NCBI RefSeq assembly: GCF_009734445.1
Contig: NZ_CP046457.1
Span: forward strand, 62,001-126,000
Length of the DNA stretch: 64,000 bases
Source of the DNA: Candidatus Syntrophocurvum alkaliphilum
GTDB lineage: Bacteria > Bacillota > Syntrophomonadia > Syntrophomonadales > Syntrophomonadaceae
Direction: 5' to 3'
Within the stretch, counting starts at the first letter, position 1, and every line of letters begins with the position of its first letter. Position numbers and translations under genes: made by a program. Shown here piece by piece: positions 1 to 64,000 of the stretch. Below the pieces are notes generated by a model. It worked only from the letters and a program-made list of their open reading frames with translations. It did not search any database and was not told the DNA's origin.

Positions 1-694
1 AGTTTCTAAAGGTAAGAAAACTGAGGAAGATGTTGGCAAGTTTAAAGGTTTATTAACCAGTGCTACAGATAATAGTAATTTTAAAGATTGTGATATTGTA
101 ATCGAAGCAATTATAGAAAATATTGATATTAAGAAAAAAGTGATGAAAGGATTAGACGAGTTATGTAAAGCTGATACCATTTTGGCGACAAATACATCAG
201 CTCTAAGTATAACGGAAATTGCGGCCTCAACTAATCGCCCTGATAAAGTTGTCGGTATGCACTTCTTTAATCCGGTTACAGCTATGAAATTAGTTGAAGT
301 TATACCTGGTGCAGAAACTTCTGAAGCAGTTGTTAATACAGTTGTTGAATTAAGCAACAACATTCGCAAAGAACCAGTGCCGGTTCAAGAATCACCTGGA
401 TTTATAGTTAATAGAGTATTAATTCCTTATATAAATGAAGCTGCAATTCTTTATCAAGAAGGTGCTGCTTCTGCTGAAGAAATTGATAAGGCGATGAAAT
501 TAGGAGCTAACATGCCTATGGGACCACTAGCTTTAGCAGACTTAATTGGTATAGATGTATGTTTGATGATTATGAACTATTTCTGGAATGAATTTGGTGA
601 CTCTAAATATCGTCCTGCATTGTCACTTAAGCAAAAAGAAAGAGCTGGTCATTTAGGTAGAAAAACAGGCAAAGGATTCTTTGATTATAAATAA
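1..694 (+). CDS. hbd: 3-hydroxyacyl-CoA (3-hydroxybutyryl-CoA) dehydrogenase, 5' end cut by window edge
   Basis: This is the C-terminal part (about 230 residues) of an NAD-dependent 3-hydroxyacyl-CoA dehydrogenase, which interconverts 3-hydroxybutyryl-CoA and acetoacetyl-CoA. The reading frame is open from base 2. Comparison with the complete copy at 9267-10118 shows that the first 53 residues, including the NAD-binding glycine motif, lie before the window. The family segment GMHFFNPV and the C-terminal helical domain ending in GKTGKGFFDY are present. The DNA matches the second copy almost base for base up to the last few codons; T604 corresponds to C10028 and the final codons differ. It is followed after 41 bases by thl, then acd, so it belongs to a C4 acyl-CoA operon. 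Confidence 0.95.
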   Translation, partial: VSKGKKTEEDVGKFKGLLTSATDNSNFKDCDIVIEAIIENIDIKKKVMKGLDELCKADTILATNTSALSITEIAASTNRPDKVVGMHFFNPVTAMKLVEVIPGAETSEAVVNTVVELSNNIRKEPVPVQESPGFIVNRVLIPYINEAAILYQEGAASAEEIDKAMKLGANMPMGPLALADLIGIDVCLMIMNYFWNEFGDSKYRPALSLKQKERAGHLGRKTGKGFFDYK

Positions 695-735
695 CGTTTA
701 TATCGAGAGAAATTTAAAGAGGGGGATGTGAGAAT

Positions 736-1917
736 ATGACTAAAGAAGTAGTTTTGGTTGGTGCATGTAGAACACCTGTAGGATCATTTGGGGGCACATT
801 AAAAGACGTAAGTGCTGTAGAACTAGGAAAAGTAGTAATGGAAGACAGTTTAAAACGAGTTGGATTAAAACCAGATCAATTAGATGAAGTAATATTCGGA
901 TGTGTATTACAAGCTGGTCAAGGTCAGAACGTGGCTCGTCAAGCCTCTATTCATGCTGGTATACCGGAAACCGTTCCAGCATATACAATCAATAAAGTTT
1001 GTGGTTCAGGACTAAAGTCAATTAGTATAGCTGCACAAGCTATAAAAGCAGGTGATGCAGATGTTATTCTTGCAGGTGGAACTGAGAATATGTCACTTGC
1101 TCCTTATGCACTAGAAAAGGCACGTTATGGATATAGAATGGGACCTGGAAAAATAGAAGACTTAATGATAAAAGATGGTTTATGGGAAGCTTTTAATAAT
1201 TATCATATGGGAATAACTGCAGAAAATATAGTAGACGAGTGGAATATATCTCGTGAAGAACAAGATGCTTTTGCTTTTAGAAGTCAAGATCTTGCTGCTA
1301 AAGCGATAGAGGAAGATAAATTTAAAGATGAAATAGTACCAGTGGTAATTAAGACTAGAAAAGGTGAAACAGTTTTTGACAAAGATGAACATCCTAACTT
1401 AGCACCACAGGAGAAGTTAGCCAAAATGAGACCAGCCTTTAAAAAAGATGGTTCTGTTACAGCTGGAAATGCCTCTGGAATAAACGATGGTGCAGCAGCA
1501 GTAATAGTTATGTCTAAAGAAAAAGCAGACGAACTTGGCTTAGAGCCTTTAGCTACAATTTCAAGTTATGCATCAGGTGGTATTGATCCTAAGATTATGG
1601 GTATTGGACCTGTTCCTGCTACTAAAAAGGCTTTAGATAAAGCAGGATTAAATATAGAAGATATAGACCTTATAGAAGCTAACGAAGCATTTGCAGCACA
1701 GTCTTTAGGAGTATCAAAAGAACTTGGTTTAGAAAAGGTTATGGATAGAGTAAATGTAAATGGTGGGGCAATAGCAATTGGTCATCCAATTGGAGCGTCT
1801 GGTACAAGAATATTAGTCACACTGCTTTATGAAATGCAAAAGCGTGATTCTAAAACAGGTTTAGCTACTCTCTGTATTGGTGGAGGACAGGGTATAGCTA
1901 TGGTAGTTTCTAGATAA
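736..1917 (+). CDS. thl: Acetyl-CoA acetyltransferase (thiolase)
   Basis: This thiolase condenses two acetyl-CoA to acetoacetyl-CoA or cleaves it in reverse. The protein has 393 residues, the normal length for the family. The nucleophilic cysteine is Cys89 in NKVCGSG, the catalytic histidine is His350 in GHPIGASG, and the second cysteine is Cys380 in the canonical CIGGGQG. The ATG at 736 follows a GAGGGGGA ribosome binding site. The gene sits between hbd and acd and is probably co-transcribed with them. It is the one member of the trio missing from the second, otherwise near-identical hbd/acd copy downstream. It is clearly divergent from the other thiolase at 17600-18805. Confidence 0.95.
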
Positions 1918-1940
1918 ACAAAAAATGAGGAGGATTTTTA

Positions 1941-3083
1941 ATGAATTTTAGATTATCAGAAGAACATGAAATGTTTAGAAAAACATTTAGAGATTTTGCA
2001 GAAGGAGAAATAGAACCATCAGCTGCTGAACGTGATGAAGAAGAAAGATTTGATATGGATCTATTCCGCAAAATGGCTGATTTAGGCATGTGTGGATTAC
2101 CGTGGGGAGAAGAGTACGGAGGAGTAGGATCTGACTTTCTAACTTATGTATTAGCGGTAGAAGAGCTTTCAAGAGTTTGCGGTTCTATGGGTGTTACTTT
2201 ATCAGCTCACGTATCACTAGCTTCATGGCCAATTTGGAAATTTGGTACAGAAGAACAGAAACAAAAATATCTAGTGCCATTAGCTGAAGGGACTAAAATG
2301 GGGGCATTTGCAATTACTGAACCAACGGCTGGTAGTGATGCAGGTGGAACAAAAACAACTGCAGTACTAGATGGTGATGAATATGTCTTAAATGGAACCA
2401 AAGTATTTATAACAAATGCTTATTATGCTGAAACTTATGTTGTAATAGCTAGGACAGGACCTAAGGATCTTGGACATAAGAGTATAAGTGCATTTATAGT
2501 TGAAAAAGATACTCCTGGCTTTAGCTTTGGTAAAAAAGAGGATAAGCTAGGTATAAGATCATCAGCTACCTATGAGTTAGTATTCGAAAACTGCCGCATT
2601 CCAAAGGAAAACCTTCTTGGTAAAGAAGGAGATGGATTTAAAATTGGTATGATGATCCTAGATGGTGGAAGAAACGGAATTGCTGCTCAAGCAGTTGGAA
2701 TAGCTCAAGGAGCATATGAATTTGCACTTAACTATTCAAAAGATAGAGTTCAATTTGGAAAACCAATATCTAAACAACAGGCTATCCAATTCAAATTAGC
2801 TGATATGGCAACACAAATAGAAGCTGCAAGATTATTAACCTATCAAGCGGCTTGGTTAGAAAGTCAAGGATTGCCATATGGTAAACAAAGTGCAATGGCA
2901 AAACTGTATGCGGGTGATGCTGCAATGGCAGTAACAACAGAAGCAGTACAGGTATTAGGTGGGTATGGTTATTCTAGAGAATATCCAGTTGAAAGAATGA
3001 TGAGAGATGCTAAGATTACACAAATTTATGAAGGTACAAATGAAATTCAACGTGTAGTTATAGCAAGCAATATACTCAAGTAA
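1941..3083 (+). CDS. Acyl-CoA dehydrogenase (short-chain), copy 1
   Basis: An FAD-dependent acyl-CoA dehydrogenase of 380 residues, which oxidises acyl-CoA to enoyl-CoA or works in reverse as butyryl-CoA dehydrogenase. Family signatures are visible: the FAD/substrate segment [14 protein letters not shown] and the catalytic base Glu364 in [19 protein letters not shown] site precedes the ATG. It follows thl by 23 bases. DNA and protein are nearly identical to the copy at 10297-11439; the only residue change seen is Gln here versus Glu there in YGK(Q/E)SAMAK. No etfAB electron-transfer flavoprotein genes lie beside it, so its electron acceptor must be encoded elsewhere. Substrate chain length cannot be fixed from sequence. 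Confidence 0.93.
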
Positions 3084-3093
3084 TTACGATATA

Positions 3094-3128
3094 AATGAAC
3101 GGAGCTTATGATATTAACTCCGTTCATT
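3094..3128 (+). other. Perfect 11-bp inverted repeat between acd and the CoA-transferase gene
   Basis: Bases 3094-3104 (AATGAACGGAG) pair exactly with 3118-3128 (CTCCGTTCATT) around a 13-base loop. No T-run follows, so this is more likely an mRNA processing or stabilising hairpin, or a weak attenuator, than a strong terminator. It lies just before the CoA-transferase ribosome binding site. Confidence 0.6.
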
Positions 3129-3153
3129 GTAAAAAATTGTAGGAGGGTAGATT

Positions 3154-4494
3154 ATGAGTTGGTTAGAAGAATATAAGAAAAAACTAGTAAGTGCAGATGA
3201 GGCTGCTAAGGTGGTCAAAACGGGTGATTGGGTAGATTATGGTTGGTGTGTGGGACATTCTTACGATGTTGATAAAGCAATTGCAAATCGAGCATCTGAA
3301 CTTACTGATGTAAAGCTCAGGGGCGGTGTAACCATGTGGATGCCGGCTATCTTTCAGATAGAGAATCCAGAAGCTCATTTTACTTGGAATTCATGGCATT
3401 ATTCTGGGGTTGACCGCAAAATAAATGATATGGGTTGTGGTTACTATGCGCCCATTCGGTATTCTGAAGTTCCTAGGTATTATCGCGAAAACGTAGAACC
3501 TATAGCCGTCGCTATATGTCAAGTGGCTCCGATGGATGAACACGGTTACTTTAATTTTGGTCCCCAGGCCTCCCATCAGATGGCTACATTTGATGTTTCA
3601 ACCATTAAAATTGTAGAGGTTAATAATAATATGCCTCGTTGTTTAGGTGGTACTGAGGTAGGGATCCATATTTCAGAAGTTGATTACATTGTGGAAGGGT
3701 CTAATCCTCCACTGCCCCAACTAGGTTCTGCAGTGCCTTCGGAAGCAGATGAAAAAGTGGCTGCTCTTATTGTTGATGAAATTCCTAATGGTGCATGTTT
3801 GCAATTGGGGATAGGTGGAATGCCTAATGCGGTAGGAATGATGATAGCAAAATCTGATCTTAAAGATTTGGGTGTTCATACTGAAATGTATGTTGATGCC
3901 TTTGTAGATATATCTATGGCGGGTAAAATTACAGGACTGAAGAAAAATATAGATCGTGGTCGTCAATCATTTGCATTCGCAGCAGGAACCAGTAAGCTCT
4001 ATGATTATTTACATAATAATCCTCAAATTATGAGTTGTACTGTTGATTATACTAATGATCCAAGTGTTGTAGGTATGATTGATAATTTTATGTCTATTAA
4101 CAATGCTGTAGAGATAGATCTGTTTGGTCAGGTTAACTCGGAGTCTTCTGGAACCAAACATATTAGTGGTACTGGTGGACAATTGGACTTTGTAATGGGT
4201 GCTTACCGTTCCAAGGGTGGTAAGAGTTTTGTTTGCTTATCCTCAACTTATGGTAAAGCCGGAGAGCCCAAATCTCGTATTGTGCCGACAATGAAGCCCG
4301 GAAGCATTACAACTGATAGCCGTACTGTTGTTCATTGGGTGGTAACTGAATATGGCAAGGTTAATCTGAAAGGCAAATCAACTTGGGAAAGAGCTGAAGC
4401 ATTAATTTCAATTGCTCATCCAGACTTTAGAGATGAGTTAATCCGAGAAGCTGAAAAAATGAAAATTTGGAGAAAGTCCAACAAAATTGTGTAA
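3154..4494 (+). CDS. Butyryl-CoA:acetate CoA-transferase (acetyl-CoA hydrolase/transferase family)
   Basis: This 446-residue enzyme has the length and motifs of the acetyl-CoA hydrolase/transferase family and most resembles butyryl-CoA:acetate CoA-transferases. It would exchange CoA between butyryl-CoA and acetate, the terminal step of butyrate formation or the activation step of butyrate oxidation. The N-terminal [10 protein letters not shown] and HFTWNSWH segments, the [12 protein letters not shown] loop (about 218-228), the GVHTEM segment whose Glu244 is the probable catalytic glutamate by analogy, and GTGGQLDF (339-346) are visible. The ribosome binding site is AGGAGGG. It closes the hbd-thl-acd cluster and ends before a strong hairpin. 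A 4-hydroxybutyrate CoA-transferase role is a less likely alternative. Confidence 0.88.
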
Positions 4495-4532
4495 AGCACT
4501 AGTTTAAGTTTTCATTCAAGTTTCCTTTCATA

Positions 4533-4580
4533 AAGAGCTTGTTGTAGATTTATATCTACAATGAGCTCTTGTTTTGTGTT
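4533..4580. terminator. Hairpin terminator between convergent genes
   Basis: AAGAGCT-GTTGTAGAT (4533-4549) pairs with ATCTACAA-GAGCTCTT (4554-4570), followed by GTTTTGTGTTTT on the plus strand. It separates the CoA-transferase gene from the convergent dynamin-like gene and may serve both strands. Confidence 0.8.
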
Positions 4581-4587
4581 TTGCGTA

Positions 4588-6327
4588 CTACAGTTGTTTG
4601 ATTATCTTACTTTCTTTTTTTAGAGCTTCTTCTAATGTATTAATATCTTTATTAATCTGCTCAATTTGTTGGGTTATTACATTTTCATTCGATTGTTTTT
4701 GCTTTAGAGCAATCTCTAATTGATTATTTATTTCATTTTTAGCTTCTTCAACCATGTTATCCATTAGTAAGTTTAATTCCTTAGAGGATTTTTTTAGACA
4801 TTCTAGAAAATGATGTCTTAAAACTCCGCAATTGCGGTCGACATCAATAGAAATTCTATCTATAAATTCCTTGCGAATTAATGGATTAATGATAAAGCTA
4901 GGTAGTTTACCAGCAAAAGCAGAGGGGGCTGTTTCAATGAAAAGAGGGGATCTACCCACTTTATAATCTACATTACCGCTTGTATTCATAATGGGAACAT
5001 CAATTTGTCCATCCCACTTTAATCCAAACATTTCCGATGCTTTTTTATATATATCTTCAACTAAAGCTTTCAGACGTAGCAGAAAACGTTCTCCTGCTTC
5101 ATTAAAAGTTTTTTCAATCCAGTCAGCGTTTTTTTCACGAAACGGTTTTACTTGATTTAAAACGCTTTCTTCAAGTGCTATATTTAATTCATCAGTTAAC
5201 TTTTTACTACCTTGTTTATGGTAATTGTTATAAATTTCATCTAATTGCGTATTTATTATTGGTATAGTTTTATCTTGAAACTGTTTTACATTATCATCAT
5301 ATTGGTTTAATATATGCCTTACTTCAGCTTGTAATAAATTTTTAGCTTCTCTTTTAGTGACATCAACATTTTCTAAAAAAAGCTCAAAATCTTTAATATT
5401 AGAATTAAGTTTATCTATAGGGGTGATTAGTGTTTCCTTTCTTAAAGTTAATAAATTATATTGATTTTTAGCTATGATGCGCATTCTTGTTTCAATTGAA
5501 TTAATTAAAATTTCATCTTTTCTATTATTTAATTCTTGGTTTAAAAAATCTAAAAGCTTTTGCATACCGCTTTTTTGGTATTCAATTTCATTACCTTGTA
5601 TTTTGGCTTCAAGTCCATCGCGAGCAGATACTGGTATTATAGTAATGTTTTCTCTATTTAGCTTATCTTTTAATACTTTGGCTGAGAAGTTAATTAATAA
5701 ACTTAGTTCCTCTTTATTAACCATATCTAGCTTATTTAGAATAAAAACCGTTGCAGTTTCATTATTTTGTATTTCATTTAAAAAATTTATTTCGGTTTCA
5801 TTTAAAGGTGTATCACTTGAGAATAAAAATAGTACAACATCAATACTTTCTAAAAAATCACGAGCAGTTTCAGTATTATGCTTATATACAGAACCAACTC
5901 CGGGGGTATCATAAAGTTTTATTCCTTTGTTTAACAGAGGATTAGGGTTGTATATGGTAACTAACTTCACTTCTTTTTTATTATCTGGATTTTCTTCTTC
6001 TGAAACATAACTACCTAATTCTTTTAGATTAATTTTTTTTTCTTGTCCATCTTTAAACTCTACTAATCCAAAATTATTATTTCCATATTCAATAGCAGTG
6101 ATAATTGATGTTACAGGAACAACACCTGAAGGTAAAATATTATCACCTAATAATGCATTAATTAAAGTTGATTTACCGCGCTTCATTTGGCCAACTACTG
6201 CAATGTTTAACTGTTTGTTACCAAATTGATTTTGTAAACTTATCAAGCTTTCAATTATTGTGTTACTAAGTGAATATTCTTGAGCAATATTTATTAAAGT
6301 TTCTAGGTTTTTATTAATTTTTTCCAC
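4588..6327 (-). CDS. Bacterial dynamin-like GTPase
   Basis: A 579-residue dynamin-superfamily GTPase. The GTPase domain shows the P-loop GQMKRGKS (46-53), a switch threonine in PVTS (about 71-74), the G3 motif DTPG (140-143) and the G4 motif NKLD (198-201). The rest is mostly helical and coiled coil, with a glycine/proline-containing segment near 440-480 that could be the membrane-contacting paddle. Bacterial dynamin-like proteins remodel or protect membranes; several respond to membrane stress. The GTG start at 6327 follows GGGAGGT. The gene stands alone, and its mRNA leader is a fluoride riboswitch with its own promoter, so expression should rise when fluoride enters the cell. The specific role is inferred. 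Confidence 0.85.
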   Translation of the reverse strand: MEKINKNLETLINIAQEYSLSNTIIESLISLQNQFGNKQLNIAVVGQMKRGKSTLINALLGDNILPSGVVPVTSIITAIEYGNNNFGLVEFKDGQEKKINLKELGSYVSEEENPDNKKEVKLVTIYNPNPLLNKGIKLYDTPGVGSVYKHNTETARDFLESIDVVLFLFSSDTPLNETEINFLNEIQNNETATVFILNKLDMVNKEELSLLINFSAKVLKDKLNRENITIIPVSARDGLEAKIQGNEIEYQKSGMQKLLDFLNQELNNRKDEILINSIETRMRIIAKNQYNLLTLRKETLITPIDKLNSNIKDFELFLENVDVTKREAKNLLQAEVRHILNQYDDNVKQFQDKTIPIINTQLDEIYNNYHKQGSKKLTDELNIALEESVLNQVKPFREKNADWIEKTFNEAGERFLLRLKALVEDIYKKASEMFGLKWDGQIDVPIMNTSGNVDYKVGRSPLFIETAPSAFAGKLPSFIINPLIRKEFIDRISIDVDRNCGVLRHHFLECLKKSSKELNLLMDNMVEEAKNEINNQLEIALKQKQSNENVITQQIEQINKDINTLEEALKKESKIIKQL

Positions 6328-6342
6328 TGTGTTTTACCTCCC

Positions 6343-6442
6343 AAAAAACAAAATAGCTCCTGTCCTAAATTAGACAGGAGCCATTAGCCTTATTATTGTT
6401 AGGCGTTTAAGCGTAAAGCTATGGTGGGCACCATCACCATAT
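6343..6442 (-). promoter_or_regulatory. Fluoride riboswitch (crcB motif) with intrinsic terminator
   Basis: Read on the minus strand, the leader has P1 hairpin GGTGATGGTGCCCACC, then ATA, AACGCC and AGGCTAATGGCTCCTG, matching the crcB/fluoride consensus. The P1 loop GGTGCC can form the family pseudoknot with GGCTCC; compared with my recollection of the Thermotoga version (GGUGUU with AACUCC) both sides change together, which supports the call. The 3' part GCTCCTGTC (ending near 6373) re-pairs with GACAGGAGC (to about 6353) and is followed by TATTTTGTTTTTT, a terminator competing with the pseudoknot. A 12-base insertion lies between P1 and the AACGCC strand. It sits 15 bases before the dynamin-like start codon and in the same direction. 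Confidence 0.92.
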
Positions 6443-6462
6443 ATTTTATTATTCCAATGAAC

Positions 6463-6491
6463 AGTATAGAATAATTTTTTATTTTATACAA
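6463..6491 (-). promoter_or_regulatory. SigA-type promoter of the fluoride riboswitch transcript
   Basis: On the minus strand TTGTAT (6491-6486) and TATACT (6468-6463) are separated by exactly 17 bases. Transcription would begin around 6456, just before the aptamer. This makes the dynamin-like gene an independent unit and not a read-through from the chemoreceptor gene. Confidence 0.7.
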
Positions 6492-6525
6492 GCTAAGATA
6501 TTTATGTATGTTAATATTTTAACCA

Positions 6526-8250
6526 TTAAGTTCTAAACCTATCAATCAACTGGTTTAGTTTTTCAGCATTTTCAGCTAGTTTATGAGCAGCTTTGCTTAC
6601 ATCTGCAGCAGCTTGTGCTGATACTTCTGTTCCTTTACCTATTTCTTGAGAGCCAGTGTTTGTTTTTTCGATTGTACTTAGAGTATCTTGCATGCCTTTA
6701 TTTATTTCGTTCATTGCTATAGAAATATTATTAATTTCATTATTAAATGTATCGGTTAGGTTATATAATCTATCAGCGTCTTGCTTATAGCTTTTTCCTA
6801 TTTCCTCCATCATTTCATAATCTTTAACCACATCATTGTCTACAAACTTAAGCATTTTATTTGAGGCTTTTAAAAGACTTTCTAAAGATGTTTGTACTTG
6901 TGAAGTTAGGCCTTGAATAGAACCTACAGTTTCAGAAGAATTTTCAGCTAGTCTTCTAACTTCTTCAGCTACTACCGCAAAACCTTTGCCTTCTTCGCCG
7001 GCGCGAGCAGCTTCTATAGCAGCATTTAGAGCTAATAAATTAGTTTGTTCTGCAATTCCGGCTATGGTTTGTGCAAGTGTTGATATTTCTTCTACAACAC
7101 GAGCCTCTTTTATTGCCTGATTTAATTCATCTTGTATCTCTTGATAAATATTTATTGTTGATTGTTTAGCTTTTTCAGCATCTTTTTGTACTTGTAATGC
7201 TTTTTGTTCAATTTCTTTTGCTTCTATATTACCTTCAAGTGCACTTGTGCTTAAAGTATCTAGTTTATTGCCTATTTCTTCACCTGAATCATTAATTTGT
7301 TTAGTTGCTGCTGATATTTCTTCCATTCCAGCCGCTATTTCTTGTACAGAGGCACTATTTTGTTGTGTTGTTAAAGCTATTTTATCACTTGAGGTTAACA
7401 GCTGTTCACTTGATGCAGCTACTTCTTGAGAATTAGCAGATATATTATCAATGAGGTTTCCTAAGTCATTATGTAATTTTTCAAAAGCTTTAGCTAGTTC
7501 ACCAATTTCATCATTTCTATTTATAAATTCGTCAGGGATTTTACTAGTGAAGTCTCCATCAGCAATTATTTTTGCTTCATGTGATATGTTTTTTATAGGG
7601 TTTGTTATTTGTCTTAATGCTATAAAGAATATAGTTATGGAAATTATAATAGCTAGTATAAGAGCAACACACATTTCTACAATTGTATTAAAATACATTT
7701 CTGCTCCTTCTGTGCGTGTTGTTTCCGCAATATGTACATTTATATCTACTAAGTTTTCTACTCTTTCTTGTACTATTGATCTCTGATTTTCTATCATGGG
7801 TGCATATGATTGTGCTCTAGATAACCTATCGTCTCTAATTAAATTATTATATCTATCAACCATGGAATAGTAGTTTTCTAATGCTGAATTAACATCATGA
7901 AAAGCACTTTCATTATCAGAGTGGTTTATGCGTGACTCACTATACTGAACAGAAAGTGTTTCAAGGGATTCTATGCTTTCCTCTACTGAATTAATAGCTT
8001 CTAGTCTATTATCAGCAGATTCTTCAACTAACATATAATAATGGTCACCACGGATAGATAAAAGCTCATTGTATATATCATTTATATACCCAATTGGTAA
8101 AAGTGCTTCTTCATACATTCTGTCTAAATTATTATTCATTGAGTTAACTTTGATAATACCGTTTATTCCAATACCTGTAGCAAATAAAATTAAAATTATA
8201 AATAGTAGTAAAAATTTAGTACTAATTTTTAAATTTTTATACCACCTCAA
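6526..8250 (-). CDS. Methyl-accepting chemotaxis protein
   Basis: A 574-residue membrane chemoreceptor. A transmembrane helix lies near residues 11-31, followed by an extracellular helical bundle (about 32-190) of the four-helix-bundle type, a second transmembrane helix (about 191-213), a HAMP domain (about 214-268) and a long cytoplasmic signalling coiled coil. The conserved hairpin tip [19 protein letters not shown] is intact, so coupling to CheA/CheW is expected. The TTG start at 8250 follows GGAGG with eight bases of spacing. No other che gene is nearby. The ligand is unknown. The gene is divergent from the sigma-54-controlled hbd/acd cluster about 1 kb away. Confidence 0.92.
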
Positions 8251-8606
8251 TAGCTAAACCTCCAATTTATAATCTTTTTCTAATATAATAATATCTAATT
8301 TTTTGGTTAAATTTTCTGTAAACATGGTTTCAATTGTGCTTTTTAATGTAGCTATTGTCAAATATGAATATTGACGAATTAATACTGTGTGTGTTGTTTA
8401 TCTAAAAATATAAGTTTTAGAGTCGAACTTTAGAAGAAAGCTGAAGTATTGTAAATGTTTCGAGAGTTTTCGTATTTCTACTTAAATATTGCACAAAATC
8501 TGTGGAGAGTGAAATTATATCTTGAACATAACGATGTGAATTTTTTTATAGAAATTAAGAGAAAATTAACCACTAAAAAAAGTTTCTTTAAAAGCTTAAA
8601 AAATTA
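8251..8606. other. Intergenic region upstream of the chemoreceptor gene
   Basis: Very AT-rich sequence that must contain the chemoreceptor promoter on the minus strand. I see no convincing small gene, hairpin or repeat in it. It adjoins the dyads and sigma-54 promoter that follow. Confidence 0.5.
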
Positions 8607-8732
8607 ATGCAGGAGTGCATCCAAATCAAGCAATTTCCATTATTTTCATTTGGCATACTTAACTTGTTTTGGAATATTAAGGGAAAAAGCCCAACAATGC
8701 AGATGTGCATTATTTCAAATGCACATCTGCAT
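8607..8732 (+). promoter_or_regulatory. Three ATGCA-N4-TGCAT dyads, candidate upstream activator sites
   Basis: The dyad ATGCA-N4-TGCAT occurs at 8607-8620, 8697-8710 and 8719-8732. The centres lie about 90 and 22 bases apart and roughly 100-220 bases upstream of the -24/-12 promoter at 8824. That is the usual distance for sigma-54 enhancer-binding proteins acting through DNA looping. The nearby activators at 11560-13635 and 14917-17016 are the obvious candidates to bind here. Confidence 0.6.
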
Positions 8733-8743
8733 TGTTGGGCTTT
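8686..8743. repeat. 26-bp perfect inverted repeat with 6-base loop
   Basis: Bases 8686-8711 are the exact reverse complement of 8718-8743, leaving only ATTTCA between them. The arms run from AAAGCCCAAC to TGTGCATT and contain two of the ATGCA-N4-TGCAT dyads. There is no T-run at either end and no adjacent gene end, so it is not a standard terminator. It could be a cooperative operator or cruciform, or the remnant of a small mobile element. Confidence 0.85.
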
Positions 8744-8823
8744 GAAGTTATATTAAATAGAAAATAATAGCAATCACAATTAGCTATTTAAGCTGTTTCT
8801 AGTCATATCAGTAAATTTTTATG

Positions 8824-8840
8824 TTGGCATGTTAATTGCA
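8824..8840 (+). promoter_or_regulatory. Sigma-54 (-24/-12) promoter for hbd-acd copy 2
   Basis: TTGGCATGTTAATTGCA matches the TTGGCAC-N5-TTGCA consensus with the required 12-base GG-to-GC offset. Transcription would begin near 8851 and give a leader of about 415 bases before hbd at 9267. Upstream dyads and two linked sigma-54 activator genes support the assignment. Confidence 0.75.
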
Positions 8841-8890
8841 ACTAAACATTATAAGCATTTTTAACCAATAATTGGGTTAGCTGTAAACTG

Positions 8891-8963
8891 CTGCTCTATG
8901 GTAGTGGAAGTGAATGCCACTTTTCCATTTAAACATAATGTTTTATAAAACATCATGGAGCAG
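8891..8963 (+). ncRNA. Candidate three-way-junction leader RNA
   Basis: Within the predicted leader, CTGCTCTATG (8891-8900) pairs over 10 positions with CATGGAGCAG (8954-8963), including one G-U. Inside are a hairpin TGGAAGTG...CACTTTTCCA (8905-8927, small bulge) and ATGTTT/AAACAT (8938-8953), the latter abutting the closing stem. This is a compact riboswitch-like fold with no RNA family that I recognise. It could also be a protein-binding leader or a mobile-element relic. No terminator immediately follows. Confidence 0.4.
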
Positions 8964-9266
8964 TGGGATCCTTCTTTTGAGCATATAAAATACTAAGCAT
9001 TTATTTAATGTGTTTTTCATATTTAATGAATTCTATCATATATATTTGACTGTATGCTAAAAACTTAAACTGCATCCTATTAGATATAAAGTTTTAGAAA
9101 AAGGGGGGAGCATAATAAAGATATAAAGAATATGAAGGGGGGCATACTTTTCAACACTTTAAAGTAAAAGATTGGCGGGGTTATGATTTTTAAAAACTGA
9201 AAACCAGAGCGATAGAACTTAAAGAGAGACGTGCTTTAAGATAATTTAAGAGGAGGTATAAATAAA

Positions 9267-10118
9267 ATGGCTATAAATAAGATTGGAGTTTTAGGTGCTG
9301 GAACTATGGGGGCTGGCATTGCCCAAGTTTGTGTTGAAGCTGGATATACAGTTGTTTTGGTTGATATAGAGCAAAGTATGGTTGACCAAGGGCTGAAAGG
9401 GATATTTAAAAACTGGGACAAAGCAGTTTCTAAAGGTAAGAAAACTGAGGAAGATGTTGGCAAGTTTAAAGGTTTATTAACCAGTGCTACAGATAATAGT
9501 AATTTTAAAGATTGTGATATTGTAATCGAAGCAATTATAGAAAATATTGATATTAAGAAAAAAGTGATGAAAGGATTAGACGAGTTATGTAAAGCTGATA
9601 CCATTTTGGCGACAAATACATCAGCTCTAAGTATAACGGAAATTGCGGCCTCAACTAATCGCCCTGATAAAGTTGTCGGTATGCACTTCTTTAATCCGGT
9701 TACAGCTATGAAATTAGTTGAAGTTATACCTGGTGCAGAAACTTCTGAAGCAGTTGTTAATACAGTTGTTGAATTAAGCAACAACATTCGCAAAGAACCA
9801 GTGCCGGTTCAAGAATCACCTGGATTTATAGTTAATAGAGTATTAATTCCTTATATAAATGAAGCTGCAATTCTTTATCAAGAAGGTGCTGCTTCTGCTG
9901 AAGAAATTGATAAGGCGATGAAATTAGGAGCTAACATGCCTATGGGACCACTAGCTTTAGCAGACTTAATTGGTATAGATGTATGTTTGATGATTATGAA
10001 CTATTTCTGGAATGAATTTGGTGACTCCAAATATCGTCCTGCATTGTCACTTAAGCAAAAAGAAAGAGCTGGTCATTTAGGTAGAAAAACAGGCAAAGGA
10101 TTCTTTGATTACAATTAA
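9267..10118 (+). CDS. hbd: 3-hydroxyacyl-CoA (3-hydroxybutyryl-CoA) dehydrogenase, copy 2
   Basis: This complete 283-residue NAD-dependent dehydrogenase has the usual family length. The N-terminal Rossmann fold carries GVLGAGTMGAGIAQ (about 8-21); the NTSALSITE and MHFFNPV segments follow, then the C-terminal dimerisation domain. The ATG at 9267 follows GAGGAGGT. It oxidises 3-hydroxybutyryl-CoA or works in reverse. Bases 9425 to about 10111 are essentially identical to 1-687 of the window. In this copy thl does not follow; a short unrelated spacer leads to acd. A sigma-54 promoter at 8824 probably drives it. Confidence 0.96.
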   Translation: MAINKIGVLGAGTMGAGIAQVCVEAGYTVVLVDIEQSMVDQGLKGIFKNWDKAVSKGKKTEEDVGKFKGLLTSATDNSNFKDCDIVIEAIIENIDIKKKVMKGLDELCKADTILATNTSALSITEIAASTNRPDKVVGMHFFNPVTAMKLVEVIPGAETSEAVVNTVVELSNNIRKEPVPVQESPGFIVNRVLIPYINEAAILYQEGAASAEEIDKAMKLGANMPMGPLALADLIGIDVCLMIMNYFWNEFGDSKYRPALSLKQKERAGHLGRKTGKGFFDYN

Positions 10119-10296
10119 GATCTAAAATGTGCTAGCGCCTAGAAAGTGCGGATACCTGCGGTATTGTTATAATGATAATTGAACTATAAAAATAAAGTGG
10201 AATTTTATATATTGGATAAAACTATTTTCTGCATCTGTGGGGAAGACATAGCTGTAATTATTATTTAGATAAACAAAAAATGAGGAGGATTTATAA
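10119..10296 (+). other. Spacer replacing thl between the second hbd and acd copies
   Basis: In the first cluster thl fills this position. Here there are about 145 bases of unrelated AT-rich sequence with no credible gene. Homology to cluster 1 stops at the end of hbd and resumes at TAGATAAACA, which in cluster 1 is the very end of thl. The leftover thl stop region shows that thl was once present or that the acd copy was acquired with its flank. Confidence 0.7.
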
Positions 10297-11439
10297 ATGA
10301 ATTTTAGATTATCAGAAGAACATGAAATGTTTAGAAAAACATTTAGAGATTTTGCAGAAGGAGAAATAGAACCATCAGCTGCTGAACGTGATGAAGAAGA
10401 AAGATTTGATATGGATCTATTCCGCAAAATGGCTGATTTAGGCATGTGTGGATTACCGTGGGGAGAAGAGTACGGAGGAGTAGGATCTGACTTTCTAACT
10501 TATGTATTAGCGGTAGAAGAGCTTTCAAGAGTTTGCGGTTCTATGGGTGTTACTTTATCAGCTCACGTATCACTAGCTTCATGGCCAATTTGGAAATTTG
10601 GTACAGAAGAACAGAAACAAAAATATCTAGTGCCATTAGCTGAAGGGACTAAAATGGGGGCATTTGCAATTACTGAACCAACGGCTGGTAGTGATGCAGG
10701 TGGAACAAAAACAACTGCAGTACTAGATGGTGATGAATATGTCTTAAATGGAACCAAAGTATTTATAACAAATGCTTATTATGCTGAAACTTATGTTGTA
10801 ATAGCTAGGACAGGACCTAAGGATCTTGGACATAAGAGTATAAGTGCATTTATAGTTGAAAAAGATACTCCTGGCTTTAGCTTTGGTAAAAAAGAGGATA
10901 AGCTAGGTATAAGATCATCAGCTACCTATGAGTTAGTATTCGAAAACTGCCGCATTCCAAAGGAAAACCTTCTTGGTAAAGAAGGAGATGGATTTAAAAT
11001 TGGTATGATGATCCTAGATGGTGGAAGAAACGGAATTGCTGCTCAAGCAGTTGGAATAGCTCAAGGAGCATATGAATTTGCACTTAACTATTCAAAAGAT
11101 AGAGTTCAATTTGGAAAACCAATATCTAAACAACAGGCTATCCAATTCAAATTAGCTGATATGGCAACACAAATAGAAGCTGCAAGATTATTAACCTATC
11201 AAGCGGCTTGGTTAGAAAGTCAAGGATTGCCATATGGTAAAGAAAGTGCAATGGCAAAACTGTACGCGGGTGATGCTGCAATGGCAGTAACAACAGAAGC
11301 AGTACAGGTATTAGGAGGATATGGTTATTCTAGAGAATATCCAGTTGAAAGAATGATGAGAGATGCTAAGATTACACAAATTTATGAAGGTACAAATGAA
11401 ATTCAACGTGTAGTTATAGCAAGCAATATTTTGAAATAA
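10297..11439 (+). CDS. Acyl-CoA dehydrogenase (short-chain), copy 2
   Basis: A 380-residue FAD-dependent acyl-CoA dehydrogenase, the near-identical partner of 1941-3083. It has the same [14 protein letters not shown] segment and catalytic Glu364 in [11 protein letters not shown]. The one residue difference seen is Glu in YGKESAMAK. Base differences cluster in the last 200 bases and in the final three codons; most of the gene is identical including synonymous positions. A GAGGAGG site precedes the ATG. It is the last gene of the second cluster and ends before a strong hairpin. Confidence 0.93.
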
Positions 11440-11508
11440 TCGATATTAGATTGGTTGAATTAGGCTCAAAATCAGAATGTGTTATGCCGCCAATGCTCTT
11501 TTCATAAA

Positions 11509-11553
11509 GAGAACCCGCTGTAGGACGATTTCCTGCAGCGGGCTCTCATTTTT
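11509..11553. terminator. Hairpin terminator between acd copy 2 and the convergent regulator
   Basis: GAGA-CCCGCTG-AGGA pairs with TCCT-CAGCGGG-TCTC around a short loop, followed by ATTTTTG. A GC-rich stem in AT-rich DNA. It is suitably placed to end transcription of acd from the left and of the regulator gene from the right. Confidence 0.85.
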
Positions 11554-11559
11554 GTACTT

Positions 11560-13635
11560 TTAACGTGTTATGCCATATTTATGGACTTTACGAACTATAG
11601 TAGATTGGTTGACTTTTAGTGCTTGAGCTACTTGGTAACTTGTGCGGTATCGACTAAATGCATTTTCTAAGAGTTTTCGCTCTGTATTTTCTACTGCCTG
11701 TTGCAGAGGTATTATTTGTTTATCATCTTCTAACATGGTAGAAGATGTTTTTATATATGATGATGGCAAGTCATTAATATTAATAGTATTGTCTATGCTA
11801 GTGACCACTAATCTTTCTATTAAATTTTCTAATTCTCTTACATTGCCGGGCCAATTATATTCTATCAAATTGTTATAAACTTTATTATCAAGACGTTTTT
11901 TCATTCCATATTTCTGGTTAAATTCATTAATAAAGTAATTCATGAGTGCAGGAATATCTTCTCGTCGTTCACGCAAAGGTGGAACTGTTATTGGTATAAC
12001 ATTCAAGCGATAATATAGATCTAAACGAAATAGGTTTTTATCAACCATTGACATTAAATCTCGGTTGGTGCCAGCAATTATCCTAGTATTAACTTTTATA
12101 GGCTTTACTCCGCCAACTCGCATAATTTCTTTATCTTGCAAAACTCGAAGTAGTTTAACCTGCAGATTTAGTGGTAATTCACCTATTTCATCTAAAAATA
12201 ATATACCTCCTTGGGCTAGCTCGAACAAACCTACTTTGCCGTTTTTGTTAGCTCCAGTAAAAGCTCCTGCTTCATAACCAAATAGTTCTGACTCAAGCAA
12301 ATTCTCTGGGATAGCACCACAATTTAACCGAATAAAAGGGGTGTCATTTCGGTTGCTGTTAAAGTGTATAGTTTCTGCAATTAATTCCTTGCCCACACCA
12401 GATTCACCTTGAATCAAAACGGTTGAATCTACATCGGCTACTCGCATAGCCATATTTATAAGTTCTTTCATTTTTGTTGAATTCATAATTAGTTTACGGG
12501 AATTTTCGAGTTTCATTTGCTGTAATTCGGTTTTATAAAGTTCTTGTAAACCCTCTACCCTTTCGAGTCTGCGTTGTAGTTCATTTAATTCGGTTATGTC
12601 TCGAACGTTGGTAACTACTAAAATAATATTACCTTTTTCATCATAGATGGGATTACTAGTTACCAAAGCTTCCTTGCCAGTGCTAGCAGTCAAGGTGAGG
12701 GTAGCGCGATCTCCTGTTTCTAGTGCAACTAGGGTTCCGGATCGAGAAAAGACACCTCTGTCTACCAATTCTTTCATATTACGACCTACACATTGTTCTT
12801 GGGTAATTCCCATTATGCGTTCAAAACCTTTGTTGAGGCGCAGAGTATTAGCTTGGCCATCAGTTACATATAGTCCATCAAAGGAAGATTCAATGATAGC
12901 TTCTAATTCTCTGTTTAGACGTTTAGTATATTCAGATTTTTGTATCATTGTTTCGATTTCTGATATATCGCGCAGTACTAGTACTCGTCCTATTTGTTCC
13001 GAATCCCTATATACATTTTTGCGATAAGGGACATAGCTTAAACCGTTAAATGAAATTTTATTATCGGGATATGATATTTCTCCAGTTAACAGTTCTAGTA
13101 TTTCTTGATTTGGTATTACATTTTCAGCATGAGAATTTAAAGCTTTTGTTTCATTTATGTTAAAAGCCTTTGCAGCCCATTTATTAAAAATTTTAATAAT
13201 ATTATTATTATTAATAGCTATTACTGGATTATATACTGCATCCATAGTGGCTTTTATATTTTCTTTTTCATCTTTACGACGCTTTATATATACATTTATT
13301 ATATCTTTAGGTTCAATAACGCCCACAGGCAAACCGTTCTTTAAAACAATACCTGACTCTAATTGTCTATTATTATTAATTGAAAGCTTATCGTCATGGG
13401 CAAGAAAATAGCAATCACTTTGCATTATTTCTGGCACTCTAGTTTCTAAAGATGTGCCATTTAACATTGCATGTAGCAACAAATCTTTAGTTATGATTCC
13501 TATGCATTCATTACTGGAATCCAAAACTGGTGCTTTGGTTATACCGCGATCTAGCAATAAGCGAGAAGCTTCTTCTATAGTTTGCTCTGAGTATAAAAAT
13601 ACTGAATTAGGATTTACTGCTTCATATGCTTTCAT
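11560..13635 (-). CDS. Sigma-54-dependent transcriptional activator with CBS pair and two PAS domains
   Basis: This 691-residue enhancer-binding protein has, in order, a CBS-domain pair (about 1-118), PAS 1 (about 125-225), PAS 2 (about 242-350), the AAA+ sigma-54 interaction domain (about 383-615) and a C-terminal TyrR-like helix-turn-helix (about 650-691). Walker A is GESGVGKE (410-417), the sigma-54 contact loop is GAFTGA (457-462) and Walker B is LFLDEIGE (479-486). All the parts for ATP-driven opening of sigma-54 promoters are intact. There is no receiver domain, so it senses a small molecule: CBS pairs usually bind adenine nucleotides. It is paralogous to 14917-17016 and lies next to two clusters with sigma-54 promoters. 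Confidence 0.93.
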   Translation of the reverse strand: MKAYEAVNPNSVFLYSEQTIEEASRLLLDRGITKAPVLDSSNECIGIITKDLLLHAMLNGTSLETRVPEIMQSDCYFLAHDDKLSINNNRQLESGIVLKNGLPVGVIEPKDIINVYIKRRKDEKENIKATMDAVYNPVIAINNNNIIKIFNKWAAKAFNINETKALNSHAENVIPNQEILELLTGEISYPDNKISFNGLSYVPYRKNVYRDSEQIGRVLVLRDISEIETMIQKSEYTKRLNRELEAIIESSFDGLYVTDGQANTLRLNKGFERIMGITQEQCVGRNMKELVDRGVFSRSGTLVALETGDRATLTLTASTGKEALVTSNPIYDEKGNIILVVTNVRDITELNELQRRLERVEGLQELYKTELQQMKLENSRKLIMNSTKMKELINMAMRVADVDSTVLIQGESGVGKELIAETIHFNSNRNDTPFIRLNCGAIPENLLESELFGYEAGAFTGANKNGKVGLFELAQGGILFLDEIGELPLNLQVKLLRVLQDKEIMRVGGVKPIKVNTRIIAGTNRDLMSMVDKNLFRLDLYYRLNVIPITVPPLRERREDIPALMNYFINEFNQKYGMKKRLDNKVYNNLIEYNWPGNVRELENLIERLVVTSIDNTININDLPSSYIKTSSTMLEDDKQIIPLQQAVENTERKLLENAFSRYRTSYQVAQALKVNQSTIVRKVHKYGITR

Positions 13636-13718
13636 TTTGTATCCTTCTCTCCCTTTTTATATATATTTATACTAGCATAAATTAAATCCTAGCTCTAATG
13701 TATATTCTGAGAACTTTT

Positions 13719-14618
13719 CTATTTTCTATTTTCTAATCTTCTTATGCGGTCTTCTAAGTCAGGGTGTGTAGAAAACAACTCCCTGATTCCAGCTTTTCTT
13801 GCATTCTTTTTTCCCCCGTTTATTTTAAAGGTTTGAATTGCCTCTTGGTCAGTATCTACCTTATGAACAGAGCCTTGTAATGATTTTAAGGCTTTGAGCA
13901 TTTTTTGCTTTCCGGCTAATTGTGCCCCGGCATAATCAGCCGCATATTCTCTGTGCCTTGAAAAAGCCATAACTGCAATACTTCCTAATATAGATAATAA
14001 AATTTGGAAAACAATTATTGAAAGAAAATGAACAATGCCAGCCATTTCCCTGCGCACAAAAGTTGATGCAATATAAGCAAATATTCTTGATAAAAATACC
14101 ACGAAGGTATTAATTACTCCCTGGATTAGTGTCATTGTAACCATATCTCCATTAGCAACATGTGCAACCTCGTGAGCTAAAACTCCTTCAACTGCATCTC
14201 GGTTCATGTTGCTTAACAAACCCTGTGATACAGCTATTAATGAATTATTTCTAGAAGGACCAGTAGCAAATGCATTAATTTCCGATGATGGATAAATACC
14301 TACCTCAGGCATTTTATTTATGCCTGCCTGTTGAGCTAAACGATGTACTGTATTTACTAATTGGCTCTCCTGTGAATTTAGTCTATCATTAGGGTCAAGA
14401 ACCCTAACATTCATCATTTTCTTAGCCATCCACTTAGATATAAATAAAGAAATAATAGAACCACCAAAACCAATTACAGCAGCAAATATCAACAACTCAT
14501 AATACATAATTGCGCCTGTTTGATCGATATAACGATTAACTCCTAAAAGTGATGTGATTATAATTATAGTTGTTAGTACTAACATATTAACAAGTAAAAA
14601 AATTCCTATTCTCTTCAA
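13719..14618 (-). CDS. htpX: Membrane zinc metalloprotease HtpX
   Basis: A 299-residue M48-family protease for quality control of membrane proteins. Two N-terminal transmembrane helices (about 5-25 and 40-60) precede the catalytic domain. The zinc motif [10 protein letters not shown] is complete, and the downstream glutamate in [13 protein letters not shown] fits the third zinc ligand. Two more hydrophobic segments lie after the motif. A GGAGGT site precedes the ATG at 14618. It lies between the two sigma-54 activators, which may be accidental. No heat-shock operator was recognised. Confidence 0.94.
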
Positions 14619-14916
14619 CTTGTGTACCTCCTTTTAAAATATTATTTTTATTATTTTAGCATTTTATAGCTTGAAGTTGGAAAGTATGTAACTAATCTAT
14701 TTTTTATAACTTGTCCCAAGGATAAAAGATTAATATCTGTATAGATTAATATACAATAGAGGTGTACTGCGAATTGAGATGTTTATTAATGTTGGCAAAA
14801 CTGATAATGGATGATAAAATCAATGTGCAAACTTGGCTGTGATTTGTTTGTATATGGTTAAAATTTAAATTTATAGTTGTTGTTTAATGGTTGGTTGTGT
14901 TAGTGGGGGGGAACAG

Positions 14917-17016
14917 ATGAAAATTAAAGAGATCATGACTACTGATCTAATATTTTTAGATCCTAAAATGACTATAAAACAGGTAGCTCAAATTTTTATG
15001 GAAAACCATATTGACGGAGCACCTGTAATAAATAACGAAAAAAAGTTAATTGGAGTGCTAACGAAGAGTCATATTTTTAAACTCGTATCAGAAGCTTTGT
15101 CATTCGATACTTTAGTCGAAGATCTTATGATTAAAGAAGTAACTTTCTCAAGTCCGGAGGAAGAGATTGAGTATTTACTTAAGTACTCTAATGTTGGAAG
15201 ACTACCGGTTGTGGAAAACGATGAAGTTGTTGGATGGTGTACAAGGACAGACTTAGTAAAAGCTTTTTTTGAATCTCACAATGAAATGGTTCATGAGCTA
15301 CAAACTATAATGGATTCTACTCACAATTTAATTGTGGCAATTGATGAATTTGGTACAATTAAAACTTTTAATAAATCAGCTCAGAACGTGTTAGGGATTA
15401 GTGCAGAAGATATAAAAGGCAAGAATATTAAAGATGTATTTCCTAATAGTGAACTTTTAAAAGTAGTTGCTACAGGTGAAGCCCAGACTTTACAAAAAAT
15501 AGAACTTAACAACAGGTGGTTTATATCAAATAGAAGTCCGGTTAATAAAGATGGCAAAATCATTGGTGCGGTAGCAGTGTTGCAGGATATATCAGAAGTA
15601 GAGTTGATCTCACAAGAGTTAAAAAGCGTGAGAGAACTTAATAGGGAATTAGATGCAATTATAGATTCTTCATTTGACGGATTATATATTACTGATGGAA
15701 ATGGTCAGATTTTACGATTAAATAAAGCGATTGAAAGAATATCAGGTTTAAATAGTGAGGATTTTTCGAGGAAAGAGGATGATGGGCTTGTTGAAGATGA
15801 AGTTGTATCGAAATCTGTAACAGATGAAGTTTTAAAACAAAAAAAGCTTGTTACAATCATTCAACAAACTAAAGCAGGGAAAACAGCATTAGCAACAGGA
15901 AGTCCCATATTTGGAGAAGATGGCGAAATTGTCAGGGTAGTTGCAAATGTTAGAGATATAACAGAGCTTAATGAGCTTAAACAAAAACTTGAGCAAGCTG
16001 AAGAGATAAATAAGCATTACCAAAATCAATTAAAGGCATATAAAGGGCCGAAGCATGGTTATGATGACATAATATACTCGTCTCATAAAATGAAAGAGGT
16101 TTTGAATCTGGTTTCAGCTTTAGGTGAAGTTGATTCAACTATATTAATTACTGGTGAATCTGGTGTAGGAAAGGAAATTATTGCGGAAGCATTGTACAAA
16201 ACAAGTAACAGAAGTAATGGTCCTTTTATAAAGGTAAACTGTGGAGCAATTCCGGATAATTTATTAGAGTCAGAGTTATTTGGGTATGAGAGTGGGGCTT
16301 TCACAGGGGCTAAAAGAGGAGGGAAAATTGGTCTATTTGAACTAGCTAATAATGGAATGATATTTTTAGACGAAATAGGCGAATTATCTCTGCGTTTACA
16401 AGTAAAACTACTAAGGGTTCTTCAAAACAAAGAGATTGTAAGAGTGGGTGGCAATACCTCGATACCTATAAATATGAGAATAATAACAGCAACAAATCGC
16501 AATTTAGAAAAAATGGTAGAGGAGAGCACTTTTAGAGAAGATCTCTATTATCGATTAAATGTTATACCTATTCATATTCCACCACTTAGAGAAAGGAAAG
16601 AAGATATCCCTATACTTGTAACTCATTTCGTGGAGGAGTTTAATAATAAATATAATAAAAACAAATACTTTAGTCCTGAGGCATTAGATTCGTTACAAAA
16701 TTACTCATGGCCGGGTAATGTTAGGGAACTGGAAAACTATATTGAAAGACTGCTGGTAATAACACCAGGCAACAGGATAACATTACGTGATTTGCCTAGT
16801 AGTATTGGGAATAGGGTTGAGTTGCCATTTTCAAATGTTAGCATTGATGGTCTACCACCCTTAAAAGAAGCGGTTGAAACTGTTGAGAAATGCTTAATAG
16901 AACAAGCTTATAAAAAATTTAGAACTACTAGAAAAATGGCACAAGCTCTTCAAGTTAACGCTTCTACTATATCTCGAAAAGCTACTAAGTATAAGATTAA
17001 CCTTGGATCTGATTAA
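14917..17016 (+). CDS. Sigma-54-dependent transcriptional activator with CBS pair and two PAS domains, paralogue
   Basis: About 699 residues with the same architecture as 11560-13635: CBS pair (about 1-120), two PAS domains, AAA+ domain with GESGVGKE, GAFTGA and a FLDEIGE Walker B, and a C-terminal TyrR-like helix-turn-helix (RKMAQALQVNASTISRKATKY). I chose the ATG at 14917 because a GGGGGGGAAC ribosome binding site directly precedes it; an in-frame ATG at 14887 would add ten residues but lacks such a site. It is followed by the sigma-54 promoter of the thl-crt-bcd operon, making it the best candidate activator of that operon. Confidence 0.93.
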   Translation: MKIKEIMTTDLIFLDPKMTIKQVAQIFMENHIDGAPVINNEKKLIGVLTKSHIFKLVSEALSFDTLVEDLMIKEVTFSSPEEEIEYLLKYSNVGRLPVVENDEVVGWCTRTDLVKAFFESHNEMVHELQTIMDSTHNLIVAIDEFGTIKTFNKSAQNVLGISAEDIKGKNIKDVFPNSELLKVVATGEAQTLQKIELNNRWFISNRSPVNKDGKIIGAVAVLQDISEVELISQELKSVRELNRELDAIIDSSFDGLYITDGNGQILRLNKAIERISGLNSEDFSRKEDDGLVEDEVVSKSVTDEVLKQKKLVTIIQQTKAGKTALATGSPIFGEDGEIVRVVANVRDITELNELKQKLEQAEEINKHYQNQLKAYKGPKHGYDDIIYSSHKMKEVLNLVSALGEVDSTILITGESGVGKEIIAEALYKTSNRSNGPFIKVNCGAIPDNLLESELFGYESGAFTGAKRGGKIGLFELANNGMIFLDEIGELSLRLQVKLLRVLQNKEIVRVGGNTSIPINMRIITATNRNLEKMVEESTFREDLYYRLNVIPIHIPPLRERKEDIPILVTHFVEEFNNKYNKNKYFSPEALDSLQNYSWPGNVRELENYIERLLVITPGNRITLRDLPSSIGNRVELPFSNVSIDGLPPLKEAVETVEKCLIEQAYKKFRTTRKMAQALQVNASTISRKATKYKINLGSD

Positions 17017-17060
17017 AAGTTAAGTACATGTTAAATTAGCGTAAATTTTATACAAAAAAA

Positions 17061-17087
17061 TGTTGCGCACATGCAACAGCTGTTGCA
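17061..17087 (+). promoter_or_regulatory. TyrR-box-like dyads upstream of the sigma-54 promoter
   Basis: TGTTGC-N6-GCAACA (17061-17078) overlaps a perfect 16-base palindrome TGCAACAGCTGTTGCA (17072-17087). The TGTTGC half-site thus repeats after 20 bases, two helical turns. The six-base spacing resembles TyrR boxes, in line with the TyrR-like DNA-binding domain of the activator encoded just upstream. Related half-sites (GTTGCGTTGC, ACAAC) follow near 17159-17182. Confidence 0.65.
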
Positions 17088-17276
17088 GAAACAGAATAGA
17101 GTACTCTTAGTGCATTCATAATGCGTTTAATTGTTATAATAAAAAGAAACGACAAGAAGTTGCGTTGCATATTTACAACAGATTGTGAAAGCAAAAACGT
17201 GAAAAATTTAGGTAAAGAACAATTATATCCCCTATACTCATTAGCATTAATAATGTATTATATTAATTATTAAAAG

Positions 17277-17292
17277 TGGCACTAAACTTGCA
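17277..17292 (+). promoter_or_regulatory. Sigma-54 (-24/-12) promoter of the thl-crt-bcd operon
   Basis: TGGCACTAAACTTGCA is a full match to the TGGCAC-N5-TTGCA consensus, with the right GG-to-GC distance. It lies about 190 bases after the upstream dyads and about 310 bases before thl, so the transcript has a leader near 300 bases. That leader contains the palindrome TCTTCGCGAAGA (17321-17332) and no other clear element. Confidence 0.85.
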
Positions 17293-17599
17293 GTTATTAA
17301 TTTATATTTAGTGCTGGTATTCTTCGCGAAGACATTACCAATTCTAATCTTACTTAAATAATTACATAAACTCTATCAAGAATAAGGTAACAGGATATGG
17401 TTTTTGCTTCTAGATGCGTTTTTGCGAAATAGCAATAATATTTACAATAAGTGAAAAAACTATGTCTAGAGAATCTTAAACATTTGTTTCTTGTCGAGTT
17501 ATTATTTTTGTTGTTAATTATATTAATATTTTGTAAAATGTAAATTAGGTGGTAATGTCAAAATCAAGAAGATTTATTTAAAGAAAGGAGCTTGAAAAA

Positions 17600-18805
17600 A
17601 TGAGAGAAGTTGTAGTTGTTAGTGCTGGTAGAACAGCGATTGGAGCGTATGGAGGAAGTCTTAAAGGATTTAAGGCAGTTGATTTAGGTGCTATGGCTAT
17701 CAAAGAAGCAGTATCAAGAGCAGGCATTAGCCCAGAGCAAGTAGAGTACGTTTATATGGGACAAGTTGTGCCGGCTGGTTGTGGTCAAGTACCTGGCAGA
17801 CAAGCATCTCTAAAAGCTGGTATCCCTCAAGAAGTTCCCGCAGTTACTGTAAACAAAGTTTGTTCATCCGGAATCAAAACAATAGACATGGCATATCAAG
17901 CAGTACAAGCAGGAAGAGTTGATATTGCTGTAGCTGGTGGTATGGAAAGTATGACTAATGTACCTTTTGCATTACCTGATATGAGATGGGGAGCAAGAAT
18001 GGGTACTCCAAGTAAAAAGGCATTAGATTTAATGGTATGGGATGGACTATGGTGTGCAACTCATAACAAGCATATGGCAGTATTAGGCTCAGATACCTGT
18101 AAAGAATTTGGTATTCCTCGTGAAGATCAGGATAAATGGGCGACTCGCAGTCAAAACAAAGCTGAAGAAGGAATAGATGCAGGCAGATTAAAAGATGAAA
18201 TTTTCCCAGTAGAAATTAAAGGTAGAAAAGGTGCGGTAAACGTATTTGATACAGATGAGCAAATACGCAGAGGTTGCACATATGAAGCATTAGCAAAATT
18301 ACCTCCAGTTTTTGATCCAGAAGGAACTGTTACAGCAGGTAATGCACCAAGCATCAATGATGGAGCAGCTGCAGTAGTAGTTATGTCAAAAGAAAAAGCT
18401 GAAGAACTAGGGATTAAGCCATTATGGTCAATTCTTGGCTATGCTGAAGTATCTCAAGAACCTAAATATATAGCTACTGTTCCAGGACTATCCATCAAGA
18501 AAGTATTAGAGCAAACAGGATATAGTCTAGACCAAATGGATCTCATTGAAATTAATGAAGCATTTGCTGCAGTAGCATTAGTAAGTGGTAAAGGTATACT
18601 AGGTATGAGCTATGAGCAAATGGATGAAAAAGTAAATGTTAATGGTGGAGCTGTAGCATACGGCCATCCAATTGGTGCAAGTGGAGCACGTATTGCAATG
18701 ACATTAGCCTATGAACTAAAACGCCGTGGTGGTGGAATCGGTGTAACAGGCATTTGCTCCGGACAAGCACAAGGTGATGCAATGCTAATTAAAGTAGAAG
18801 CTTAA
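17600..18805 (+). CDS. thl: Acetyl-CoA acetyltransferase (thiolase), second type
   Basis: A 401-residue thiolase, first gene of a probable five- or six-gene operon. The nucleophile is Cys88 in NKVCSSG and the catalytic histidine His356 in GHPIGASG. The second catalytic cysteine, Cys386, sits in CSGQAQGD where most thiolases have CxGGGxG; the cysteine itself is kept. A GAAAGGAGC site precedes the ATG. The protein is clearly diverged from the thiolase at 736-1917, so it is not part of the recent duplication. The likely reaction is interconversion of acetoacetyl-CoA and two acetyl-CoA; a slightly different acyl substrate is possible. Confidence 0.93.
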
Positions 18806-18811
18806 ATTTTT

Positions 18812-18854
18812 AAAAGGATTGGCCCATTATATGTATAAATGGGTCAATCTTTTA
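18812..18854 (+). terminator. Imperfect hairpin between thl and crt, possible attenuator
   Basis: AAAAGGATTGGCCCATT pairs imperfectly with AAATGGGTCAATCTTTT and ends in a short T-run. Being inside the operon, it probably gives partial termination or protects the thl message, changing the ratio of thl to downstream genes. Confidence 0.55.
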
Positions 18855-18885
18855 ATAAACATTATTAAATAAAGGAGGTGAAAAA

Positions 18886-19668
18886 ATGGATTATAACAAT
18901 ATTCTGCTAGAAAAGAAAGATAGAATTGCTGTTCTCTATATAAATAGACCTAAAGCTTTAAATGCGCTAAATAAAGAAACTTTAATAGAAATTAAAGATG
19001 CTGCATTAAAAGTCAAAGATGACGATGAAGTAGATGTAATGATAATTGCAGGTAAGGGAGACAAGGCTTTTGTAGCAGGTGCAGATATAACTGCAATGTC
19101 GGAATTGTCTGCTATGGAAGGTCGTGAATTCGGGGCTATTGGTCAAGAAGCATTTAGCACAATTGAGTCAATGGAAAAACCTGTTATAGCAGCGATTCAC
19201 GGTTTTGCACTAGGCGGTGGTTGCGAACTTGCTATGGCTTGTGACATTAGAATATGCTCATTTAAAGCTAAATTTGGTCAACCTGAAGTAGGCCTTGGTG
19301 TAACTCCTGGTTTTGGTGGTACACAGCGATTACCAAGAATTGTTGGTGAAGGAATGGCTAAGCAACTATTATATACAGGTGATGTAATAGATGCAAATGA
19401 AGCACTACGCATTGGATTAGTAAACGCTGTAGTTACTGAACAAGAGTTGTGGGAGTATGTACTTGATATGGCAAACAGAATAGTAGCTAAAGGTCAACTA
19501 TCAGTACGTCTATGTAAAGCAGCAGTTAATACAGGAATGCAAACAGATATAGATAGAGCAATGAGTATAGAAGCTGATATTTTTGGATTATGTTTTGCTA
19601 CTGAGGATCAAAAAGAAGGCATGAAAGCATTTACAGAAAAACGAAAGCCTGACTTTAAAAATAAATAA
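18886..19668 (+). CDS. crt: Enoyl-CoA hydratase (crotonase)
   Basis: A 260-residue crotonase-superfamily enzyme that hydrates crotonyl-CoA to 3-hydroxybutyryl-CoA. The oxyanion-hole segments are AFVAGADI (about 61-68) and HGFALGGGCE (about 105-114), and both catalytic glutamates are present: Glu114 in GGGCELAMACD and Glu134 in FGQPEVGLG. AGGAGGT precedes the ATG. It lies between thl and bcd. This operon lacks its own hbd; the hbd copies upstream can complete the thl-hbd-crt-bcd C4 pathway. Confidence 0.94.
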   Translation: MDYNNILLEKKDRIAVLYINRPKALNALNKETLIEIKDAALKVKDDDEVDVMIIAGKGDKAFVAGADITAMSELSAMEGREFGAIGQEAFSTIESMEKPVIAAIHGFALGGGCELAMACDIRICSFKAKFGQPEVGLGVTPGFGGTQRLPRIVGEGMAKQLLYTGDVIDANEALRIGLVNAVVTEQELWEYVLDMANRIVAKGQLSVRLCKAAVNTGMQTDIDRAMSIEADIFGLCFATEDQKEGMKAFTEKRKPDFKNK

Positions 19669-19690
19669 GAACTTAAGGGAGGAAACCTGA

Positions 19691-20839
19691 ATGAATTTTA
19701 CGCTAAATGAAGAACAACAGATGTTTAAAGATATGGTAAGAAAATTCGCTGTTAATGAAATAGAGCCTCATGCAGCTGAATTAGATTTAACTCATGAGTT
19801 TCCAATGGAAAACTTCAAAAAAATGGCAGATCTCGGATTGTCCGGTATTCCAATTCCTGAAGAATACGGAGGAGCTGGTGGAGACTATTTAATGTTCTCT
19901 ATCTTTTGCGAAGAACTAGCAAAAGTATGTGCATCCACAAGTGTTATAATGAGTGTTCATACAGGCTTAGGCTGCATGAGTACTTATCTATATGGTAGTG
20001 AAAAATTAAAGCAAAAATTCTTAAAGCCATTAGCAACTGGTGAAATTATTGGAGCATATGCACTAACTGAACCTAATGCAGGGTCAGATGCTGCATCACT
20101 TAAATTAAGAGCTGAAGATAAAGGTGACCATTATGTACTAAATGGTAGTAAAATCTTTATAACAAATGGTGGAGTTGCGCAAACTTATTGCACATTTGTT
20201 AAGAGTGATCCTACTGCACCAGCAGGAAGAGGAATTACATGCTTAATTGTTGAAAAAGATACTCCTGGATTTACCATGAGCAAACCTGTTGAAAAAATGG
20301 GTATGAATGGTTCTCCAACTGTTGAACTATATTTTGATAACTGTAAAGTTCCAAAAGAAAACATACTAGGAGAAGAAAACAATGGCTTTGCAGTAGCAAT
20401 GGGACTATTAGATGGTGGACGTATCACAATTGCCTCCCAAGGACTAGGAATTGGTGAAGGTGCTTTAGAATATACCACTAATTATATTAAAGAGCGTCAA
20501 CAATTTGGAAAGCCACTTGCCGCACAGCAAGGTGTACAATTTATGGTTGCTGATATGGCAACACAACTTGATGCAGCTCAATTGTTAGTCTATAGAGCAG
20601 CATGGTTAAAATCAAATGACCTACCTCATTCCAAAGAAGCATCAATGGCAAAAATGTTTGCAACTGATACAAGTATGGATGTAACTACAAATTGTGTTCA
20701 ATTAATGGGTGGATATGGTTATTGTAGTGAATTCCCAGTTGAAAGAATGATGCGTGATGTAAAAGTAACACAAATATATGAAGGTTCAAACCAAATTCAA
20801 AGACTTATTGTTGGTAGACATACAATAGGCAAATTTTAA
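19691..20839 (+). CDS. bcd: Butyryl-CoA dehydrogenase (short-chain acyl-CoA dehydrogenase)
   Basis: A 382-residue acyl-CoA dehydrogenase, diverged from the 1941/10297 pair. The YALTEPNAGSDA segment and catalytic Glu364 in QIYEGSNQIQR are intact. GGGAGGAA precedes the ATG at 19691, 22 bases after crt. Position in a thl-crt-bcd operon argues for butyryl-CoA as substrate. No etfA or etfB genes follow, unlike in classic clostridial bcs operons, so the electron-transfer flavoprotein is supplied from elsewhere. Confidence 0.92.
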   Translation: MNFTLNEEQQMFKDMVRKFAVNEIEPHAAELDLTHEFPMENFKKMADLGLSGIPIPEEYGGAGGDYLMFSIFCEELAKVCASTSVIMSVHTGLGCMSTYLYGSEKLKQKFLKPLATGEIIGAYALTEPNAGSDAASLKLRAEDKGDHYVLNGSKIFITNGGVAQTYCTFVKSDPTAPAGRGITCLIVEKDTPGFTMSKPVEKMGMNGSPTVELYFDNCKVPKENILGEENNGFAVAMGLLDGGRITIASQGLGIGEGALEYTTNYIKERQQFGKPLAAQQGVQFMVADMATQLDAAQLLVYRAAWLKSNDLPHSKEASMAKMFATDTSMDVTTNCVQLMGGYGYCSEFPVERMMRDVKVTQIYEGSNQIQRLIVGRHTIGKF

Positions 20840-20884
20840 ACGGGTTTACTCCAGTTTCATTATTTAAAAAAAGGGGGAGTAATT

Positions 20885-22099
20885 GTGCAAGAGCAAAAAA
20901 CCATTAATCGTTTATGGGTTTTATTTGGGGCACTTTTAATTCAAACCGTATTAGGTGCTGTTTATACTTGGAGTTTATTTAATGAACCACTAGTACAAAA
21001 ATTTGGTTGGAGTACAGGTGATGTTGTATTTACCTTCTCCATTACAATGGCAATGTTCGCTGTCGGTGTTCTATTAGCTGGAAGAGTTCAGGATAAGCTG
21101 GGACCTAGAAAAGTTGCTATTGCTGGGGGTCTCTTAGCTGGACTAGGTGTATTCTTAGCCAGTCAGGCGACTAGCATAATGCAAATATACCTAACCTATG
21201 GATTTATGACAGGTTTAGGTATGGGTGCAGCTTATGTTACACCAGTTGCAACATGTGTAAAATGGTTCCCTGAAAGACGTGGTTTTATTACTGGTTTAGC
21301 CCTTGCAGCTGTTGGGGTTGGCGGAATGATATTTACACCTATGATTCTTTCACTAATTGAATCTGTTGGTGTATCATCTACATTTATGTATCTAGGCGTA
21401 GGTTATGGTACAGCGATAATCCTAGGTGGTCTATTAATGATCAACCCACCAGAAGGATATAAACCTGCAGGTTGGGAGCCGCCAAAAGCTGGTGAAGCTA
21501 CAACTGGTGCTGTACAAACAGGTCTAGATTTCACACCAGGTGAAATGATTAAAACACCTCAATTCTATTCATTATTTGTTATGTACTTCTGTGGAATTGC
21601 TGCCGGACTAATGGTTATAAGTATAGCGGCTAATATCGGAACTGAATTAGTAGGACTAACTGCTGCAGCTGCAGGAGGCGCGGTTGTAACAATTTCACTA
21701 TTTAACGCTGGAGGAAGATTTGGTTGGGGAGCAATCTCAGATAAAATAGGTAGAATTAGATCACTATTTCTACAGTTTATCATCTTAGGCGTAGCAATGC
21801 TTTACATGAGTTTAGTTCCAATGAGCTATGTTTCATACCTTGTTGTAACCTGTGCTGTTGGATTCTGTTTTGGTGGATATCTGTCAATTTTCCCATCAGT
21901 AACAGCGGATTGGTTTGGAACTAAGAATGTTGGAAATAACTATGGATTGGTGTTTATGGGATATGGTGTATCAGCCTTAGTAGCACCAATGTTCGCTGTA
22001 GCTGTTGGATTTACAACAGCGTTTATGGTAGCTGCAGTATTATGTGCATTTTCAGCAGTACTTGCATGGTTTACTAAACCACCAACTGCAAAAGCTTAA
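20885..22099 (+). CDS. MFS transporter, oxalate:formate antiporter (OFA) family
   Basis: A 404-residue, 12-helix major facilitator with the OFA-family look: an N-terminal NRLWVLFGALLIQ segment, GAVYTWSLFNEPL, the loop GRVQDKLGPRKVA between helices 2 and 3, and the central PPEGYKPAGW linker. The GTG start at 20885 follows GGGGGAG. Placed between acyl-CoA genes and a CoA-transferase, it most likely imports or exports the carboxylate whose CoA ester these genes handle; oxalate or formate transport is not implied. A paralogue lies at 34589-35815. Confidence 0.88.
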   Translation: MQEQKTINRLWVLFGALLIQTVLGAVYTWSLFNEPLVQKFGWSTGDVVFTFSITMAMFAVGVLLAGRVQDKLGPRKVAIAGGLLAGLGVFLASQATSIMQIYLTYGFMTGLGMGAAYVTPVATCVKWFPERRGFITGLALAAVGVGGMIFTPMILSLIESVGVSSTFMYLGVGYGTAIILGGLLMINPPEGYKPAGWEPPKAGEATTGAVQTGLDFTPGEMIKTPQFYSLFVMYFCGIAAGLMVISIAANIGTELVGLTAAAAGGAVVTISLFNAGGRFGWGAISDKIGRIRSLFLQFIILGVAMLYMSLVPMSYVSYLVVTCAVGFCFGGYLSIFPSVTADWFGTKNVGNNYGLVFMGYGVSALVAPMFAVAVGFTTAFMVAAVLCAFSAVLAWFTKPPTAKA

Positions 22100-22132
22100 T
22101 AATTAAAATGTATAAATAGAGGGGGAAATATT

Positions 22133-23107
22133 ATGGCTAAAGTACAGAAGGTTAGTATTCAAGAGGCTGTCAGTCAAATAAAAGATGGCGATATGCTGAC
22201 ATTTAGTGGTTTTACTATCTGGAGAAGGCCAATGGCAGCAATCTATGAAATGATTAGGCAGGGCAAAAAGGATCTTCATTTAGTAGAGGTAAATGGAGGT
22301 ACACACAGTGATCTATTAATAGGTGCTGGATGTGTAAAGATCTGGGAATCATGTTGGATAGGACATGAGCTGTTTGGAAAAATAGGTGGAAATCTATCCA
22401 GAAAAGCTGAAAATGGCGAAGTTGTAATTGAAGACTACAGTCACGTACAAATACTATATCGTATGATGGCTGGTGCTTTAGGAATACCTTATATGCCAAC
22501 TTATGCTAGTTTAGGTACAGATATGTTAAATCCAGAGTATGATCACTTAGGTAAATTAGGCTTAAGAGATGGCTCAAATCCAAAAATACCAATGAAAAAA
22601 TTCGAAATGGCAAAAGATCCATTTTATGGAAGTGAATTAGTGCATGTTCCAGCGTGTAACCCAGATTGGTGTATAGCTTTTGTACAAATGGTGGGTGAAG
22701 AAGGAACAGTAAGAGTTGAAGGACAGCTTTACAGTGATGAAGAAGCGATAAAAGCTGCTGATAAAGTAATAATCGTAGCAGAGCAAGTAGTAACTGAAGA
22801 ATATGTAAGACGTGAGCCAAGCAAAAACTTAATCGCGCCACACCAGATAGATTATATAGTTGAGTTACCGTGGGGAGCTCATCCTACTGGATGCTTTGGT
22901 TGCTATGAAACTGATGGAGCATTCTTAAGCAACTTCTTTAATTCTACTAGAACTCAAGAAGGTCTAGATGCATGGCTTGATGAGTGGGTATTTGGTGTAA
23001 AAGACTATAATGAATACCTAAATAAAGTAGGATTTGAAAAACTTGAAACTATCAGGGCTAACCCTGCATTTGGTTATTCAACTAAGGTTAAAAGGGGGAA
23101 AAGATAA
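22133..23107 (+). CDS. CoA-transferase subunit A (glutaconate CoA-transferase-like)
   Basis: A 324-residue alpha subunit of a class I CoA-transferase, close in size and style to GctA. The N-terminal DGDMLTFSGFTIWRRPMAAIYEMIR matches the glycine-rich CoA-binding start of the family. GAGGGGGA precedes the ATG. The stop overlaps the start of the B subunit in TAATG. With the transporter and acyl-CoA genes it probably activates an imported carboxylate, or releases one, by CoA exchange. The actual acid cannot be read from the sequence. Confidence 0.85.
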   Translation: MAKVQKVSIQEAVSQIKDGDMLTFSGFTIWRRPMAAIYEMIRQGKKDLHLVEVNGGTHSDLLIGAGCVKIWESCWIGHELFGKIGGNLSRKAENGEVVIEDYSHVQILYRMMAGALGIPYMPTYASLGTDMLNPEYDHLGKLGLRDGSNPKIPMKKFEMAKDPFYGSELVHVPACNPDWCIAFVQMVGEEGTVRVEGQLYSDEEAIKAADKVIIVAEQVVTEEYVRREPSKNLIAPHQIDYIVELPWGAHPTGCFGCYETDGAFLSNFFNSTRTQEGLDAWLDEWVFGVKDYNEYLNKVGFEKLETIRANPAFGYSTKVKRGKR

Positions 23108-23916
23108 TGGCTAATCAAGAATATGCAAAACCAGGCGAATTTAAACCTATCGACCTTTTAGCAGTAGCTGCTGCTAGAGAGGTAAATGATCAAGATGTTG
23201 TGTTTGCTGGAACAGGATTACCAATGCTTGCCATAATGGTAGCACAGCTAACAACAGCTCCAAATGCCTGTTGTATATACGAGGCTGGAAGTGTTGATGG
23301 AAGACCAATATCTTTACCTAGTTCAGTTGGGGATGCACGTTGTATATATCAAGCATCAATTGCTTCTGGGCTGTCTGATGTTTTTGGTCAGCTACAAAGA
23401 GGTGTTGTTGATTTAGCATTCTTAGGTGGAGCAGAAGTTGACAAATATGGAAATGTTAATACAACAGCTATGGGTAAATATGGCATAGTTCCCGAAAAAC
23501 GCTTAACTGGTAGTGGTGGTAATTCAGACATCAATGGTTTAGCAAAGAAAACTGTCTTTATAATGGTACAAGAAAAACGCCGTTTTAAAGAAAGAGTTGA
23601 TTATATTACATCACCTGGTTGGAGAATACCAAAATGGCCATCAGGCGAAATGGTTCATAAAAAAGAAGTTTATAACAATGCTTATAGAGGTGGACCAGAA
23701 GCTGTAATTACTAACATGGGAGTATTTAGATTTGATGAAAACGGAGAAATGTATCTAGATACAGTTCATCCAGGTTATACTCCTGAAGATGTAAAAGAGA
23801 ACTGTAGTTTTGATCTAAATATTTCTAGAGTAAGTGGGGAAACAGTACCACCTACCTATAAAGAAATTGAAATACTTTACAATAATATTGACCCAGAAGG
23901 AATTTTCTTACCGTAG
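23107..23916 (+). CDS. CoA-transferase subunit B (glutaconate CoA-transferase-like)
   Basis: A 269-residue beta subunit, the partner of 22133-23107, overlapping it by one base. The probable catalytic glutamate is in CIYEAGSVDGRP (about 59-61), corresponding to the class I SENG-type glutamate. GGAEVDKYGNVNTT and GSGGNSDI are further family segments. AGGGGGAA precedes the ATG. It is the last gene of the operon and is followed by a strong terminator. Confidence 0.85.
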   Translation: MANQEYAKPGEFKPIDLLAVAAAREVNDQDVVFAGTGLPMLAIMVAQLTTAPNACCIYEAGSVDGRPISLPSSVGDARCIYQASIASGLSDVFGQLQRGVVDLAFLGGAEVDKYGNVNTTAMGKYGIVPEKRLTGSGGNSDINGLAKKTVFIMVQEKRRFKERVDYITSPGWRIPKWPSGEMVHKKEVYNNAYRGGPEAVITNMGVFRFDENGEMYLDTVHPGYTPEDVKENCSFDLNISRVSGETVPPTYKEIEILYNNIDPEGIFLP

Positions 23917-23923
23917 TGTAATC

Positions 23924-23966
23924 AGAAGGAGGTTCTGTTTCAAAACAGAACCTTCCCCCTTTTTTA
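23924..23966 (+). terminator. Intrinsic terminator of the thl-crt-bcd operon
   Basis: GAAGG-GGTTCTGTTT pairs with AAACAGAACCTTCC around a tiny loop and is followed by CCCTTTTTT. Confidence 0.9.
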
Positions 23967-24015
23967 TAATAATTTTGTATACTGGATATTGTACTCGCAA
24001 ACTACATAAAAATAA

Positions 24016-24044
24016 AAACCATCCCTTGTATCAAGGGATGGTTT
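24016..24044. terminator. Bidirectional hairpin terminator before the convergent SDR gene
   Basis: AAACCATCCCTTG...AAGGGATGGTTT is a near-perfect stem with a short loop. It has A-rich sequence on the left and TATTATTTTT on the right, suiting the minus-strand SDR gene. Confidence 0.75.
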
Positions 24045-24054
24045 ATTATTTTTA

Positions 24055-24822
24055 TTATGCTTGGGTGAGCCAGCCACCATCAACTGTTAAACTTTGACCT
24101 TGAATAAAGTCAGAATCATTACTAGCAAGAAACAAAGTAGCATTTGCGATTTCTTCCGCTTTACCTACACGACGAGATGGAACATTCATTATTTTAGCTA
24201 ATAAAGGGTTTGATTCATCACTTAAGGACTCTTCAGGTAACATTCCGGTTTGAATAGCACCTGGACATATAGCATTAGCCTTAATACCTTTAGGTCCATA
24301 TGAAACCGATATTTGTTTGGTTAGCCCTAATAATCCATGTTTAGAAGTGGTATATGCAGCTCCTCCTGCTCCACCAATCAATCCAGCAATAGATGCTATA
24401 TTTACAATACTTCCATTACCATTTTTAATCATATGAGGTATTGCAAGCTTACATGCCCAAAAAGGTCCCTTTAAATTTACATCTAGTATCTTATCCCAAA
24501 AAGCTTCATCTATTTCAGTTGCCACTTTGGATTCATCAAAAATTCCAGCATTATTTACTAAAATATCTAATTTGCTATATTGTTCAATCGTAGTATATAT
24601 TAAGCTTTCTATTTGATTTAAATGAGCCATATCAATTGTTAAAGCTATAGACTTCCCGCCATGTTGAGTAATTATATCAGATGTTTCAGCAACAGTTTGT
24701 GCATTATAATCTGCTAGAACAACTTTTGCACCTTCTTTGGCAAAAAGTATTCCTATTGCTCGTCCCATACCTGATCCAGCACCAGTTATAATTGCTACTT
24801 TTCCTTGTAGTTTCTTGCTCAA
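24055..24822 (-). CDS. Short-chain dehydrogenase/reductase
   Basis: A 255-residue classical SDR. The cofactor motif TGAGSGMG is at 13-20, NNAG at about 90-93, the catalytic serine near 144 and Tyr157/Lys161 in YTTSKHG. Asp38 at the end of strand 2 (LADYN) favours NAD(H) over NADP(H). The C-terminal IQGQSLTVDGGW is typical. It could be a 3-hydroxyacyl or 3-oxoacyl reductase, or another alcohol dehydrogenase. A TAGGAGGCAAAAGC site precedes the ATG. It is monocistronic and convergent with the fatty-acid operon. Confidence 0.85.
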   Translation of the reverse strand: MSKKLQGKVAIITGAGSGMGRAIGILFAKEGAKVVLADYNAQTVAETSDIITQHGGKSIALTIDMAHLNQIESLIYTTIEQYSKLDILVNNAGIFDESKVATEIDEAFWDKILDVNLKGPFWACKLAIPHMIKNGNGSIVNIASIAGLIGGAGGAAYTTSKHGLLGLTKQISVSYGPKGIKANAICPGAIQTGMLPEESLSDESNPLLAKIMNVPSRRVGKAEEIANATLFLASNDSDFIQGQSLTVDGGWLTQA

Positions 24823-25089
24823 TGCTTTTGCCTCCTATATGTTTTGATAAAAAGTATCTTTATTATTGTTTTTATTAAAACTTTATTTTATACAATAAGG
24901 TTAATTTATAAATTTGATTCTGCTGCAAAAAGTAACTACAAAAAACTTAAGGTTGAGCTAACTTGTTTGCTTTTCACAGTGAAACCAAATTTAAATTTAA
25001 AAAGATATGTTATAGATACTAATTTTAATTTATAATGTAATGTGGATTAGTAATTATATAAATTTTGTTTTGTAAAGTAGGAGGTAATT

Positions 25090-26334
25090 ATGGCAGTTAT
25101 TAAACCCTTTAAAGCAATTAGACCTGACAAAAATTTAGTTGATAAGGTAGCGGCTTTACCTTATGATGTAATGACTAGTGAAGAAGCAAGAGAAATGGTG
25201 AAAGATAATCCATATTCCTTTTTATACGTAGATAAAGCAGAAATAAGCCTAGATCCAAGTATTGATCTATACGATAAAAGGGTATATGAAAAAGCACGAG
25301 AAAATCTTTATAAAATGATAAATGACGGTATATTCATTGAAGATGATAAGCCATATTTTTATATATACCAACAGGTAATGGGTGATAGAATACAAACAGG
25401 ATTAGTTGCTAGTGCTTCAATTGATGACTATATAAATAATATAATTAAAAAACACGAGTATACAAGAAAAGATAAAGAACAAGATAGAACAAATCATGTT
25501 GATTATTGTGATGCACAAACAGGTCCAATATTTTTAACCTATAAATCAAAAGATGAAATAAATGAAATAGTAGAAGATTGGATTAAAAAAGATCCTATAT
25601 ACAATTTTGAATCTGATGGTGGGGTTAAGCATATAGTGTGGGTTATAGATGATAGTTATATTATAGAAAAATTAAAAAATTACTTTAAAGATATACAAGC
25701 TTTATATATAGCAGATGGGCATCATCGAACAGCATCAGCGGTTAGTGTTGGAAAAATGCGAAGAGAAAAATATCCTAATTACACAGGTGAAGAAAATTTT
25801 AATTATTTTTTATCGGTTATTTTTCCGGATAAAGATCTTCATATAATGGATTATAATAGAGTAGTTAAAGATTTGAATGGACTAACAGAAGAAGAGTTTA
25901 TAGAAAAAGTTAAAGAAAATTTTGAATTAATTGAGCATAAAGGTAAAGGTCCTTATAAGCCAGCAGAAAAACATACTTTTGGAATGTATCTTAATAAAAA
26001 ATGGTATATTTTAAAAGCTAAAGATGGGACATTCAATAAAAATCAACCTGTAGAAAGATTAGATGTATCTATTTTACAAAATAACTTGTTAGCACCAATA
26101 CTAGGCATTGAAGATCCTAGAACAGATAATAGAATTGATTTTGTAGGTGGAATTCGTGGTCTTGAGGAACTAGAAAGACGAGTTGAGGAGGATATGAAAG
26201 TAGCCTTTTCAATGTATCCAACAACAATACAAGATTTAATGGATATATCTGATGCAGATATGGTTATGCCACCTAAATCAACGTGGTTTGAACCAAAACT
26301 TTTAAGTGGAATATTTGTCCATAAATTAAGTTAA
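25090..26334 (+). CDS. DUF1015 family protein
   Basis: A 414-residue cytoplasmic protein of the DUF1015 family, common in anaerobes and of unknown function. The family start MAVIKPFKAIRPD, the segment AALPYDVMTSEEAR, the conserved YIADGHHRTASAV and the C-terminal MPPKSTWFEPKLLSG are all visible. AGGAGGTA precedes the ATG. In many clostridia this gene neighbours serine/phosphoglycerate dehydrogenase genes, but here it stands alone between terminators. Confidence 0.88.
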   Translation: MAVIKPFKAIRPDKNLVDKVAALPYDVMTSEEAREMVKDNPYSFLYVDKAEISLDPSIDLYDKRVYEKARENLYKMINDGIFIEDDKPYFYIYQQVMGDRIQTGLVASASIDDYINNIIKKHEYTRKDKEQDRTNHVDYCDAQTGPIFLTYKSKDEINEIVEDWIKKDPIYNFESDGGVKHIVWVIDDSYIIEKLKNYFKDIQALYIADGHHRTASAVSVGKMRREKYPNYTGEENFNYFLSVIFPDKDLHIMDYNRVVKDLNGLTEEEFIEKVKENFELIEHKGKGPYKPAEKHTFGMYLNKKWYILKAKDGTFNKNQPVERLDVSILQNNLLAPILGIEDPRTDNRIDFVGGIRGLEELERRVEEDMKVAFSMYPTTIQDLMDISDADMVMPPKSTWFEPKLLSGIFVHKLS

Positions 26335-26363
26335 AAGAGTTATTTATAATAGACTGTGAATAG

Positions 26364-26402
26364 AAAAAAGCTGATTTCACTAATACTGAAATCAGCTTTT
26401 TT
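26364..26402. terminator. Bidirectional terminator between DUF1015 and the SLH protein gene
   Basis: AAAAAAGCTGATTTCA pairs with TGAAATCAGCTTTTTT around CTAATAC, giving a T-run on both strands between convergent genes. Confidence 0.9.
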
Positions 26403-26434
26403 GTTGTGTTAATTACCTTTAATTATCTTGATGT

Positions 26435-27802
26435 TTAAGCTTCTGAAATCTTAGTTACTTTAACATCAGTTCCAGAGGGAACAGCAAATAATTCATAAGG
26501 ATAAGTTAAGATCATAATTACAGCCTCATCAGGAGCAGGTGACTTATACTCAACATCAACTAAAAACTTTCCATCTTCATTAAATTCCGAATTAGAAATA
26601 ATTACTTCATATCCACCCGTAGGCTTCTCACCTCTAGCAATCATATATACATCATAGGATTTAAATTGCTTTTTATGAATACCTTTGTCATCTTTTTTTT
26701 GTTCTGCCCATTCTATTACTTGTTTAGGCATTTTTTCTTTGCCTATTAATTCTTTTTGATCTGGTTGAGGTTTATCATAGTCATTTTTATTATTAATCTG
26801 TGATATATCTATTACCACTGGTGTCCCAGCTGGTACTGCAATTAATTGATATGGATAAGTAATAGCTGTTGTAACTGGTGTATTAGGTCTTGGGGATTTA
26901 TACGATGCTTCAATAATATGGTGATTATCATTTTTAACTACTATATTGTCAATTACTACTTCATAACCACCAGTAGGCTTTTCTCCCATAGCAATTAAGT
27001 AAACATCTTGGTTGTTATACTGCGTGCTATATATTCCTTCAACATTTTTATTTTCTTCTATCCATTTAAGTAGCTCCTCTGATTTTTCAGGAATTTCTAA
27101 GCTTACTTTGGATGGAATTTTGAGCTCTGTATTAGTTTGAACAATTTTATCTGTACGGTTTACTATAGCTGCAATTTCAGCTCGAGAAATGGTATCATGT
27201 GGTCTGAATTCTTGATTATATCCCTTCATTATCCCTGAATTTGCCATAAATTGAACAATTAAAACATCTGCTTCATCTAAATTATCAATATCTGAATAAT
27301 TAAACCATACCTGAGTAGTTGGCACATTGATATCAGCAGCTTTAAATGCATTAGAAATTGCTTGTGCTACCTCAATCCTAGTTGCATATGCGTCTGGTTT
27401 AAAATTTTTAGAAGAATCAAATATTTCATTATCTAAGCATAATTCAATTGCCTCAGAATACCAGCTATCCATGTTAATATTAATCTCATCAGATGAAGTA
27501 ATAGTATCAAGATCAAATACCCTAGTTATTAGTACTGCAAGTTGTGCTTTTGTAACCTTTTGGTCAGGGGCAAAAGTTACTAAACCATCTTCATCAACAC
27601 TAATACCTTTCATAAACTCTTTTTCAAAAGAAGCAACTATTTCTTCTTTAGCCCAGTGGTCTTGAATGTCAACTATGTTTGGTTTTTCTGACTCATCGTA
27701 AGATATTGGCATAATTTTAATATCTGTAGCAGCAATAATTGCACTTGCTGGAATTGTGAATAAAAATAATGCCATCAGTGATAAGGTGAAAATTTTTCGC
27801 AT
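26435..27802 (-). CDS. Secreted surface protein with three SLH domains and two PrcB-like repeats
   Basis: This 455-residue protein starts with a signal peptide (about 1-24, ending in ASAIIAA). Three S-layer homology domains follow (about 43-95, 100-150 and 155-212), which would attach it to secondary cell-wall polymer. The C-terminal half holds two similar modules (about 232-330 and 358-452), each with YxIAxGEKPTGGYEV and a TYPYxLxAVP motif, typical of the PrcB C-terminal (protease-complex stability) family. GGAGGAAT precedes the ATG. A likely role is binding or inhibiting a protease, or another scaffold function, at the cell surface. Confidence 0.85.
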   Translation of the reverse strand: MRKIFTLSLMALFLFTIPASAIIAATDIKIMPISYDESEKPNIVDIQDHWAKEEIVASFEKEFMKGISVDEDGLVTFAPDQKVTKAQLAVLITRVFDLDTITSSDEININMDSWYSEAIELCLDNEIFDSSKNFKPDAYATRIEVAQAISNAFKAADINVPTTQVWFNYSDIDNLDEADVLIVQFMANSGIMKGYNQEFRPHDTISRAEIAAIVNRTDKIVQTNTELKIPSKVSLEIPEKSEELLKWIEENKNVEGIYSTQYNNQDVYLIAMGEKPTGGYEVVIDNIVVKNDNHHIIEASYKSPRPNTPVTTAITYPYQLIAVPAGTPVVIDISQINNKNDYDKPQPDQKELIGKEKMPKQVIEWAEQKKDDKGIHKKQFKSYDVYMIARGEKPTGGYEVIISNSEFNEDGKFLVDVEYKSPAPDEAVIMILTYPYELFAVPSGTDVKVTKISEA

Positions 27803-27892
27803 AACTAAACATTCCTCCTTTTATTTATTTGTTAATTAATACGTTTGAATAAGCAAATAACTTTCAAAACTAAAGACATGAAAATTATGGAA

Positions 27893-28771
27893 TTATTTCT
27901 TATAATAAATTCCTTCAGAAAATTTGATTTCGTTTAGTTTAATTAAGCGTTTTAGGTGTACATATAAAGACATTTTTTCTTGTACCTTAATAAAAGGAGT
28001 AAATTTAGTGTTTTTTCCATAAATAATTTGTAATTTAGTTAAATTTTCAAGAGTCATAGGTTTTTTTAGTGCATTTAAAATTAGTTGATCCTTTTTATAT
28101 ATAACATTAAGATAATCCTCTAATCTTTGAATTATATTATCAGTAAAAATACCCTTATGAGAAGTTACTATAGTAGAAGGGTTTATTTCTATACACTTTT
28201 TAATCGAACAGATAAAATCATCTACATTACTGCATAAATGGCCATACCAAGGACCGAATCTACTTAAGTCAATATCACTTGAAAAAAGAACTCCATCTTT
28301 TTCGAAATAAAAACATAGATGACCTGGTGTATGTCCTGGAGTATGTATAACCTGCATAGTTGTACTACCCCAATCAAGTAATTCTTTATCTTTTATATAA
28401 TTATGTACAGGTGATTCTTTGAGTTGAATTCCATCAACAAAATCATCACCTAGGTTTTCAGCATTAAAATATTTAAAGCCATAGTAATCCTTAAATAATT
28501 GTAATGATTTTATTGCAGGAGCATCTAATTCATGTGCCCAAATTTGAGTTTTATCAAAATAATGATTATTGTATATGTGATCTTCATGAAAATGGCTATT
28601 AATAATTACATCTACATGGCCTTTTATAAGACTTAATAAATCTTCTTTACCACAGCTTGAATCAATTAATACTTTAGTTTCATCATCTATAAATAAGCAA
28701 TGACAATAGGGGAAACGACCTCGATTAGGGGCTTCTACAAATTTAATTTTTTTTGTAATAGGGATAATCAT
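27893..28771 (-). CDS. Metallo-beta-lactamase-fold hydrolase
   Basis: A 292-residue MBL-fold protein. The first metal motif HFHEDH includes His60, His62, Asp64 and His65; HTPGHTPGH provides the next ligand and SDIDLS the bridging aspartate. The C-terminal region (about 235-290) is a helical, winged-helix-like extension, as in LACTB2/glyoxalase-II-like proteins. GGGAGGGAG precedes the ATG. The substrate is unknown; thioesters are a frequent choice for this type and would suit an organism rich in acyl-CoA. Confidence 0.82.
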   Translation of the reverse strand: MIIPITKKIKFVEAPNRGRFPYCHCLFIDDETKVLIDSSCGKEDLLSLIKGHVDVIINSHFHEDHIYNNHYFDKTQIWAHELDAPAIKSLQLFKDYYGFKYFNAENLGDDFVDGIQLKESPVHNYIKDKELLDWGSTTMQVIHTPGHTPGHLCFYFEKDGVLFSSDIDLSRFGPWYGHLCSNVDDFICSIKKCIEINPSTIVTSHKGIFTDNIIQRLEDYLNVIYKKDQLILNALKKPMTLENLTKLQIIYGKNTKFTPFIKVQEKMSLYVHLKRLIKLNEIKFSEGIYYKK

Positions 28772-28936
28772 TACTAACTCCCTCCCTTTCTGAAATTAAA
28801 CATAAAGTCTATAAGAGTCAAGTCACGGAAAATATTTAAATATTATTGCAAAATTTGCACTAATGTAAATATCAATATAAAATAAATATCATTATTAAGT
28901 ACTTATTTTACCATATTAAACCTAGGGAGGAAGTAT

Positions 28937-31075
28937 ATGAAAGACAAAATAATTGAAATAGTTAGTCAAGAATCAAACCTACCAATTGATAAAGTGGCTA
29001 AAACGGTTTCATTACTAGATGACCAAAATACTGTTCCGTTTATAGCGCGTTATCGTAAGGAAGCTACAGGCGGGTTAGATGAGGTTGAAATAAGGACAAT
29101 TGAAGAACAGATTAAGTTTCATCGAAATTTAGAGCAGCGTAAACTGGATATTATTCGCTTAATAGAGGAACAAGGTAAATTAACAGATGAACTTAAAACT
29201 GATATTTTGAAAACAGATACTATATCTAGATTAGAAGATTTATATCGACCATATCGCCCCAAAAGAAAAACAAGGGCATCAGTGGCGCGTGATAATGGTT
29301 TAGAACCCTTAGCTCAGTATCTTTTTTCTTTTCCACATGATGATAAATTAAATAGCATAGCAGAACAATATTTAAATGAAAATGTTACAAGTGTTGAGGA
29401 TGCTGTAAATGGAGCCCTGGATATAATTGCTGAACAGGTGGCTGATAATGCTACAGTTAGGGGATTTATAAGAAAACTAACTTTAGCTAAAGGTATTTTA
29501 GTTACTAAAGCTAAAGATGAAAATAATGATACAGTTTATTCCATGTACTATGACTATAGTGAACCGGTTTCAAAACTACCTCCTCATCGCATATTAGCAA
29601 TTAATCGGGGCGAGAGGGAGGAAATAATAAAGGTTTCTATTGAACCACCCAAAGAAGAAATACTTAATAGGCTATATAAAGATTTTCTTAAACCTAATAC
29701 AGCAACAACAGAATTAGTACAAAAAGCTATAGACGATTCATTTAAAAGACTTATAGAACCATCTGTAGAACGCGAAGTTCGTAATGAATTGACAGAAAAA
29801 GCTGAAGCTCAAGCAGTTGTTGTATTTTCAAAAAATCTAAGAGGTTTACTATTGCAGGCACCCGTAGGTGGCAAAGTGGTTTTCGGTATAGACCCTGCAT
29901 ATAGAACAGGTTGTAAATGGGCTGTTATAAATGAAACGGGAAAACTATTAAAAACTGGTGTTTTCTATCCAACACCACCACAAAAAAAGATTGCAGAAGC
30001 AGAAAAGGTTTTGGATGAAATTTTAGATGAATATTCTGTAGAAGCTATAGTTATAGGTAATGGCACTGCTTCTAGAGAAACTGAACAATTTGTGGCCGAA
30101 TATATAAAAAAATATAATAAAGAAATATCCTACACTATTATTAGTGAAGCAGGGGCAAGTGTATATTCAGCTTCTGAAATTGCTCAAGTTGAATTTCCCA
30201 ATTTAGATGTTGCTGAAAGAAGTGCAGTTTCAATAGGACGTAGAGTTCAAGATCCATTAGCCGAATTAGTGAAAATTGAACCTCGTTCAATAGGGGTGGG
30301 GCAATATCAACATGATATTGTAGCTAAAAAGCTAAATGAAAACCTATCTAAAGTTGTAGAATCAGTAGTTAATTATGTAGGTGTTGAATTAAATACAGCG
30401 TCTCCTTCGCTATTAACTTATGTATCTGGTATTAATTCAACTGTTGCTAAAAATATAGTTAATTACCGTGAAAAGGAAGGAAAGTTTAAATTTAGAAAAG
30501 ACTTACTAAAAGTAGCTAAACTAGGGCCTAAGGCTTATGAGCAATGTGCAGGTTTCTTAAGAATTGATAGTGCTAAAAATCCCTTGGATAATACAGCAAT
30601 TCACCCTGAATCATATGATTTAACTCATAAACTACTAGATTATATTAATTCAGATATAACTCAATTAGGGAGTAATTCCCTTAAGCAAAAACTAAATAAA
30701 CTTAATGTAAAAGAAGTAGCTGAAAAATTAGAAGCAGGTGTGCCAACATTAACGGATATCATTGAAAACTTACAACGTCCGGGAAGAGACCCTCGTGATG
30801 AGCTGCCTAAACCTATTTTCAGGACAGATGTATTAACTATTGAAGATTTAAAACCCGGTATGATTTTAAAAGGAACAGTGGCTAATGTTGTAGACTTTGG
30901 TGCTTTTGTTGATATAGGTGTTAAACAAAGTGGTTTAGTACATATATCAGAGATGTCTAATAAATTTATAAAACACCCACTTGAAGTTGTAACTGTTGGC
31001 GATATAGTTGATATAGCAGTTATATCTGTAGATTTAAAAAATGAAAGAATAGCTTTATCAATGAAAAATGTTTAA
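28937..31075 (+). CDS. tex: Tex-type transcription accessory protein with S1 domain
   Basis: A 712-residue Tex/YhgF-family nucleic-acid-binding protein. The N-terminal helical region (RYRKEATGGLDEVEIRTIEE), the YqgF/RNase-H-like domain beginning at GIDPAYRTGCKWAV (about 317), the helix-hairpin-helix part (about 490-560) and the C-terminal S1 RNA-binding domain (about 636-710) are all seen. AGGGAGGAAG precedes the ATG. It ends two bases before a REP-like hairpin that should terminate transcription. Confidence 0.95.
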   Translation: MKDKIIEIVSQESNLPIDKVAKTVSLLDDQNTVPFIARYRKEATGGLDEVEIRTIEEQIKFHRNLEQRKLDIIRLIEEQGKLTDELKTDILKTDTISRLEDLYRPYRPKRKTRASVARDNGLEPLAQYLFSFPHDDKLNSIAEQYLNENVTSVEDAVNGALDIIAEQVADNATVRGFIRKLTLAKGILVTKAKDENNDTVYSMYYDYSEPVSKLPPHRILAINRGEREEIIKVSIEPPKEEILNRLYKDFLKPNTATTELVQKAIDDSFKRLIEPSVEREVRNELTEKAEAQAVVVFSKNLRGLLLQAPVGGKVVFGIDPAYRTGCKWAVINETGKLLKTGVFYPTPPQKKIAEAEKVLDEILDEYSVEAIVIGNGTASRETEQFVAEYIKKYNKEISYTIISEAGASVYSASEIAQVEFPNLDVAERSAVSIGRRVQDPLAELVKIEPRSIGVGQYQHDIVAKKLNENLSKVVESVVNYVGVELNTASPSLLTYVSGINSTVAKNIVNYREKEGKFKFRKDLLKVAKLGPKAYEQCAGFLRIDSAKNPLDNTAIHPESYDLTHKLLDYINSDITQLGSNSLKQKLNKLNVKEVAEKLEAGVPTLTDIIENLQRPGRDPRDELPKPIFRTDVLTIEDLKPGMILKGTVANVVDFGAFVDIGVKQSGLVHISEMSNKFIKHPLEVVTVGDIVDIAVISVDLKNERIALSMKNV

Positions 31076-31076
31076 C

Positions 31077-31117
31077 GAGTCAAAGGGGACGGTTCCTTTT
31101 GACTCGCCCTTTTTTCA
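31077..31117 (+). repeat. REP-like element acting as the tex terminator
   Basis: The 29-base unit starting GAGTCAAAGGGGACGG and ending CTTTTGACTC forms a hairpin followed by GCCCTTTTTT. The same unit recurs twice in inverted orientation at 41371-41437. This GGGGACGGTTCC-type repeat is, as I recall, widespread between genes in Firmicutes. Confidence 0.8.
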
Positions 31118-31191
31118 CAATTTAACATAATGTTTTGATACTTATACCATATTTTTTTCCGATACTGTTAGTGGAGGCACTCAAATAAAAA

Positions 31192-31650
31192 TTGAAAGGA
31201 GTGTTTGTTATTAGCAAACTAAAAAAAATAATACCCATTACATTAATATTAACACTATTAATGTCAACTGTAGCATTTGCTGCCACTGACAGCAACAAAA
31301 ACGAAAACAGAGGAGACTTTTCAAAAGAACGTACAAAAATTAGTGAACGGGTTAAGTTTGAAGGTGAGCGTTCAGGTTTACAAACTCAAGCCACTGAGGA
31401 AATAAGAGAAAAGTGTGATGAGTTAAAAGCTAAGCTAAGTAGTGGAGAAATAACAAGAGAACAATTTTGTGAAGAAATGAAAGAGATTAATCCAAATAGG
31501 ATGAAATCTAATCAAGACAGATGGCAGAATAAAAAAGGAGATGTTCCAGAAGATTTTAAGGATAAATTAGGCGAACTAAGAACTAAACTACAAGATGGTG
31601 AGGTAAATCAGGAGCAGTTTAGAGAAAATATAAAGCAGCTAAGACAATAA
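31192..31650 (+). CDS. Small secreted charged protein with two helical repeats
   Basis: About 150 residues. A signal peptide (KKIIPITLILTLLMSTVAFA) precedes a highly charged helical mature part. A short module recurs: DELKAKLSSGEITREQFCEEMKEI-like near residues 85-108 and GELRTKLQDGEVNQEQFRENIKQL-like at the C-terminus. No family is recognised; the layout recalls Spy/CpxP-like periplasmic or envelope stress sensors. The start is uncertain: TTG at 31192 has a GGAGG 14 bases upstream, while an AAGGAG at 31196-31201 would suit a rare ATT start at 31210. A two-component system follows directly. Confidence 0.65.
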   Translation: MKGVFVISKLKKIIPITLILTLLMSTVAFAATDSNKNENRGDFSKERTKISERVKFEGERSGLQTQATEEIREKCDELKAKLSSGEITREQFCEEMKEINPNRMKSNQDRWQNKKGDVPEDFKDKLGELRTKLQDGEVNQEQFRENIKQLRQ

Positions 31651-31766
31651 AAGATTAAATTAAGAGTGCCTCCATTTAGATTTTGCTGGCATTTGCACTA
31701 AAACGTGCTTAGAAGGATTTTATGCACGTTTTTTTGTTATACTTAATATTAGGGAGCTGTTTTTTT

Positions 31767-32429
31767 ATGTCAATTAAAATTAATTTGGTTGAAGATGATA
31801 CAAATTTAAATTTAATTTTAACTTCTTATTTAGAAAAAGAGGGCTGGGATGTTACATCCTTTTTTACGGGAGAGGCAGCCAAAAAAGCAATTACTCCTTC
31901 TCCTGATTTATGGATATTAGATATAATGCTTCCTGATATTGATGGGTATGAGCTTATTAAAGAAATTAAAAAAACTTCACAAAACTTACCAGTAATTTTT
32001 ATTTCAGCTAGAGATGCAGATATTGATAGAGTTGTAGGGTTAGAATTAGGTAGTGATGATTATTTATCTAAACCTTTTCTTCCTAGAGAACTTGTAATAA
32101 GAACTAAAAAACTAATTGAGCGTGTTTACCAAAATAAACAAACTATTTTAAGTATATTTCCTTATACAGTTAATGAAATAACTAGAACAGTTTTAAAAGA
32201 TGACAAAGAAATAGAATTGACCTCAAAAGAGTTTGACCTAGTATTATATTTTGCTAAAAATATTGGAGCAGCTTTATCAAGGGAACAAATACTAAATTAT
32301 ATCTGGGAGGATAACTATATTGGAACTGACCGTGTGGTAGATGACCTTATTAGGAGATTGCGTAAAAAAATGCCAGAGTTAAGGATAGAAACTATTTACG
32401 GATATGGTTATCGGATGGTGAAATCTTGA
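31767..32429 (+). CDS. OmpR-family response regulator
   Basis: About 220 residues: receiver domain (phosphorylated aspartate in LWILDIMLPDIDG, threonine/serine in FISARD, lysine in YLSKPF) followed by an OmpR-type winged helix ending in GYGYRMVKS. I place the start at the ATG at 31767, which follows a GGGAG site, not at an upstream in-frame ATG at 31722. It overlaps the kinase gene by four bases, so the two form one transcript. The small secreted protein just upstream may be its input or target. Confidence 0.9.
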   Translation: MSIKINLVEDDTNLNLILTSYLEKEGWDVTSFFTGEAAKKAITPSPDLWILDIMLPDIDGYELIKEIKKTSQNLPVIFISARDADIDRVVGLELGSDDYLSKPFLPRELVIRTKKLIERVYQNKQTILSIFPYTVNEITRTVLKDDKEIELTSKEFDLVLYFAKNIGAALSREQILNYIWEDNYIGTDRVVDDLIRRLRKKMPELRIETIYGYGYRMVKS

Positions 32430-33796
32430 AAAACCTACCATTATCATATCAAATTTGGTTAGTTATAGCAGGAATAGCAGTAGCTATTTCAATTTTTTTA
32501 GCTGTTTTGTTGCCTTGGACTTTACGTGATTTTTTCACTACAGAAATCTATGAAACTATAGAAAGTGCTCAATCTTTAATATTACGTGATTTTACAGAAA
32601 GTGAACTAACTGATGACATAGTTAACTTTGGTCATATACCTAACAGACAAAGACAACACTTCCAAGATATTCGTACAGTTAATCACTTTTTGGTATTAAA
32701 ACAAGATAGTAACGTGAGTACTTCTCATCGTCTTCCTGCTGAATTAATTGAAATAATAAAAATAGATATAAGAGAACAGGACCAAACCAGTGAACGATAT
32801 AGTGCTCAAATAGATGAAAGAAAAATGTTTTATGTTATAACAAAACGTGAAGCAGAAAATCAAGAAATATTTTTAGTTTCATATATGTGGGATACTTACC
32901 GAGAAGATTTAGTTACAACACTATTTAATAGATTAGTTTTTCTGGTGGCTATAGTATTTTTACTTAGTTGGATACTATCTTTTGGACTAGCTAGGTATTT
33001 ATCTAAACCTTTAGAAAGGCTAGAAAAAAAGGTGCAAAAGCTAGCAAATAGGGATTGGCAAGGGAATATACAATTAAATCGCAAAGATGAAATTGGTCGT
33101 GTAGGTGACTCTGTAGAAATGCTAAGAAATCAATTGATTAAGCAAGATGAAACCCAACAAACATTTTTACAAAATATATCCCATGAACTAAAAACTCCAG
33201 TAATGATTATTCGTAGTTATACTCAAGCAATTAAAGATGGCATTTATCCTAAGGGTGAGCTAGAACCAACGATAGAAGTAATTGAAGAAGAAGCAAAACG
33301 CCTAGAAAAGCGAATTCATAACCTTTTGTATTTAACAAAACTAGACTATTTAGCGACACATAATCTTTCATATGAGGTGTTTTCATTAAATAAATTAATT
33401 AGTGATATAGTAGAAAGATTTTATTGGCAGCGAAAAGAAATAATTTGGTCTTTGGACTTAGTTTCACTGAAAATTAAGGGTGATAAAGAACAGTGGACAG
33501 TTGTACTAGAAAACTTATTAGAGAACCAAATTCGCTATGCAAAAAATGAAATAAAAATATCTATAAAATCTTTAGATGATAAAGTTATATTACACCTTTG
33601 GAATGATGGTCCTCAAATTGAGCAGGAAGTTTTGGAAGGATTATTTGACAAGTATAACAAAGGATTTAAAGGCGAATTTGGTTTAGGCTTAACAATTGTG
33701 TATCAAATAATTAAACTTCATAATGCCAAAATATGGGCTCAAAATGAAAGTGAAGGAGCATCTTTTTATATCGAGATACCACTTATTAATGAGTAA
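32426..33796 (+). CDS. Sensor histidine kinase
   Basis: A 456-residue membrane kinase, partner of the preceding regulator. Transmembrane helix 1 (about 10-32), an extracellular sensor domain (about 33-165), transmembrane helix 2 (about 166-190), HAMP (about 190-242), the phosphorylated histidine in NISHELKTPVMI (about 252), and an ATPase domain with ENLLENQIRYA and GEFGLGLTIV. The TTG start overlaps the regulator stop. The signal is unknown; an envelope cue is plausible given the secreted protein upstream. Confidence 0.9.
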   Translation: MKNLPLSYQIWLVIAGIAVAISIFLAVLLPWTLRDFFTTEIYETIESAQSLILRDFTESELTDDIVNFGHIPNRQRQHFQDIRTVNHFLVLKQDSNVSTSHRLPAELIEIIKIDIREQDQTSERYSAQIDERKMFYVITKREAENQEIFLVSYMWDTYREDLVTTLFNRLVFLVAIVFLLSWILSFGLARYLSKPLERLEKKVQKLANRDWQGNIQLNRKDEIGRVGDSVEMLRNQLIKQDETQQTFLQNISHELKTPVMIIRSYTQAIKDGIYPKGELEPTIEVIEEEAKRLEKRIHNLLYLTKLDYLATHNLSYEVFSLNKLISDIVERFYWQRKEIIWSLDLVSLKIKGDKEQWTVVLENLLENQIRYAKNEIKISIKSLDDKVILHLWNDGPQIEQEVLEGLFDKYNKGFKGEFGLGLTIVYQIIKLHNAKIWAQNESEGASFYIEIPLINE

Positions 33797-33799
33797 TAA

Positions 33800-33970
33800 C
33801 TAAGATTCATTACTTTTGTTTTCATTTGCAGCTAGATTTAAAACTCCTTCATTTCTCAACTCTCTTACAGCTGCCTTTATGGCAAGTTTTATTACAAAAT
33901 ATAGCACTATTATTGGTACTACAAGAAATGCTAAGTATATAAAAACTATTAAAATTTCAAATCCACCCAT
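33800..33970 (-). CDS. 56-residue single-span membrane protein
   Basis: This short gene encodes MGGFEILIVFIYLAFLVV... followed by a charged tail ending NENKSNES. It has one strongly hydrophobic helix (about 5-30), then an amphipathic basic stretch AIKAAVRELRNEG. An AGGAGG site lies eight bases before the ATG at 33970. It is convergent with the sensor kinase, ending four bases past its stop, and 44 bases separate it from the cupin gene upstream. No known family is recognised. The good ribosome site and codon use support a real gene. Confidence 0.7.
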   Translation of the reverse strand: MGGFEILIVFIYLAFLVVPIIVLYFVIKLAIKAAVRELRNEGVLNLAANENKSNES

Positions 33971-34014
33971 ATTTTATAACCTCCTGTGTCAAAAATAAGA
34001 TGACAGTCATTTTA

Positions 34015-34332
34015 TTAAGAACGTATCATGATTAGCATCATTTTAAAAGGTTTTAAGGCATCTAATGCATGTGGTTCATCAGCAGGCATTATTAACATTT
34101 CACCTTGTTTGACAGTATATTTTTCGCCAGATACAGTTATTTCTGCTTCACCGTCAAGAATATAAACCATAGCATCAAAGGGAGCTGTATGCTCACTTAA
34201 CCCTTGGCCTTTTGCGAAAGCAAATACAGTTACTGTTCCTGTTTTCTTTCCTATAACGGTTTTACTTACAACAGTACCTTCTTGATATTCAACCATATCA
34301 CCAACATTAATGTTTTGATTTAATAAACTCAT
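34015..34332 (-). CDS. Cupin-domain protein
   Basis: A 105-residue single-domain cupin. The metal-binding motifs are present in shortened form: a GLSEHTAPFDAMVYILDGEAE segment and PADEPHAL, supplying histidines and a glutamate. A GGAGGTGT site precedes the ATG. Small cupins of this type bind small ligands or metals. The 56-residue membrane protein lies directly downstream in the same direction and may be co-transcribed. Confidence 0.82.
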   Translation of the reverse strand: MSLLNQNINVGDMVEYQEGTVVSKTVIGKKTGTVTVFAFAKGQGLSEHTAPFDAMVYILDGEAEITVSGEKYTVKQGEMLIMPADEPHALDALKPFKMMLIMIRS

Positions 34333-34471
34333 AGATACACCTCCAAATATAATAAGTTTAGTATATGTAAAATATAATTATAACTATACTCAAAGCTTAC
34401 TATATATTAAAGTAACCACCCCCAAGTTATACATATATTAAAACATAAGTTTGCATATATTACCATATAGA

Positions 34472-34512
34472 AAAGACCTGACTGCAATTAAATATTTGAG
34501 TCAGGTCTTTGT
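34472..34512 (-). terminator. Terminator of the second OFA transporter
   Basis: AAAGACCTGACT (34472-34483) pairs exactly with AGTCAGGTCTTT (34499-34510). The stem ends in a TTTT run on the minus strand, downstream of the transporter gene. Confidence 0.85.
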
Positions 34513-34588
34513 AGTATAGTTTTTAATTTTTACACCTGTCTACTTGACAGTGGGCTATTCATTAAGCCCAACCTTTTTAAAATACAAA

Positions 34589-35815
34589 TTAAGCTGCTTT
34601 TCTTTTAGCCATAGCTTGATCTGGAGCTTTAGGTTGTTTTGTAAAGAATGTTAGTATTGTAGCGGTTGCACATAACACTGAAGCGATTAAAAATGCATGT
34701 TGAAATGGTACTGCTGTACCAATTATTGGTCCAACTATAGCTGCTGAACCATAAGCTAGAAACATTATTCCGTAGTTAGTGCCAAGATTTTGTGTTCCAT
34801 AATAATCTGCTGTTAGTGATGGGAATAGTGCTAAGAAACCACCAAAACAGAATCCAATTAAGGAACATAGTATTAAGAATGTTGCAAATGTCATTGTTAT
34901 ATAGCTCATTAAGAACATTGCTGCAGTTGCTAATATGTACATTATGATTAGTGAGGTGATTCTTCCTAATACATCTGATAAAGTGCCCCATATTATTCTG
35001 CCGGTAGCATTAAAAATAGCTATAATCATTACGGCAGTACTAGCAGTAGCTGCTGTAAGTCCAACAAGATTTACTCCGATATCTGCTGCAAGTCCAATTA
35101 CCATTAAACCAGCTAGACATCCAAATAAATACATAACCCACATTAAATAAAACTGTGGTGTGCTTAACATTTGCCCAGTAGAAAAATCTGTTTGATTAGT
35201 TCCACTAGTTGTTTCAGGTGGTGTCCATCCTTCTGGTACATATCCATCAGGAGGAACTTTTAAAAATTGAGCACCTATACTAACAGCAATTAGATAAATA
35301 ATTCCTAAATACACAAATGTTTGAGAAACTCCGGAACTTGCTAGAAATACATTGATTAGAGGAGTAAATATTAATGCACCTGCTCCAAAGCCTGCAACTG
35401 CGATGCCACTTATAAGTCCACGTTTGTCAGGGAACCATTTTACACATGTTGCAAGTGGACATACATATGCGGTACCAACACCTGCACCACCAATTAGTCC
35501 ATAGCATAAATAAAGTTGCCAAAGCGAAGTTGCCTGACTTGCTAAAATTACTCCGAGTCCTAGTAATACCCCACCAGCAGTAGCTACCCATCTAGGTCCA
35601 ATTTTATCTTGGACTCTTCCAGCTATAATGGTAAAAACTGACATCGTAGCTATGGTTATTGAGAAAGTTAATACTACACCTGATGCTTCCCACCCGTGAA
35701 GTTCAATTAATGGTGCATTAAATAGACTCCAAGAATAAACAGCACCTAAACACAGCTGAATTAAAACCGCTCCGAAAACTACTATCCAGCGATTAGTTGC
35801 TTTTTCTTCCTGCAA
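34589..35815 (-). CDS. MFS transporter, oxalate:formate antiporter (OFA) family, second copy
   Basis: A 408-residue, 12-helix major facilitator paralogous to 20885-22099 along its whole length: NRWIVVFGAVLIQ start, GAVYSWSLFNAPL, GRVQDKIGPRWVA loop and the PPDGYVPEGWTPPE linker. It stands alone, with no acyl-CoA genes beside it. It is likely a monocarboxylate exchanger with unknown substrate. The start follows GGGAGGTTAAAAGC; the codon at 35815 is TTG. No sigma-54 promoter was found upstream of it. Confidence 0.88.
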   Translation of the reverse strand: MQEEKATNRWIVVFGAVLIQLCLGAVYSWSLFNAPLIELHGWEASGVVLTFSITIATMSVFTIIAGRVQDKIGPRWVATAGGVLLGLGVILASQATSLWQLYLCYGLIGGAGVGTAYVCPLATCVKWFPDKRGLISGIAVAGFGAGALIFTPLINVFLASSGVSQTFVYLGIIYLIAVSIGAQFLKVPPDGYVPEGWTPPETTSGTNQTDFSTGQMLSTPQFYLMWVMYLFGCLAGLMVIGLAADIGVNLVGLTAATASTAVMIIAIFNATGRIIWGTLSDVLGRITSLIIMYILATAAMFLMSYITMTFATFLILCSLIGFCFGGFLALFPSLTADYYGTQNLGTNYGIMFLAYGSAAIVGPIIGTAVPFQHAFLIASVLCATATILTFFTKQPKAPDQAMAKRKAA

Positions 35816-36004
35816 AAGCTTTTAACCTCCCTTCTATTCAATTTTATTAAAAGAGAATACAATATCCTCCTTCCTACAATGTTTAATTATTTACTATAAT
35901 ATATTCGTTCTATATAAAAAAAATCCTTTTAATCTGTGAAAAATTTTGCAAAATATTAATTTATGTTAAAATATTATTTGATTATAACATATAAATTATA
36001 AAAA

Positions 36005-36094
36005 GCTAGGGGAGCTTTATTAAACCGAAGCTGAGAAAGAAGTGGAAACTTCTGACCCTAATACCTGAACTGGGTAATTCCAGCGTAGGGAAGC
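36005..36094 (+). promoter_or_regulatory. TPP riboswitch (THI element)
   Basis: The conserved blocks AGGGGAGC, GCTGAGA, CTGACCC, ACCTGA, GGGTAAT and CCAGCGTAGGGAAGC appear in the right order. It precedes thiD-thiM-thiE and should shut the operon off when thiamine pyrophosphate is plentiful, through the adjacent terminator. Confidence 0.97.
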
Positions 36095-36104
36095 AAAATC
36101 TGTT

Positions 36105-36143
36105 ATTAAGTGAACAGCTTTGCTTGTTCACTTAATGTTTTTT
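36105..36143 (+). terminator. Riboswitch-controlled terminator
   Basis: ATTAAGTGAACA (36105-36116) pairs exactly with TGTTCACTTAAT (36125-36136), followed by GTTTTTT. It lies 10 bases after the TPP aptamer and upstream of thiD. Confidence 0.9.
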
Positions 36144-36226
36144 GGGGCATTATACCAATTAATAAATGGTATAGAAAATTAATATATAAACTAATGCTAA
36201 AACATGAAAGAGAGGATATAAAAATA

Positions 36227-37039
36227 ATGAAATGCGTACTCACAATTGCGGGCTCTGATTCATGTGCAGGTGCTGGTATACAAGCTGACCTTAAAACAAT
36301 TTCTGCTTTGGGGGCTTATGGTCTTACTGTTATAACTGCAGTTACTGCACAAAACACCAAAGGAGTAATTAAAGTTCAAGAAATAAATCCAGATATAGTC
36401 GAAGCACAGCTCGAAGCACTATTTTCAGACATTAATATTGATGTTGTGAAAATTGGTATGTTAAGTAGTAAAGTTTTAATAGAAAAAGTAGCATCTTATT
36501 TAAAAGCAAAGAGTTATAATAATAATCTGCCTATAATACTTGACCCAGTAATGGTAGCAAAAAGTGGTGATCGATTATTGCATGTAGAAGCAATAGAGGC
36601 ATTAAAAAATAAACTTTTTCCTATTTCTAAGATTATTACACCAAATATTCCTGAAGCTGAAACCTTATTAAATACTAGGATAAACAATATAAATGATATG
36701 GATGCTGCGTGTTTGAAATTATTAGATTATGGGTGTGAATGGGCTATTGTTAAAGGCGGTCACTTAGATGGAGAACCTGTTGATGTTGTAGGTAATAATA
36801 ATAAAACTTACCATATTTCATCAAAAAGAATTAATACAAATAATAGTCATGGTACAGGCTGTTCCTTTTCTTCAGCAATAGCAGTTAATCTGGCTAATAA
36901 TTTAGATGTAATTGATTCTGTAACTAAGGCTAAAAAATATATTAGTACAAGTCTTAAGACTGGATTTCCTATTGGTAAAGGAGTAGGTATATTAGATCAT
37001 TTTTGCTTAAGTACAATTAGAAAGGGTGAGCTACAATGA
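36227..37039 (+). CDS. thiD: Hydroxymethylpyrimidine/phosphomethylpyrimidine kinase
   Basis: A 270-residue ribokinase-family kinase that phosphorylates HMP and HMP-P for thiamine synthesis and salvage. The segments TIAGSDSCAGAGIQADLKT, VKIGML, LDPVMVAKSG and the C-terminal NSHGTGCSFSSA anion hole are typical. I use the ATG at 36227, behind GAGAGGA; the frame is open further upstream only through the riboswitch terminator. It is the first gene of the thi operon and its end overlaps thiM by four bases. Confidence 0.95.
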   Translation: MKCVLTIAGSDSCAGAGIQADLKTISALGAYGLTVITAVTAQNTKGVIKVQEINPDIVEAQLEALFSDINIDVVKIGMLSSKVLIEKVASYLKAKSYNNNLPIILDPVMVAKSGDRLLHVEAIEALKNKLFPISKIITPNIPEAETLLNTRINNINDMDAACLKLLDYGCEWAIVKGGHLDGEPVDVVGNNNKTYHISSKRINTNNSHGTGCSFSSAIAVNLANNLDVIDSVTKAKKYISTSLKTGFPIGKGVGILDHFCLSTIRKGELQ

Positions 37040-37839
37040 TAGAACAATGTGCAAATATATGGGGAAAAGTGAAAAGTCAAAACCCGTTAGTACACTGTAT
37101 TACTAATTATGTAACGGTAAACGATGTTGCTAATACAATATTAGCTTCTGGTGCATCTCCCGCCATGGTAGAACATCCTGCAGAAGCATTTGATTTTGCA
37201 AATATAGCAGGTTCATTATACCTGAATCTAGGAACTTTAACAGGTGAACAAGAAGAAGCAATGATAGAAGCAGTAAAAGGAGCAAATTATAAAAGCGTAC
37301 CACTAATTATAGACCCTGTTGCTTGTGGAGTTATTCCCCGTAAAGTGGAGGTTATTAATAAAATCAGTGCTAATGGGAAAATATCAGTAATTAAAGGGAA
37401 TGCCGCTGAAATTAAAAGCTTAGCAGGAGTTGAGGCACAGGCAAAAGGTGTTGATTCATTAGATACGGGTGAAGATCTTGATGAGGTTTGTAAGGAATTG
37501 GCTATAAAAAAAGGGATAGTGGTAGCAGCTACAGGTCCAATAGATGTAATAGCAGATGACAAAAAAATGGCTTATATAAGTAATGGTACAAACCTTTTTG
37601 GGACAATAACTGGTGCAGGTTGCATGGTAGGTGGTCTTGTTGCAGCTTGCATTGCAGTAAATCCTGATGATGTATTTATAGCAACTGCAACTGCAATATG
37701 TGCATTTAATATTGCTGGAGAAAGAGCAATTAAGATAGCAGGAAGAAACCCAGGAACGTTTAGAGTAATATTTTATGACCTGCTATACAATTTAAAATCC
37801 AATGATATTATGCGGGAGGCACAAATAAAATGGGTTTAG
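37036..37839 (+). CDS. thiM: Hydroxyethylthiazole kinase
   Basis: A 267-residue thiazole salvage kinase. Family segments are HCITNYVTVNDVANTILASGASPAM near the start, IIDPVACG, VIKGNAAEIKSL and the catalytic GAGCMVGG. The ATG at 37036 overlaps the thiD stop, implying translational coupling. ThiM presence with no thiC, thiG or thiS in the window points to a salvage route from preformed pyrimidine and thiazole. Confidence 0.96.
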   Translation: MIEQCANIWGKVKSQNPLVHCITNYVTVNDVANTILASGASPAMVEHPAEAFDFANIAGSLYLNLGTLTGEQEEAMIEAVKGANYKSVPLIIDPVACGVIPRKVEVINKISANGKISVIKGNAAEIKSLAGVEAQAKGVDSLDTGEDLDEVCKELAIKKGIVVAATGPIDVIADDKKMAYISNGTNLFGTITGAGCMVGGLVAACIAVNPDDVFIATATAICAFNIAGERAIKIAGRNPGTFRVIFYDLLYNLKSNDIMREAQIKWV

Positions 37840-38456
37840 ATTATTCAATATACTTAGTGACTGATAGTGACTTAATAAAAGGAAATGATATTATAACTGC
37901 GGTTTTACAGGCTGTAAAAGGAGGAGCTTCTTTAGTCCAACTCAGAGAAAAAGATGCTTCAAGTCGCGAATTTTATAATATAGCAACAGAGCTAAAACGT
38001 CACCTAAGTGATTTGCAAGTACCTTTAATAATAAATGATAGGCTTGATATAGCTTTAGCAGTAGATGCTGATGGTTTACACATAGGACAAGATGACCTAC
38101 CTTTAACAGTAGCTAGAAAAATTCTAGGGGAAAATAAAGTTATTGGCTTATCAGCAAATACTATAGAACAAGCTATAGAAGGCGAAAAACAAGGCGCAAC
38201 ATATTTAGGTGTTGGTCCAGTTTATTATACCGATACTAAAAAAGATACAAAGGAAGTAATTGGCCCTGAATCCTTAAGTAAGTTTAAAACTGCAGTAAAT
38301 ATTCCTGTTGTTGGAATAGGTGGAATTAATCATGATAACATAAGCGCTGTTAAAAAGAGTGGTATAGATGGTGTAGCAGTAGTATCTGCTATATTAGCAC
38401 AAGATGATATTAATATTGCAGCACAAAGGATGAAGCAACTGTGGATAGAAAGTTAA
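37830..38456 (+). CDS. thiE: Thiamine-phosphate synthase
   Basis: A 208-residue TIM-barrel enzyme that joins HMP-PP and thiazole phosphate to thiamine phosphate. Signatures are VQLREKDASSREF, INDRLDIALAVDADGLHIGQDDLP, GPVYYTDTKKD and GIGGIN. A GGGAGG site lies inside the end of thiM and the ATG overlaps it. The 3' end overlaps the HAD phosphatase gene by 16 bases. Confidence 0.96.
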   Translation: MGLDYSIYLVTDSDLIKGNDIITAVLQAVKGGASLVQLREKDASSREFYNIATELKRHLSDLQVPLIINDRLDIALAVDADGLHIGQDDLPLTVARKILGENKVIGLSANTIEQAIEGEKQGATYLGVGPVYYTDTKKDTKEVIGPESLSKFKTAVNIPVVGIGGINHDNISAVKKSGIDGVAVVSAILAQDDINIAAQRMKQLWIES

Positions 38457-39085
38457 TTTTCTTTGTAGACTTTGATGGCACAATATCAAGTGAAGATATT
38501 TGCTATACAATGGTTAAAACCTATGCTCGTGATGGCTGGGAGGAGCTTAATGAGTTATGGGAAAAAGGAGTTTTGTCTACTGTAGGGGTAGCCCAAAAAA
38601 CTCTTGAATTAATGGACATTGAACTTAACGAGTTAGAAAAATTTTTTAACACATTAAATATAGATCCTACTTTTCCACCATTTGTTAAATGGGCAAATAT
38701 TAATAACTTTCCTATATATATTTTAAGTGATGGTTATGATAACTACATTAAGCTAATTCTAAACAAGAATAAATTAAATATTCCCTATTATGCTAATCAT
38801 TTATATGAAGATAATGGCCTAAAAATAAAAGCTCCTTATTTAAATAAGGAATGTGAACAATGTGGAGTATGTAAAACTAATTTAATAAAGAAACACCTAC
38901 ATTCTGGTTTTACGAGTGTTTATATAGGTGATGGATATTCTGATAGATGTGCGATAAAGAACTGTGATTATGTATTTGCCAAAAAATCTCTAGTAGATTA
39001 CTGTGAAAATAATGGTATTGAATATTATTCATATAAAAGTTTCGATGATATTATTTTTAAACTAAAACAATTAAACTTATCATAA
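38441..39085 (+). CDS. HAD-superfamily phosphatase (MtnX-like) in the thi operon
   Basis: A 214-residue HAD phosphatase: motif I DFDGTIS (Asp10 and Asp12), motif II LSDGY, motif III lysine near TNLIKK, motif IV GDGYSDRC. A cysteine cluster CEQCGVCK sits in the middle, as in MtnX-type members. The GTG start lies inside thiE, so it is translationally coupled and under TPP control. A natural guess is a thiamine-phosphate or HMP-phosphate phosphatase; the MtnX methionine-salvage role seems less likely here because no mtn genes are near. Confidence 0.8.
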   Translation: MDRKLIFFVDFDGTISSEDICYTMVKTYARDGWEELNELWEKGVLSTVGVAQKTLELMDIELNELEKFFNTLNIDPTFPPFVKWANINNFPIYILSDGYDNYIKLILNKNKLNIPYYANHLYEDNGLKIKAPYLNKECEQCGVCKTNLIKKHLHSGFTSVYIGDGYSDRCAIKNCDYVFAKKSLVDYCENNGIEYYSYKSFDDIIFKLKQLNLS

Positions 39086-39114
39086 TAATTAACAATAATT
39101 TAAGGTTTATATAA

Positions 39115-39149
39115 CAATTAATGTCTACTATAATAGTAGACATTAATTG
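39115..39149 (+). promoter_or_regulatory. 16-bp perfect palindrome upstream of the thioredoxin/CcdA pair
   Basis: CAATTAATGTCTACTA (39115-39130) is exactly complementary to TAGTAGACATTAATTG (39134-39149) with a three-base centre. It ends a few bases before the GGGGGAG ribosome binding site. It could be a repressor operator or, as RNA, a hairpin that hides translation initiation. There is no T-run to make it a terminator. Confidence 0.6.
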
Positions 39150-39167
39150 TATCTAGGGGGAGTAAAA

Positions 39168-39596
39168 TTGAATAAACTAGCTGTTAATAAAGTTGCAATT
39201 TTAATTGGGATAGTTATTATAGGGCTTCTAATTTATAAACAGTTTGATGAAAGAACAGAACCACAATTATCACAAGAGGGAAGTCCACAAATAGCTATAG
39301 AAAATGCTGTAGAAAACAATAAACCCATGTGGCTAATGTTTACTAGTGATAGATGTCCAGCATGTATTGAAATGTATGATGTATATGAACAAGTAAAAAA
39401 TGAATATAAAGAAGATGTAGCCTTTATTCTTATTGATGTAGATAATGAAGAAAATTATGAGCTAGCAAGAGATTTTGATATACGGTATATACCTGCAATT
39501 TTTATTTTGGACTCACAAGGTGAAAAATTATATGAGCAAGTAGGTTATATTCCAGTAGAAGAAATGCGCCTTCAACTCGATAAGGTGGTGGAATAG
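39168..39596 (+). CDS. Membrane-anchored thioredoxin-like protein
   Basis: About 142 residues. One N-terminal membrane anchor (about 6-25) precedes a thioredoxin fold on the outer face of the membrane. The redox motif is CPAC in FTSDRCPACIEMYD, and the cis-proline is in DIRYIPAIFIL. I choose the TTG at 39168, which follows GGGGGAG, over the upstream in-frame TTG at 39147. A CcdA-like protein follows after three bases and presumably feeds electrons to it across the membrane. Confidence 0.88.
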   Translation: MNKLAVNKVAILIGIVIIGLLIYKQFDERTEPQLSQEGSPQIAIENAVENNKPMWLMFTSDRCPACIEMYDVYEQVKNEYKEDVAFILIDVDNEENYELARDFDIRYIPAIFILDSQGEKLYEQVGYIPVEEMRLQLDKVVE

Positions 39597-39599
39597 TTT

Positions 39600-40286
39600 A
39601 TGGAAGCGTGGATAAATACTGTTTTACCGCAATTTCTAGGGAGTTTTTCTATATATGGCTATGGACTAGTATTTATAGCTGGAATTATAACAAGTATAGG
39701 CCCTTGTAATTTAAGTATGATTCCTTTAATAATGGCATATGTGGGTGGAAATGAAATGGCTAGAACAAAAAGTTTTGCTATGTCAGTAGCATTTACACTA
39801 GGTACTGCAACTACATTTATGCTTTTAGGGTTATTTATTGCTTTTGTTGGAGGTCTATTTGGTTTAACCCAAAGTATTATATATTACATTGTAGCTGCAA
39901 TATGTATAACAATAGGATTAAACCTTATTGGTGCAATCAACCTAAATATAAATTTTGGTGGAGATTTATTAACTCGAGCAGGTGAACAAAGAGGATATTT
40001 AGGAGCATACTTCCTTGGCATGGTAATAGGCTTAGTAGGTACTCAATGTGGTACACCAATTTTATTAGTTATATTATCAATTGCTTTTGCAAGTGGACAA
40101 TGGTTATATGGTGCTACACTTCTTTTCATATATGCAATGGGGAGAGGTATACCCATAATATTAGCAGGTACGTTTACAGGAGTTTTAGCTAGAATGGATC
40201 AATTTGCCAAGTGGAATAATATTATGGAAAAGATAGCTGGCTTCATAATTATCATTGTTGGCACCTACTATATTTGGATAGCATAA
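39600..40286 (+). CDS. CcdA/DsbD-like thiol electron transporter
   Basis: A 228-residue membrane protein with six probable helices. The two conserved cysteines lie in GIITSIGPCNLSMIPLI (helix 1) and GLVGTQCGTPILLVI (helix 4), the pair that relays electrons in CcdA-type proteins. It would carry reducing power from cytoplasmic thioredoxin to the extracellular thioredoxin-like protein encoded just upstream. A terminator follows. Confidence 0.9.
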   Translation: MEAWINTVLPQFLGSFSIYGYGLVFIAGIITSIGPCNLSMIPLIMAYVGGNEMARTKSFAMSVAFTLGTATTFMLLGLFIAFVGGLFGLTQSIIYYIVAAICITIGLNLIGAINLNINFGGDLLTRAGEQRGYLGAYFLGMVIGLVGTQCGTPILLVILSIAFASGQWLYGATLLFIYAMGRGIPIILAGTFTGVLARMDQFAKWNNIMEKIAGFIIIIVGTYYIWIA

Positions 40287-40349
40287 TTATAAATTTTAAA
40301 TTATGATATGATAAAATAGCTCAGAAAAACAAATAAATAGTAAAACTTA

Positions 40350-40393
40350 GTAGACTTATACAAACTGGTGTTTATATAAGTCTATTTTTTTTA
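40350..40393 (+). terminator. Intrinsic terminator after the thioredoxin/CcdA pair
   Basis: TAGACTTATA and TATAAGTCTA pair around a 16-base loop and are followed by TTTTTTTT. Confidence 0.88.
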
Positions 40394-40507
40394 TATCATA
40401 GATTACTGATTTACTTGTGTAGATTTGTAAAAAGGTGTAAAATACAAAATGCCATGTACACAAAAATGTGTACAAAGGTGCAAACTTAAATAATTCGGAG
40501 GTGAAAT

Positions 40508-41353
40508 ATGGGTATAAGACTTTATGCTGATAATGCTTGTGATCTGGATAAGGATTTATTAGATGAGCTAGGGGTAAAACTTTTTTATCTTACTACTAAT
40601 ATTAATGATAATACTTATAAAGACAGATTAGACTTAAGTCCGCAAAAGTTTTATGAATTAATATCAAAGCCGGATGTAATGCCAACTACGGCTCAAATAC
40701 CCCCGATTGAGTTTCAAAATGAATTTGAGAAGGTAATTAAAGAAACAGATGATGATATAATATATGTAGCTTTTTCATCAGGGCTTAGTGGAACATACCA
40801 ATCCGCCTACATTGCTGGAGAATCAGTAGATCCTAATAGAATAACAGTAATTGATTCCCAAAGTGCATCTGTGGGGTATGGTCTAACAGTTATAAGGGCA
40901 GCTGAAGCACTTAAAGCAGGAAAAAACAAACAGGAAATAATAGAAGAAATAAAAGATAATATAAACCGCATGCAACATCTTTTTATAGTAGGGAATTTTG
41001 AGATGTTAAAAAGAGGTGGCAGAGTTAGTGCAACTTCAGCTACAATAGGAAATTTACTTAATATAAAATTAATATTACATCTTGAGGATGGTAAAATATA
41101 TCCATTAGAAAAAGTACATGGTTTAAAGAAAGCAAAAAGAAGAATGCTTGACATAATGAATGAAAGAGGTTACAACCTAAAAGATCAATTGATTGGTATA
41201 AATTATTCGAATGATTATGAAGGGGCTTTAACTATAAGGGACTTAATTCAAAAAAAATTTGGGTGTGAAAAATTTATAATATCAGAAATTGGAGCAACCA
41301 TTGGCTCACATGTAGGTGCAGGCACCTACTCGATATTTTTCCTTTCAGAATAG
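40508..41353 (+). CDS. DegV family fatty-acid-binding protein
   Basis: A 281-residue DegV protein. The family segments are MPTTAQIPPIEF, AFSSGLSGTYQSA and VIDSQSASVGYG, followed by the C-terminal domain starting near MLKRGGRVSA. DegV proteins bind a long-chain fatty acid and, as FakB, present it to the kinase FakA; no fakA is seen here. GGAGGTG precedes the ATG. The gene ends 18 bases before a REP-like inverted repeat. Confidence 0.92.
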   Translation: MGIRLYADNACDLDKDLLDELGVKLFYLTTNINDNTYKDRLDLSPQKFYELISKPDVMPTTAQIPPIEFQNEFEKVIKETDDDIIYVAFSSGLSGTYQSAYIAGESVDPNRITVIDSQSASVGYGLTVIRAAEALKAGKNKQEIIEEIKDNINRMQHLFIVGNFEMLKRGGRVSATSATIGNLLNIKLILHLEDGKIYPLEKVHGLKKAKRRMLDIMNERGYNLKDQLIGINYSNDYEGALTIRDLIQKKFGCEKFIISEIGATIGSHVGAGTYSIFFLSE

Positions 41354-41370
41354 GAACATAGAGTCATATA

Positions 41371-41437
41371 GAGTCAACGGGGACGGTTCCTTTTGACTCA
41401 AGTCAGTTGAGTCAAAAGGAACCGTCCCCGTTGACTC
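41371..41437. repeat. Pair of inverted REP-like elements
   Basis: Two 30-base units, 41371-41400 and 41408-41437, are exact reverse complements around the spacer AGTCAGT. Each matches the unit after tex (31077-31105) apart from one or two bases (CAACGG here, CAAAGG there). The pair lies between convergent degV and glycosyltransferase genes and can form a very stable hairpin. It covers the last codons of the glycosyltransferase. Confidence 0.9.
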
Positions 41438-42450
41438 GTGTTATCCTTTATTATTTTCTTATAAACTGATATATAGTCATTAACCATTCTTTCTTGACTA
41501 AACCTTTCTTCAACCCACAAACGACATTGCTTTCTATCAATTTCAGATATTTGGTTAATTCTATTTACAGCTTCATCAACATTATCTACTAATAATCCTG
41601 TGATACCATCTTTAATTATTTCTGGCATAGAACCTTTAGGATAAGCTATTACAGGAGTTCCACAGGCCATGGATTCTACTACACTTAATCCAAATGGTTC
41701 ATTAAAATAAATGGGGTGAAGAAGTGCGTATGCATTACCTAAAATTTCATCTCTTTTTTCAGGTCCTACAGACCCTATATAGATAATATTTTCATTATCT
41801 ATATGAGGAAGAACTTCATTTATATAATAGCTTTCATCCTGAATGATACCTGCAATTATTAGCTTCATACCAGTTGATTGTGCTATTTGTATAGCCTCAA
41901 CAGTACCTTTATCAGGGTGAATTCTGCCAAAATATAATAGATAATCACCTGGGTTATTATTAAAAGTAAAAGACTCTAAATCTATACCATGGTAAACAGT
42001 AGAGGTGTATTTAAGTTCAGAGCTACGATCAGCATCACTGATAGAAACATAATAGTTATTTTCGTTATATTTACTATATACAGGTATTATTTTTTTAGAG
42101 GAAAAACCGTGTATCGTTGTAACTACAGGAGTTTTTACTAATCTACTATATGAAAGTGGTAAAAAATCATAATTATTATGAATTATATCGAACTTATCAG
42201 CTTGCTCAAATAAGTGAGCAATATGTAAGCATTCCCATACCTTAGGATCTATATTTTTGTTTTCTTCATAGGGGGTTGGACAAATATACTCTAGTTTTCC
42301 TGATGTTATCGAGTCGCCAGTAGCAAATAGAGTAACATCAAAACCTTTTTCAACTAGTCCTTCAGTTATTAAAGAAACTACCCTTTCCCAAGGGCCATAA
42401 TGCTTTGGTGGTGTTCGCCAAGCTATAGGTGATAGAAGAGCAATTTTCAT
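41398..42450 (-). CDS. Glycosyltransferase (GT4-like, GT-B fold)
   Basis: A 350-residue GT-B glycosyltransferase. N-terminal acceptor domain begins MKIALLSPIAWRTPPKHYGPWE; the nucleotide-sugar part has YFGRIHPDKGTVEAIQIA and the conserved E-x7-E-like region PFGLSVVESMACGTPVIAYPKGSMPE. It probably makes a cell-surface glycan or small glycoside. GGAGGTAT precedes the ATG. Its last 12 residues (after KDNT) are encoded by the REP-like inverted repeat, so the natural C-terminus was replaced or extended. Confidence 0.88.
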   Translation of the reverse strand: MKIALLSPIAWRTPPKHYGPWERVVSLITEGLVEKGFDVTLFATGDSITSGKLEYICPTPYEENKNIDPKVWECLHIAHLFEQADKFDIIHNNYDFLPLSYSRLVKTPVVTTIHGFSSKKIIPVYSKYNENNYYVSISDADRSSELKYTSTVYHGIDLESFTFNNNPGDYLLYFGRIHPDKGTVEAIQIAQSTGMKLIIAGIIQDESYYINEVLPHIDNENIIYIGSVGPEKRDEILGNAYALLHPIYFNEPFGLSVVESMACGTPVIAYPKGSMPEIIKDGITGLLVDNVDEAVNRINQISEIDRKQCRLWVEERFSQERMVNDYISVYKKIIKDNTSQRGRFLLTQLT

Positions 42451-42645
42451 AAAATATACCTCCTACTGTTCTAAGTGAAGTTTATAATTTACATACATTT
42501 TTATTAGTGTTTCCTTAGTATTATCATAAAAAGTAGCTTAATCAAAGGCTAATAGTATAGGCTTTGTAATGCTTTTTTATAATATACAGATACTTCATAT
42601 TTAATACATATTGGGTATTTTAATTTTTTTCTACAAGATTACATC

Positions 42646-42684
42646 ATAAAAAAACAGGCTAAATTTACCATAGATAGTTTAGCC
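42646..42684 (-). terminator. Terminator of the VanW gene; rest of the 42451-42766 gap empty
   Basis: GGCTAAA (42657-42663) and TTTAGCC (42678-42684) pair around a 14-base loop, and seven or more T follow on the minus strand. In the rest of this intergenic region I see only AT-rich sequence that may hold the glycosyltransferase promoter. Confidence 0.8.
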
Positions 42685-42766
42685 CGAAACATTTCTTTTT
42701 ATTCATTATTTTAAAAAACGAGTAATAGCTGAACTTACTTACTTATCTAAGTTCTTAGTCTTCAAG

Positions 42767-43978
42767 CTAATTTAGTTTTACTATAGAAATAACTATATAA
42801 TCACCAAATACATTGGCTAATATTTTAGAAGAATTTTCTAAAATATTTTTAAATTTCAAGTCAGACCAACCCCAAGACACCATGGCATCTTTATTTGTTG
42901 GTACATATAATACATTTAGAGAATGTGGATTTCTCTCAACTATTTCCATACCAGATAATAATGCTGCATTATATAAAGTACTAGAGGTTTGACATATACC
43001 TCCTCCAATACCACTAGTGAGTTGATTATTAACAATTACTCCTGCTGATTTAAATCCTGCATCTGCTGTTCTTTTTCCAACAGTTTCATTAAAGGAAAAC
43101 ACTTCTCCAGGGCTTAAGACTACACCATTAATTTTTTCTGCAGATAGTTTAATATTGGCTACTCTGCCGGGTGAATTATCTAGCATTTTAGTATAGTAAG
43201 CACTTAGCAATTTCTTATCATACCATAAGGGCTCTAAATCTGATAAGGATTTTGCTTTCCCCCAAGTAGGGAGGTCTTTTGGTAAAGATATATTAGATAT
43301 TTTTTCTTTTCGTTTTTGTTGTTCTATATAATATTCATTATCTTTAAGAATAATTGTTTTAGTAGCTGGATCATATCCAATATAGTAATCTAATTCCTCA
43401 GCTACATACCGTAAAGGTACATAAACTGTAAAATTCTCACTCATCTTAGGTGCTATATCTAATTTTTTATCAGTGCAATTAATATAGTAGGTTTTTTGGT
43501 CGTTATACATAACAATATCTGTATTAGAAGAACTAATAATTATTTGGTCTGGTTCAACAAACCCTACACTACAGCCAAGTATTTCAGGTAAAGTGTTCAA
43601 TTTAACCATTGTTCTATTAGCACTAGTCAAGAAAGGACGATTATTAAGATCTAATTTTTGGCTATTAAGCTTAATATTTAAATAAATAATATCCTCAAAA
43701 ATCTCTAATACTTCATTATCATAAATTTCTTTCTCTTTTTCATCTCGATTCGAATCATCGTTTAATACTTCATTATTTTCTTCTTTTTTACTAGAATTTT
43801 TTAATTCCTCTTCATCTTCATTATCTTCAAGTTTCTCAGAACTATCTAATTTATCTTCATATTGAAAACCTTCATAAACGGTATCGGGGATTTCTTCTGC
43901 ATTAGCAGTTGGTAGTACTAAGAACAATAACATTGCAATAATAAGAGGGCATAAAGTGTAATTATTTAATTTTTTCAT
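42767..43978 (-). CDS. VanW family protein with copper-amine-oxidase-like N-terminal domain
   Basis: A 403-residue secreted protein: signal peptide (about 1-27, ending ANA), an acidic low-complexity linker (about 40-90), a copper amine oxidase N-terminal-like domain (about 95-215, with YVPLRYVAEELDYYIGYD) and the VanW domain (about 265-400). The VanW part shows LSPGEVFSFNETVGKRTADAGFK and the GGGICQTSSTLYNAAL motif. It is probably a cell-wall-associated protein; the precise activity is not known. AGGT sites precede the ATG. Monocistronic. Confidence 0.87.
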   Translation of the reverse strand: MKKLNNYTLCPLIIAMLLFLVLPTANAEEIPDTVYEGFQYEDKLDSSEKLEDNEDEEELKNSSKKEENNEVLNDDSNRDEKEKEIYDNEVLEIFEDIIYLNIKLNSQKLDLNNRPFLTSANRTMVKLNTLPEILGCSVGFVEPDQIIISSSNTDIVMYNDQKTYYINCTDKKLDIAPKMSENFTVYVPLRYVAEELDYYIGYDPATKTIILKDNEYYIEQQKRKEKISNISLPKDLPTWGKAKSLSDLEPLWYDKKLLSAYYTKMLDNSPGRVANIKLSAEKINGVVLSPGEVFSFNETVGKRTADAGFKSAGVIVNNQLTSGIGGGICQTSSTLYNAALLSGMEIVERNPHSLNVLYVPTNKDAMVSWGWSDLKFKNILENSSKILANVFGDYIVISIVKLN

Positions 43979-44149
43979 TTTTTTACCTCCAAGTATTTAT
44001 ATTTAAATTTGTATTGTAAAATATTTACTCTAGCTATTATTTATTTATGAACATAATTTTTAGTTTTTAAACCTATGCTTAATAGAGAATGGCGGAAATA
44101 TCGCAAATATGTTATAGTAAAAAGCGGTAGAAGTTAGGAGGAAATGATT

Positions 44150-45757
44150 TTGGATATTTCTAGTTTTGAAAAAATGGAACTAAAAGGTGATTTAATTAGG
44201 GCTATAAAAAATAAGGGGTTTGATGAACCAACACCCATTCAAATAAAAGCTATACCAGTTGCTCTCGAGGGTAGAGATATAATGGGTCAAGCGCAAACTG
44301 GTACAGGGAAAACAGCTTCCTTTGGGTTACCAATTTTAAATAAAGTTACTCAAAGAGCAGGATTACAAGCTTTAGTTGTATGTCCTACTCGAGAATTAGC
44401 AGTACAAGTATCAAAAGAAATAAACTCACTTGGCAGAAATACGTTTATTAGATCACTACCTATTTACGGGGGTCAATCAATAGAAATACAAATAAAAGAA
44501 CTTAGAAAAAAACCGGAAATAATTGTTTCTACACCGGGAAGACTATTAGACCATATGGATAGAGGTACAATAAACTTAAAGAATTTAAAATTTGTAGTTT
44601 TAGATGAAGCTGATGAAATGCTAGACATGGGTTTTCTTCCTGATATAGAAAAAATTTTATTAGAATGTCCTGCAAAGCGACAAACTATGTTATTTTCGGC
44701 TACACTTTCGTCAGAAATAAGAGAACTAGCTCAAAGGTTTATGGAGAATCCTGAATTAGTAGCAATTAAGCCTCAAGATAAAACTGTCTCATTAATTAAA
44801 CAATTATATTACGAAGTTAATCCTCGTTTTAAACTAGAGACTCTTTGTAAAATTATTGATACTTCAAAACCTTCATTTACATTAATATTTTGTCGTACTA
44901 AAAAAAGTACTGATAAGCTAGCAGGATATTTAAAATCCAAAGGGTATGCTGCAAATGCACTGCATGGTGATATGTCACAGCGTGAAAGAGATAGGGTGAT
45001 GAATAACTTTCGCAAAGGTAATGTGGGGATATTAGTAGCTACAGATATAGCAGCTAGGGGTCTTGATGTTGATATTGTTACTCATGTAATTAACTATGAT
45101 ATACCAGAAGATCCAGATAGTTATGTTCATCGTATAGGAAGAACAGGTCGAGCGGGAAGAAGAGGTGTAGCAATAACCTTAACAGAGCCAGGACAATATA
45201 AAAAATTACGCTTTATTGAAGACCATATAAGAAAAAGCTTAAAACGCGAATCACTACCTACTCCAATAGATATGCTAGAAATAGCTAAAGAAAATTTGGT
45301 AACTGCACAGAACAATTGTCCTGATTCATACAAAGAAAAGGCAAATGAATTAATTAAAGAACATGATCCTGCCTTAATTGTAGCAGCAGCATTAAAGCTT
45401 TTATCTGGCAGTGGTCAAGAATATGAGACAAAAGATAACAAGCCTATAACTTCAACAAGCAAGAACAAAAAAGTAATTGATAGAAAAGACTATGCTGATG
45501 TTGAAGTACCAGTTGGTCGTAAACAAGGAATATATCCGCAAAAATTAGCAACCTATCTTGCTCAAACTACTCCTTTATCTGATAATCAGATAGGTGAAAT
45601 AGAAATAAATACAAATACATCATTTGTAGAAGTGCCTATGGAATATATTGATGAAGTATATAAAGCTTGTAGTAAATTAACATTAGAAAGAAAACCAAAA
45701 AAAAATTATAATTCAAAGGGAAATAACATAAAAAAAACGAAAACAAATGTACAATAA
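44150..45757 (+). CDS. DEAD-box RNA helicase
   Basis: About 535 residues. All helicase motifs are present: Q motif (FDEPTPIQIKAIP), I AQTGTGKT, Ia PTRELAVQ, II DEAD, III SAT, and VI HRIGRTGRAGR. The C-terminus holds a DbpA/CsdA-like RNA-binding domain (about 455-520) and a basic tail. I favour TTG at 44150, eight bases after AGGAGG; the ATG at 44144 is only two bases from it. It would act in ribosome assembly or RNA turnover at low temperature. Terminator follows. Confidence 0.93.
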   Translation: MDISSFEKMELKGDLIRAIKNKGFDEPTPIQIKAIPVALEGRDIMGQAQTGTGKTASFGLPILNKVTQRAGLQALVVCPTRELAVQVSKEINSLGRNTFIRSLPIYGGQSIEIQIKELRKKPEIIVSTPGRLLDHMDRGTINLKNLKFVVLDEADEMLDMGFLPDIEKILLECPAKRQTMLFSATLSSEIRELAQRFMENPELVAIKPQDKTVSLIKQLYYEVNPRFKLETLCKIIDTSKPSFTLIFCRTKKSTDKLAGYLKSKGYAANALHGDMSQRERDRVMNNFRKGNVGILVATDIAARGLDVDIVTHVINYDIPEDPDSYVHRIGRTGRAGRRGVAITLTEPGQYKKLRFIEDHIRKSLKRESLPTPIDMLEIAKENLVTAQNNCPDSYKEKANELIKEHDPALIVAAALKLLSGSGQEYETKDNKPITSTSKNKKVIDRKDYADVEVPVGRKQGIYPQKLATYLAQTTPLSDNQIGEIEINTNTSFVEVPMEYIDEVYKACSKLTLERKPKKNYNSKGNNIKKTKTNVQ

Positions 45758-45783
45758 AAAAGCGGGGTGCACCCGCTTTTTTA
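45756..45783 (+). terminator. Intrinsic terminator of the helicase gene
   Basis: AAAAAAGCGGG pairs with CCCGCTTTTTT around GTGCA; a compact, GC-centred stem with T-run. Confidence 0.92.
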
Positions 45784-45895
45784 TATCATATTTACAAATT
45801 CATAAAGTAATAAGTACATAGCATTTATTCATTGTATTTAGATACAATATAGATTAATAAAGTTGGTTAAGTAAAAGAAATGGAGAAAGTTATAA

Positions 45896-46552
45896 ATGGC
45901 TTACTTATTTGAATTTGCTAATATAACTAAAAAACTTAACAATGATAACAAAATGTTAAAGATTTCAGGTCAGGTGGACGAAGGTCAAATACTTATTCTA
46001 AAAGGTCCTTCTGGTTCTGGAAAATCTACTTTACTTAAAGTATTAGCTAGATTGATAAGAGCAGATGCTGGAACAGTAGTTTTTAAAGGAAATGAGTGGT
46101 CTAGTGTAGATCCTATAGAATGGAGAAAGAATGTACTTTATGTAAGCCAAAAGCCCGTACTTTTTAATGGAACTGTTAAAGATAATTTTGTATTACCATT
46201 TTCATTTTCCAGCTACAAATTAAATAAAGCTAGATTTAATTTACAACTAGCTCAAAAATATTTAAGTGATGTTAATTTATCAACTGAATTTTTAGAGCAA
46301 GATGCTAAAAAAATATCTGGAGGCGAAGGGGCTCGTGTTGCACTAATACGTGCTTTGCTTATTAATCCAAGTATATTAATGCTTGATGAGCCTAATGCTT
46401 ATTTGGATAAGGAGAGTAGAGAAAAGGTAAATAATTTACTTTTAAAATGGTTGCAAGGAAATACTGGAAAAGCAATAATTATGATAACTCATAATGATGA
46501 AGATTTTAAATTATCAACTAATATAAATTATTTAACAATACAGGGGAGTTAA
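45896..46552 (+). CDS. fetA: ABC transporter ATP-binding protein, FetA/YbbL-like
   Basis: A 218-residue ATPase with Walker A GPSGSGKST, Q-loop VSQKPVLF, signature SGGEGARVAL (usual SGGQ-type altered to SGGE) and Walker B LMLDEPNA. It ends three bases before the permease gene, whose product is of the UPF0014/FetB family. Such pairs export iron and protect against oxidative stress in E. coli; the metal here is inferred. GGAGAAAG precedes the ATG. Confidence 0.85.
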   Translation: MAYLFEFANITKKLNNDNKMLKISGQVDEGQILILKGPSGSGKSTLLKVLARLIRADAGTVVFKGNEWSSVDPIEWRKNVLYVSQKPVLFNGTVKDNFVLPFSFSSYKLNKARFNLQLAQKYLSDVNLSTEFLEQDAKKISGGEGARVALIRALLINPSILMLDEPNAYLDKESREKVNNLLLKWLQGNTGKAIIMITHNDEDFKLSTNINYLTIQGS

Positions 46553-46555
46553 ACA

Positions 46556-47353
46556 TTGGCTGATTACTCTTATATTCCTATAACTAATTTTCAACTACTA
46601 CTAAGTGTAAGCCTTGTTTTTATAACTGGTCTAATATCTGCTCTTTTAAGACTGGGCTTATTAAAATCACTGTTATGGGCTAGTTTTAGAGCATTTCTAC
46701 AGCTGAGCCTAATTGGATATGTTTTAACCTATATTTTTGATATTAATAAATTAGCAATCATAGTGCCTATTATAATATTAATGTGCTATATTGCTAGTAA
46801 CGAATCAGTTAGAAGAATTGACAAAGCACCACATAACCCAAAATGGTTAGCGTTTACTTCATTAACAGCTAGTACATTTATTGTTGGCATAATTGTAGTA
46901 ACAATAATAATCCAACCTTCCCCTTGGTATTCAGCACAGGTTGCAATACCCATATTTGGAATGATATTAGGTAATTCTATGAATGCTATTGCCTTATCTT
47001 TAGATAGAATGTATTCAGAAGTATATTCAAGTGCTGATGAAGTTGAAACAATGCTTGCAATGGGTGCTACACCATGGGAGTCAGTTAATAGTTATATGAG
47101 AAATGCTGTACGTGCTGGTATGACACCAACAATAAATGCATTAATGGTTGTTGGCCTTGTTAGCTTACCAGGCATGATGACAGGACAAATATTAGCAGGA
47201 ATGGATCCTCAGGTGGCTGTACGTTATCAATTTGTTGTAATGATTATGATTGCAGCAGCAGTAGCTATAGGATGTCTAATAATTATAGGCTTATCTTACA
47301 AAAAAATGTTTACAGATGAGATGGCATTAGTAGAAGATATGAGAAAAAACTAG
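46556..47353 (+). CDS. fetB: ABC transporter permease, FetB/YbbM (UPF0014) family
   Basis: A 265-residue permease with about seven transmembrane helices. Family-typical stretches include SFRAFLQLSLIGYVL, PIFGMILGNSMNAIALSLDR and the loop ETMLAMGATPWESV. The segment GLVSLPGMMTGQILAGMDP is a hallmark of this family. The TTG start at 46556 follows GGGGAG. It is the membrane partner of the preceding ATPase and probably exports iron. Confidence 0.88.
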   Translation: MADYSYIPITNFQLLLSVSLVFITGLISALLRLGLLKSLLWASFRAFLQLSLIGYVLTYIFDINKLAIIVPIIILMCYIASNESVRRIDKAPHNPKWLAFTSLTASTFIVGIIVVTIIIQPSPWYSAQVAIPIFGMILGNSMNAIALSLDRMYSEVYSSADEVETMLAMGATPWESVNSYMRNAVRAGMTPTINALMVVGLVSLPGMMTGQILAGMDPQVAVRYQFVVMIMIAAAVAIGCLIIIGLSYKKMFTDEMALVEDMRKN

Positions 47354-47383
47354 CTAAGGCAAGTTTAAAGAATTTAAATTAAT

Positions 47384-47418
47384 AAAACTATGGAGCTTTT
47401 TGTGCCCCATAGTTTTAT
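47384..47418. terminator. Bidirectional terminator after fetB
   Basis: AAAACTATGG (47384-47393) pairs with CCATAGTTTT (47407-47416), between the convergent fetB and coat-protein genes. Confidence 0.78.
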
Positions 47419-47424
47419 ATCGTT

Positions 47425-47679
47425 TTATCCTTGTGTTAATTGTGTTTTAACTTGATTAATTTCCTGTTGGCTAGCTTGTCCTGCTGGTTTATAAAAACCT
47501 TTTTGAGTTGCCATTTGTGCAAGTTGAAATTGGAACTGTTCATCAGAATTTCTAATTTGTTGTAGAGTTTGTCTTAATTGCTGATTTTCACTTTGACTGA
47601 TAACATTTGCATAGCCTGTAAGACTAGAATTAACCATTGATAAAACATCATTTACTATTTCTTTATCTGTCATTTGCAT
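47425..47679 (-). CDS. CotF-like spore coat protein
   Basis: An 84-residue helical, glutamine-rich protein with the CotF-family pattern (MTDKEIVNDVLSMVNSSLTGYANVISQSENQQLR and a C-terminal KGFYKPAG). CotF-type proteins are spore coat components. GGAGGACAAATC precedes the ATG. It follows another small Gln-rich protein by 13 bases; the two form a short operon. It implies that the host sporulates. Confidence 0.82.
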   Translation of the reverse strand: MQMTDKEIVNDVLSMVNSSLTGYANVISQSENQQLRQTLQQIRNSDEQFQFQLAQMATQKGFYKPAGQASQQEINQVKTQLTQG

Positions 47680-47692
47680 GATTTGTCCTCCT

Positions 47693-47875
47693 TTAACTTA
47701 AAAATGATAATAGTTTTTGACGAGTTTGACTCGCAGCTTGTGCAGATTGTTGTAATAACTGTTTAACCTGAGGATCTTGGCATTGTTGGGCGTAAAAGTT
47801 TAATTTTTTCTCAGTTGTCTCATGCGATCCTATTAAGTGTCTTAAATTTTGCAGTTCTTGTTGGTTAAGTTGCAT
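47693..47875 (-). CDS. Small coat-associated protein
   Basis: A 60-residue helical, Gln-rich protein (LNQQELQNLRHLIGSHETTEKKLNFYAQQCQDP), similar in style to the N-terminal half of CotF-like proteins. AAAGGAGC precedes the ATG at 47875. First gene of the two-gene unit with 47425-47679. The coat role is inferred from composition and neighbour. Confidence 0.75.
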   Translation of the reverse strand: MQLNQQELQNLRHLIGSHETTEKKLNFYAQQCQDPQVKQLLQQSAQAASQTRQKLLSFLS

Positions 47876-47983
47876 AAAAAAGCTCCTTTCTCAATAGTTT
47901 TTTCACACTTATATATTGTGTAAAAAAAAAATAAGTATGCAATATTCAAATTACATACTTCTCTTTTTTGTTTTTTATTAGAT

Positions 47984-48409
47984 TTAGTTTCTTCTACGAG
48001 TTTTTCTTTTTGTGTTTGTTGTTTTCTTAGGAGTTGTTTTATTGTTATTATACTCTTTAAGTAAATTTAATTCTTGTTGTACAAATCGATGTGCAGCGAC
48101 AAGCTTACCATTTTCATCCTTGCCCCAAATAGATACTAGAGCATTAGTAGCATTTTCTAATCTAATTTGTGCTTCGTACTCAAGTAATTCTGAAACATCT
48201 ACTGTTTCAAACTGTGAAGCTTGTGGGGAAACTGATACTGTGCTTTGAAAGGTTTCACTTTTAACACCATTTAAACTAAATACGGTTATATGAGCAATAG
48301 TCTCAATATTTGAATCCATAGGGTTATTATTTTGTACCTTAATAATCAAACCTAACGAAGTTTCAAAACCTGCATTTTCAACAGGGCCTGTGGAGTATAG
48401 TCTAATCAT
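47984..48409 (-). CDS. Unknown beta-rich protein with basic tail
   Basis: A 141-residue protein: a probable beta-sandwich (about 1-118; short alternating strands, ISVFSLNG- and VDVSELLEYEAQIRL-like) followed by a very basic tail KKTTNTKRKTRRRN. No cysteines, no signal peptide, no transmembrane helix. I do not recognise the family. Next to coat-protein genes in the same direction, a spore-surface or exosporium role is possible. The start follows AAAGGTGTTGGCTAG. Confidence 0.65.
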   Translation of the reverse strand: MIRLYSTGPVENAGFETSLGLIIKVQNNNPMDSNIETIAHITVFSLNGVKSETFQSTVSVSPQASQFETVDVSELLEYEAQIRLENATNALVSIWGKDENGKLVAAHRFVQQELNLLKEYNNNKTTPKKTTNTKRKTRRRN

Positions 48410-48558
48410 CTAGCCAACACCTTTCAAAATATTGTGTTTGTTTATATTTATTCTAAATGACTAGAGAATGTGCTTATTTATAAAACAACAGACAAATATT
48501 TATAAAAATTGGGTATAATAATATATTAATAGAAAATAGAAATAGGAGAGTTAAGTTT

Positions 48559-49083
48559 ATGGCAAGACTATCAATAAAGTATATCCTTTTAAAAGCTGTT
48601 ATTTTTCTTATTGTTTATACAATATTTCATTTTTCATATGATTTTCTGCAACTTAAAATTTTTGCAGTTTCGGAATCAGTATGGCAACATTTAAAAATAG
48701 GACTTTTTGCTGCTGTTTTAATAGGGTTAATAGAAGTAATAATTCTTACTATAAGAGGTAATGTTATTTTTATTCAAAACTTACTATTTTCTAGAATAAT
48801 AAGTTCCTTACTTGTACCATTGATAATATTTTTGTTTTTCTATTTGTTGATAGCATTATTTGGGAAAATAACACCAACTATTGTTGAATTAATAGCTAAT
48901 ATAGCAATAGTATTTTTTGCAGGAATTATAGCTTTTTATATTGAAAACGAAATACTTGAACTACCAGTTTACGAAAAGCCAATCCTTTTGTGGATTTTTA
49001 TAATAATGCTTGTTATAGCTAGTTATTTATTTTTAGCTTTTACTGAAAATCCACCTTATTACCCATTGTTTGTTGAAAGGTAG
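48559..49083 (+). CDS. Membrane protein resembling DUF6512
   Basis: A 174-residue protein with about five transmembrane helices. The conserved-looking SESVWQHLKIGLFAA just after the first helix is what suggests DUF6512 to me; function unknown. A TAGGAGAG site precedes the ATG. It stands alone. Confidence 0.7.
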   Translation: MARLSIKYILLKAVIFLIVYTIFHFSYDFLQLKIFAVSESVWQHLKIGLFAAVLIGLIEVIILTIRGNVIFIQNLLFSRIISSLLVPLIIFLFFYLLIALFGKITPTIVELIANIAIVFFAGIIAFYIENEILELPVYEKPILLWIFIIMLVIASYLFLAFTENPPYYPLFVER

Positions 49084-49170
49084 TTTTAAAGTAATATAAA
49101 ATTTTTATTACTAAATTAACAATAATTAAATAATCTTTAAGAAAGCTTTAATAAAATTTAAAGTTCTCTT

Positions 49171-49222
49171 AAGCCTAGCTAGATAAAATTAATGCTATAA
49201 TTAAACTAACCTAGCTAGGCTT
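49171..49222 (+). promoter_or_regulatory. 12-bp inverted repeat upstream of flaG
   Basis: AAGCCTAGCTAG (49171-49182) pairs exactly with CTAGCTAGGCTT (49211-49222) around a 28-base loop. TAAA (49159-49162) and GATAA (49182-49186) overlap it at roughly SigD spacing, so it may cover a flagellar promoter. The right arm touches the ribosome binding site. Confidence 0.45.
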
Positions 49223-49237
49223 TTGGGAGATGATTAA

Positions 49238-49579
49238 ATGGAGTTATTGCACAACACGAGGTTTAGCAATAATATTTTTGCAATAAATCACTCAACTAAA
49301 TCGAGAGATTTTCAGGATAAAGTTGCAACAACTAAAAGCAATATAGAAGACTTTACTTTTGCTGAGTTGGAAAATGATGTAAAAAAAGTTAACGAAAGAT
49401 TAAAAAGCATGGAAAAAACATTTGAGTATACTATACATCATGATACAAATCGCATAATGGTAAAGATTTTTGACTCTAGGGAAGATAAACTAATTAGAGA
49501 GATTCCATCAGAAAAAATGTTAGATATGCTTGCAAATATACAAGAGGGTGTTGGATTAATAATAGATGAAAGCACCTAG
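49238..49579 (+). CDS. flaG: FlaG family flagellar protein
   Basis: A 113-residue FlaG-domain protein: a variable N-terminal half, then the conserved C-terminal domain (about 47-113) with FEYTIHHDTNRIMVKIFDS and VIREIPSEKMLDMLANIQE-like motif (here KLIREIPSEK) and GLIIDE. FlaG affects flagellar filament length. GGGAGATG precedes the ATG. No other flagellar gene is adjacent, which is unusual because flaG normally sits by fliD/fliS. Confidence 0.88.
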   Translation: MELLHNTRFSNNIFAINHSTKSRDFQDKVATTKSNIEDFTFAELENDVKKVNERLKSMEKTFEYTIHHDTNRIMVKIFDSREDKLIREIPSEKMLDMLANIQEGVGLIIDEST

Positions 49580-49586
49580 TAATTGT

Positions 49587-50285
49587 TTACTTTGATATAA
49601 AAAATTTATAGCCAGCTCCTTTAATCGTATGTATAAACTTGGGATTAGTAGGGTCTTTTTCAATTTTTTTTCGTATGTGACTAATATGAACCATAACGGT
49701 TCTATAATCACCATAACTATCTGTACCCCATAATTCTTTAAACAACTCTTCACTACTAAATACTTTGCCTTGGTTTTGAGCTAATAATACTAGTAATTGA
49801 AGTTCTTTTCGTGATAAAGTTATAAGCTTTTCATTTGCTGTTACAGAATAATTAGTTAAGTCAATAGTTAATCCTGGATATTTTAATAATTGAGTTGAAT
49901 TAGCTGAACTCTTTAATATTCTGTTTCTACGCAATTGTGCTTTTACTCTTGCTAATAATTCAATTGTATCAAATGGTTTGCTCATGTAGTCGTCTCCACC
50001 TGCAGTTAACCCTATTGATTTGTCTATAGGTTCACCTTTGCAACTAAGGAATATAATGGGAGTGGTTGATTTTTTACGTATTTCTTGACATACTTCTATT
50101 CCGTCTAATCCTGGTATCATAATATCTAGTATAATTAAGTCGGGATTAGTAGTAAGTGCATTTAATATTGCCTCATTACCATCAGTAGCAGAGACTACAT
50201 TATACCCTTCTTTTTCTAAGTAAAGTGTAATAATTTCTCTGATATCTGCATCATCATCAACAATTAAAATAGTTTCTCCTGCCAA
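49587..50285 (-). CDS. OmpR-family response regulator
   Basis: About 232 residues: receiver domain with DDD near the start, phosphorylated aspartate in LIILDIMIPGLDG, LSCKG and YMSKPF, then an OmpR-type winged helix ending in TIKGAGYKF. I place the start at the TTG at 50285 because GGAGG lies eight bases before it. It is followed in the operon order by nothing; the partner kinase lies upstream on the same strand, 29 bases away. Confidence 0.9.
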   Translation of the reverse strand: MAGETILIVDDDADIREIITLYLEKEGYNVVSATDGNEAILNALTTNPDLIILDIMIPGLDGIEVCQEIRKKSTTPIIFLSCKGEPIDKSIGLTAGGDDYMSKPFDTIELLARVKAQLRRNRILKSSANSTQLLKYPGLTIDLTNYSVTANEKLITLSRKELQLLVLLAQNQGKVFSSEELFKELWGTDSYGDYRTVMVHISHIRKKIEKDPTNPKFIHTIKGAGYKFFISK

Positions 50286-50314
50286 AATGAATACCTCCAA
50301 AATAAGTAATTATA

Positions 50315-52471
50315 CTATAATGCATTAGATAGTAATCCTTTTTCTATATCTTGTGAACTAACGGGTAATGTAAAGTAAAATTTACTTCCTTGACCTAATT
50401 TGCTATTAACCCATATTTGTCCCCCGTGGTACTCTATAATTTCTTTACTAATAGCTAATCCAAGACCGCTATTCTTGGGAACTTGTTGTCGTGCTTTTTC
50501 AGCCATGTAAAACCGTTCAAAGATATGCGGGAGATCTTCTGTGCAAATTCCGGTTCCAGTATCAGCAACGGCTATTAATAGTTTTTTATTATCTGCAATT
50601 AAATCAAAACTTAATGTAATTTGGTCGTCATTTTGAGTATGAGCAAGAGCGTTAGTAAATAAGTTTGTTAAGACCCTGTCTAACTGCATTATATCTACTA
50701 ATACAAATAAATTTTCCTTGTATGTAGTTTTAGATTCCCAGTTTAAAGGGTAATTTACTTGAAAGCTACCATTGCTAGTCTTAAAATCGAAACTATATTT
50801 TTCTATAATATTTTTCATCAATAAATCAATTGGAACCTGTTTAAAATCTAGTTTTAGCTGTCTAGATTCTAATCGTGAAAGATCCATTAACTGTTGAACC
50901 AAATGATCTAAATGACTGGTCTTATCTATAACTTTGTTTAAGTATTTTTGTTGTTTTTCAGGTTCTTTGACTAGACCATCTAAAATTGCACTAACATAAC
51001 CCCGAATAGAAGTTAAAGGTGTACGTAGATCGTGTGAAATATTTTGCACTAAATTTTGGCGTGATTTCTCTGATTTAGTAAGTGCTTTATAAGCTTTTTC
51101 TAAGTCTTTTTTTGAATTTTCCAGAGCGTAAGTTCTATTTTTAACTTTTTGCTCTAATCCTTCATTTAACTGTTGAAGCTCTTCTTTCATAAATTCTGCT
51201 CTAGTAAAACTTTGAGAAAACTTACTAGCCAAAACTAATGATTGGGTAAATATAAATATTAATAATCCCCAAGAAGATAGGTTATTGGTTACTATGATGT
51301 TTCTTAGAAAATGATTAGCTGAGTCATTAAACACTACACTTAGATAAATTATATCATTAATAGTAAATAGAAAGAGGAAAATTACCCCTAATCCAATTAA
51401 ATAAGCCCCTTCACGTTTTTTGTAACAAGCAGTAAAGACAGCCCAAGTTGCATAAAATAGTGCAACAATAGAAAACAATTGAAAAATCGGATTGAATTGA
51501 GTGAAAATAATTGCTGGTGTTAATAAAACTAAAAAAGAAAAGCTAAATCCAACAATTAAAACAGTATTAACTACTTTAGTTGAAAATTCTTTAGGAAAAA
51601 TAGATTTTAAGAATAAGAAAATTAAAGGCACTCCCATATAGTAAGCTAGAGTTTGTATTTTATGAGCTATTTCCCAACTAAAATTAGGAAAAACATATAT
51701 AAAATATATTTCGCCAACTAACAGTGTTCTTAGTGCAATTAGTAATGAAAAAACACCAAAAAATAAAGTGGATTTATCTTTAGTTCTAAATAAAAACAAT
51801 CCAAAATGATAAAAGGCAATAATAAATAAACTACCAAATAAAAATAACTCAAGTGCTATATTTTTGGTGCGTAAATCGCTGATTTGGGTATCAGTTCCAA
51901 TCTGTAGACTTTCTAAAATACCTCCACTACGATGGTGAAAATTAGCTACTTGAACAACTAACTCAGTGGTATCTGAGTTAGGTTTAAAGTATTTTACTTG
52001 AGGTAAGTATTGTGGTACTGTTTCTTCTTGTGTAGAACCTATAGTTCCATTAGAAGCAACTAACTTATCATCAACCCAAAGATTGTAAGATGTAAAAATT
52101 CTTGGAACCTTAATTCCATATAATTTATCACTTGGTGTATTTATTAAAAGTCTATAAGTAGCATAACCTTGCCCTGAGATTTGGTCATTATTAATTTTTT
52201 GCTTATTCCAAGACATGGGAACGTTTATATACTCTGTTGCTATTACATTTGTTTTATTTAAATCATCTGGAGTTAAAAGCTCTTGCCAATAAAATTCCCA
52301 CTGACCATCTAAAGAAAGAACCCCATCTTGCTTAAAATCCCAGTTAGTTAAATCTAGTAAACCACTAATGGCCTCTGGTCTTTCTTTAGCTTCAACCGGG
52401 CTTATCATACAGGTGAATAATATAGTTAAACAAATAATGATAATATTTGTTTTAATAATACTTTTTTTCAT
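50315..52471 (-). CDS. Sensor histidine kinase with 7TMR-DISM sensor
   Basis: A 718-residue kinase: signal peptide (about 1-28), extracellular jelly-roll-like domain (about 35-195), seven transmembrane helices (about 203-412), a coiled coil (about 420-475), HisKA with the phosphorylated histidine in NISHDLRTPLTSIRGYV (about 481), and ATPase motifs N-box TNALAHT and GLGLAISKEI. 7TMR-DISM receptors often sense carbohydrates or other extracellular ligands. It is the first gene of the kinase-regulator operon; it starts with ATG at 52471. Confidence 0.92.
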   Translation of the reverse strand: MKKSIIKTNIIIICLTILFTCMISPVEAKERPEAISGLLDLTNWDFKQDGVLSLDGQWEFYWQELLTPDDLNKTNVIATEYINVPMSWNKQKINNDQISGQGYATYRLLINTPSDKLYGIKVPRIFTSYNLWVDDKLVASNGTIGSTQEETVPQYLPQVKYFKPNSDTTELVVQVANFHHRSGGILESLQIGTDTQISDLRTKNIALELFLFGSLFIIAFYHFGLFLFRTKDKSTLFFGVFSLLIALRTLLVGEIYFIYVFPNFSWEIAHKIQTLAYYMGVPLIFLFLKSIFPKEFSTKVVNTVLIVGFSFSFLVLLTPAIIFTQFNPIFQLFSIVALFYATWAVFTACYKKREGAYLIGLGVIFLFLFTINDIIYLSVVFNDSANHFLRNIIVTNNLSSWGLLIFIFTQSLVLASKFSQSFTRAEFMKEELQQLNEGLEQKVKNRTYALENSKKDLEKAYKALTKSEKSRQNLVQNISHDLRTPLTSIRGYVSAILDGLVKEPEKQQKYLNKVIDKTSHLDHLVQQLMDLSRLESRQLKLDFKQVPIDLLMKNIIEKYSFDFKTSNGSFQVNYPLNWESKTTYKENLFVLVDIMQLDRVLTNLFTNALAHTQNDDQITLSFDLIADNKKLLIAVADTGTGICTEDLPHIFERFYMAEKARQQVPKNSGLGLAISKEIIEYHGGQIWVNSKLGQGSKFYFTLPVSSQDIEKGLLSNAL

Positions 52472-52564
52472 ATCTAAAAATCCTAATTTATAACAATAAA
52501 ATTAATATTCTAATAATATTTTTCGTTGTCGGTTATAATTATTCCTTTATAAAAGTAAAAACAA

Positions 52565-52627
52565 ATAAATCCCTTTATATATAGCACAGTTATTGTATTC
52601 TAACTGTCTATCATAAAGGGATTTTTT
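52565..52627. terminator. Long hairpin terminator of the SDR gene
   Basis: AAATCCCTTTAT pairs with ATAAAGGGATTT, with an inner ACAGTTA/TAACTGT stem; T-rich sequence follows on both strands. Confidence 0.75.
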
Positions 52628-52644
52628 ATTTGATATATAATACT

Positions 52645-53415
52645 TTAAGTGGCTGTTTTACCACCGTCTATACTATAATATACACCAGTTATATATACGG
52701 AACGGTCAGAGGCTAAGAATAGCACTAGTTCAGCAACTTCCTCAGACTCTCCATATCGTTTCATTGGTATACCAGCTTCTAATTGTTCTTTTACTTGTTC
52801 ACCTGCACCAGGTGCCCAACCTTCTTCTATTGACCTCATCATTCTATTGTTTATAGGACCTGGGCATACAGCATTAACTCTAACCCCAAATTCAGCAACT
52901 TCTAAAGCAGCTGACTTAGTTATTCCTATAACTGCATGCTTAGATCCAACATAAGGGGCCATGCCGGGTGATCCAATAATTCCGGCTACTGAAGCATTAT
53001 TTACAATAGATCCATATTTTTGTTCAAGCATTATAGGAATAACATACTTTAAACCATAATATACACCTTTAACATTTACATTAAATACTTTATCAATATT
53101 TTCTGTTTTAGTATCTTTAATGAGTCCAAACTCACCTTCAATACCAGCGTTGTTAAAGAAGAAATCAATTCTGCCAAAGGTATCTTTGGTTTTTTTAACA
53201 AAGCTTTGCACCTCAGCTTCATTACTTACATCAGCGGTAGCAGTAATGTAGTCACCTTCTTTTAAATTTAATTTAGCAACAACATCATCAATAGCTTTTT
53301 GTTGTAAATCCACCAAACTGACCTTAGCACCACGCTCTATTAGCAGTCGTATTGTTTCCTCACCAATACCCCCAGCGGCACCAGTTACTAAGGCAACCTT
53401 ATTCTTAAATTCCAT
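52645..53415 (-). CDS. Short-chain dehydrogenase/reductase
   Basis: About 256 residues: TGAAGGIG cofactor loop near 12-19, NNAGIEGEF, catalytic serine in NNASVAG and YVGSKHA as the Tyr/Lys pair. A GGAGGTG site before the ATG at 53415 defines the start; 19 more residues upstream in frame are not likely to be translated. An aspartate after strand 2 (LVDLQ) favours NAD(H). Substrate not identifiable. It is divergent from the YyaL-type gene. Confidence 0.85.
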   Translation of the reverse strand: MEFKNKVALVTGAAGGIGEETIRLLIERGAKVSLVDLQQKAIDDVVAKLNLKEGDYITATADVSNEAEVQSFVKKTKDTFGRIDFFFNNAGIEGEFGLIKDTKTENIDKVFNVNVKGVYYGLKYVIPIMLEQKYGSIVNNASVAGIIGSPGMAPYVGSKHAVIGITKSAALEVAEFGVRVNAVCPGPINNRMMRSIEEGWAPGAGEQVKEQLEAGIPMKRYGESEEVAELVLFLASDRSVYITGVYYSIDGGKTAT

Positions 53416-53539
53416 TGAAATCACCTCCATAAATCTAAAGTTATTTTTTCTCTTATGGTATTTATTATTCATTTTTAGTGGTTTAAAAAAATCATATTGT
53501 TTAAAACTAATCTAAACAAATAATTGGAGGAAATTTGAT

Positions 53540-55576
53540 ATGAATGAAAAATACAATCGATTAATAAATGAAAAATCACCATATTTACAACAGCATGTTT
53601 ATAACCCAGTTGATTGGTATCCTTGGACTGAGGAAGCATTTAAAAAGGCTAAGGAAGAAGATAAGCCTATTTTCTTAAGTATTGGATATAGTACTTGTCA
53701 CTGGTGTCATGTCATGGAAAAAGAGTCATTTGAAGATATGGAAGTTGCTAAAATTTTAAATAAAGATTTCATTTCAATAAAAGTAGATAGAGAAGAAAGA
53801 CCGGATATAGATCATCTTTACATGACTGTTTGCCAAGGATTAACTGGACATGGAGGGTGGCCTTTAACTATAATTATGTCTCCAAATAAAAAGCCTTTTT
53901 TTGCTGCTACATACTTACCCAAGAGCACAAAAGGTAGCATGTCAGGATTAATGGAGATATTACCACATATAGTTAGAGCCTGGAAAACTAAGCGTGACCA
54001 AATAGATGAATCTAGTATGAGAATATATGAATGGTTAAGAAATGTAGCTTCTCAAGAGGTTGAGGGTGATATCTCACATGATGTATTTAAAAATGCCTTT
54101 ATAAAATACGAACAAATTTTTGATAGAGAATATGGTGGGTTTGGAAAATCACCTAAATTTCCTTCACCACATAATCTAATGTTCTTATTAAGATATTATA
54201 CAATTAAAGGTGAAAATAAAGCACTCGAGATGGTAGATAAAACTCTTAATAGCATGTATGAAGGTGGTTTATATGATCATATAGGATTTGGCTTTTCTAG
54301 GTATTCCACTGATAATAAATGGTTGGTTCCACATTTTGAAAAAATGCTCTATGATAATGCGCTGTTAGTGTTAGCTTATTTAGAAGCTTACCAAGTTACA
54401 GCAAATGAACGATTTAAGAGATTAGCTACGGAAACACTTAACTATATTTTAAGAGATATGACATCATTAGAGGGAGGGTTTTATTCAGCAGAAGATGCCG
54501 ATTCAGAAGGGGTTGAAGGGAAGTTTTATGTATGGAAACCCGAAGAAGTAATGTCAGTTCTTGGTGAGGATAAAGCTAAAGATTTTTGTAGTGTTTATGA
54601 TATAACTGAAGAAGGTAATTTTGAAGGAGCAAATATTCCAAATATAATAAATTCTAAAATAACAGAAGAAAAACGACTAAGTTTAGAAGAAAATAGAGAA
54701 AAATTATTTAAGTATCGTAAGCAAAGGATTCACCCACACAAAGACGATAAAATACTAACTTCATGGAATGGTTTGATGATATCAGCCTTTGCTTTAGGAG
54801 CACGGGTATTAAATCAGCCGTTATATCTTGAAGCAGCTAAGAATTGTGTTAACTTTATTTTTAATAAGCTTAGGAGAAGTGATGGAAGACTTTTAGCTCG
54901 CTATAGAGAAGGGGAAGCTATGTATCCTGCATATGCTACTGACTATAGCTGTTTAATATGGGGGCTTTTAGAGCTGTATGAAACAAGTTTAGAAATCAAA
55001 TACTTACAAAAAGCTTTAGACTTAAATGAGGATTTAATAAAATATTTTTGGGATAATGAAAAAGGTGGTTTGTTTTTGTATGGTAGTGATGCTGAACAAC
55101 TATTGACTCGTCCTAAGGAATTATACGATGGAGCAATTCCATCTGATAATTCTATTGCCGCCTTAAACTTCCTTCGTTTAGCTCGACTAACAGGCAATGA
55201 TTATTTTGAAGAGATGGCATCTAAAATGTTTAAATTATTTGGTGGACGCTTACTTGAAGTCCCTACAGCGCACTCATTTTTATTGATTGCTGGCATGTAT
55301 TATTTATATCCAACCCGTGAAATAGTTATTGTAGGAAGTAGGGCAGATAAAGATAGTAAAGAAATGTTAAGTATGCTGAATAAAAGCTTTTTGCCTCAAA
55401 CTGTAGTAATTTTTAAAGACGAGAAAGATTTAAATAATATCAATAATTTAATACCATTTGCTGAGCATATGAAAAAGATAAATGATAAAACTACTGCATA
55501 TGTTTGTGAGAATTTTACTTGTCATGAGCCCGTAGATAATATTAAACAATTAAAAAGTTTATTAAATCATCAATAA
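53540..55576 (+). CDS. YyaL/spermatogenesis-associated-20 family protein (DUF255 thioredoxin domain)
   Basis: A 678-residue protein. The N-terminal DUF255 thioredoxin-like domain (about 1-165) has [18 protein letters not shown] with a CHWC redox motif; the rest is an (alpha/alpha)6-type barrel like glycosidases, with [13 protein letters not shown] and LLYDNALL-like segments (here [16 protein letters not shown]). Family function is not settled. TGGAGGAA precedes the ATG. Monocistronic with terminator. Confidence 0.92.
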
Positions 55577-55622
55577 AAAAAGTCCTAGTTGCTGCTTATT
55601 TATACAGTTGCTAGGACTTTAA
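55577..55622. terminator. Bidirectional terminator between YyaL-type and Rrf2 genes
   Basis: AAAGTCCTAG (55579-55588) pairs with CTAGGACTTT (55611-55620). Convergent genes flank it. Confidence 0.82.
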
Positions 55623-55626
55623 AGCT

Positions 55627-56082
55627 TTATATATCGTAAATTATAGGCTTGCGAGCTTCTTTGATTTGTTCTGCCTGTAAATATAAATCTTTAAGTGTTG
55701 TATTATCTAATATAGAAGCTGTAGCTTTTCTTATATTTTCCCACAAGGTTCTAGTTACACAAATTTCTGCTCTTCCACAAGGCTCAGGACAATCTTCCAT
55801 TACACAATCAGTAGTTTTTAAAGGGCCTTCTAAACAGCGTATTACATCTCCGGCTGTTATTTCTTCAGGGCTTTTAGCTAGCATATATCCGCCTTTAGCA
55901 CCTCTAATACTACGAATCAACCCTTCTTTGCGCATTATAGTTACTAATTGTTCTAGATAACCCTCCGACAACTCTTGACGTTCAGCTATTTCATTTAAAG
56001 GAACAGGCTTAAAATAATCATAGTTTACTGCTAAATCAACCATAAATCTTAGTCCGTAACGAGAACGAGTTGAGAATTTCAA
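55627..56082 (-). CDS. Rrf2 family transcriptional regulator (IscR-like)
   Basis: A 151-residue Rrf2 regulator with an N-terminal winged helix (MKFSTRSRYGLRFMVDLA; recognition region LSEGYLEQLVTIMRKEGLIRSIRGAKGGY) and a cysteine-rich loop with four cysteines in TDCVMEDCPEPCGRAEICVT, suited to bind an iron-sulfur cluster. It probably senses Fe-S or redox status. Unusually, no isc/suf genes follow; the gene is monocistronic, divergent from the Fur-family gene. Confidence 0.9.
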   Translation of the reverse strand: MKFSTRSRYGLRFMVDLAVNYDYFKPVPLNEIAERQELSEGYLEQLVTIMRKEGLIRSIRGAKGGYMLAKSPEEITAGDVIRCLEGPLKTTDCVMEDCPEPCGRAEICVTRTLWENIRKATASILDNTTLKDLYLQAEQIKEARKPIIYDI

Positions 56083-56251
56083 TATTTTTCACCTCATGTA
56101 TAGTCATGCTAACAATATATTATCAAATGATTGATATTTAAGCACGGTATTTTTTGGCTAAACCCTTATTTATTATGCAGTTAAAATTTATTTCATTTAA
56201 TATAACAAGTATACACTTGGTTGATTTTGGAGATATTGTAAACAACAATCA

Positions 56252-56284
56252 AATAACTAAAAATCCTATATAGGAATAGTTATT
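56252..56284 (+). promoter_or_regulatory. Candidate operator upstream of the Fur-family/znu operon
   Basis: AATAACTA (56252-56259) and TAGTTATT (56277-56284) flank the palindrome TCCTATATAGGA (56264-56275). This nested dyad lies just before the ribosome binding site, where an autorepressing Fur/Zur protein would be expected. It does not match a standard Fur box closely. Confidence 0.4.
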
Positions 56285-56303
56285 ACATAGGAGGTATATC
56301 ATA

Positions 56304-56714
56304 ATGTCTTATGTTATGGAAAAAATGGCTGCATTGGGCTATAAAATAACACCTCAGCGGAGAATAATTCTTGATATATTACATCGAAGCAATAAACATC
56401 TAACAGCTGATGAGATAACTGAAAGGGTAAAGGCTATAGAGCCAAGTGTTTCTTTAGCTACCGTTTATCGCAATTTAAGCATGCTAGTAGATATACAAAT
56501 AGTTAGTAAGCTTGATTTACATGAAGGCCCTACTCGTTACGAAATAAATGCAGGTCATAATCACCATTTAGTATGTCTAAATTGTGGAGATGCAGTGAAA
56601 TTAGGAGTTTGTCCAATAGAAGATCGTATACAAAATATTATTGATGACTGTGGTTTCCAAGTTAATAGTCATCATTTTGAAATTACTGGCCTATGTAAGC
56701 AGTGCCAATATTAA
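56304..56714 (+). CDS. Fur family metalloregulator (Zur-like)
   Basis: A 136-residue Fur-family repressor: winged helix with ITPQRRIILDILHRSNKHLTADEI and PSVSLATVYRNL, then the dimerisation domain with HNHHLVCLNCGD and CKQC, the two CxxC structural zinc pairs. It is the first gene of an operon with znu-type genes (24 bases before znuA), so regulation by zinc is the best guess; Fur, PerR or Mur remain possible. AGGAGGTA precedes the ATG. Confidence 0.88.
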   Translation: MSYVMEKMAALGYKITPQRRIILDILHRSNKHLTADEITERVKAIEPSVSLATVYRNLSMLVDIQIVSKLDLHEGPTRYEINAGHNHHLVCLNCGDAVKLGVCPIEDRIQNIIDDCGFQVNSHHFEITGLCKQCQY

Positions 56715-56738
56715 AAAGATATGAAGGGAGTTTAATGA

Positions 56739-57614
56739 ATGAAAACAAAAAAATCTATTTTAGCTTTGTTATTAATAGTTGTATTTTTAGCAGCAGGATG
56801 TACAGCCTATAGTATTCCTAGTGGGGTAGTAACTGATATGCTAAGTAACGAGGATAAAGAGCTAAATGTTTATGTAAGTGTATTGCCCCAAAAAGACTTT
56901 GTCGAGCAAATAGGGGGAGATAAAGTAAATGTTTCGGTACTAATTCCTTCAGGAGCATGTCCAGAGCATTATGAGTTTACTACAGAACAATTAAGAAAAA
57001 TAAGTAATGCAGATTTATACATAAGTATTGGTAATATTCCGGTTGAGGAGGTATGGCTAGAGAGACTCCAACCTGCAAATAAGGATATGGTTGTTGTAGA
57101 TTCATCTGAATCAATTGAAACAAAACAAAATGATCCTCATATTTGGTTATCTCCTCGTTTGGTTAAAATACAAGCTGAAAACATATATAGAGCACTTACA
57201 GAGATTGATCCTGAAAACAAAAGCTATTACCAACATAACAAAAAAGACTTTTTAAAAGATCTTAACCATCTTGATTCATTTATAGAGCAGACCTTAGCTG
57301 ATATTAATAACCGTATGTTTGTTGTGTATCATCCTGCATGGAGATATTTTGCATCTGATTACAACCTAGAAGAAGTAGGTATTGAAGAACATGGAAAAGA
57401 GCCATGTGCAGGAGATATGTGTACTATTATAGATAAAGCTAAGCTGTTTAATGTAAATGTAATATTTGATTCTCCTCAACATAGCTCTAGAAGTGCCCAA
57501 GCTGTAGCTGATGAAATTGGTGCAGAACTAATGATATTAAATCCGTTACCAGTTAATTATATTGAAGATATGAAAGAAGCTACTTTGACTTTAAGAAAAG
57601 GTATGACTAAATAA
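56739..57614 (+). CDS. znuA: Metal ABC transporter substrate-binding lipoprotein (ZnuA/TroA-like)
   Basis: A 291-residue lipoprotein: signal with lipobox LAAGC (Cys21), then a TroA-fold. Metal ligands fit the histidine in CPEHYEF, PHIWLSP, and VVYHPAWRYF, and the aspartate/glutamate in FDSPQHSS. The His-rich loop of classical ZnuA is missing; extra cysteines (ACPEH, EPCAGDMC) are present. It delivers zinc or manganese to the following ATPase/permease. Confidence 0.87.
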   Translation: MKTKKSILALLLIVVFLAAGCTAYSIPSGVVTDMLSNEDKELNVYVSVLPQKDFVEQIGGDKVNVSVLIPSGACPEHYEFTTEQLRKISNADLYISIGNIPVEEVWLERLQPANKDMVVVDSSESIETKQNDPHIWLSPRLVKIQAENIYRALTEIDPENKSYYQHNKKDFLKDLNHLDSFIEQTLADINNRMFVVYHPAWRYFASDYNLEEVGIEEHGKEPCAGDMCTIIDKAKLFNVNVIFDSPQHSSRSAQAVADEIGAELMILNPLPVNYIEDMKEATLTLRKGMTK

Positions 57615-57645
57615 ATTTAAACAATAGCTAAGTAAGGGAAGATAA

Positions 57646-58425
57646 ATGATGTATAAAAATTCACATGAAGTAGTAAAAACTGAAGACTTATGGGTTGTTT
57701 TAAATGATGTAGTAGTTCTTGAAGGAGTTAATTTATCGGTTAAACAAAATGATTTTTTAGGGATTATTGGACCTAATGGTGGTGGTAAAACAACTCTTAT
57801 AAAAACTATACTTGGGTTAATTAAACCTAATAGGGGTAAAGTGTACATTTATGATGAAAGCGTACAAAAAAATTTCAAGATGTTAGGCTATGTGCCTCAA
57901 CATCTTGATTTTGATCGTCGATTTCCCATAACTGTCTGGGAAACTGCATTAATGGGTAGATTAGGACATAAAAAAGGTTTAAAGTTTTCAAAAGAAGATA
58001 AAGAAATAGTTAAAGAATCCCTAAATAAAACAGAAATATATCATTTACGTAATAGGCCGATGGGCAAATTATCAGGTGGAGAAAAACAAAGAGTGTTAGT
58101 AGCTAGAGCATTAGCTTCTAAACCCCGTATATTAATTCTAGATGAACCTACTGCTAGTGTTGATACTAGATTTGAAACTAATTTTTTTGAGCTCCTATCG
58201 GAATTAAATAAAGATATTACTATAATTATGGTATCTCATGACTTAGGAGCACTATCTAAACATGTAGATAAAATAGCTTGTTTAAACAGGCATTTACATT
58301 ATCACAACTCTAAAGAATTAACACCTGAAATGATAGAAAAAACCTATAATTGTCCAGTTAACCTAATAACACCTAGTGCAACACATAATGTTTTAAGCTC
58401 ATATAAAGAAGTGGTAGGAGAGTAA
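57646..58425 (+). CDS. znuC: Metal ABC transporter ATP-binding protein
   Basis: A 259-residue ATPase: Walker A GPNGGGKTT, Q-loop YVPQHLDFDRRFPITVWETALMG, signature LSGGEKQRVLVARAL and Walker B ILILDEPTA. FDRRFP-type segments are common in ZnuC/MntB proteins. It ends two bases before the permease gene. AAGGGAAG precedes the ATG. Confidence 0.93.
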   Translation: MMYKNSHEVVKTEDLWVVLNDVVVLEGVNLSVKQNDFLGIIGPNGGGKTTLIKTILGLIKPNRGKVYIYDESVQKNFKMLGYVPQHLDFDRRFPITVWETALMGRLGHKKGLKFSKEDKEIVKESLNKTEIYHLRNRPMGKLSGGEKQRVLVARALASKPRILILDEPTASVDTRFETNFFELLSELNKDITIIMVSHDLGALSKHVDKIACLNRHLHYHNSKELTPEMIEKTYNCPVNLITPSATHNVLSSYKEVVGE

Positions 58426-58427
58426 TT

Positions 58428-59273
58428 ATGGATATATTACAATATGAATTTATGCGCAATGCTTTGTTAGTTGGTATACTTGCTAGTATAGCTTGTGGAA
58501 TTATAGGGAGCTATGTAGTAGTGAAAAGACTAGTGTTTATAAGTGGAAGTATATCTCATACAGCATATGGTGGTATAGGGCTAGGGTATTTTTTAGGATA
58601 TAATCCTATGCTAGGAGCTGGAGTATTTACTTTAATATCAGCATTGGCTATGGGAGTTATTAGCCAGAAAACGACTCAAAGAGAAGATACTATAATAGGG
58701 ATGATGTGGGCGGTAGGAATGGCAATAGGTATAATATTTATTAGCTTATCTAGTGGGTATACTTCAGATTTGATGAGCTATCTTTTCGGTAATATCTTAA
58801 CAGTACCTTCGAGTGACTTATACTTGGTTATTGCTATGGACTTAATAATAATAGCTGTAGTAGTTTTATTTTTTGAAGAATTAAAGGCCTATGCTTTTGA
58901 TGAAGAATATGCCAAAGTTTCAGGTGTTAAAACAGAACGTCTAAATCTTGTTTTATTATGCTTGATAGCATTAACTGTTATTGTTATGATGAGGGTGGTT
59001 GGGATTATATTAGTAATAGCATTATTAACAATGCCGCCAGCTGTTGCCACACATTATACTTGGAGTCTAAAAAGCTTGATGATTATTTCTGGACTATTGG
59101 GAATACTATTTACTACATCTGGTTTAATTATTTCTTATTTTTTTAATATACCTTCTGGTGCAACTATAATATTAGTTGCTGGAGCAGTATTTTTAATTTC
59201 TTATCTAACAACATATTTTAAACAAACTGTAGAATTAAGAAATAGCATTAAAGACCATAATATAAATATATAA
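58428..59273 (+). CDS. znuB: Metal ABC transporter permease
   Basis: A 281-residue permease of the ZnuB/TroC family with about eight transmembrane helices. Typical stretches are CGIIGSYVVVKRLVFISGSISHTAYGGIGLGY near the start and the later MRVVGIILVIALLTMPPAVA. It completes the regulator-binding protein-ATPase-permease operon for zinc or manganese import. AGGAGAG precedes the ATG. Confidence 0.93.
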   Translation: MDILQYEFMRNALLVGILASIACGIIGSYVVVKRLVFISGSISHTAYGGIGLGYFLGYNPMLGAGVFTLISALAMGVISQKTTQREDTIIGMMWAVGMAIGIIFISLSSGYTSDLMSYLFGNILTVPSSDLYLVIAMDLIIIAVVVLFFEELKAYAFDEEYAKVSGVKTERLNLVLLCLIALTVIVMMRVVGIILVIALLTMPPAVATHYTWSLKSLMIISGLLGILFTTSGLIISYFFNIPSGATIILVAGAVFLISYLTTYFKQTVELRNSIKDHNINI

Positions 59274-59378
59274 ATTAAAAACATTTATATGTAAAAAATG
59301 CCCAAATTATAACTTCAAATATGTTATAATTTATTTAATTAACAAAATAAAACTAATTTTCAATTGGGAGGTTTTATA

Positions 59379-59936
59379 TTGAATACTCTAGAATGTATAA
59401 AAACTAGAAGAAGCATTAGAAGATTTACAGATCAACCAATACCAGATGATGTACTAACTCAACTTCTTGAAGCTATACGTTGGTCACCCTCATGGGCTAA
59501 TACTCAATGTTGGGAAGTAGTAATTGTTAAAGAACAAGCTAGTAAAGAAAAATTGGTAGAATTACTTACTGAAAACAATCCTGCAACTAAAGGGGTTTTA
59601 CAGGCACCATTAGTTGTTGTTGTATGTGGTAAAAAAGGAATATCTGGGTTTAAAAGAGGCGAGGCGCAAACAGTACAGGGAGATAATTGGTATTTGTTTG
59701 ATGCTGGAATAGCTTGCCAGAATTTATGCTTAGCTGCTCATTCTCTTGGATTAGGAACAGTTAACATAGGAAGCTTTGATCATAAAAAAACAGGCGAATT
59801 TTTAGGATTACCTGAAGACATAGAGCCGGTTGAAATAATTCCCGTAGGTTATCCGGCAAAAGAAGGAAAAGCCCCCCCAAGAAAAGAGTTAAGTGAGTTT
59901 GTGCATGTGGAAAAATTTGGTCAAACCTATAAGTAG
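59379..59936 (+). CDS. Nitroreductase family protein
   Basis: About 185 residues: a small FMN-dependent nitroreductase-fold enzyme. The FMN-binding start TRRSIRRFTDQPIP and RWSPSWANTQCWEVVIV, and the C-terminal GLPEDIEPVEIIPVGYPAKEGKAPPRK are typical. I choose the TTG at 59379, which follows GGGAGG with suitable spacing, over a TTG at 59364. Substrate unknown; flavin, quinone or nitro-compound reduction is possible. Confidence 0.88.
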   Translation: MNTLECIKTRRSIRRFTDQPIPDDVLTQLLEAIRWSPSWANTQCWEVVIVKEQASKEKLVELLTENNPATKGVLQAPLVVVVCGKKGISGFKRGEAQTVQGDNWYLFDAGIACQNLCLAAHSLGLGTVNIGSFDHKKTGEFLGLPEDIEPVEIIPVGYPAKEGKAPPRKELSEFVHVEKFGQTYK

Positions 59937-59952
59937 TTAGTTTAAATTTAAT

Positions 59953-60006
59953 AAGGACTAATTTGCTATAACATTTAATTGTGTTAAACAAATTAGTCCT
60001 TTTTTA
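59953..60006. terminator. Bidirectional terminator between the nitroreductase gene and the fatty-acid synthesis operon
   Basis: AAGGACTAATTTG (59953-59965) pairs with CAAATTAGTCCTT (59989-60001), then TTTTT. Convergent genes flank it. Confidence 0.85.
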
Positions 60007-60039
60007 AAACAAATAATTCATGGACAATCATTTTAATTT

Positions 60040-60990
60040 TTAATAATTTCCAATAAGTTTTAATTTTTCATATCGTTTTATAGGTAGTGTATTAAAATCT
60101 TCTACCATTAAGCTATCTAGATGATTAGTTATACAGTTACGAATTGATGATACAAATTCTTGGTCTTCTAAAATGTTTTCGATTGTAGGTTCTTCAATTA
60201 TTTCATCAATAATTTCTAGTTCTTTTAAATCGCTTGCTGTTAATTTTAATGAAGCAGCTATTTCAGGAGCTTTACTTATATCTTTAAACAAAATGGAAGC
60301 ACATGCTTCTGGAGAAGCGATAGAAAAAACTGAATTAGAAAGCATAATGGTTCTATCAGCAACTGAAAGAGCTAAAGCTCCACCACTTCCACCTTCACCT
60401 ATAAAAACAGAAATAATAGGCACTTTTAAGGAGCTCATACAAAGAAGCGATTGCGAGATAGCCCAAGCCTGCCCACGTTCTTCAGCCTTTTCACCTGGAT
60501 AAGCTCCAGGAGTATTAATAAAGGTGATTACTGGACGTTTAAATTTTTCAGCTTGCAATAAAAGTCGATTAGCTTTACGAAATCCTTCTGGATGAGGCAT
60601 CCCGAAATTATATTTTATGTTTTCCTTAGTATTTTTGCCTTTTTGATGACCTATTACCGTAACAGGGGTATTATTAAAATAAGCTAAACCCCCAATTATG
60701 GCAGGATCGTCTCCAAAATGTCTATCTCCATGTAATTCTACCCAACCATCAAAAAGTACTTTTATATAATCACTAGTCATAGGCCTATTTAAACTCCTTG
60801 ATATAACAACTTTTTCCCACGCGGAAAGACTTTTTAAATGTTCTTTCTTTATCTCTTTGAGTTTGTTTTCTAAAGCAGTGATTTCATCAGTACAACTATA
60901 CTGTAAGTTACTAGAAAGCTTTTTTAGTTCTTCTATTTTTTCTTCAATTAATTGATAAGTTAATTCCAGTTCTGTTCTAGTTTGACCCAT
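60040..60990 (-). CDS. accA: Acetyl-CoA carboxylase carboxyltransferase subunit alpha
   Basis: A 316-residue alpha subunit that, with AccD, transfers CO2 from carboxybiotin to acetyl-CoA to make malonyl-CoA. Typical segments: GDPAIIGGLA, PHPEGFRKANRLL, INTPGAYPGEKAEERGQ and GEGGSGGALAL. I place the start at the ATG at 60990, behind GGGGGAT and one base after the accD stop; 19 more in-frame residues upstream lie inside accD. Last gene of the operon. Confidence 0.96.
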   Translation of the reverse strand: MGQTRTELELTYQLIEEKIEELKKLSSNLQYSCTDEITALENKLKEIKKEHLKSLSAWEKVVISRSLNRPMTSDYIKVLFDGWVELHGDRHFGDDPAIIGGLAYFNNTPVTVIGHQKGKNTKENIKYNFGMPHPEGFRKANRLLLQAEKFKRPVITFINTPGAYPGEKAEERGQAWAISQSLLCMSSLKVPIISVFIGEGGSGGALALSVADRTIMLSNSVFSIASPEACASILFKDISKAPEIAASLKLTASDLKELEIIDEIIEEPTIENILEDQEFVSSIRNCITNHLDSLMVEDFNTLPIKRYEKLKLIGNY

Positions 60991-60991
60991 T

Positions 60992-61849
60992 TTATCCCCC
61001 TTGATGTAACCATAATAATTGCGAAAGTGTTTGTCGCATTTGTTCACGAGAAACTGCTAGGTCGACCATTCCGTGTTCTAATAAAAACTTAGAGCCTTGA
61101 AAATGCTCAGGTAGTTTTTTATTAATAGTTTGGCTTATTACTCTAGGGCCTGTAAATCCGACTTGGGCTCCATGCTCAACTATTATAATATCAGCAAGTG
61201 AAGCAAAACTTGCGGTTACTCCACCTGTAGTTGGATGAGTAAGTATAGAAATATAAAGTAAGCCTGCTTCATGCAATCGGTTTAAGGCTGCACTAGTTTT
61301 AGCCATTTGCATAAGGGATATTATTCCTTCCTGCATTCTGGCACCACCTGAAGAACAAATTAATATTAAAGGAAGTGAATTATCAATGGCATCCTCTATA
61401 GAAAGTAATATTTTTTCACCTACTACTGAGCCCATACTTCCCATTATGAAACGTGTATCCATAGCTCCAATAACAACATCACAGCCACCTATTTGTGCTT
61501 TCCCAGTAATTATAGCTTCACTTAAACCAGTTTCTTGTTTAGCTTCATCAAGCTTTTCATTGTAATCAGGAAAATCAAGGATATTTTGGGAACAAAGATT
61601 GCTATTAGTTTCCTCAAATGAGTTTGAATCACATAGATAAATTATTCTTTGTAATGCATTTAAAGCAAAGTGGTGTTTACAATTGGGGCAGTGGTGATTA
61701 TTTTTGCTTTTTTGTGCTTCTGACATTAACACTGAACATTTAGGGCAACAAAAATTACCTTGTGATTCATCTGTTGATACTTTTTTTTCTGCTGATGGAA
61801 CATCTATATATTTAGTTTTCTTACCTAATGGGTTATTAAACTTGACCAT
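60992..61849 (-). CDS. accD: Acetyl-CoA carboxylase carboxyltransferase subunit beta
   Basis: A 285-residue beta subunit with the N-terminal four-cysteine zinc ribbon (CPKC...CPNC, about 34-57) and the carboxyltransferase core with SSGGARMQEGIISLMQMAKTS and GGVTASFA. It pairs with AccA encoded immediately downstream. AccB (biotin carrier) and AccC (biotin carboxylase), usually next to fabZ, are absent from this operon. Confidence 0.96.
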   Translation of the reverse strand: MVKFNNPLGKKTKYIDVPSAEKKVSTDESQGNFCCPKCSVLMSEAQKSKNNHHCPNCKHHFALNALQRIIYLCDSNSFEETNSNLCSQNILDFPDYNEKLDEAKQETGLSEAIITGKAQIGGCDVVIGAMDTRFIMGSMGSVVGEKILLSIEDAIDNSLPLILICSSGGARMQEGIISLMQMAKTSAALNRLHEAGLLYISILTHPTTGGVTASFASLADIIIVEHGAQVGFTGPRVISQTINKKLPEHFQGSKFLLEHGMVDLAVSREQMRQTLSQLLWLHQGG

Positions 61850-61861
61850 ATATATACCTCA

Positions 61862-62290
61862 TTAATTTGATTTTTCCATACCAAACATAAGATCACCTTG
61901 ACAGATTAATTCATCATCAATTTTGATTTGTGCTGAAAATTTACCAAAGTTTCCTTTAACTCTTACAACATTACTTGTAATAACTAAGCGGTCACCTGGA
62001 ACAGCTAAACGCTTAAACCTCATGTTATCAACTCCAGCCAAAAAGGCTAGTTTGTCTTGGTATTTTTCTTGACCCAAAAGTGCACAAGCACCAACTTGTG
62101 CCATGGACTCTATCATCAGTACTCCAGGCATAATAGGTCTACCGGGAAAATGTCCTGCAAAAAAAGGTTCATTTATAGTCAAATTTTTAATCCCTACCGC
62201 TTTTTCACCAGGAACTAATTCTATTATTTTGTCAACGAGAAGAAAAGGATAACGATGTGGAAGTATTTCCATTATTTTATTTATATCCAT
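61862..62290 (-). CDS. fabZ: 3-hydroxyacyl-ACP dehydratase FabZ
   Basis: A 142-residue hot-dog-fold dehydratase. The catalytic histidine is in LPHRYPFLLVD and the glutamate in GVLMIESMAQVGA. FFAGHFPGRPIMPGV is a family hallmark. It converts 3-hydroxyacyl-ACP to trans-2-enoyl-ACP. Located between fabF and accD. Confidence 0.97.
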   Translation of the reverse strand: MDINKIMEILPHRYPFLLVDKIIELVPGEKAVGIKNLTINEPFFAGHFPGRPIMPGVLMIESMAQVGACALLGQEKYQDKLAFLAGVDNMRFKRLAVPGDRLVITSNVVRVKGNFGKFSAQIKIDDELICQGDLMFGMEKSN

Positions 62291-62301
62291 TTATAACTCC
62301 C

Positions 62302-63546
62302 TTACTGAACAAATTTTTTAATGGCTACAACGGCATTATGCCCTCCAAATCCTAAAGATTGAGAGATAGCTGAAGTAATACTTGTTTGTTTAGATTCATT
62401 TTTAACATAATTTAAGTCACATTCTGGATCTGGATTATCTAAATTTAATGTTGGGGGAACTAAATCATTTTTACATGATAAAACAGTAGCAAGTAATTCA
62501 ATTGCTCCTGCGGCTCCCATCATATGTCCGGTTGCTGCCTTTGTTGAACTTATTGCCATATTATAACTATGTTCTTTAAAAACAGTTTTTATTGCTTTGG
62601 TTTCCACAATATCATTGAAATGAGTACCAGTGCCATGAGCATTAATATAATTAACATCTTCTGGATTTAAATTTGCATCATTAAGTGCCATTGTCATAGC
62701 ACGAGCAGCTCCTTCTCCTTCAGGATCAGGTTGCACCATATGATTCGCATCTGAACTACTGCCATAACCAATTATTTCAGCATAAATTTGTGCACCTCTA
62801 TTTAAGGCATGTTCCAATTCCTCAATAATAAAAACTGCAGACCCTTCTCCCATAACGAATCCATCTCGGTCAACATCAAAAGGGCGACATGCCTTTTCTG
62901 GTTCGTCATTGCGAGTAGATAATGCTTTCATTGAGCAGAACCCTGCAATACTTAAAGGCGTAATAGGTGCTTCAGTACCTCCACATATCATTACATCAAC
63001 TGAATTGTTTTGAATTAGTTTAAAGGCATCTCCTATTGAATTTGTTGCTGTTGCACATGCAGTTACAGAACAACTGCTTGGGCCTCGAGCTCCAAACATA
63101 ATAGATATTTGACCTGAAGCCATATTAGGTATAAACATAGGAATAAAAAATGGACTTATACCACCTACTCCTTTTTTTTGCAGTATTGAATGCTGTTTTT
63201 CTAAGGCTTCTAAGCCTCCTACACCTGCTCCTACTAAAACACCAGTACGATTTGGGTCGAATTTATCAGAGTTTAGATTAGCGTCTTCTAATGCTAGTCG
63301 AGTACCTGCACAAGCATATTGGATAAATAAATCCATTCTTCTAGCTTCTGTTCTTGGCATATATTCTTTCGCATTAAAATCTTTTACTTCGGCTGCAATT
63401 TTGGTTGGATAGTCTGTTGTATCAAAGCGCTCAATTAAACCAATCCCAGTTTTTCCTGCAGTTAAATTGCTCCAAAAATCTTTTAAATTGCTTCCAATAG
63501 GGCATATGGTTCCTAAGCCAGTGATAACAACTCTACGATTATTCAA
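62302..63546 (-). CDS. fabF: 3-oxoacyl-ACP synthase II
   Basis: A 414-residue elongating ketosynthase. The nucleophilic cysteine is in SVTACATATNSIG (about 164) and the two histidines in NAHGTGTHFND (about 304) and KAATGHMMGAAG (about 341). The N-terminus VVITGLGTICPIG is typical. It follows acpP and precedes fabZ in the operon. The GAGGTGATAATTTG context before the ATG at 63546 holds the ribosome binding site. Confidence 0.97.
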   Translation of the reverse strand: MNNRRVVITGLGTICPIGSNLKDFWSNLTAGKTGIGLIERFDTTDYPTKIAAEVKDFNAKEYMPRTEARRMDLFIQYACAGTRLALEDANLNSDKFDPNRTGVLVGAGVGGLEALEKQHSILQKKGVGGISPFFIPMFIPNMASGQISIMFGARGPSSCSVTACATATNSIGDAFKLIQNNSVDVMICGGTEAPITPLSIAGFCSMKALSTRNDEPEKACRPFDVDRDGFVMGEGSAVFIIEELEHALNRGAQIYAEIIGYGSSSDANHMVQPDPEGEGAARAMTMALNDANLNPEDVNYINAHGTGTHFNDIVETKAIKTVFKEHSYNMAISSTKAATGHMMGAAGAIELLATVLSCKNDLVPPTLNLDNPDPECDLNYVKNESKQTSITSAISQSLGFGGHNAVVAIKKFVQ

Positions 63547-63557
63547 ATTATCACCTC

Positions 63558-63791
63558 TTATGATACTTGTCCTTCAATATAATCAACTACGTCTTTTACA
63601 GTTTTTAATGTTTCAGCAACATCTTCAGGAATTACGATGTCGTATTTTTCCTCTAATAGCATTATCATTTCTACTACATCTAGAGAATCTGCTTCTAAAT
63701 CCTCTTCAAATTTAGATTCTAAAAGAATCTTTTCAGTTGGAATATCTTTCACCTCTACTATTACTTCTTTAACTGTTTCAAATATTGACAT
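63558..63791 (-). CDS. acpP: Acyl carrier protein
   Basis: A 77-residue acidic ACP. The phosphopantetheine serine lies in EADSLDVVEMIM (DSL motif, about Ser36). AAGGAGGT precedes the ATG. It sits between fabG and fabF, the classical place, and carries the growing acyl chain. Confidence 0.97.
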   Translation of the reverse strand: MSIFETVKEVIVEVKDIPTEKILLESKFEEDLEADSLDVVEMIMLLEEKYDIVIPEDVAETLKTVKDVVDYIEGQVS

Positions 63792-63899
63792 TGAAAATAC
63801 CTCCTTAATAATTTTTAATTTAATAAATTTTTACTAATATGAGTATAACCAAGTTTTAATATATTTTAAAATTAAAAAATATTATGTAATCTAATACAA

Positions 63900-64000
<101 letters not shown>

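Follow-up and report, generated by a model that had tools for sequence, protein, structure and literature searches.

The fluoride riboswitch (crcB motif, RF01734) is known to control genes for an exporter, an antiporter, enolase, pyrophosphatase and MutS. The main text of the motif's first report mentioned mutS, K+/Cl- transport and formate hydrogen lyase (PMC2864571). Neither dynamins nor GTPases appear among the riboswitch-linked genes given in a review, which include antiporters, enolase, pyrophosphatase and formate hydrogen lyase (PMC11139923). In the transcriptional members of the class, bound fluoride stops a terminator from breaking the aptamer pseudoknot (PMC11077080). Fluoride enters the cell as HF, reduces the internal pH and the proton-motive force, and disturbs divalent metals (PMC11139923).

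Bacterial dynamins are widespread, but what induces them and what they are for is known in only a few cases. DynA of Bacillus subtilis, a protein of about 1,200 residues made of two fused dynamin halves, has a part in the surveillance of stressed membranes, which it protects, and is recruited to membranes that have been damaged (PMC8844932). Mycobacterial IniA, a single GTPase with a helical bundle, is under the control of envelope-damage regulators. It is also a stress-induced dynamin. Others, such as C. jejuni DLP1/2 and LeoABC, come as pairs.

The window analyzed here, a 64,000-nucleotide stretch of the Candidatus Syntrophocurvum alkaliphilum genome (NZ_CP046457.1, positions 62,001 to 126,000), contains a riboswitch with the aptamer sequence, P1, P3, pseudoknot and pseudoknot-overlapping terminator of RF01734, but its target, unlike those listed above, is a dynamin-like GTPase.

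The riboswitch and its GTPase gene

The aptamer (6368-6447, minus strand, as are all elements of this leader) was identified by cmscan with a score of 47.4 bits (E 5e-10), 13 bits over the gathering score of 34, and spans the full RF01734 model, positions 1-64. A covariance model built from 50 aptamers, designated R1, whose training sequences include the window aptamer itself, detected it again at 43.7 bits. P1 and P3 are complete and five of the six pseudoknot pairs can form. The third pair, which is A-U or G-U in the other 49 aligned aptamers, is U-U instead of the usual pair, the sole unpaired cell at that position in the alignment. The related aptamers L010 and L019 also have U at the same position and L007 has C, which suggests that U-U is a tolerated variant rather than a sign of decay; the fluoride affinity of the window aptamer is untested.

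Terminator scanning and folding located an intrinsic terminator at 6385-6352, consisting of a 14-pair stem followed by a T-rich tail. The 5' arm of the stem contains GGCTCC, which forms the 3' side of the aptamer pseudoknot, so that the terminator and the pseudoknot are mutually exclusive. The start codon lies about 25 nt beyond the hairpin and is preceded at a distance of 9 nt by a ribosome-binding site, GGGAGG (6337-6342). Upstream of the aptamer there is a good candidate -10 box, TATACT (6463-6468), separated by a 17-nt spacer from a candidate -35 box, TTGTAT (6486-6491). Only 3 of 6 bases of this -35 box agree with the consensus and the scan, at its threshold, did not report it, so this part of the promoter assignment is weak. 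The start codon follows the terminator too closely to leave space for a promoter, and any promoter upstream of the aptamer would include the aptamer in the mRNA. Considered with the published mechanism (PMC11077080), this layout predicts induction by fluoride; both fluoride binding and the change in expression are inferred. An earlier note, made from the sequence alone, had proposed a complete fluoride riboswitch with its own SigA promoter and terminator ahead of a single-gene unit for a dynamin-like GTPase. The riboswitch, for which the Infernal match was significant, the terminator and, as described below, the identity of the GTPase and the single-gene unit were upheld, the promoter only in part.

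The GTPase gene (4588-6327, minus strand) starts with GTG at 6327 and has an intact reading frame of 579 codons. The protein matches Pfam Dynamin_N (PF00350) with 115.9 bits against a cut-off of 27. The gene beyond it (3154-4494) has the opposite orientation, and a terminator-like hairpin of 17 pairs between the two convergent genes (4533-4570), found by terminator scan, closes the single-gene unit. An alignment of 18 relatives showed that the nucleotide-binding motifs, G1 (GQMKRGKST), G3 (DTPGVGS..HNT) and G4 (NKLD), are intact and that their residues are conserved across the relatives. The motif beside G3, DTPGxGS...(H/N)NT, is highly conserved in the subfamily, as is an E..NPxN motif, whereas control dynamins lack the subfamily G3 motif and read DTPGxND or otherwise.

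The AlphaFold model (pLDDT 83.7, pTM 0.66) predicted a G domain on long helices, the neck and trunk comprising residues 255-544. IniA and BDLP took the top ranks in Foldseek, with IniA (6j72) the best full-length match. VIA-align gave mitofusin 1 a Z score of 29.4 over 333 residues, IniA 25.9 over 512 residues (16% identity, same overall fold) and BDLP 20-22 as a full-length match, with large rmsd values that leave the domain angles uncertain. At about 16% identity the fold match with IniA does not establish orthology, and the two genes differ in their control, the window gene lying behind a fluoride riboswitch rather than under envelope-damage regulators. DynA is likewise a bacterial dynamin, but a fusion of two dynamin halves, and the window protein scores 60.3 bits on the DynA equivalog, NF052648, far from the cut-off of 1,600; indeed no NCBIfam equivalog reaches its own cut-off for this protein. 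The LeoA/HP0731-type dynamin family, NF041922, did not match it at E 1e-5 or better and matched five of the 18 relatives weakly. The paired dynamins have a homologous G domain and neck, whereas members of the subfamily described here are usually single genes tied to fluoride. A defence-gene label was rejected, as PADLOC yielded only weak LeoA/LeoBC cross-matches.

The G domain and the helical neck and trunk place the window protein among the bacterial dynamin-like proteins. That it hydrolyzes GTP and self-assembles on lipid is inferred. The tip region (approximately residues 430-490), which carries a conserved proline (P476 in the window protein), is the most hydrophobic segment after the GTPase domain in only 61 of 105 members and is not a transmembrane helix. 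It is also the low-confidence part of the model, which leaves membrane contact as an inference from the dynamin family, without lipid-binding data.

A genome-wide search showed that the window copy is the sole fluoride riboswitch in the 2.36-Mb single-contig genome. The earlier note's statement that no exporter gene is present at this locus was confirmed. Elsewhere in the genome, at a distance of about 17 kb, there is a CrcB gene accompanied by a DUF190-like partner. No aptamer was found at the CrcB operon, and no CLC homologue was found in the genome. Consequently, the only gene in this genome controlled by the switch is the GTPase and not an exporter. Two other features of the region were observed. 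The dynamin gene, together with chemoreceptor genes, is flanked by near-identical (95-99%) copies of beta-oxidation genes for 3-hydroxyacyl-CoA dehydrogenase and acyl-CoA dehydrogenase (1-694 and 8887-10118; 1911-2144 and 10266-10500), and a TPP riboswitch (69.5 bits) is located at 35998-36108 on the plus strand.

Recurrence of the pairing in other genomes

The association was surveyed in both directions. Proceeding from aptamers to genes, dynamin-like genes were found downstream of fluoride aptamers in five of 63 genomes of the order: the window genome, G062 (twice), G059, and G012 and G056, where the loci are chimeric or broken. At the level of the phylum, 154 of 398 genomes have the aptamer, and 123 aptamers from these 398 genomes had downstream sequence that was examined. 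The subfamily GTPase is the first gene behind 13 of the 123, two of them truncated or degenerate, and lies further along the same strand or operon for about nine more, where the intervening genes encode DUF6062 proteins, Na+/H+ antiporters and UspA. With roughly 0.1 of these genes in each genome, chance alone would by our estimate account for well under one of the 123. The count is a lower bound, because about 30 loci reach only 1.5 kb downstream.

Several candidates were set aside. The dynamin profile for this survey was built without a dynamin-enolase chimera of G012, and with that profile the gene at G170:627908 proved to be enolase rather than dynamin. L006 (G061) was not counted as direct, its plus-strand aptamer being divergent from the dynamin, and class-level aptamer matches at L016-L018 (22-28 bits) were disregarded as lying inside or over coding sequence. 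In G012, G056 and G313 the riboswitch is followed by part of a dynamin fused to or adjoining an enolase that lacks its N-terminus (L031:3454-4854, L030:1035-2677, L072:2600-4462). These loci may be assembly chimeras, or possibly the product of recurrent recombination between two riboswitch-controlled genes.

In the reverse direction, 80 loci were retrieved from species-representative genomes by protein similarity alone, with an alignment of 18 GTPases as the query, and the 78 with upstream sequence were searched for the aptamer with a covariance model. Of these, 45 had the aptamer within 400 nt upstream, 13 had it at a greater upstream distance but on the same strand, one had it elsewhere and 19 had none. 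Sub-threshold matches in the correct place occur at L156, L178 and L212, which belong to the last group, and at L231 of the phylum set. Judged by record title, the directly linked loci, many of them from metagenome assemblies, cover at least eight phyla, with representatives in Nitrospirae, Deltaproteobacteria, Planctomycetes, KSB1, Calditrichaeota, Acidobacteria, Actinobacteria and Bacillota. Isolates with this arrangement include Desulfovirgula thermocuniculi DSM 16036 (L170) and Thermobrachium celere DSM 8682 (L220). One contig labelled as a Micrarchaeota archaeon (L219) also has a subfamily GTPase with an upstream aptamer, and either an archaeal host or bacterial contamination could account for it.

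Most sequences in the query alignment came from loci linked to the riboswitch, and retrieval was thereby bound to yield the subfamily. The question put to the data was whether this subfamily differs from its cousins in riboswitch linkage. The flanks of 20 loci with other bacterial dynamins (207 kb) contained no aptamer, the best score being 15.7 bits, and in the phylum sample a clear gap separated the subfamily (more than 340 bits, full length) from other dynamins (less than 250 bits). Within the surveyed loci, that subfamily is riboswitch-linked, unlike its cousins. In a FastTree phylogeny of 138 proteins, where L154 and L227 are the same protein, all riboswitch-linked members fell in one group of 118 rows with the control dynamins outside. 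The group comprises 61 direct and 29 operonic members, 25 without an aptamer and three without upstream sequence; about 20% of the subfamily have no aptamer nearby. Since SH-like support for the key branch is only 82%, and long branches are numerous, it is described here as a grouping rather than a proven clade. A single-genome accident can be rejected, as the pairing recurs in both directions of the survey, and so can a trait of dynamins in general, in view of the aptamer-free control loci. The survey that the earlier note had called for shows a recurrent pairing, specific to a single dynamin subfamily.

A hairpin followed by a T-rich stretch occurs within 70 nt in 47 of 54 direct leaders, and in 40 of the 54 the terminator hairpin begins within the last 24 nt of the aptamer. 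Because terminator and aptamer overlap in most of these leaders, the gene should be induced by fluoride, an inference from their architecture. Some delta-proteobacterial leaders have no T-run and may possibly act on translation, which is also inferred.

In the named loci, the neighboring genes encode MFS transporters, HEAT-repeat zinc-ribbon proteins, Na+/H+ exchangers, universal stress proteins (Usp), MoxR ATPases, enolase, MutS and DUF190. Among these, the Na+/H+ exchanger, Usp, enolase, MutS, DUF190 and also MFS genes are known members of the fluoride regulon. Other families were observed repeatedly. At six loci the fluoride riboswitch is followed first by the gene for a DUF6062 protein with CxxC-type cysteines, which lies directly before the dynamin in L091 (L091:3788-4438), L102 and L109 and before an Na+/H+ antiporter and the dynamin in L084, L106 and L113; it is possibly another fluoride-response family. 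Small proteins with both a zinc ribbon and HEAT repeats recur beside fluoride-linked dynamins and also behind fluoride riboswitches of their own (L138:598-1065, L166:6647-7027, L190:6732-7145, L114), and MoxR-type AAA ATPases are found after the dynamin or directly behind a fluoride riboswitch (L061:1900-2853, L154:6792-7757, L172). L154 and L190 are fluoride islands with three or four aptamers, some divergent, in about 4-5 kb.

Possible functions of the GTPase

The reading that we favor, with a probability of roughly 0.6, is that the window gene encodes a fluoride-inducible, membrane-maintenance GTPase representative of a widespread fluoride-stress subfamily. The sequence establishes 1) the aptamer, 2) the overlapping terminator, 3) the adjacency of switch and gene, 4) the recurrence of the pairing, 5) the intact GTPase motifs and 6) the predicted fold. 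ON-switch behavior in this genome, membrane binding and membrane maintenance as the benefit are inferred, in the absence of expression or phenotype data. In the proposed scheme, the leader would fold the terminator and halt transcription when fluoride is absent; with fluoride and Mg2+ bound, the pseudoknot would be held, the terminator blocked and the GTPase gene transcribed. The GTPase would then accumulate and assemble on the cytoplasmic membrane by means of its G domain and long helical neck and trunk, where it may tether, seal or remodel lipid while HF and fluoride upset the proton gradient, pH and divalent metals, acting alongside the Na+/H+ antiporter, exporter and enolase arms of the fluoride regulon. 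Action at the membrane is likely, by analogy with DynA. Points against this reading are the U-U in the window pseudoknot, a tip that is modelled with low confidence and is the most hydrophobic segment in little more than half of the members, and the subfamily members that have no aptamer nearby.

The main rival, which we consider unlikely, is dosage compensation, in which a housekeeping GTPase is blocked by fluoro-metal mimics of the transition state (GDP with AlF4- or MgF3-) and the switch raises its amount. Both enolase and pyrophosphatase are fluoride-inhibited enzymes and known riboswitch targets (PMC11139923), and structures of dynamin-type GTPases with GDP.AlF4- exist (human Dlp1, 3w6p; Vps1, 6djq). 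The presence of fluoride-sensitive enolase under the same regulation favors this rival over the membrane reading. However, even with a generous cut only 71 of 398 genomes have a subfamily member, a patchier distribution than a housekeeping enzyme would show. Moreover, no fluoride switch was present near any of the other bacterial dynamins examined, and yet fluoride sensitivity would be expected of their G domains to the same degree. Membrane protection and compensation for fluoro-metal inhibition had both been suggested in the earlier note, and the sequence evidence decides neither.

Less probable still is a fluoride-dependent effector, in which binding of fluoride and metal locks the GTPase in its assembled state on the membrane, so that fluoride both induces and activates the protein. 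The same fluoro-metal/GDP structural logic supports it, as do the subfamily-specific DTPGxGS...NT motif next to G3 and the E..NPxN motif, but there is no direct evidence and conserved motifs near a nucleotide site can have many roles. That the switch is a relic in this genome or serves a neighboring gene, as the U-U in the pseudoknot and the weak -35 box might suggest, is very unlikely given a complete aptamer well over the cut-off, an intact terminator closely followed by the start codon, an intact frame and no other gene in the unit.

A bolder form of the membrane-maintenance reading holds that the dynamin subfamily, present in eight or more phyla, evolved as a dedicated fluoride-response protein, contributing either membrane maintenance or a fluoride-locked GTPase action at the membrane. 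We consider it slightly more likely than not.

Significance for fluoride defence

In the literature searched, which excluded supplements, subscription papers and preprints, no paper contained both 'fluoride riboswitch' and 'dynamin', none combined 'fluoride', 'riboswitch' and 'COG0699', and co-mentions of 'crcb' and 'dynamin' belonged to eukaryotic cell biology. This is consistent with the earlier note, which knew of no description of the pairing; because the excluded material includes the supplement of Baker 2012 (PMC4140402), priority is not established.

The occurrence of the fluoride riboswitch-dynamin pairing across many phyla likely represents a little-noticed arm of fluoride defence, probably related to the membrane, a role that is inferred. 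It adds a recurrent target to the fluoride super-regulon, one tied to export, antiporter and enolase genes, and may be of use in strains for organofluorine bioremediation. For the dynamins, a subfamily that is wired to the riboswitch in most genomes examined offers an inducer that is both precise and cheap and, in addition, a specific hypothesis, that fluoride or HF harms membranes enough to require a dedicated remodeler or that fluoro-metal complexes act on the GTPase directly. If the bolder reading is true, membrane maintenance, or fluoride-locked GTPase action, would join export, proton balance and enzyme dosage.
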